DNA of 32,095 nucleotides, from assembly GCA_029252505.1 (NCBI GenBank), contig JAQXBH010000152.1, positions 1 through 32,095 of the forward strand, in the 5' to 3' direction. This DNA comes from Opitutales bacterium. GTDB lineage: Bacteria > Verrucomicrobiota > Verrucomicrobiia > Opitutales > Seribacteraceae. Below are positions 1-32,095 of the stretch, piece by piece; position 1 is the stretch's first letter; every line of letters starts with the position of its first letter. The position numbers and the translations under genes were made by a program. The notes below the pieces were generated by a model. The model did no database searches, had not been told where the DNA came from, and was given only the letters and a program-made list of their open reading frames with translations.

Positions 1-44
1 CGTAAAGGAATTTTTCATTTTTTATGTTTTATAGAGCGGTAATA

Positions 45-776
45 CTATTTCTTCATCGGAAGAGGATCCCGGTATGGGCGATACCAGATATTTCGGTAGC
101 GTACCGGATTCCCATGATCTTGCAGCCTAAGGTTACCGGTCTTCCCCTTGCTTCCTCCCACTTCCATATTGTCCTGAATCAGAACGCCATTATGTAAAAC
201 CGTGTAAGCACTTTTACGAATGTACTTCCCCTCCTTATCCTGAAGGGGGGCATGTACAATTACATCATAGGTCTGCCACACACCAGGAGCTCGGCATGCA
301 TTAACCAAGGGAGGATAGCGATTATAGATGGCCCCTGCCTGACCATGGGAATAAGTAGAATTTTTGTACGAATCCAGGACCTGAACTTCGGGGCCTCCCA
401 ATGGGAAAAAACCTGAATTCCCCCGGCCCTGCCCGGAACCTTTTACTTCCCTCGGAGTACGCCATTCAACATGATATTGGCCATAGCCTAATTTCTTTTT
501 TGTTTGGATGGTCCCTTTTCCCCGAACCACTTCCATGGCCCCATCGATCAATTTCCATTTAACTTCTCCACCTTTTCCACTTTCCCAATGGTCGAAATTC
601 TTACCGTCAAATAGTACGATGGCATCAGACGGTGCCTTCCCCACTTTGTCAGGATTTCCGTAAACTCCGGGGGTTACTTCGGGTGGTACGGATGAATCTT
701 GTTTTGCTATTTCTGCAAATGCAGAAAAAGTAAAAAGAAATACAGGGAATATGAACAAGTTCTTGTGCGTTTTCAT
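45..776 (-). CDS. DUF1080 / 3-keto-disaccharide hydrolase-like secreted protein
   Basis: 243-aa ORF with N-terminal signal peptide (MKTHKNLFIFPVFLFTFSAFA); characteristic 'IVLFDGKNFDHWES...WKLIDGAMEVVRGKGTIQTKKKLGYGQYHVEWRTP...GNSGFF' DUF1080 pattern. Confidence 0.9.
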   Translation of the reverse strand: MKTHKNLFIFPVFLFTFSAFAEIAKQDSSVPPEVTPGVYGNPDKVGKAPSDAIVLFDGKNFDHWESGKGGEVKWKLIDGAMEVVRGKGTIQTKKKLGYGQYHVEWRTPREVKGSGQGRGNSGFFPLGGPEVQVLDSYKNSTYSHGQAGAIYNRYPPLVNACRAPGVWQTYDVIVHAPLQDKEGKYIRKSAYTVLHNGVLIQDNMEVGGSKGKTGNLRLQDHGNPVRYRNIWYRPYRDPLPMKK

Positions 777-881
777 TACAATGTATCTAGCCCTTGAAAT
801 GTTTTATGCCTAGAAAAAAGCGACATTAATGAACTGATTTTAAAAAGAGTTGAACCCTTTGAGTACAAATCCAGGCAATAC

Positions 882-2348
882 TCAACGCCGATAATTGCGC
901 AATCTTTGATCGCTTTCCAATAGGTCAGAAAAATCATCAACATCGATATCCTTTGTCGCGGAACGCTGTCTTTTGGGATCCAAATCATTGGACACCAGTC
1001 CATGAGAACAGAGAGGTTCCTCCTCCCGTCCCAAAACATCCAATACCTTACGGGCTAATTGCCTGCCAACAGGTTCACCCAGTAAGCCCCCAATATGCAG
1101 ATCTCCGTAGGGATTGTTTTCCCCTTTCTTATGAAACCCAGCTTTTTTTAACCAGGTGGCATAAAACTTTTCGTTGGAAATGAGGGCATGTTGATCACAA
1201 ATCTCGATCTCCGGATGCCGGCTCATCACTTCCAGTGCCCATGGGTTAATGAATCGCTCCATTGTTTTCTGCACCCGCCCGGTTGCCTTGTTATCGGGCC
1301 CCAGTTTGCCAGGGCGAGGATATCCACCGGGAATCGGAGTCGTGGTTACAAAGATCAGTTTTGCCTTGGTTTTCTTCAATTCTGTAATCACTTTCTCCAA
1401 ATCTTCCTGATAACGAGCCTTGGTATTAGCTGAATCCCACTGACCAAAATTAAAACTGATCACATCCCACCCCAGTCCAGGTTGGTCATAAGCTCCTAGC
1501 CACTGGACAATATTTTCCACGCCCTTGCGGACTGGACCGCAATTAGTGGGAGGATGATAGATATTCAGTTTTCCCTTCAATGCAGTGCGAAGAGCTTTAT
1601 CATAATTTCCGGAAATCGAATCTCCAATTAAAAGATAGCGGCCAAGGGTTGGATCATCCTTAGTCTTAGAGTCCTCAAGCATTCGAAGGCAGACTTCGCT
1701 GGCATGAAAAACATCTCCTTCCATCTTTCCATGAACGAAAGCCTGCTGAACGAAAGGTTTGATATCTTTCTGACTCAGAAGACCCATGATCCGGTGTTGC
1801 CCATCATGTCCCTGCGTTCCTATCTGAAACACCTCTTCTCCAATCTGCACATCCATGAAGCGACCATTTTCTCGTATGAATTTTCCTGCTATCCAAGGCT
1901 TTCCAGGCGTTGGTATTTGATCGGAGATTGGACCTACATAAAGTTTTCCATCCATGATTGGACGCCTGTCCCGCTCTTCCCATTTCCTGATTGCATCTGC
2001 ATCCTTAAAAGTTCTTTTGACATATAAATTCTTAGGTGATTTGTAGGAAAATTGTTTATCTCCCATTTCAAACTCAACCCTTCGTGCTTCGAATCCGCCC
2101 CGTTGGACTCTTGATTGCAGGCCGACTTTTGCATTCCTCCCAAGCAAAACCTCGATCGCACCGTCCGCATTACGGATGTAAAAATTTCGCATCTCCTGAT
2201 CTAAAGGTGTGATCACTCCATTGGTCACCCAGCTCCCGGTCGGAGGATCCGCATAGGAACGCTCTTCCTTGATTGTTGTGTAAGCAGAAATATTACTTTG
2301 TTGAACTGTACACCCTATCAAAAAAAAGAAAAGAATTCTAAAATTCAT
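882..2348 (-). CDS. SGNH/GDSL-type hydrolase with an uncharacterised N-terminal domain; possible lipoprotein
   Basis: 488-aa ORF; GDS block 'YLLIGDSISGNY', 'SFNFGQWDS' block and C-terminal D-x-H ('GDLHIGG'); N-terminus MNFRILFFFLIGC has a lipobox-like LIGC. Confidence 0.78.
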   Translation of the reverse strand: MNFRILFFFLIGCTVQQSNISAYTTIKEERSYADPPTGSWVTNGVITPLDQEMRNFYIRNADGAIEVLLGRNAKVGLQSRVQRGGFEARRVEFEMGDKQFSYKSPKNLYVKRTFKDADAIRKWEERDRRPIMDGKLYVGPISDQIPTPGKPWIAGKFIRENGRFMDVQIGEEVFQIGTQGHDGQHRIMGLLSQKDIKPFVQQAFVHGKMEGDVFHASEVCLRMLEDSKTKDDPTLGRYLLIGDSISGNYDKALRTALKGKLNIYHPPTNCGPVRKGVENIVQWLGAYDQPGLGWDVISFNFGQWDSANTKARYQEDLEKVITELKKTKAKLIFVTTTPIPGGYPRPGKLGPDNKATGRVQKTMERFINPWALEVMSRHPEIEICDQHALISNEKFYATWLKKAGFHKKGENNPYGDLHIGGLLGEPVGRQLARKVLDVLGREEEPLCSHGLVSNDLDPKRQRSATKDIDVDDFSDLLESDQRLRNYRR

Positions 2349-2379
2349 CTGCTAAACAAAAATAAGAAAAGCTTTAATT

Positions 2380-4953
2380 TTAGATATTTTGTTTGCGAAA
2401 TAAAAATGCATCAGAAGTGACCAACGAAAGAATCAGGGCTTTCATACTTCCGCCACTTTCCCGGTAAGCCTTATGGGCCGCCTGTAAAACCGGGCGATCA
2501 TGAAGGGTCTCATTGCGCCCCATCCAAAAACGGAAGGCATGACGCACAAACACCTGCTCGACCCGTTCACTGTGGGCTAGTTTATCGATCATCTCGAGAG
2601 CGTTGGCAACTGGTCCATCCAAAGAAGGGTCGCCGGAGTCGATAATCTCCCCTTTTGCATCAACCGGTTTTTCAAACTCGGTGGTACGATAGATTCCCGC
2701 ATGGTTGTAAATCTCAAAAGGGAGTCCTAGAGGGTCCATTTTCTCGTGACAACTCCAGCAATACTTTTCCCGGGTTACCCGCATGCGTTCCCGTAAAGTG
2801 GTTCCAGGTTCGTCAGGAAGTTGTGCATCCACCGTGATAGGAACATCGGGAATTCCACCACCCAGCAATCTCTCTCTGACCCATATTCCTCGATGAATCG
2901 CATGGTTATCCATGGCATCAGAATGCGAGACCAGCCAGCTCGGATGAGTTAGTATTCCCAATCTCTGACCTTCGGGTACCGTCGATAAGTTTCTTTCTGG
3001 CTTCATCGATCCATTGCCAAAGGAGCGTCGGCTCACTCGGGCAAAGATTTGCTTGCCGGAAAAATTCGCTTCTTCGACATTCACATTAATGTTGCTTCCA
3101 GCTTTTCTCTTCTTATCAGCCATTTTTTTGATTAAGGCTTTAAGCTCTTTTTGCTTACTGGCCACCGTTTTCTGGAGTGCTTTATCGCTCTCATTGGCAT
3201 TGGCCTCCGCTTCTAACTTATTGACTTCCTTGGTTAGGATCTTTCGTTCTTCAGCAATTTTCAAAGTGGCTAATTCTTCGGCCCTCTTCCTCTCCTCTTG
3301 AGCATTTTTCTGCTCTTCCTTGGTATACCTTCTCCCAAAAAGCGATCGATCATTTCCTGAATAAACCACTTTTTGAGTCGTCAACAACTCTTTCAATACA
3401 TCTTTGTCATAAGCTAAAATCAATTCAATTAAACGATCCGTGCTGGCAGTGGCATCAAACATGGCACGAAAGTAAGCGTTGTCTCTGGCGGAAGTTCCAG
3501 TGCTGGCAAGAGCTTTTTGATCCTTACAAATATACCCGCTCAGATCATAATCAAAGAAATCCCGGAAAAAACGAAGAACTCGGGGCTTGCGGATGGAGTC
3601 ATCATCCAACATACGAGAAACCTCACGACGCACATCGGAGCGGGTTTTCATTTTTCCTTCCTCGATTGCATCCCTCAATTTCTCATCAGGTCTGATGTAA
3701 CTAAGGGCATGATTTACGGCCGATCCAAGTTCCCAATCCTGCAACATGACTCGTCCGTGTTTGTCCGTTTTTCCCTCTTTTGCGAGTTCAGGGCGAAAAA
3801 GAGCATCACGATCCAGAAAGATCGAAGAAAGTCCCATGAATGCACCGTCTTCGCGCCCAATTTTCTTAATGGATTCGTTAACAATTTGCAGATATTCCGA
3901 AACTTCTTTTTCCGACGGCGGACGGAAAGTCAGTGCTTCAAAAAGAAAGGTAATGGTTTTTCGAATCGAATCCTCCGTAAACTTTTCCTGTCTCATTAAA
4001 TCGTAGACAGGAGTAATCGGACGAACGACTTTAGTATTGTAGACAATTGCTGAGGGTAAGCCACGTAGGTCTTCCTTTGGCTTTATCGCATCGTAGGTTT
4101 TGGGATTATCGGTTATTTGCTCAGGAAATTCAACCAAGCTCATTGGACCGTAGGCCATGTATTTCAGGATGTCCTCCGCCTTATTCAAGATTTGAGTGGC
4201 TTCCGAACTGTTAACTGAATAAAAGTCAGCATAATTTTCAAATCCATGCTTCCGGTTCGATGACAGTACCACAGGCACACTCTTCACTGCAGTTTGGTAG
4301 GCAACCGTACCACCCTCCCATCTGATAATACGATCCGTCCCAAAATAAAGCTTAAGTTCTCCGCCGTGGTTGGTGGGTACGAAATCACCGCGTGTTCGCA
4401 CTCCAGGTTTAGCAGGATTAAAAGCGGGTTCCGTGTTAATCAGTTCATTCAATCGTGTAATGTGCTCCTGTGGAGTGATCCGCCAAATTCGAGAAGGAGA
4501 AGAAGTAGGTTTAAGCTTAATGTCATTGGGTAGTTCGCCAAAGAGCAGATCATGATCGAGATAGTTTGCCTTTTTGGGATCGAGGTTCGCCTTGAAACCA
4601 CCCTTCTCCTTCATTTCCTTCCTCAACTCCTGAACCACCCAATCCGAGAATTTGAGACGCTCCGTGATCTTGGGCTGAGATTTGTTGGGGGGGGGCATTT
4701 CGCCCATGGCGACTTGTGACCAAACCGATTTCCAAACCGCGGCATTAATTTCGTCCACCGGACCAAGATCCAAAAGATTTAGATCGGCTTCCTTCGTTTC
4801 ATCATCATGGCAATCAACACAATGGTTTTCCAAAAACAATTCGCCGATTTGACTAAAGTCACCGCGAACATTTTCACCGGGTATAAAAGGTCTCCCCTGC
4901 AAGCAAGAGACACAAAATAATGTAAATGCAAGTAAAGTGCTTCTGCCGAACAC
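2380..4953 (-). CDS. PSCyt1 cytochrome-like protein with DUF1592/DUF1588/DUF1585-type domains
   Basis: 857-aa ORF, GTG start; N-terminal CVDCH with 'GEMPPP'; C-terminal 'KYCWSCHEKMDPLGLPFEIYNHAGIYR' (DUF1588-like) and 'HAFRFWMGRNETLHDRPVL...LILSLVTSDAFLFR' (DUF1585-like). Confidence 0.88.
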   Translation of the reverse strand: MFGRSTLLAFTLFCVSCLQGRPFIPGENVRGDFSQIGELFLENHCVDCHDDETKEADLNLLDLGPVDEINAAVWKSVWSQVAMGEMPPPNKSQPKITERLKFSDWVVQELRKEMKEKGGFKANLDPKKANYLDHDLLFGELPNDIKLKPTSSPSRIWRITPQEHITRLNELINTEPAFNPAKPGVRTRGDFVPTNHGGELKLYFGTDRIIRWEGGTVAYQTAVKSVPVVLSSNRKHGFENYADFYSVNSSEATQILNKAEDILKYMAYGPMSLVEFPEQITDNPKTYDAIKPKEDLRGLPSAIVYNTKVVRPITPVYDLMRQEKFTEDSIRKTITFLFEALTFRPPSEKEVSEYLQIVNESIKKIGREDGAFMGLSSIFLDRDALFRPELAKEGKTDKHGRVMLQDWELGSAVNHALSYIRPDEKLRDAIEEGKMKTRSDVRREVSRMLDDDSIRKPRVLRFFRDFFDYDLSGYICKDQKALASTGTSARDNAYFRAMFDATASTDRLIELILAYDKDVLKELLTTQKVVYSGNDRSLFGRRYTKEEQKNAQEERKRAEELATLKIAEERKILTKEVNKLEAEANANESDKALQKTVASKQKELKALIKKMADKKRKAGSNINVNVEEANFSGKQIFARVSRRSFGNGSMKPERNLSTVPEGQRLGILTHPSWLVSHSDAMDNHAIHRGIWVRERLLGGGIPDVPITVDAQLPDEPGTTLRERMRVTREKYCWSCHEKMDPLGLPFEIYNHAGIYRTTEFEKPVDAKGEIIDSGDPSLDGPVANALEMIDKLAHSERVEQVFVRHAFRFWMGRNETLHDRPVLQAAHKAYRESGGSMKALILSLVTSDAFLFRKQNI

Positions 4954-4955
4954 AA

Positions 4956-6275
4956 TTAAGACAGAATTTGAGTAAGTGGACCAGTACTGGAATCGTACTT
5001 TTTGGCCATCGCCTCAGTCATATTAAACCGGTTACCCTCCACACCGGATACTCGCATAATTGAATTATAGAGGGCATTGATGGGTCGCGTCCCATCCAGT
5101 TGAGTGAAGCAACCCGATTTGAAAGCACCGCCACAATTCCCCAGCAACATGACCGGCCAGTTCGCACCATTGGTGTGCTGTTTATCGGCATTATTGCTGG
5201 TATAGACAATCAAAGTGTTATCCATCATGGAACCACTGCCTTCGGGAACACTTTCCAACTGCTCCATTAACTTAACCAGCATGCGGCAATTGTACTGACG
5301 AATCTTGATCCATATAGGATTATCCTTTTGCTTCATGTGCCCAAGGTTATGCCCCTGTTGTTCGATTCCTAATCCTTTCCAAGCGCCAAAGATTTCCCCT
5401 CGGCCTGAACCGATGGTCAATGTGTTAGTAGTACCGGACTTAAGTGCAGAAATACCTAAGTCCAAAAGAGAATCGTGCCAGTCGGTTTCAAATTCCGGAT
5501 TGGTGTACCTTTCATCAACTTTGGGAGCAAATTTCTTCAAATGCCCTGAAACTTTAGCCAACCGATCACGCAAGCCATTCATATCCTCGAATCCCCGAAC
5601 ATACTGATCATACCTCTGTTTCTCCTGCAAGGGAAGCTGTTGTCCTTCCGTGGATGCCATACGTTCAATTCTTTCCAACATCGAGGATCTTGCTTCATGC
5701 TGATTACGAATATCTCCGTCTGAAATACCACCGTATAAAAGTTGGTATAAATGATTGGGATTGGAATGCATGAAGATTGGTTGACCGGCCCCACTAGCGG
5801 AAAGATTGGCAACGGTTGGCTTTGCCCGCATATTCTCAATGGAATCCATCCCTATGCAAAGATGAGGCAATAGAGTTTGGGGAAGAACTTTACTTAGTTC
5901 ATAATCAATGGTCGGCCCGCCTGGAGGAACTCCATCGCTACCACGATATCCACCCAAAGCTCCAAAAAATGGACTATGCCCTGGGCTGGTGTGAAGACCG
6001 TGCAAACCATTGATTATCTGAAGCTTTTCTTTAAAAGGCTCCAATGCCTCGATGGGTTCAGGCAGCTTAACTTTGGCAAGGGAGCCGCTATTCTTCATTC
6101 CTTCGGGAACACAAGTACCCGGCTCAAATCCCTGGTTCTGAAGAAAGAAAATTACCCGCTTGGGAGCGGAACCGGAAACGGAGGCAAAGGCAGAATTGGG
6201 GAATAATGACCCAGAAAAAGCGGCACCCGCACCCATTGCCAACTGCCTGATCGTATCTCTTCGATTAAACTTCAT
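4956..6275 (-). CDS. DUF1552 family protein with Tat-like signal
   Basis: ORF extends to a GTG at 6311, but ATG at 6275 gives [31 protein letters not shown], a twin-arginine-type leader. '[15 protein letters not shown]...[23 protein letters not shown]' resembles DUF1552. Stop lies 2 nt from the start of the downstream cytochrome gene. Confidence 0.82.
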
Positions 6276-6420
6276 TTGTATTAACAATATAAGGTTAATA
6301 GAATATTTCACTTCTTTTATACCTTTTCTTTCATATTTTTGATATCAACCTCACTTTTAAAAAATCTTATTTTTTCTTCTTTAAACTTTATTGAATACTT
6401 TCAATTTCAGATATTAAGGA

Positions 6421-9400
6421 ATGCAATCAATGTTTAAATATTCCCGGATATTGTTCCTTGTATTGTTTTATCTTCATTCCATTCAGGGAAAGGAAATTAG
6501 CCCAGTAAGTTACAAAGCCCAAGTACTTCCTATACTCGAAAAACATTGTATCCAATGTCATGGACCCGAGAAGCAAAAAGGGGATGTGCGTTTCGACACC
6601 CTTTCGATCGACTTTCTAAAAGACCGAAGTGCCGCTGAAACTTGGCATGATGCATCGGATCAGATCAAACTAGGGGAAATGCCTCCCGAGGAGGAAAATC
6701 CTCTTTCCTCGGAAGACAGAAACATCCTGACGGAATGGATCGACCGTGAACTGTCTGAATCCTTCAAGAAAATGCAAGGCATGTCGAATTCCCTAGTCAT
6801 TCGCCGTCTCAACCGAGCGGAATACCAGTTCACCATGACTGACCTGCTCGACTTTGAAATGGATTACTCGGACGAACTGCCCAACGACTCTCTTTCTCCG
6901 GACGGGTTTCTCAATAACGGAGCGAACCAGATAACTTCTGCCATCCAAATCGAGAACTACCTGAATTCAGCCCGAAAAGCCCTCAACTATATTCTTATTG
7001 AGGGTGGGAGACCGGAAACCTCGACCAGCGATGTGGTTTGGAACAAGGGCAAAATCCGTGGCCCTGGAAACAGTCGCTACCTGGGTGACTCATCATCCAT
7101 GCTCGGACGGCTCAATTATTGGCACGGTTCGTATCAGAAACCGCCGAGAGATGGCAAATTTACCATTCGCATTAAGGCATCAACTGACCGCAAGCCGGAA
7201 CAACCGATTCCGATTCTCTCTGGTCGGTACGGATATTTCGTCAGTGGACTGACACTTAATATAATGGATGATCTGGGTGAGATCGCTATCTCTTCGAGTA
7301 CTCCTCAGTACTATGAATTCTCCTCTCATTCCCATTTTTTCCCACGGGCTGAACCAGATGTTCCAATCGATAAACTCAACGGTGTGATCACCTTGCAAAA
7401 TATTTTAAATGACGGCCAACCTGCCCCGAAAGGGAAGGACGAGATAATCGAGGAGGAAGTCAATGCGAAGAACACCCGCCAAAAACTTGAAAAATGGGAG
7501 AAGGATCGATCCGCACTGATTGCGAAGCAAGAGCAATTTGAGCAGGAAACTCTTCCTGATCGTTTCAATAAATGGTTAAAGAAATTACCCTCCCAAGTTC
7601 CTGCCACACACGATTGGCTCATCCTTGGCAATGCCCAACCCAAATCACTTGAGGGTGCAATCTTTCGCCCCGAGGAAGATGGTTCTTTTCTGGTCTCCGG
7701 TTCAAACCCAAAGACGGACCGTTGGGTCGTTACTGCCGAAGTGAATTTACCTATCATCCGGGCTATACGGATTGAGGCACTAGCCGATAAGTCCCTCAAA
7801 AAAAAGGGGCCAGGCCGAGCCAATAGCGGGAACTTTGTTCTTACCGATCTGCGAATTTTTGCAAAACCAAGTGGTACAAAAGGCAAAGGTAAGCCAGTCC
7901 GCATGATTAATCCCATCAGTAACTTCCTACAAAAGAATGGAAAATCCTCCGCCGCTTTAGCGATCGACAATAAACCAGCTGAAACCGGTTGGTTATCAGA
8001 AGGCACTATTAATACTGATCAACTCGGTAAGGACCATGCCTGTCTATTTGCTTTTTCCGAGCCTGTAGTCAACAAAGAGGGAACGGTTTTCACCTTCGAA
8101 CTGGACTATCTCCACAAGAAGCGAACCGATAATGGACAACAGACCATCGGAAGACCCCGATTTTCTGTTTCTTCTTCCCCACTGCCTCCACTTGATGGAA
8201 ATTCCGTCCGTTCGGAATGGTTCAGTTTAATCAAGACTGTACAAAAATTGGGGGGTGCAGATTCTTTAGATTCTGTGCAAATGCGGGAACTGGTGCAGAA
8301 GTACAAATCCATTGACCCGATGTGGATTGCAATGAAATCGAAGTTTTTAGGAAATGAAATCCGTAAACCCCAGCCCCAAATTAAAAGGAAGAAAATCAGG
8401 GTTTTCTCCGAAGATCCGAACTTTCCCAAAATCCTTATCGATTCGGTCGAATTCATCCGTAATGACTACCCCTTATGGCCTCCCGTGCCACACCGTAAAA
8501 TTATTCACCAGGGGGAAGACATACGCCAGCCCGCAACGGCCAAAACGGTAATCAGACGCTTTCTTCGCCGGGCTTGGCGCCGACCGGTAACCGACGACGA
8601 ACTCGGCAAGTGGGTCGCTCATTTCGAAGGAATTTGGAAAGATGAGGGTTCGGCTATTTTCGCTCTTCGAGAAACTTTGGCCGCCTCCCTAGCCTCTTCC
8701 AACTTCATCTACCTGAGTGAACCTCATAAGAGTCAAAAACCAAGAACCCTCAATGCCCACGAACTTGCCTCACGATTATCCTATTTCCTTTGGGCTTCCA
8801 TGCCGGATGACTCATTATTAACCTTGGCTGACAATGGAAAATTACTCGAACCCGGCATTCTCGAAAAAGAGTTTGACCGGATGTTCAGGGACGAAAAATC
8901 CAATCGTTTCGCAAATCAGTTTAGCACGCAATGGTTCGACCTGGACGGGGTCGATCGGGTCGCGATCAACCCTCAATACTACGAGAAATTCGACAGTTCC
9001 CTCAAAGCCGCAATGATTCAGGAGACCCGTGAGTTTTTCCGGGAAATTCTACGTAGCGAATCCTCCGCCCTCCAGTTCATCGACGCGGACTTCACCATGC
9101 TCAATGCTTCGCTTGCCAAACACTATGGACTAGAAGGGCCGAAGTCCCAGCGTTTCGAACGGGTATCCCTTACGGGCACGGACCGACCCGGTGGCGTGCT
9201 GGGTCACGCATCCATCCAGCTCTCGGGCTCCGACGGGGCTGATTCCCACCCGATCAAACGAGCCGTATGGATTCGGGAACGACTCCTCCATGACCCGCCC
9301 AAACCGCCTCCTCCTGATGTCCCTGAAATTGAACAAAGTGTGGAGGGCTTTGAAAAACTTTCGGTACGCGAACAGTTGGAGGTTCATCGAGAAAAAGCGG

Positions 9401-9765
9401 CCTGTGCCGATTGTCACCGAAGTATCGACCCATGGGGTATTGCCCTGGAATCCTATGATGCTATTGGTTTATTTAGGGAAAAAACCGTACGCACGAAAAA
9501 GCCTGTCTCAACCGAAACCGTACTGCCCGGGAATTATAAAATAAACGGATTGGAGGATCTAAAAAAATACCTGATTACTCAAAGACATGAGCAATTTTCC
9601 CATGCACTGGTTTCCAAAATGCTCACTTTTGCACTAGGGCGATCCCTTGAACTAAAGGACGAACCGGTAATCAGAAAATTGAAAGAAGAGTTCATACAAG
9701 CAGATTACCGACTCTCCGTCCTCATGAAAAATATTATTCAAAGCAAACCTTTTTTATCGCGTTAG
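6421..9765 (+). CDS. PSCyt1 + DUF1587/DUF1592/DUF1588/DUF1585-type cytochrome-like protein with an inserted discoidin-like module
   Basis: 1114-aa ORF; signal peptide; CIQCH near N-terminus, 'IRRLNRAEYQFTMTDLLDFE' (DUF1587-like), 'FLRRAWRRPVTDDEL', 'CADCHRSIDPWGIALESYDAIGLFRE' (DUF1588-like), 'SHALVSKMLTFALGRSLELKDEPVI' (DUF1585-like). Confidence 0.92.
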   Translation: MQSMFKYSRILFLVLFYLHSIQGKEISPVSYKAQVLPILEKHCIQCHGPEKQKGDVRFDTLSIDFLKDRSAAETWHDASDQIKLGEMPPEEENPLSSEDRNILTEWIDRELSESFKKMQGMSNSLVIRRLNRAEYQFTMTDLLDFEMDYSDELPNDSLSPDGFLNNGANQITSAIQIENYLNSARKALNYILIEGGRPETSTSDVVWNKGKIRGPGNSRYLGDSSSMLGRLNYWHGSYQKPPRDGKFTIRIKASTDRKPEQPIPILSGRYGYFVSGLTLNIMDDLGEIAISSSTPQYYEFSSHSHFFPRAEPDVPIDKLNGVITLQNILNDGQPAPKGKDEIIEEEVNAKNTRQKLEKWEKDRSALIAKQEQFEQETLPDRFNKWLKKLPSQVPATHDWLILGNAQPKSLEGAIFRPEEDGSFLVSGSNPKTDRWVVTAEVNLPIIRAIRIEALADKSLKKKGPGRANSGNFVLTDLRIFAKPSGTKGKGKPVRMINPISNFLQKNGKSSAALAIDNKPAETGWLSEGTINTDQLGKDHACLFAFSEPVVNKEGTVFTFELDYLHKKRTDNGQQTIGRPRFSVSSSPLPPLDGNSVRSEWFSLIKTVQKLGGADSLDSVQMRELVQKYKSIDPMWIAMKSKFLGNEIRKPQPQIKRKKIRVFSEDPNFPKILIDSVEFIRNDYPLWPPVPHRKIIHQGEDIRQPATAKTVIRRFLRRAWRRPVTDDELGKWVAHFEGIWKDEGSAIFALRETLAASLASSNFIYLSEPHKSQKPRTLNAHELASRLSYFLWASMPDDSLLTLADNGKLLEPGILEKEFDRMFRDEKSNRFANQFSTQWFDLDGVDRVAINPQYYEKFDSSLKAAMIQETREFFREILRSESSALQFIDADFTMLNASLAKHYGLEGPKSQRFERVSLTGTDRPGGVLGHASIQLSGSDGADSHPIKRAVWIRERLLHDPPKPPPPDVPEIEQSVEGFEKLSVREQLEVHREKAACADCHRSIDPWGIALESYDAIGLFREKTVRTKKPVSTETVLPGNYKINGLEDLKKYLITQRHEQFSHALVSKMLTFALGRSLELKDEPVIRKLKEEFIQADYRLSVLMKNIIQSKPFLSR

Positions 9766-9796
9766 TGAATGAAACATTCCACCTATTTATAAGTTT

Positions 9797-11143
9797 ATGA
9801 GTACGAGTAATCTCAAAATGAACCGAAGGACTATGCTTCGGTCGGCAGGAATTTCCCTGACTTTGCCCTGGATGGAATCTCTGGCATCCCCGATAGTCCA
9901 ATCACCGCCACGACGGTTCTGCTCAATCTATTTTCCTTACGGCGTAAGCCTCCCGAATCCGGACAGTGAATTTGGTCATTGGAACTGGTTTCCCAAAGGG
10001 GTGGGAAAAGATTTCACATTCAATCAATCTCTCAAACCTTTAGAGCCTTTACGCAATCAGGTCACAGTGTTAGGCGGTCTATCGCATCCAAAAGTTCGTC
10101 GCATTGGTGGACATGATAGTGGTGACACCTTCCTCACCGGCGAAGAAATGAGCCTGGGAGCAACCGGGCTTAAAAATTCAATTTCCCTCGATCAGTTCAT
10201 GGCCCGGACTCAAAGGCTTGGAACGAAAACCCGCTTTACCAGTCTGGCCCTTTCCTCGGACGGGGGTACTGGACTTCCTACCCGAGCCAATACACTTTCC
10301 TACTCAAGCAAAGGCTTGCCCATCCCCTCCCTTAACCGACCAGCTCTTGTCTTTGAACGCCTGTTTGGTTTGAAAGGAGATTCGATTGAGGCTCAAAGAA
10401 AAGGACTTACCCGCACGGGGAGTCACCTCGATCTACTCTTGGGCGAAGCCAAGACTCTTCAACGTAGGCTCAGTAAAACCGATCAGGACAAGCTCGACCA
10501 GTACCTCACCTCGGTTCGCGAAATCGAACAGGATGTCGAGCGTTCCGCTCAATGGCTTGATGTACCGAAGCCCAAGGTTAATGCCGAGGGTCTTACCTTA
10601 GACGCAGACAGCGAAACCCCGGGCAAGTTAATCTATACGATGCTCGACCTGATCGCACTTGCCTTCCAGACCGACTCAACCCGCTTTATTACCTACCAAT
10701 TGGCCAGCATGCATGGAGCGATTTCCATAGCCAATAAGTTCCCATCCCTTCTTGGATTTGCCAAAGATGCCCATGGTCTTGCACACGGTGCCGGGAAAGG
10801 AGCAATCGGAGCGGAGAACAAGGGTAAATGGGACTTGTATCAGACTGAATGCCTAGCTTACCTCCTCAATCGACTAAGCGAAATGAAGGAAGGAAACGGC
10901 AGCGTACTCGACAACAGTTGCATCCTTTATGGAAGCAGTAACAGTAAAACCCATAATAACAGCAACTATCCACTCGTTCTTGCGGGGGGAAAGAACTTGG
11001 GTTATCAGCACGGACAATATCTCAAATTTGATAACCATACTCCGCTGTCCAATCTTTTCGTAACCATCCAGAAAAGTATGGGAGCGAATGCACATTCCTT
11101 TGCCGACAGTAAGGGCGAAATGAAAGAGGTTTTGGTTTCCTGA
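9797..11143 (+). CDS. DUF1552 family protein with Tat-like signal
   Basis: 448-aa ORF 31 bp downstream of the cytochrome gene; 'MNRRTMLRSAGISLTLPWMESLASP' and 'RRFCSIYFPYGVSLP...FTFNQSLKPLEPLRNQVTVLGGLSHP' are characteristic DUF1552 features. Confidence 0.92.
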   Translation: MSTSNLKMNRRTMLRSAGISLTLPWMESLASPIVQSPPRRFCSIYFPYGVSLPNPDSEFGHWNWFPKGVGKDFTFNQSLKPLEPLRNQVTVLGGLSHPKVRRIGGHDSGDTFLTGEEMSLGATGLKNSISLDQFMARTQRLGTKTRFTSLALSSDGGTGLPTRANTLSYSSKGLPIPSLNRPALVFERLFGLKGDSIEAQRKGLTRTGSHLDLLLGEAKTLQRRLSKTDQDKLDQYLTSVREIEQDVERSAQWLDVPKPKVNAEGLTLDADSETPGKLIYTMLDLIALAFQTDSTRFITYQLASMHGAISIANKFPSLLGFAKDAHGLAHGAGKGAIGAENKGKWDLYQTECLAYLLNRLSEMKEGNGSVLDNSCILYGSSNSKTHNNSNYPLVLAGGKNLGYQHGQYLKFDNHTPLSNLFVTIQKSMGANAHSFADSKGEMKEVLVS

Positions 11144-11392
11144 ATTAATCTTTCAGTAATTTCTCACCGGTCGTAAATTCCTAGGTCACTCTCTTATCGG
11201 TTCGCCATGGGAGAGCACGACGAGTTGCAGGATCACTATGAAAAGTAAGTATTATAAGATTCGGATCCATACTGGGTATTTCCCAGGGTTAAAGACCTTT
11301 GAGTTAACCATGGCCAAGAGCAGGTAAAAGGGCGTGCAAAAGACTACACCAAGGCAAAATAATAAAACTTTAATTCTTATCAAATTGTATGG

Positions 11393-14032
11393 TTAGTATA
11401 TTTTGAGATAAGCGGCCATATCTGCAACATCCTGCTCGGACATGCCTAATTGATGGGCAGATAACATAAGAGAGTTTCGTACCGGTTGAATGTAATGAAT
11501 TTCGTGACTCGGAATTTTTTGGACTAAACCACCAGCACTACGAATGGTTAAAGGATCACTCTCGGAAGTTATGATACCATTGATTCGCCAAAAGTTTTTG
11601 CGTTCTTTCCAGTTGGGTTCAAGGGTAATTTCTTGGCTTTCGTAGCCATGTGCGATTCCAGCAGACGGATGAATGATTGCCCGGGCAATCTCTTCGACCG
11701 ACCGACCTTGCCCCCACCCTTTCAGGTTAGGACCAAACTCCACCCCAATCTGATCAAACTGATGACAACTGTAACAACGGGCAGCGGATGTCTTGCCGCG
11801 TTTTATATCTCCCTTTAATGTAAGAACATTTGCCACCTTAAGTGCACCCTCATCTTTTTTCACTCCTGGTACTTGAACGAGAGCTTTGGGCTTTGCATCA
11901 ATAATCTTCTGAGCCACCAAAAAATCCCGCACTGGATGCTCTTTCCAACGATGTACCATTCCTTTTACAAGAAACTGTTTAGCCAAGTCTTTAACTCCTT
12001 CGTTTTTGGATTCCATAAAAACTTTTTTCATTCCCTCGAATGCATGCCTGGAACGATTCATTGCCAAGGAAGCAACCAACTCCTTACGGTGTTTATCAGA
12101 TAAATCATCCATTAGCATTCGTTCAACCAAGTCTTCGATCATACTATCCCCATGTAACCGCCAGGCGAGAAGGTGAGCCTGTCTATCCCAGTCTTTAGGA
12201 CTTGAGATTCCACGAAGTTTACCATAATCAGACCATAGTTCATCTTCCGAGCCATCCGCAGCCAAACCAACGGATTCCAAATAAGTGCGATCCTCCATCG
12301 AACCAGCTGTAATGAGATCGAGTAAAACCTCTTTTTTTCTTTCGTAAGCGAAATCCCGAAGATGGGTCAGGGCAATACGCCGAACATGAGATGACTCATC
12401 CCTTACGAGCTTTTGGATTAAACGAAAGCCCAAGTTTTCCCGATCAAATCGCAAGGCACTCCGCAATGCAGCGGCACGATAGCGAAAGTCACTGGCACCC
12501 ATCGTCGATACTACCCTCTCTAATTCAGCATGTCCTTCCTTGCCTAGATGCGGTAGAACCCAGATGGCCCGGCTAGCCAACCACGGGGATTTGCTGTTCA
12601 GTAATTTTCTTATCTTAGGAAAAGCAGACTGGCCTCGCGACTTTAGTTTTTGAAATCCATGAAAGCGGACATTATGAGCCGGACTCACTAGCATTTCTTC
12701 TGCAGTTTTTGGAACCTGCCTACTGGATTTAAATCCCTTAGGTGCGATCCGGTAAATCCTACCTATATGTTTACGGTCGGCCGCACCGTGTCCACCTACT
12801 ACAGGATCATACCAATCTGCGACATAAAGTGAGCCATCAGTGCCTACTAAAATGTCTGAAAAGGCACCGCATAATCGATCCTTTCCTTGCCGACTTATAA
12901 AAACTTCCCGTTCCAATTTGTACCCTGCCCCATCAGGTTTTGGGACATAACGAAAAACCTGCCGTTTAGCGGGCTCGCAAGAGAAGAGAGAACCTTCATA
13001 TCTTTTGGGCAAGGAACCGTTCTCATAATAAGTGATTCCGGTTGGAGAGCCACTTCCATAAACATCACCTGGTGGAAAGCTTCCCGGCAAATGAGTGCGC
13101 CACTCCGCTTCGGCGGTGGTTTGGCCAGCAATACGATCAGCAGACCATCCAAATTTTCCATCCTCCGAGCAAAAGCCAAAAAAAGCACCCTCAGGAACAA
13201 AGCTCGTCCGACAGGCTGGCGGATCATCATTATCATTTTGGAACATATCCCCAAATGAAGTAAAAATTTGCTCGTAGCTATTTCGGTACCCATGCCCAAC
13301 GATCTCCATACCGGTTCCGTCTGGATTAATCCGACCGGTAAAACCGGATACCCAAACATGACCGTCATCACTTCTTTTTCCAGCAAAAGTAGTTGGATTC
13401 AGATTCCACCCAACCTGTGGACCTCCTTTGTTGTAGTAAAAGCTACCAATATAAAAAGTCTGTCCATCCCTATCGGTTATTTTAGCACCGCAATTCCCCT
13501 GGTTAAAATACAATTTACCATCAGGTCCGCCAATTACTGAGTGTGTGGAATGATCATGATTACTCCCTGTAAAACCGGTAAGAAAGACTTCTTTTTTATC
13601 TCCTTCGTCAAAAACTAAATTTCGATTCATATCGATGTATTTGATAATGTGTGGAGTCTGGGAGACATAGATCACATTATCGATCACCCCGATCCCCATG
13701 GGCGCGACCAGTTCGGGGTCTTGAATAAAAACAGAAGATTTATCGGCCACTCCATCGAAATCTGTATCTTCCAAGACGACCACTCGGTCACCCTCTTTCC
13801 GGGTATTACTCCTGCGATAATTTACGCCCTCCGTAACCCAAATCCGCCCGGCAGCATCCACGTCCATATTTGTCGGATTATACAAGAGCGGAGATTCTGC
13901 CCAAAGAGTAACCGCCAATTCAGGGTCTTGTAACCGAAAATCATTAATTACCCTTTGACCAAAAAGCGAAATGAGCAGAGTAGGAAAAAGAAAGAATATA
14001 AATGTTATGGGAGAATGCATTAAGGAATTCAT
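11393..14032 (-). CDS. PVC-type heme-binding membrane-bound dehydrogenase (beta-propeller + HEAT-like repeats + C-terminal cytochrome c)
   Basis: 879-aa ORF; 'FRLQDPELAVTLWAESPLLYNPTNMDVDAAGRIWVTEGVNYR' N-terminus typical of PVC dehydrogenases; HEAT-like middle; C-terminal 'CYSCHQFDQIGVEFGPNLKGWGQGRSVEEIARAIIHPSAGIAHGYE'. Confidence 0.93.
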   Translation of the reverse strand: MNSLMHSPITFIFFLFPTLLISLFGQRVINDFRLQDPELAVTLWAESPLLYNPTNMDVDAAGRIWVTEGVNYRRSNTRKEGDRVVVLEDTDFDGVADKSSVFIQDPELVAPMGIGVIDNVIYVSQTPHIIKYIDMNRNLVFDEGDKKEVFLTGFTGSNHDHSTHSVIGGPDGKLYFNQGNCGAKITDRDGQTFYIGSFYYNKGGPQVGWNLNPTTFAGKRSDDGHVWVSGFTGRINPDGTGMEIVGHGYRNSYEQIFTSFGDMFQNDNDDPPACRTSFVPEGAFFGFCSEDGKFGWSADRIAGQTTAEAEWRTHLPGSFPPGDVYGSGSPTGITYYENGSLPKRYEGSLFSCEPAKRQVFRYVPKPDGAGYKLEREVFISRQGKDRLCGAFSDILVGTDGSLYVADWYDPVVGGHGAADRKHIGRIYRIAPKGFKSSRQVPKTAEEMLVSPAHNVRFHGFQKLKSRGQSAFPKIRKLLNSKSPWLASRAIWVLPHLGKEGHAELERVVSTMGASDFRYRAAALRSALRFDRENLGFRLIQKLVRDESSHVRRIALTHLRDFAYERKKEVLLDLITAGSMEDRTYLESVGLAADGSEDELWSDYGKLRGISSPKDWDRQAHLLAWRLHGDSMIEDLVERMLMDDLSDKHRKELVASLAMNRSRHAFEGMKKVFMESKNEGVKDLAKQFLVKGMVHRWKEHPVRDFLVAQKIIDAKPKALVQVPGVKKDEGALKVANVLTLKGDIKRGKTSAARCYSCHQFDQIGVEFGPNLKGWGQGRSVEEIARAIIHPSAGIAHGYESQEITLEPNWKERKNFWRINGIITSESDPLTIRSAGGLVQKIPSHEIHYIQPVRNSLMLSAHQLGMSEQDVADMAAYLKIY

Positions 14033-14098
14033 AGTCGAATTTATCGAAGAGATTATTTAGAACAACATTGAAGAGCAAAAGTTGCCCGAACTAATTGT

Positions 14099-15547
14099 CT
14101 ATGCAATTAGATCTTTTACTACATGGCCATGAACATCGGTTAAGCGATAATCGCGGCCCTGAAAACGATAGGTCAATTGTTCATGATCAAACCCAAGAAG
14201 GTGCATCCAAGTAGCCTGAAGATCGTGCACATGCACAGGATCTTTCGCTACCCCGAAGCCGAGTTCATCCGATTCGCCATGAACATGTCCACTCTTCACG
14301 CCCCCTCCCGCCATTACCATCGTATAACAGTCAGGGAAATGATCTCGGCCAAGCAAACTGCCTTTGGATGTGCGCCCTTCGCGAAATGGAGTGCGACCAA
14401 ACTCTCCGCCAATAATTATGAGGGTATCCTCAAACATTCCTCGTTCTTTCAGGTCTTTAATCAATGCGGCCACTGGTTTATCCATAGTGGCACACTTACT
14501 GGTCAGCCCATCCTCAATTGCAGTGTCCTTGCGTGTTCCGTGAAAATCCCACCCCCAGTCAAATAACTGGATAAAACGAACATCTTTTTCAGCTAATCGT
14601 CGAGCCAGTAAACAATTGTTGGCAAAACTAGCTCCACCCACTTCCGCCCCATACGCGTCTAATGTAGATTTTGACTCCTTGGAAATATCCATTACATCAG
14701 GAACGGAAGCCTGCATCTTAAAAGCAAGTTCGTACTGAGCAATCCGGGTAAGTGTTTCAGGATGAGCAAAATCATCGGCTGCTTTTTGATTAAGATCACG
14801 AAGCGCATCCAGGCTGGCTCTTCTTAAACTACGATCCATTCCCGGAGGATTCGAAACATAGAGGACAGGATCGCCTTTTGATCGGCACTGAACACCCTGA
14901 TAAACAGAAGGAATAAACCCAGCACTGAAAGAATTTTTGCCCCCGTTGGGCTGGGTTCCGCTGGATATGAGAACCACATAACCGGGTAAATCCTGATTTA
15001 CCGATCCCAACCCATAGGTTGTCCATGCTCCAAAGGACGGACGTCCCGGTTGGGAAAACCCGGTATGAACAAACAGTTCAGCGGGCGCATGATTGAACTG
15101 ATCGGTGTACATCGATTTGATTACGCAAAGGTCATCTGCATGTTTATGCAAATGAGGAATCGCATCCGACATCCACATGCCAGACTTTCCATGTTGGGAA
15201 AATTTGCGCGGAGTACCCATTAGTTTAGGTGTACCGGAAGTAAAAGCGAATTTCTTACCCTTGATAAATTCATCGGGGCACTCCTGATCGCTTCTCTTGA
15301 CCAGCTCTGGCTTGTAGTCCCAGAGATCCAAATGAGGCGGGGACCCAGTTAAATGGAGATAAATGACCCGCTTGGCCTTAGGTGCGAAATGGGGATTACG
15401 GGGAAGCAAGGGATTAGGGGGTGCTTTTATTCCAAAGGCGTCCGGAGAAAGCATTTGTGCCAAGGCACCAGCACCAAGACCCACCCCACAGTTTCTTAAA
15501 AAATGGCGCCGAGTATTAATTTGAATTTGTTCGAGTGCTGGATTCAT
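14099..15547 (-). CDS. DUF1501 family protein with Tat-like signal
   Basis: 482-aa ORF; 'NTRRHFLRNCGVGLGAGALAQML' leader; 'KAKRVIYLHLTGSPPHLDLWDYKPEL', 'IIIGGEFGRTPFREGR' and 'GRDHFPDCYTMVMAGGGVKSGHVHGESDELG' are DUF1501 hallmarks. Confidence 0.96.
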   Translation of the reverse strand: MNPALEQIQINTRRHFLRNCGVGLGAGALAQMLSPDAFGIKAPPNPLLPRNPHFAPKAKRVIYLHLTGSPPHLDLWDYKPELVKRSDQECPDEFIKGKKFAFTSGTPKLMGTPRKFSQHGKSGMWMSDAIPHLHKHADDLCVIKSMYTDQFNHAPAELFVHTGFSQPGRPSFGAWTTYGLGSVNQDLPGYVVLISSGTQPNGGKNSFSAGFIPSVYQGVQCRSKGDPVLYVSNPPGMDRSLRRASLDALRDLNQKAADDFAHPETLTRIAQYELAFKMQASVPDVMDISKESKSTLDAYGAEVGGASFANNCLLARRLAEKDVRFIQLFDWGWDFHGTRKDTAIEDGLTSKCATMDKPVAALIKDLKERGMFEDTLIIIGGEFGRTPFREGRTSKGSLLGRDHFPDCYTMVMAGGGVKSGHVHGESDELGFGVAKDPVHVHDLQATWMHLLGFDHEQLTYRFQGRDYRLTDVHGHVVKDLIA

Positions 15548-15572
15548 AAGTGTTGAAATAAAGGAATTCTGA

Positions 15573-18500
15573 TTAGCGTTTCATCATCATCTCATCGAGA
15601 TTAAGAAGTACATTACCCGTGACAGTAAGTGCGGCAAGGTCAGCTATATTAGCATCTTTGGGAGCTGGGCCGATCGGGTCAGTAGCCATTTTTTTGGCCA
15701 AGCTAGCATCATTAACATACCGTTTTTTGACTTGATAAAATAATGCCATCAAACGATCCAGCTCCGCTTCCTGAGGCTCCCGGGACAGACAGATTTTAAA
15801 TCCGGTGCTAAGCTGTTTTTCCAGTGTATCCGAAGACTTCACCATTATTCTTGCCAAAGATTGCGCCGCTTCGACATAAACCGGGTCATTCATGGTCACC
15901 AAAGCTTGCAAAGGTGTGTTGGTTGTACCGCGTCGAACAGTACAGACTTCGCGGTTAGGAGCATCAAAGGTAGCCATGGAAGGATATGGATTGGATCGTC
16001 GCCAGTTGGTGTAAATCCCACGACGAAATCGATCTTCTCCTTCGCTTGTCTTCCAGTCAATTCCACCTCCAAACGCGGCCTTGATTCCCATGTCTGGTTG
16101 CGGTGGTCGAACCGGAGGACCATACATTTTTTTACTCAGCAAACCGGATACCGCCAGTGCCTGATCCCGAACCATCTCAGCAGAAAGCCGAACGCGAGGC
16201 CCTCGGGCAAGTAATCGATTTGCCGGATCGCGCGCCGCCATATCATCAGTTACATGAGAAGATTGCCGATAGGCTTTCGATGTTACCAGCAGCTTAATAA
16301 ACGCTTTCATATTCCACTCCAATCGAACAAATTCAGTTGCAAGCCAGTCTAGTAATTGTGGATGAGATGGCAGTTCCCCCTGCGAACCAAATTCCTCACT
16401 AGTTGAAACTAATCCTATACCAAAAATCTTTTCCCAAAACCGGTTGGCAGAAACCCGTGCAGTCAAAGGATTATCTTTGTTCATAATCCATTTAGCAAAA
16501 TCGAGACGATTGGGCTTAGTTACGCCTGGCAAAGAAGGAGCCAGTGCAGATGGAAAATTAGCATTTACCTTCGGTCCATGATTAAGGTAGGAACCTCGCA
16601 AATGAATAAAAGTCTCCCTTTCATTGGCCACTACAACTTGCTTTAATATAGGAACCGTTGAATAAGGTTTAATGGAATTGAGTTTTTTTCGCAGAGACCC
16701 GATCCGCTCATTGATTCTTTTCCCCTCCGCTCCATGTTGGATAAAAAAGCTCATTAATTCTTGATTCTGCTTTTCGGTACGATCAGCAGAAACAACAGTA
16801 AGTATATTTTTGATATTTTCCGGTAAAGCTGGAGAAGGGGTTACCTTATCCGTGACCGAAAGCCTAAATTTACCAATCGAGTGGTTGGGGTAATTCTGTA
16901 GCAAACGTACGGATAACTCTCCCCCTGCAATCGGTCGTTTCAGTACAAACACTCCCTGATGATTTTTCCCCTGGCCTCCCGCTATTGCCCACCCTGAATC
17001 TTGCTTCGTATTACTATCGATTGCCTTAAACGCTTCAAACTTGGCCTGTTCGTAGCTGGCACTCGCCTTTGTAAATTGGCCAACTTCTGCTCCGTCCAAG
17101 GTTACTAAAATCTCTCGCTTCGGTGCTTGAGGGAATGCCTTTTCCCAGACGACCTGACGATCGGCACTGAGCACCTGCAAACGAAAACCGTCTAATCGAG
17201 AATGAAGTCCGCTATCCGTACGATTCCAGACAGCAAGCTTAGTCAATTTTTTCTCTTTCCCGAGATCTACTTCCCACCATGTATCTGCATCACCGTTGGC
17301 ATTATGAGTAACGCTTTTCGACTTGTAAAAATCACCATCCGTATTTCCATCAATCGCCAGTTTTGCGGTACCTCCATAGCCTGTGGTGCTTTGAGACGCT
17401 CCCCCATTGAGTGCTACATTTTCCTCCCCTACAAATGCCTGCACTTCTGCAATGTGAAGAATTCGGTCTTTTCCGTCTAATTCTATTCTTACAAACTGTC
17501 CCTTTTTTGCACCACGGACGGAATTAGGCAGACCCATTGAGTTTAGAATTACTTCATTTAGCACCAAGTTGTGATTTCGTGAAGGACCTCCCTTCGTCAA
17601 CGATTCATCGGCAAGGAACTCCACCCGTAATGCGGATATCTTTTCCAGGGATGATTGCAAAGTGAGTTTGTATTCATCAATTGATTTTTGCGTTCCAGAT
17701 GCAAGAACAGATCCATCCTCTCCTATGGTGAGTGTTGCTCCCGAAATGGCATTTGCATGGCTGGGCTTTAGAACTTCCCATGTTGTGGAAGTTATATCTT
17801 TTTCCCATGCACTCAGTTTTTTGGCAAACTTTTCGCTTCGATGTGGTGAAGTAAGAGACTCTTTTAATTGCTTAATTTCCAAACTCAGTTGTTTCTGCTG
17901 CAGTTTTTGCTGATCACTAAAGATGTTTACAAGTGGCCTTTCGTCTCGCTTGTCCGCATCTTGGGTTTGGTTTAATATGTCAAAAGCTTGAAAATACTCC
18001 TCATGGGTAATGGGATCGTACTTATGGGTATGACACTGTGCACACGCCATTGTTGTCCCCATCCAAGTCGCAAATGTGGTATTAACCCGATCAACCACTG
18101 CAACATTTCGAAACTCCTCATCGTTAGTGCCCCCTTCGTTATTAGTTTGAGTATTTCGATGAAATGCAGTGGCAATAAGCTGCTGTTCTGAAGGGTTTGG
18201 CAGTAAGTCGCCGGCCAACTGTTCAATGGTAAACTGATCGAAAGGCAGGTTATTGTTAAAAGATTTAATTACATAATCCCGAAATGCCCAAATTGTACGG
18301 GCACGATCATCCGCATACCCTGCAGAATCTGCATAGCGTGCCAAATCTAGCCACATCCTCGCCCAGTGTTCCCCGAAATCTGGGCGGTTTAATAATTGAT
18401 CCACATACTTTTCGTAGGCATTCGTACTTTGGTCAGACAGAAATGTGTGAAGTTCTACGAGAGTTGGTGGTAAACCAATCAGGTCAAGTGAGACACGACG

Positions 18501-19004
18501 AGCCAATGTTTTCCTGTCTGCGGCTTGACTAAAATTTAAGTTTTCATTTTTTAACTTTTCACCAATAAAGTAATCGACAGGATGAAAAGCATCTGGAACC
18601 GTAAATCGTGAAGGGGTCTTGTAGGACCAGTGTTTATCATACTTCGCTCCCTGATTAATCCATTCAGAAAGCAAGGCGGTCTCTTCATCAGATAAGCGTT
18701 GCCCCTTTCCTTTAGGGGGCATCAACTCTTCGTCATCATCGTCCAGGGTGACTCGAAACATAATTTCACTTTCTTCTGCGTCGCCCGCGACAATTGCTGA
18801 ATATCCGTCTAAATCACGAGTCGCTCCATCAAAAGTATCCAACCGCAACCCAGCTTCCCTATTTTCTTCATCCGGGCCGTGACAGGCGATACAACGGTTG
18901 GAAAGAAGTGATTTGATTTGGGTGTTAAAATCGACTTCGCCCTTTGCACTGAGGGTGAAAGTAACGATTGAAACAAAAGATAGCAGGAGTCTCATTATGA
19001 ACAT
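15573..19004 (-). CDS. PSCyt1/PSCyt2 (DUF1549) and PSD1 (DUF1553) protein with internal F5/8 type C (discoidin) domain
   Basis: 1143-aa ORF; CIACHGPDEENREAGLRLD (PSCyt1), 'ARMWLDLARYADSAGYADDRAR' and CAQCHTHKYDPITHEEYF (PSCyt2), 'PLTARVSANRFWEKIFGIGLVSTSEEFGSQGELPSHPQLLDWLA' (PSD1), internal 'VALNGGASQSTTGYGGTAKLAIDGNTDGDF...WWEVDLGKEKKLTKLAVWNRTD' (F5/8C). Confidence 0.96.
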   Translation of the reverse strand: MFIMRLLLSFVSIVTFTLSAKGEVDFNTQIKSLLSNRCIACHGPDEENREAGLRLDTFDGATRDLDGYSAIVAGDAEESEIMFRVTLDDDDEELMPPKGKGQRLSDEETALLSEWINQGAKYDKHWSYKTPSRFTVPDAFHPVDYFIGEKLKNENLNFSQAADRKTLARRVSLDLIGLPPTLVELHTFLSDQSTNAYEKYVDQLLNRPDFGEHWARMWLDLARYADSAGYADDRARTIWAFRDYVIKSFNNNLPFDQFTIEQLAGDLLPNPSEQQLIATAFHRNTQTNNEGGTNDEEFRNVAVVDRVNTTFATWMGTTMACAQCHTHKYDPITHEEYFQAFDILNQTQDADKRDERPLVNIFSDQQKLQQKQLSLEIKQLKESLTSPHRSEKFAKKLSAWEKDITSTTWEVLKPSHANAISGATLTIGEDGSVLASGTQKSIDEYKLTLQSSLEKISALRVEFLADESLTKGGPSRNHNLVLNEVILNSMGLPNSVRGAKKGQFVRIELDGKDRILHIAEVQAFVGEENVALNGGASQSTTGYGGTAKLAIDGNTDGDFYKSKSVTHNANGDADTWWEVDLGKEKKLTKLAVWNRTDSGLHSRLDGFRLQVLSADRQVVWEKAFPQAPKREILVTLDGAEVGQFTKASASYEQAKFEAFKAIDSNTKQDSGWAIAGGQGKNHQGVFVLKRPIAGGELSVRLLQNYPNHSIGKFRLSVTDKVTPSPALPENIKNILTVVSADRTEKQNQELMSFFIQHGAEGKRINERIGSLRKKLNSIKPYSTVPILKQVVVANERETFIHLRGSYLNHGPKVNANFPSALAPSLPGVTKPNRLDFAKWIMNKDNPLTARVSANRFWEKIFGIGLVSTSEEFGSQGELPSHPQLLDWLATEFVRLEWNMKAFIKLLVTSKAYRQSSHVTDDMAARDPANRLLARGPRVRLSAEMVRDQALAVSGLLSKKMYGPPVRPPQPDMGIKAAFGGGIDWKTSEGEDRFRRGIYTNWRRSNPYPSMATFDAPNREVCTVRRGTTNTPLQALVTMNDPVYVEAAQSLARIMVKSSDTLEKQLSTGFKICLSREPQEAELDRLMALFYQVKKRYVNDASLAKKMATDPIGPAPKDANIADLAALTVTGNVLLNLDEMMMKR

Positions 19005-19136
19005 ACTAGGTTTCGAAAAGTTGATTACAAATTCTTTCTAACAAGATGAATCTTAGTATAAATCTCCCAGTCTTGTATTGTAAATATAAACTTAAGATTT
19101 GTAGTTTTCGTTATTTACTAGTGAGATAAGCTTTAA

Positions 19137-20411
19137 ATGCGGTCGAGCAGTTTAAAAATTTTCTTATTTTCTATTATTTTTTCAATTTGTGTCATTGGAT
19201 CAATAATCTATTTCGATTCAAGTAGTACTAAAAAAAATTGGGTAATCATGAGCGGAAATGAAGGAGGGAAATATCACGAAGTTGCAAAAGCTCTCAGTAA
19301 TCTCCTTTTTCAAAAAGGATTAAATATCGAAGTAAAGACGAGTTCAGGGAGTCGAGAAAATTTAACTGCTCTGACCAATGGAATGTCGGATTTGGCACTC
19401 TTGCAAAACGATATTTCGAACTCAGAAACATTGCGCTCGCTTACCATCCTTTACGAAGAAGCATTGCATTTAATTGTCAGAAAAGAGCTTGCTTCCCTTG
19501 AGCAACTTGCCGGATCAACCGTTTCAATCGGTAATAAAGGCGGTGGCACAGAGGGAATTGCAGTAGCTGTGCTAAAACAACTCGGAATTGAAGAGAATAA
19601 TATTCGATGGAATCGAGAAAACCTGAGTTCAAGTTTAAAATCTCTTCAGCAAGGAAGTGTTGATTGTGTTTGTATCGTTACCGGTGTGGGCAACGCAACA
19701 ATCTCAAAATTTCTTGGTGACGGAAACTTGACTTTACTCGCCATTGGCTCCGATCCATTCGAAGCATTAAAACTTTCGTACCCATTTATTCATCCGGTCA
19801 CTATTCCAAGTGGAGTGTACCCAACGGGACCTGGGAGGGGACTACCAATTAAGGCCATAAAGACAGTTGGAACTAAAGTGGTTCTTGCTTGCAATTCTGA
19901 ACTCGAAGTAAAAGACGGCTATGAAATCACCCGATTGATAGACTGCAGTAAAGCAGAATTTACTAAAGCCCATCCCCTCTTTGGACAAATGTCTTCTCCA
20001 AAGTCTATACTACTCCAACATCCGATACATGAAGGAGCACAACTTCACTATGATCGCGAAAAACCAAGTTTTATTCAAGAGTGGGCTGATACTATTGCAC
20101 TTATCTTTTCTCTAATTGCGGTAGCTTGGGGAGCAGCCAAAGCTGTAGGAAGAATTTATCTACAAAAATTAAAAGATAATTTAGACAAGTTTTTTGCAAA
20201 GGTAGACAGAATTACTAGTGAATTGATTGAAGGTGTTGAGCCTAAACGAGCCAAAGAAATTGCCAAGGAACTTCATATGATCCGAAGGGAGACTACCAAA
20301 AAACTAATTGCTGAAGAGCTAGCCGCTGATGATTCGTTTGTTATTTTCCAACGCCAGCTCCACACCGCCCAGCAAATGGTGAATGAAACTTTAAGAAAGT
20401 CTGTTCCCTAA
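19137..20411 (+). CDS. TAXI family (TRAP-associated) solute-binding protein with C-terminal transmembrane helix and charged helical tail
   Basis: 424-aa ORF; N-terminal hydrophobic anchor; 'GNEGGKYHEVAKALSNLL...SGSRENLTALTNGMSDLALLQNDI...LAGSTVSIGNKGGGTEGIAVAVLKQLGI' typical TAXI; C-terminal TM 'ADTIALIFSLIAVAWGAAKAVG' followed by a Lys/Glu-rich helix. Confidence 0.85.
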   Translation: MRSSSLKIFLFSIIFSICVIGSIIYFDSSSTKKNWVIMSGNEGGKYHEVAKALSNLLFQKGLNIEVKTSSGSRENLTALTNGMSDLALLQNDISNSETLRSLTILYEEALHLIVRKELASLEQLAGSTVSIGNKGGGTEGIAVAVLKQLGIEENNIRWNRENLSSSLKSLQQGSVDCVCIVTGVGNATISKFLGDGNLTLLAIGSDPFEALKLSYPFIHPVTIPSGVYPTGPGRGLPIKAIKTVGTKVVLACNSELEVKDGYEITRLIDCSKAEFTKAHPLFGQMSSPKSILLQHPIHEGAQLHYDREKPSFIQEWADTIALIFSLIAVAWGAAKAVGRIYLQKLKDNLDKFFAKVDRITSELIEGVEPKRAKEIAKELHMIRRETTKKLIAEELAADDSFVIFQRQLHTAQQMVNETLRKSVP

Positions 20412-21418
20412 GACTGGTCTTGAATAAACCTTTCGAAGTCTGACATTTCAAAGCGACTTCCCACGACAAGAGGAGTACGTTGATGAATGCTTGTTGGCTC
20501 GATATCCATGATTCTTTTTTCGCCATCTAACGCTACACCACCCGCCTGTTCTGCAAGTAAGGCAACTGGATTAGCTTCATATAAAAGACGCAATTTCCCT
20601 TCCGCATTGTCAGTGGTTGGAGGATAAAGAAATACACCTCCCTTTAATAAAGTCCGGTGAAAATCAGCCACCATTGAACCAATATAACGCGAGGAATACT
20701 TAACACCCAACACTCCTGACCGTAAACGATCGATATATTCCCCGTATCTTTTCGGAAATCCATCCCGGTAGCCTTCGTTTACCGAATAATATTTTCCTTG
20801 CTCTGGCATGGTCATGTTTTCGTGACTTAAGACATACGCCCCAATCGCCGGGTCCAAAGTAAATCCGTGTACGCCATGTCCGGCACTGTAAACCAGAATG
20901 GTGGACGAACCATAAACTACATATCCTGCCGCAATTTGCTTGCTGCCAGGTTGCAAAACCCATGCCTCCGGATTATCTGCAGATACATCATCAGGTTTGC
21001 GTAAAATAGAAAAAGTAGTACCGACACTAACATTAACATCAATATTGGAAGAACCATCCAATGGATCAAAGACAACCGCGTACTTGGCTTCCTTTGAGCC
21101 CTGATGCACCAGCATAGGGTTCTCATTTTCTTCGGAAGCTAATACGCCAATACTTTCCCTAGCACTCAAACAGTGAACGAGTGCCTCATTGGAAATCACA
21201 TCCAGTTTCTGTTGAATTTCACCCTGAACATTAATATCTCCATGCTCTCCAAGAATATCCGTTAGACCAGCCCGACGAACTTGAGCCTGAATCATCTTGG
21301 TTGCTAAAGTTATCCCAGACAGCAAAAAGGAAAATTCACCAGACGCACCGGGAAAGCGTTTTTGCTCACGCATTATATGCTGTTGCACTGTAATTATTGA
21401 AGAACTGGAGTTAGTCAT
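20408..21418 (-). CDS. fbp: Fructose-1,6-bisphosphatase class I
   Basis: 336-aa ORF; 'VVFDPLDGSSNIDVNVSVGTTFSI', 'YGSSTILVYSAGHGVHGFTLDP', 'GVFLYPPTTDNAEGKLRLLYEANPVALLAEQAGG'. Confidence 0.97.
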   Translation of the reverse strand: MTNSSSSIITVQQHIMREQKRFPGASGEFSFLLSGITLATKMIQAQVRRAGLTDILGEHGDINVQGEIQQKLDVISNEALVHCLSARESIGVLASEENENPMLVHQGSKEAKYAVVFDPLDGSSNIDVNVSVGTTFSILRKPDDVSADNPEAWVLQPGSKQIAAGYVVYGSSTILVYSAGHGVHGFTLDPAIGAYVLSHENMTMPEQGKYYSVNEGYRDGFPKRYGEYIDRLRSGVLGVKYSSRYIGSMVADFHRTLLKGGVFLYPPTTDNAEGKLRLLYEANPVALLAEQAGGVALDGEKRIMDIEPTSIHQRTPLVVGSRFEMSDFERFIQDQS

Positions 21419-21477
21419 TTGTATTTGCTAACATGGTAATCAAGTAATGAAAACAAGATAAGAAATATAAATTCTCC

Positions 21478-22977
21478 TTGAACAAATTCTTTTTCAGCAA
21501 GATTCTGTTTTATATGAGATGGGTACTACTAATTTCATCAACTCTTTTTTTTATATCTGCTTTCGGAAATAAAAAGCGGTTTAATGTAGTTTTTATCATC
21601 TCGGATGATCTGACTTATACCGCCCTATCCTGTTACGGAAACAAGGTTTTCCAAACTCCCCATATCGATAAACTTGCAAAGGAAGGTGTTCGCTTCACGC
21701 AAGCTTTTTGCCAAGCGACTTATTGTGGACCATCACGAGCTTCTTTCATGTCGGGGTACTACCCCCATGCAACAGGAGTCCTAGGATACAAAAATCCTCG
21801 TGCGAAAATTGGAAAACGAGCAACTTGGCCCCAATACTTTCGGAACCATGGTTACCATGCGGCTCGTGTAAGCAAAGTTTATCACATGGGTGTGCCAGGA
21901 GGCATTGAGAGGGGAGACGACGGAGCTGATGATGCTCTCTCATGGGATGAAAAGTATAATAGTAAAGGCCTAGAGTGGCGTGCACCTGGTAATGGAGAGA
22001 CCTTGCAAAAAAATCCAGACGGCCAAAGACCTGTTGTGGGAGGTAATAATTTTGTGGTGGTAGAAGCGGATGGGGATGACCTAGTTCATGCAGACGGTAA
22101 AACTGCAAGCAAGGCCGTCCAATTAATAAAAAAATATGAAAATATGGAAAAACCTTTTTGGATGGGGGTTGGATTCGTGCGACCTCATGTTCCCTTTGTA
22201 GCTCCAAGAAAATATTATAGGCCATTCAAACCATACTCCAAAATGGTACTCCCAGAAAAGTTTCCCGGCAACTGGGATGACATACCGCAAGCTGGAATCA
22301 ATTATTGTACCAGTGAAAATATGCAGATGGATATACGGAAGCAAAAAAAGGCGGTTGGTGGATACTATGCTTCAGTCGCTTATCTCGATGCTCAAGTGGG
22401 CAAGGTCATGAGTGCACTGGAGAAATCCGGCAAGCGGGACGAAACCATTGTGATTTTCACCAGCGACCATGGCTTTCATCTCGGAGAGCATGATTTCTGG
22501 GCAAAAGTCAGCTTGCGAGATGAATCAGCCAAGGTTCCTTTAATTATTTCCATGCCCGGCAAAAAGCCAGCTATCTGTGATTCATTTGTTGAACTCCTTG
22601 ACCTCTACCCCACCCTTGCAAATTTGTGTGCGCTACCAAAGCAAAGCCGTCTACAGGGTAAAGATATTTCAAAAATGTTGGATAATCCCTCTCACGATGT
22701 GAGAAAAGAGGCATTCTCTGTTGCCCCAATGAGAACGGGATTTTTACTTAGAAATAAACAATGGTCTTTTATTCAATATGGTGAAAATTTACCGCATCAA
22801 TTGAATGGTGGCTTTGAACATGGTAGGAATGGAATCGAACTTTTCGACATGAAGCAAGATCCACAACAATTTATTAATCTCGCCGACAGCCCAAAACACG
22901 AGCCTACCGTCCAAGCCTTCCGAAAAAAACTAAAAGACAAATTGATCGCTATCCGCAAGAATGACTTGATAAACTAA
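21478..22977 (+). CDS. Sulfatase (iduronate-2-sulfatase-like), active-site motif intact
   Basis: 499-aa ORF from a TTG start (in-frame ATG at 21514 gives MRWVLLISSTLFFISAFG). 'NVVFIISDDLT', FGly motif 'CGPSRASFMSGYYPH', 'SKVYHMG', 'TSDHGFHLGEHDFWAKVSLRDESAKVPLIISMPG'. Confidence 0.93.
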   Translation: MNKFFFSKILFYMRWVLLISSTLFFISAFGNKKRFNVVFIISDDLTYTALSCYGNKVFQTPHIDKLAKEGVRFTQAFCQATYCGPSRASFMSGYYPHATGVLGYKNPRAKIGKRATWPQYFRNHGYHAARVSKVYHMGVPGGIERGDDGADDALSWDEKYNSKGLEWRAPGNGETLQKNPDGQRPVVGGNNFVVVEADGDDLVHADGKTASKAVQLIKKYENMEKPFWMGVGFVRPHVPFVAPRKYYRPFKPYSKMVLPEKFPGNWDDIPQAGINYCTSENMQMDIRKQKKAVGGYYASVAYLDAQVGKVMSALEKSGKRDETIVIFTSDHGFHLGEHDFWAKVSLRDESAKVPLIISMPGKKPAICDSFVELLDLYPTLANLCALPKQSRLQGKDISKMLDNPSHDVRKEAFSVAPMRTGFLLRNKQWSFIQYGENLPHQLNGGFEHGRNGIELFDMKQDPQQFINLADSPKHEPTVQAFRKKLKDKLIAIRKNDLIN

Positions 22978-23022
22978 TTTCTCAATAATACTGAGCTCAA
23001 GAAACAATTCCAGGATCAACAT

Positions 23023-23892
23023 ATGAATGAATTTGATTTACTAATTTGCATCATAGTTATAGCAGTAATTGCTTTAATTTTTTTTAGAGAAAAAGAACAG
23101 AAAATATTAGGTATTTCTCTCAACAAGCCCTCCAATCCAAATGGTGTTTTGTTAGACAACTCACTAAAACAAAAAAAAGGGCAAGAACTGACCTCAGAAC
23201 AAAGGTCTATCATTGAAACGAACATTGGCTTATACCATTGGTTACCGAAACACTTGATCGCACCCTGGGAAGAAAGGATCATTTGTTTCCTCGAAGAATT
23301 CCCTATCACTTTTATGAAGAAAGAAATGCCAACTGAAGAGATGCGAATCCTAGTTGCTGCCGAAGCTTGTTTATTAATTGTAAACCGACCTCTTTCTGAT
23401 TATCGCCACCTCAAGGCAATTCATTTATGGGAGGACGAAATAAAGGGAAATAAAAATGCACGTGGAAATGCAACCCGTTTTGAAATTAACCTGAGTTGGA
23501 AATATTTAAAGCAATCCATAAAAAAAGCAAGGGACGGACATAATCTAACATTGCATGAATTTGCTCACTTGATCGACTTTGCGGATGATGGAATTGCCCA
23601 AAGTATTCCTGTTTCACGAAATTCAAAAGATTTCAAACAATGGCAGGAATTGGTAAACGACGAACACAAAAAATTGATGAAAGCGTATGAGGGAGGCAAA
23701 AACTATTCAATACGTGCCTATGGTGGATACGAAAGCATCAAAGGAGACAAACCGGAACTTTTTTCCTGCGGAACCTCGGCTTTTTTCGAAAGAGGCTCAA
23801 GATTAAAACGAGAATGCCCAAAAGTGTATCTGGCGATGAAAGAATTCTACGGAATTGATCCAGCCGATTGGAGGCAAGCAAAAGCAAAATAA
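23023..23892 (+). CDS. Membrane-anchored zinc-dependent peptidase, M90/MtfA-like
   Basis: 289-aa ORF with N-terminal TM (FDLLICIIVIAVIALIFF); 'LTLHEFAHLIDFADDGIAQSIP' HExxH block; 'YGGYESIKGDKPELFSCGTSAFFERGSRLKRECPKVYLAMKEFYGIDPADW' matches the MtfA C-terminal pattern. Confidence 0.88.
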   Translation: MNEFDLLICIIVIAVIALIFFREKEQKILGISLNKPSNPNGVLLDNSLKQKKGQELTSEQRSIIETNIGLYHWLPKHLIAPWEERIICFLEEFPITFMKKEMPTEEMRILVAAEACLLIVNRPLSDYRHLKAIHLWEDEIKGNKNARGNATRFEINLSWKYLKQSIKKARDGHNLTLHEFAHLIDFADDGIAQSIPVSRNSKDFKQWQELVNDEHKKLMKAYEGGKNYSIRAYGGYESIKGDKPELFSCGTSAFFERGSRLKRECPKVYLAMKEFYGIDPADWRQAKAK

Positions 23893-23961
23893 ATTATTTT
23901 TTACTGAGCAGGGTTTTTCAAATTACCTTAAAAAAAAGAACCCTCCAGGGGAAATATCGTG

Positions 23962-25806
23962 TTATTCTACAGTAACAGATTTTGCCAAGTTACGGGGTTT
24001 ATCAACATCCAATCCCCGTAATCGGGCGAAATGATAGGCAAATAATTGAAGTGGTAAGTTTGCTAGAATCGGTCGAATTACCTCATGGGCTTCAGGAATA
24101 CGGAAAATATCATCGGCCGCTTCCGGAGGAATTTCCACAGATTCAGGTGCGATCGCTAGTACTGGACCTTTTCTCGCCTTTACCTCCTGCATATTCGCGA
24201 TAGTCTTAGCTGAGAGTTCTGTCCCTTCCACAATAAAAACGGATGGACACTCTGGGTTAATAAGGGCGATAGGCCCATGTTTCAATTCAGCAGCCGGGTA
24301 ACCCTCTGCATGGGCATAGGATATCTCTTTCAACTTGAGAGCACCTTCAAGTGCAACCGGATAAAGACTTTGACGACCAAGAAAGAGTAAATGTTCTGCC
24401 TTGGAATACTTAACCGCAAGTTCTTTGATTTGATCGCCCTTTTGCAAAACTTCTTCGACTAATTCGGGCAACTTATTTAGTCCATCTACAATGGCTTGTC
24501 CATCTGTTGGAGAAAGGTCACGCATTCGACCCAGAGCAAGTCCAAGCATTGCACAAAGGCAAGCCTGCGAAGAAAATGCTTTGGTGGATGCAACTCCAAT
24601 TTCGGGACCAACACGTTGATAAACTCCGCCATCAGTCTCTCGTGCAAGGGATGATCCTACAACATTGGTAATCCCCAATGTGAGGAGTCCTTTTGTTTTT
24701 GCCTCCCGTACGGCTTCAAGAGTGTCCAAAGTCTCCCCGGATTGGCTCACTGCAATCACAAGAGAATTTCCCGCCTTTGGAGAATTTCGGTAACGAAATT
24801 CGGAAGCATGTTCGACTTCAACCGGTACACGGGCTAACCTTTCAATTAAATACTCACCTACCATACATGCATGCCGAGCGGTTCCACAAGCAACGAAAAT
24901 AATACGGTCTAAGTTTCGCAACTCATCTTCGTGCCCTTCCAATCCCCCTAACTTAGCAGTTGTTCCATCGTCTCCGAATCGCCCGCGGAGCGTATTTTCT
25001 AAGGCCTTGGGTTGCTCGTAAATTTCTTTCTCCATGTAGGAGTCATAATCGCCAAGCTCGACTTCTTCAGAGATCTGCTCAACAGGATGCGCAATTGCTT
25101 GGGCTTCTTGTCCCTCCATCGTTGAAATCCTAAAATCATTACCTTTAAGAATGGCTAATTCGCCATCGTTCAAGAAAACAGCTTCTTTCGCACGACCCAC
25201 AAATGCTGAGGCGTCACTGGCAATAAAATTAGCATCTTCTCCCAATCCTACAACGAGGGGCGAGCCCCGCCTCGCACCAATCATAGTATCCGGATAATCC
25301 AAACATAACACAGCAATACCGTACGCACCTCGGCATTGAGGAAGTGCAGAACGAATTGCATCGATAAACCTGTCTTCCCCTGAAGGTAATTCTGAATAAT
25401 GATAGGCAATAAGATTACATAAAACCTCAGAATCAGTTTCTGATGTAAAATTGATACCTTTGCCGGTAAGAAATTTCTTAAGAGTTCCAAAGTTTTCGAT
25501 CACTCCGTTATGAACCATCACAAATTTTCCGTCTTGGCTTACATGTGGATGAGTATTTGCAACAGTAACCGCACCGTGAGTCGCCCAACGGGTATGAGCA
25601 ATACCGAGAGAGGAGGAAGAACCCTTTTCATGAACCGATTCCGCTAAATTCTTCACTCTTCCAGTTTCACGAGCAATCGAAAATTCTTTTCCTTCGTGAA
25701 ATGCAACCCCTGCTGAATCATATCCCCGATACTCAAGTCTTTTAAGACCATCTATCAGTGATTCTTGGGCAGCACCCTTACCTATATATCCAATAATACC
25801 ACACAT
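23962..25806 (-). CDS. glmS: Glutamine--fructose-6-phosphate aminotransferase (isomerizing)
   Basis: 614-aa ORF; 'MCGIIGYIGKGAAQESLIDGLKRLEYRGYDSAGVA', 'HTRWATHGAVTVANTHPH', two SIS domains, C-terminal 'DVDKPRNLAKSVTVE'. Confidence 0.99.
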   Translation of the reverse strand: MCGIIGYIGKGAAQESLIDGLKRLEYRGYDSAGVAFHEGKEFSIARETGRVKNLAESVHEKGSSSSLGIAHTRWATHGAVTVANTHPHVSQDGKFVMVHNGVIENFGTLKKFLTGKGINFTSETDSEVLCNLIAYHYSELPSGEDRFIDAIRSALPQCRGAYGIAVLCLDYPDTMIGARRGSPLVVGLGEDANFIASDASAFVGRAKEAVFLNDGELAILKGNDFRISTMEGQEAQAIAHPVEQISEEVELGDYDSYMEKEIYEQPKALENTLRGRFGDDGTTAKLGGLEGHEDELRNLDRIIFVACGTARHACMVGEYLIERLARVPVEVEHASEFRYRNSPKAGNSLVIAVSQSGETLDTLEAVREAKTKGLLTLGITNVVGSSLARETDGGVYQRVGPEIGVASTKAFSSQACLCAMLGLALGRMRDLSPTDGQAIVDGLNKLPELVEEVLQKGDQIKELAVKYSKAEHLLFLGRQSLYPVALEGALKLKEISYAHAEGYPAAELKHGPIALINPECPSVFIVEGTELSAKTIANMQEVKARKGPVLAIAPESVEIPPEAADDIFRIPEAHEVIRPILANLPLQLFAYHFARLRGLDVDKPRNLAKSVTVE

Positions 25807-25976
25807 TTATAAATCATTAGAGGGAAACAACTAAAGGTTCAAACTCTAAACTAATTTTTTTGACGAACCCAAAGGCCTACACATTTACAATTTTATAATA
25901 GGAAAAGGTTCTTCATTTTACAGGGAATAATTTAATTTCCTCGCAACTTATTCCAAAGCCTTTCAATACATGGAAA

Positions 25977-27587
25977 GTGAAAACTATTTGGTTACCATTA
26001 TTTATTTTAAAAATCCTTTGGTTAAGTTTCTATCACATTAGCACCGGGAGCGAAAAACCGAACTTTGTTGTTATTATTTCAGAAAGTCATTCAACAAGTG
26101 CAGTGGGAGCTTATAAAGGATATTTATCTGATATAAATCCCACACCAAACTTAGATTTAATTTCACAAAAAGGGAGCATATTTACCAATGCCTTTTGTAC
26201 AAATGCGACCTCTGGACCTAGCACGGCTTCAATTTTAACCGGAAAATATTCTCATCTAAACGGGTTCATTCATAATGGTTGTAAATTCAACACATCGCAG
26301 AACTATCTGCCCAAAATTCTAAAAGAATTAGGCTATCAAACCGCACTTTTTGGTAGATGGGATTTAGGTGTAAAACCAAAATATTTCGATAATTGGAGCA
26401 TATTGACAGATCCGGCAGAAAAATATAATCCCGAATTTTTAGACTCAAAGAGTAAAAAAAGAATTGAAGGACATTCAACCGATATTATTTCAGATTTGGC
26501 TCTAGATTGGTTACATAAAAAGAAAAATGTAAAACCCTTCTTCCTACTGATTCAATTTAATGCTACCAACAAACCTTGGATGCCTGCTATTCGGCATTTA
26601 AGACTTTATGATGATAAACTCTTACCAGAACCGATTAATTTAATTGATGAACATATAGGAAAAGCAAGCCCCGCTCGCTATCAATCAATGGAAATTAAAA
26701 AAGACCTGGATCTTGCAAATGATCTTTTTTTCCCATCCGAGCAATCAGATAGAAATCGATCCAAGAAAATGGATAATTTAAACGGGCAAAAGAATTTGGA
26801 CCTTATGACCCCCGAGCAACACTCGGCATGGAAGCTCTCATGGAGGCCCAAGAATGAAGCATTCCTAAGAGAAAACCACTCCAATGAGAATATTTTACAT
26901 TGGAAGTTTCAAAGATTTACTAAAAATTACCTTCGATGTATCAGTGGCATTGATGAGAATGTTAAAAGAATCAATGAACTATTAACTGCAACCAATAAAA
27001 CCGATTCCTTCCTTATTTATACATCAAATCATGGTCGTTTTCTTGGTGAACATGGATGGTTTGGTTCTAAGTGGATTTATGAAGAATCAAGTAAAGTCCC
27101 CCTTATTATAAGGATGCCCTTCGGCTTATCTTCCACCAATACAGTCTCTTCGCTTGTACAAAATATCGACCTTGCCCAAACAATCCTCGACTATGCTGGG
27201 TTAAAAGAAGTCAAGGAGATGCAGGGGGAATCAGTGAGTCAACTATTAGATAATGAAGATTCAAATAATACTTGGAGGAACTCGATTTATTTTCATCACA
27301 ATGAATTCCCAGGCGATCAAATGATTGCGAAACATTATGGCATTCGAACCCTTAGGCATAAACTAATTCATTTTTATCAATTCGATGAATGGGAGTTTTA
27401 TGATTTAGAAAATGACCCCAATGAATCGAAAAACCTCTACGGTAAAGAAAACTTCAGTTCTGAATTAGAAAAAATGAAACAATTATTAGTTCGTAATCGG
27501 ACAAAATATTTAGACGATTCCGACATTTCAATTATGCCGGAAGAATGGAGAAAAATTTACAGAGGACCTGAAGCTAGAAAGGAATAA
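25977..27587 (+). CDS. Sulfatase-fold protein with substituted catalytic residues (predicted pseudo-sulfatase)
   Basis: 536-aa ORF, GTG start, signal peptide; collinear with the 27827-29425 sulfatase throughout ('PTPNLDLISQKGSIFTNAFCTN', 'RFTKNYLRCISGIDENVKRI', 'WIYEESSKVPLIIRMP', 'EFPGDQMIAKHYGIRTLRHKLIHFYQFDEWEFYDLENDPNESKNLYGK') but with SGPST instead of CxPxR and other ligand substitutions. Confidence 0.92.
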   Translation: MKTIWLPLFILKILWLSFYHISTGSEKPNFVVIISESHSTSAVGAYKGYLSDINPTPNLDLISQKGSIFTNAFCTNATSGPSTASILTGKYSHLNGFIHNGCKFNTSQNYLPKILKELGYQTALFGRWDLGVKPKYFDNWSILTDPAEKYNPEFLDSKSKKRIEGHSTDIISDLALDWLHKKKNVKPFFLLIQFNATNKPWMPAIRHLRLYDDKLLPEPINLIDEHIGKASPARYQSMEIKKDLDLANDLFFPSEQSDRNRSKKMDNLNGQKNLDLMTPEQHSAWKLSWRPKNEAFLRENHSNENILHWKFQRFTKNYLRCISGIDENVKRINELLTATNKTDSFLIYTSNHGRFLGEHGWFGSKWIYEESSKVPLIIRMPFGLSSTNTVSSLVQNIDLAQTILDYAGLKEVKEMQGESVSQLLDNEDSNNTWRNSIYFHHNEFPGDQMIAKHYGIRTLRHKLIHFYQFDEWEFYDLENDPNESKNLYGKENFSSELEKMKQLLVRNRTKYLDDSDISIMPEEWRKIYRGPEARKE

Positions 27588-27653
27588 ATATATAATTCCT
27601 CAACCATTTATTAAGTAAAAAGGGATAAATTCTGTAAAAAATATAAAAAAGGC

Positions 27654-27682
27654 TTGTCGGACATTAAAATTCCCTTATCTTT
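27654..27682 (+). promoter_or_regulatory. Candidate sigma70-like promoter (-35 TTGTCG, 17-nt spacer, -10 TATCTT)
   Basis: TTGTCG at 27654-27659 and TATCTT at 27677-27682 with exactly 17 nt between them, in an otherwise noncoding, AT-rich intergenic region. Confidence 0.4.
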
Positions 27683-27705
27683 GATAACTTAAGGAATGCA
27701 TATCC

Positions 27706-27757
27706 TGAAAGGTGTCGTTTGGGAGGACGGCACCTTTCATCTTTTATTTATCTTTTG
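27706..27757 (+). terminator. Hairpin followed by T-rich tract (intrinsic terminator-like)
   Basis: TGAAAGGTGTCGT (27706-27718) / ACGGCACCTTTCA (27727-27739): 13-bp stem with one U.G wobble and loop TTGGGAGG, followed by TCTTTTATTTATCTTTT. Confidence 0.65.
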
Positions 27758-27826
27758 CCGTTTTTATTATTGTAGCGAAGGTAACAGTCGTAAAAGATTT
27801 TAAAAATTAAATCATCATTCAGAAAA

Positions 27827-29425
27827 ATGAACTATCTTTTCAAAATAATATCTTTCCTTTTCTCAGTCTTCTTTAACTTGATTCAAGCGAAGGAAGGAAG
27901 GCCCAACATTGTATTTATCTTCTCTGATGACCATGCCCCCCATGCAATCGGAGCTTATAATGGATGGTTGAAATCAGTGAATCCAACACCGGTAATTGAC
28001 AAACTTGCAAGCGATGGAATGCTTTTTGTAAACAGCTTTTGCACAAATTCAATTTGCGGCCCTAGTCGTGCGGTGATTCAAACGGGAAAGCACAGCCATA
28101 AAAATGGTTTCATGAATAACGGGAATACTTTTGATTGGAACCAACAAACTTTTCCGAAGCTGCTTCAAAAGGCAGGATATCAGACCGCAATTTATGGAAA
28201 AAGCCACTTGAAGGGAAAACCATTAGGATATGATGACTGGGCGGTTCTACCTGGTCAGGGTTTGTATTATAATCCGGACATGATTTTTCCTGATGGAAAA
28301 AAACGCATAGACGGGTATTGCACAGATGTGGTAACGGACTTGGCGGTAGAATGGCTCAATCAAAAAAGATCCGAAGAAAAGCCATTTATGCTTATGGTTC
28401 AACATAAGGCTCCGCATCGGAATTGGATGCCCGCACTTAGACATTTGTCTCTTTATAACGATATTGAAATTCCTGAACCTCCCACCCTTTTCGATGAGTG
28501 GAAAGATAATGCACCAGGGGCAAGACTACAGGAACTGGAAATTAACCGGCATATGGATTTAAATTACGATCTATTTGTTGATTTGACTCCTGAATTCAAT
28601 CAACCTCCCTCCCAATTAAGACAAGACCGATCAGCTTGGCACAACATGAAAAGAATGACCTCGGTACAACTAAAGGCGTGGCAAGCTCATTATGCACCGA
28701 GGGATTCTGCATTTCACAAGGCCAAACTTTCTGGTAAAGATCTAGTCCGCTGGAAGTTCCAAAGATATGCAAAAAACTATCTTCGGTGCGTTAAGGGGGT
28801 CGATGAAAGCGTGGATCGTTTACAAAAGGAACTTGCCAAACTTGGGCTTGATAAAAACACCATCGTTATCTACTCCTCAGACCAAGGATTCTACATCGGT
28901 GATCATGGGTGGTACGATAAAAGATGGATGTACGAAGAATCATTAAAAATGCCTCTGATTATTAAATGGCCAGGAGTTATTAAGCCGAACAGTCGTGAGA
29001 CTGAGCTGGTTCAAAACTTGGATTATGCACAAACATTTCTGGAAATCGCCGGTGCCACCCAGCCTAAGGATATGCAGGGTCTTTCATTAGTGCCATTGAT
29101 GAAAGGAGAAAAACCTGAAAAGTGGAGAAGCGAAATATACTATCATTATTACGAATATCCAAGTGTCCACATGGTTCCACGCCACTATGGCATACGCACC
29201 AAAAGACACAAACTCATGCACTTCTACCAGTTCAAAAATGAATGGGAAATGTACGATCTAAATAAAGATCCCGATGAACTGTCTAATCTCTATGGTAAAA
29301 AAGAGACAATACAGTTACAAAATAGGCTCAAAAAAAGGCTCAAAAATTTACAAAAGACTTACGAAGATGACAGTGATATGTCAATTCGTGAAGACTATAT
29401 CGAAATGTTCAGAAAGAAATCCTAA
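27827..29425 (+). CDS. Sulfatase, active-site motif intact
   Basis: 532-aa ORF; 'PNIVFIFSDDHAPHAIGAYNG', 'CGPSRAVIQTGKHSH', 'YGKSHLKGKP', 'APHRNWMPA', 'YSSDQGFYIGDHGWYDKRWMYEESLKMPLIIKWPG'. Confidence 0.97.
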   Translation: MNYLFKIISFLFSVFFNLIQAKEGRPNIVFIFSDDHAPHAIGAYNGWLKSVNPTPVIDKLASDGMLFVNSFCTNSICGPSRAVIQTGKHSHKNGFMNNGNTFDWNQQTFPKLLQKAGYQTAIYGKSHLKGKPLGYDDWAVLPGQGLYYNPDMIFPDGKKRIDGYCTDVVTDLAVEWLNQKRSEEKPFMLMVQHKAPHRNWMPALRHLSLYNDIEIPEPPTLFDEWKDNAPGARLQELEINRHMDLNYDLFVDLTPEFNQPPSQLRQDRSAWHNMKRMTSVQLKAWQAHYAPRDSAFHKAKLSGKDLVRWKFQRYAKNYLRCVKGVDESVDRLQKELAKLGLDKNTIVIYSSDQGFYIGDHGWYDKRWMYEESLKMPLIIKWPGVIKPNSRETELVQNLDYAQTFLEIAGATQPKDMQGLSLVPLMKGEKPEKWRSEIYYHYYEYPSVHMVPRHYGIRTKRHKLMHFYQFKNEWEMYDLNKDPDELSNLYGKKETIQLQNRLKKRLKNLQKTYEDDSDMSIREDYIEMFRKKS

Positions 29426-29426
29426 A

Positions 29427-30470
29427 TTAAATTTTTAGCTGCTTTCCATCCGATATTGAGTCGGTAATACTAGGATGGATCCAATCCCTCAATGACCATT
29501 TCTTGGCAAGTACTCGATAACGATTTGGCTTTCTTTTCAGACTCGGTTCGTAGTCAGTGTAAAAGGCGGTAAGAAGATTTCCTTTTTTATCCAATAAAAC
29601 TGTCGATGGGTAACCAATGTCCTTGGCTTCAGATCCAAATTGGTGAATTACCCAAGGCGGCCTCCAAGTTAATCCGCCGTCAATACTTAATCTTGCACCG
29701 ATGCCCATAAGACCACGATTACGAATTCCGTAAGTCAGCAACAAGCATTTATCAGAAAGGGCGGTCAAATCTGCAGGGTGTTGCATGGGCAGGGTAAGCG
29801 GAAATTTTTCTTTCCACCTTTTTCTAGTCTTAGTGAACTCGCAAAGCTTTACATGATGATCAATATGAGTTCGCGTTGCGGCCAACAACCGACCTCCTCC
29901 CAAATTACATAATGTTGCTTCATTCGAATCATCTGAGCCAAATTTTGATCTTCGTGTCCAAGTTTTTCCATCATCATCAGATGACACCATCCAGGTTTCA
30001 CTTGGATTTCCATGCCCTTGGGAACGATAGCATGAATAGGCTAATTCATTTGAATCGAGCTGAATAATTCGCCCAAATGGAATCGTTGATTCTATTCCTT
30101 TAGGTACGACGGGATAATCTTCAGATTTCCAAGACTTTCCACGATCATTTGACCTTGATAGCCAATGACCAGAGAATCCGACAAATTTTTTATCTTTAAC
30201 AAAAAATCCGCTGCTAAAGCAAAGAATATCCCCATTATGGGCAAGCCCAACTGCCAAATGCATCCGGTTCCCACCTTTTGGCCTTTTCGCCACAACAGAA
30301 AGTTTTTTCCAGTTCTGACCCTTGCGGTCACTGATAGAGCAAACCAAGTCCCCCTCCATTAGTCCATGACTGGGTGCATTAAAATAAGTGCACAGGATCT
30401 GACCGTTCTTTAGCTTAGTAAGGTTTGGCCACCCACATGCATTCGTTACAACAACGGATATTTGGTTCAT
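29427..30470 (-). CDS. Sialidase/neuraminidase-fold (BNR/Asp-box repeat) protein, no evident signal peptide
   Basis: ORF extends to 30494 (MVAILRCIMNQ...); in-frame ATG at 30470. Asp-box motifs 'SRSNDRGKSW', 'SSDDDGKTW', 'SIDGGLTW'. Confidence 0.82.
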   Translation of the reverse strand: MNQISVVVTNACGWPNLTKLKNGQILCTYFNAPSHGLMEGDLVCSISDRKGQNWKKLSVVAKRPKGGNRMHLAVGLAHNGDILCFSSGFFVKDKKFVGFSGHWLSRSNDRGKSWKSEDYPVVPKGIESTIPFGRIIQLDSNELAYSCYRSQGHGNPSETWMVSSDDDGKTWTRRSKFGSDDSNEATLCNLGGGRLLAATRTHIDHHVKLCEFTKTRKRWKEKFPLTLPMQHPADLTALSDKCLLLTYGIRNRGLMGIGARLSIDGGLTWRPPWVIHQFGSEAKDIGYPSTVLLDKKGNLLTAFYTDYEPSLKRKPNRYRVLAKKWSLRDWIHPSITDSISDGKQLKI

Positions 30471-30596
30471 AATACATCTTAAGATAGCGACCATTCACCG
30501 AGTCAATTCATAATACTTGCTAACCTATCTAAATATTTTTTGAAAACATACTAATTCCATATTTGACAGTAATACCATTTCCGGAACTCTAAGAGC

Positions 30597-32095
30597 GTGG
30601 TACAAAATTTTTACAGCCTCATTTTACTTATGCTGAGCTTTTCTCTTCTCCGCGCGGTTGGTGAAGCTGAATTTTTTGAATCCCGCATACGACCGGTACT
30701 TGCAGAAAACTGTTACGAATGCCACAACAGTATAAATAAATCAAAATCTGGATTGGTTTTAGATTTTAAGAATGGAATGGTAGAGGGAGGGGATAGAGGT
30801 CCTGTAATCTCATTAAAAGAACCTAAGGAAAGCTTAATTCTAAAAGTAATGAGTCACGAAATAAATAACTTAAAAATGCCTAAAGGAGGACCCAAGCTTT
30901 CTGATTCAGTAGTGAGGGATTTTGAAAAATGGATCTCTGATGGTGCCTATGATCCTAGAGAAAAACCACCGACCCCTCAGGAGTTCGCAGAGGAGACTTC
31001 ATGGGAAAAAATCAGGGAAAAAAGAAAATCCTGGTGGAGCTTTCAACCCGTCCGTAAAGTTAAAATTTCCCAGGTAAAGAATGAACACCCAGTGGATCAA
31101 TTTCTTTATAAAAAGATAAAAGAAGCCGGACTCGAACTTAACAAAGAAGGAGAGACTTTATCAATTTTAAGAAGATTATCCTATGTATTGACTGGGCTAC
31201 CCCCGTCTATTGAACAGCAAAATCGTTTCACTGATACATCTGTTGAAAGCATGCAAAAAGCCGTAAATGAATTCAGTGATGAAATGCTAAACAGCCCTCA
31301 GTTTGGAGAAAGATGGGCAAGGCATTGGATGGACTGGGTTCGGTATGCAGACTCCCATGGCAGCGAGGGAGACCCTCAGATTCCGAATGCATTTCGCTAT
31401 CGCAATTACCTGATTCGGGCACTTAATGAAGATGTCAGTTTTGATCAACTTGTTCTCGAACATATTGCTGGAGATCTGCTGGAAAATCCAAGAATTAACA
31501 ACATTCTCGAGATTAATGAATCTACTATAGGAACAGCTCAACTTCGCTTTGTCCTACATGGCTTTGCTCCCACGGATGCATTGGATGAACATGTACGCTT
31601 TACTGACGATCAGATCGATACTGTGACGAAGACCTTCCTCGGTCTGACCGTATCGTGTGCTCGTTGTCACCACCATAAGTTCGATGCAATTAGTCAGGAC
31701 GATTATTATGCTTTATTTGGTATCTTTTCCAACGGTCGGCCTGCACAAAAAGTTATCGATGAACCTTCGTTCATTAAGAAACATAACATTGAACTTACCT
31801 CTCTAAAACAGAAGATTAAGAACGAACTCATACAATCTTGGATGAAAATCGACATCGAACACGAATTAAAAAATAAGAATGATAAATCTTCGTCTTCCGA
31901 TGAAACTCTGGACTTTCTAATGCCATGGAAAAAACTTCATTCACTTAGTGATCAGGAATTCTCAAAAGAGTGGGGGCGATTAAAGAAGCAGGTTGAAGAG
32001 AGCGAAAAACGGCTCGTTTCGCGTCGCCAAAATTCTAACAAAAGTTATTGGAACCTAGGCTTGCAGAAGAGTTACGCAGAATGGAAAAAGAGTGG
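30597..32095 (+). CDS. PSCyt1/PSCyt2 (DUF1549)-type cytochrome-like protein, 3'-truncated by the window edge
   Basis: Not in the ORF track because no stop falls inside the window. I translated it from GTG 30597 (in-frame ATG 30630): 'VVQNFYSLILLMLSFSLLRAVGEAEFFESRIRPVLAENCYECHNSINKSKSGLVLDFKNG...' with 'ERWARHWMDWVRYADSHGSEGDPQIPNAFRYRNYLIRALNEDVSFDQLVLEHIAGDLL' and 'CARCHHHKFDAISQDDYYALFG'; frame stays open to 32095. Confidence 0.9.
   Translation, partial: MVQNFYSLILLMLSFSLLRAVGEAEFFESRIRPVLAENCYECHNSINKSKSGLVLDFKNGMVEGGDRGPVISLKEPKESLILKVMSHEINNLKMPKGGPKLSDSVVRDFEKWISDGAYDPREKPPTPQEFAEETSWEKIREKRKSWWSFQPVRKVKISQVKNEHPVDQFLYKKIKEAGLELNKEGETLSILRRLSYVLTGLPPSIEQQNRFTDTSVESMQKAVNEFSDEMLNSPQFGERWARHWMDWVRYADSHGSEGDPQIPNAFRYRNYLIRALNEDVSFDQLVLEHIAGDLLENPRINNILEINESTIGTAQLRFVLHGFAPTDALDEHVRFTDDQIDTVTKTFLGLTVSCARCHHHKFDAISQDDYYALFGIFSNGRPAQKVIDEPSFIKKHNIELTSLKQKIKNELIQSWMKIDIEHELKNKNDKSSSSDETLDFLMPWKKLHSLSDQEFSKEWGRLKKQVEESEKRLVSRRQNSNKSYWNLGLQKSYAEWKKS

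Follow-up and report, generated by a model that had tools for sequence, protein, structure and literature searches.

What does a sulfatase homolog do once its catalytic site is gone? The question is raised by a locus in the window, i.e., the whole stretch of 32,095 nucleotides of an Opitutales bacterium (contig JAQXBH010000152.1) that was analysed. An S1 sulfatase sequence is taken to indicate a capacity for desulfation, and marine Verrucomicrobia have many such genes. In the window, an inactive S1_11-type sulfatase homolog (25977-27587, here called PSE) lies next to an intact S1_11 sulfatase (27827-29425, here called INT). The sequences of PSE and its orthologs indicate that PSE is not a decaying gene but codes for a real protein, whose function is probably not enzymatic. 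The features of the locus are:

23962..25806, minus strand: presumably glmS, a name based on its sequence and on general knowledge; by synteny it is regularly found upstream of PSE in most genomes, with one or two genes intervening in some
25977..27587, plus strand: PSE, inactive S1_11-type sulfatase homolog (Pfam, solved relatives, substitutions)
27691..27738, plus strand: RNA element just downstream of PSE, in which the invariant box AAGGAATGCATATCCT is followed by a 14-bp hairpin at 27707-27738 (conservation, covariation)
27827..29425, plus strand: INT, intact S1_11 sulfatase with the complete catalytic set (Pfam, alignment)
29427..30494, minus strand: BNR/sialidase-like protein, regularly located downstream wherever the contig extends that far (PF13088, synteny)

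The protein-coding genes usually follow each other in the order glmS (minus), PSE (plus), INT (plus) and BNR (minus).

Reading frame, domains and substituted residues

Translation of PSE from a GTG start yields 536 amino acids followed by a stop codon; no internal stop was observed, which confirms the intact frame of 536 codons given in the original prediction. The N-terminus is hydrophobic and, judged by eye, is a predicted Sec signal or anchor. PSE matches the Pfam families PF00884 (4.5e-40) and PF16347 (4e-50), both of which are also present in INT, and the two proteins are 43% identical in pairwise alignment. Comparison with solved structures identified the S1_11 sulfatases 5g2v (BT4656) and 7p24 (BT3177) as the closest solved relatives, with the top score for 9s03. 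Alignment with INT, and for the last entry with the whole inactive clade, revealed the following replacements in PSE:

26082..26087, plus strand: metal-binding Asp-Asp (INT D34/D35) replaced by E36-S37
26211..26225, plus strand: formylglycine motif CGPSR replaced by SGPST, residues 79-83 (INT C77 is S79, INT R81 is T83)
26355..26363, plus strand: catalytic K-x-H (INT K125/H127) replaced by R127-W128-D129
26568..26570, plus strand: catalytic His of the APH motif (INT H197) replaced by N198
27027..27032, plus strand: metal-binding D-Q (INT D352, Q353) replaced by N351-H352
27063..27071, plus strand: D-K-R replaced by G363-S364-K365, with Gly in 26 of 27 inactive sequences; INT catalytic K365 is S364 (codon 27066-27068)

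Each of the substitutions listed in the original prediction was found in this alignment at the coordinates given there, and its statement that all catalytic and metal positions are substituted holds for ten positions: none of them varies among 60 active relatives (100% invariance), and each is changed in PSE. Together with the missing site in all 27 full-length orthologs, this exceeds what chance would produce. Where active enzymes carry the formylglycine signature C/S-x-P/A-x-R, PSE reads SGPST, and the Arg is absent from all 27 members of the clade. The calcium ligands (Asp, Asp, Asp, Asn/Gln) are represented by E36, S37, N351 and H352, with variation within the clade, and the catalytic Lys/His set by R127, D129, N198 and S364; W128 is invariant across the inactive clade. 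The Asp and Arg of the D-K-R motif are what we take to be the probable sugar-recognition pair. D36E and K127R are conservative changes in the copy of the window, and the His in place of Q353 (H352) is shared with other sulfatases (SDHG, e.g., the ORF at 21478-22977). Ser at the nucleophile position also occurs in solved S1_11 chains (SGPSR), so that the change from Cys to Ser alone would not be inactivating. It is the loss of the Arg, both His, the Lys and the metal-binding Asp that abolishes the site.

The genome that contains the window has 86 matches to PF00884, and 68 sulfatase ORFs, a few of them fragments, were read. The signature pattern fits 53 of the 68, most of the others having Cys and Arg at a different spacing or being fragments. 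The signature Arg is visibly missing in only two, PSE and L198 (C95:2000-4300), which has CRPSL for CxPxR, i.e., Leu in place of Arg.

Predicted structure

The AlphaFold2 model of PSE, built from 48 sequences that are mostly active relatives, has a pLDDT of 88.8 and a pTM of 0.90; its best Foldseek matches are 5g2v (BT4656; TMt 0.95, rmsd 2.2) and 7p24. A model from six sequences of the inactive clade alone reached a pLDDT of just 37.5, and the confident fold therefore rests on the mixed alignment. The preserved fold of the original prediction is very likely by homology, including the SGSH_C subdomain, with the limit that the model leans on active relatives.

The inactive clade

Orthologs were collected by searches in the genus and the family and by reading of the loci. 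Of the 27 full-length sequences in the set, 18 come from genomes of the genus of the window (g1) and eight from a sister genus (g2), each genome of which has one; the remaining sequence, a g2-like copy, is in bin G013. A partial copy is present in G012. Bin G013 also contains a fragmentary g1-type pair, and the presence of both a g1-type and a g2-type copy of the locus (L122, L123) suggests a mixed assembly. Genomes of the related genera g3 and g4 showed INT but no PSE. None of the 27 full-length orthologs, which come from separate assemblies, has an intact catalytic site, and the frames are open in all of them.

A tree was built from 83 sequences, of which 23 are inactive, 27 are intact and 33 are others; in it the inactive sequences form a single clade on long branches, with a support of 100/100. 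A grouping of PSE and the neighbouring INT as one clade was rejected (AU p=0.011), so that an origin of PSE by simple tandem duplication of INT is disfavoured, bearing in mind that long branches, which are in play here, bias such tests.

The 60 active relatives share 101 columns that are at least 95% invariant, 10 of them catalytic or metal-binding and 91 other. In the inactive sequences the ancestral residue is kept in 10% of the cells of the catalytic columns versus 65% in the other 91 columns (Mann-Whitney p=2e-5), a contrast that is unchanged with 23 inactive sequences. Residue loss is thus targeted at the catalytic site. The nucleophile Cys, the Arg, both His, the third Asp and the catalytic Lys are each found in 0 of 27 sequences. 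At the nucleophile position the clade has Ser (9), Ala (5), Pro (5), Thr (4), Val (2), Gln (1) and Lys (1), and the signature is replaced by SGPST, SGPSS, AGPSS, TGPST, PNYTA and others. Because these replacements differ between lineages, the clade does not share any one new catalytic centre.

Selection and clade-specific residues

NG86 estimates of dN/dS for close pairs, with pairs of saturated dS set aside, are 0.08-0.25 for PSE and mostly 0.03-0.15 for INT. Maximum likelihood omega values in three sets of sequences are 0.093, 0.059 and 0.170 for PSE and 0.035, 0.031 and 0.138 for INT, i.e., 0.06-0.17 versus 0.03-0.14. PSE is under purifying selection, far below a ratio of 1, and evolves faster than INT. 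Omega is 0.13 in a set of three PSE genes, those of G018, G025 and G004; the first two of these genomes lack INT.

The inactive clade has 64 invariant columns, 12 of which are unlike the active consensus; some of these hold minority residues of active enzymes. Two motifs specific to the clade, both of them composed as patterns after viewing the alignment, are present in 27 of 27 inactive and 0 of 60 active sequences:

26814..26870, plus strand: EQxx[AT]Wx[LM]xx[RK]xxNEAxxR, residues 280-298; among the sulfatases of the own-genome set found in PSE only
27546..27569, plus strand: C-terminal motif W524...R-x-P531, with the full pattern W[RK][RKE]x[YFQK]R[GSRA]P

The original prediction had proposed that the site was lost while the protein was kept under selection for a non-hydrolytic role. 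The orthologs, the omega values and the clade-specific invariant residues bear this out, and a sequencing error or recent decay as the source of the substitutions is rejected by orthologs, omega and synteny. With residue loss in 27 of 27 sequences, purifying selection and open frames, PSE would, as judged from these sequences, be classified as a pseudoenzyme.

The locus with and without the intact neighbour

PSE is kept at the same locus, while INT is missing from a continuous contig, in G018 and G025 (g1) and in G028, G029, G032 and G033 (g2). A search for a close INT ortholog elsewhere in these six genomes found only more distant S1_11 paralogs; all statements on the absence of INT refer to the close ortholog. 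The reading that G018 is devoid of any other S1_11 gene was dropped, since G018:C27 codes for an ordinary S1_11 protein that is 51% identical to INT, although the search, at E 1e-100, did not list it. On the glmS tree the distribution of INT calls for at least two changes, or three by parsimony; loss of INT, or in g2 its gain, are both possible. The BNR gene is absent from six g1 genomes without PSE, a weak absence given that these bins are 60-84% complete.

Between G030 and G034 (L155 and L152) the intact genes are 98% identical and the inactive genes 71%, and the intact genes of g2 group with that of the g1 genome G024 in the tree; a recent exchange of the intact gene is possible. In G025, the S1_11 paralog L295 (G025:C3:50261-51688), 55% identical to INT, contains four in-frame stops and is, unlike PSE, a truly decaying sulfatase gene.

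These distributions bear on the suggestion that PSE is a regulatory or structural heteromer partner of the adjacent INT, in the manner of dead-paralog activators such as the trypanosome AdoMetDC prozyme. PSE and INT form a tandem on one strand in most genomes, and g1 and g2 include no genome with INT at the locus and PSE demonstrably absent (G003 is cut by a contig end). However, the two genes do not constantly occur together: six genomes have PSE without INT, and g3 and g4 have INT without PSE. PSE does not depend on the adjacent intact enzyme, and the partnership with the intact paralog that had been put forward at the outset finds no support if taken as obligate. Other S1_11 proteins in the INT-less genomes, 51-56% identical to INT, could still serve as partners of PSE. 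A role of PSE in a heteromer with the adjacent INT is unlikely.

RNA element between PSE and INT

A covariance model of the RNA element matches the window at 27681-27757. The hairpin shows 100% pairing in 24 distinct sequences, with compensatory changes on both sides at three pairs, and its top, GUUUGGGAGGAC, is invariant. A TTG resembling a -35 element lies at 27654, about 35 nt upstream of the AAGGAATGCATATCCT box, and is found there in 20 of 20 sequences. In Rfam the hairpin has no match at gathering scores, and the weaker matches look like chance.

The covariance model matches 26 of 42 genomes of the family, and among 390 genomes of the phylum only the window itself. The element is restricted to this family, in one copy per genome and beside PSE wherever checked. 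It is intact in G018 and G025, which lack INT, degraded in G032 and G033, and none was seen in G028 and G029. In keeping with the upstream TTG, the element may be transcribed on its own as a short RNA; a terminator or a leader are the alternatives.

Possible roles of PSE

The reading that we prefer, with a probability of about 0.6, is that PSE is a secreted or periplasmic, non-hydrolytic protein of the S1_11 fold with a stand-alone binding or scaffold role. The catalytic site would have been lost before the split of the two genera of this Opitutales family, and PSE would then have been retained for binding or scaffolding, with a glycan or a protein as ligand, using the conserved residues specific to the clade together with parts of the old fold. 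A more detailed version is tentative and more doubtful: on a single occasion, the sulfatase fold may have given rise to a secreted protein that no longer catalyses and acts by itself as a receptor or scaffold. Its new conserved surface would comprise the NEAxxR helix together with the W-R-P tail at the C-terminus, and PSE would make up a conserved module with the family-specific small RNA and the BNR/sialidase-like gene, with no need of an active sulfatase partner.

Sulfated-glycan binding, an example given in the original prediction, may be part of such a role. A special case, in which PSE is a lectin that binds 6-sulfated sugars in the retained substrate pocket, is rather improbable. The sulfate subsite is gone. 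The D-K-R motif, the probable site of the Asp/Arg pair, reads G-S-x in almost every member of the clade, and two loops that do not vary in active enzymes, GQG and KAPH, are missing. Two points speak for such a pocket: H453, W472 and E473 do not vary among the inactive sequences, nor does much of the C-terminal subdomain, and sugar recognition in active S1_11 enzymes is by a His and an Asp/Arg pair (PMC10154612).

It is quite improbable that PSE has retained enzymatic activity through an altered chemistry at the old site, be it as a Ser-type sulfatase, a phosphatase or another hydrolase. A Ser nucleophile is a known starting point in S1_11, as in the solved SGPSR chains, Glu replaces the first metal-binding Asp in 20 of 27 inactive sequences, and Lys or Arg is frequent at the Lys position. 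There is also the example of YejM, another protein of the superfamily, for which no activity had been reported before and which was then reported to be a Mg-dependent phosphatase (PMC7576196). Against this, no nucleophile is conserved in the clade, all members lack the Arg, the two His, the catalytic Lys and the third Asp, and no constant metal constellation is left. That PSE is a decaying pseudogene, or an assembly or alignment artefact, is hardly credible, as only its faster evolution relative to INT favours this, whereas the frames are open in separately assembled genomes, omega is well under 1, the synteny is conserved and the new motifs are invariant.

Significance and comparison with known systems

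With the stand-alone binding or scaffold protein as the preferred reading, the clade of PSE illustrates that complete loss of the catalytic function of a sulfatase homolog is compatible with its conservation, so that Pfam counts overstate the number of enzymes. Natural species with and without INT are a clean system for studying what the fold of a glycan enzyme does after catalysis.

PSE resembles the S1_11 sulfatases BT4656, BT3177 and BuS1_11 in its full-length sequence, predicted fold, SGSH_C subdomain and N-terminal hydrophobic segment (36% identity to 5g2v over about 500 residues, TM 0.95 for the model). Unlike these, it is devoid of the signature Arg, the catalytic Lys/His and the DKR motif, has its metal ligands replaced, and carries the clade-specific motifs instead. 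YejM/PbgA (LapC) has a sulfatase-like superfamily fold as well, with a role that is mainly regulatory. Its domain layout presumably differs from that of PSE, which scores 19.9 bits against the family model NF038282 (NCBIfam), far below the cut-off of 825. According to PMC7576196, YejM keeps a metal site.

In the literature searched, outside of which most subscription journals lie, no conserved clade of sulfatase pseudoenzymes is described, and the only possibly inactive sulfatases are nine SulfAtlas sequences. These are putatively inactive sulfatases of Lentisphaerae and Planctomycetes, in which the positively charged residue of the signature is replaced by Ile or Leu (PMC5066984). The loss of this residue, which suggests inactivity, is shared with PSE, and L198 (CRPSL) resembles the same type; in the SulfAtlas set, however, one residue is replaced, whereas in the conserved clade of PSE all catalytic and metal positions are gone. 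The AdoMetDC prozyme is likewise an inactive homolog beside an active one in the same genome (PMC5201418), but unlike activators of the prozyme type, PSE outlives the adjacent active INT in six genomes.
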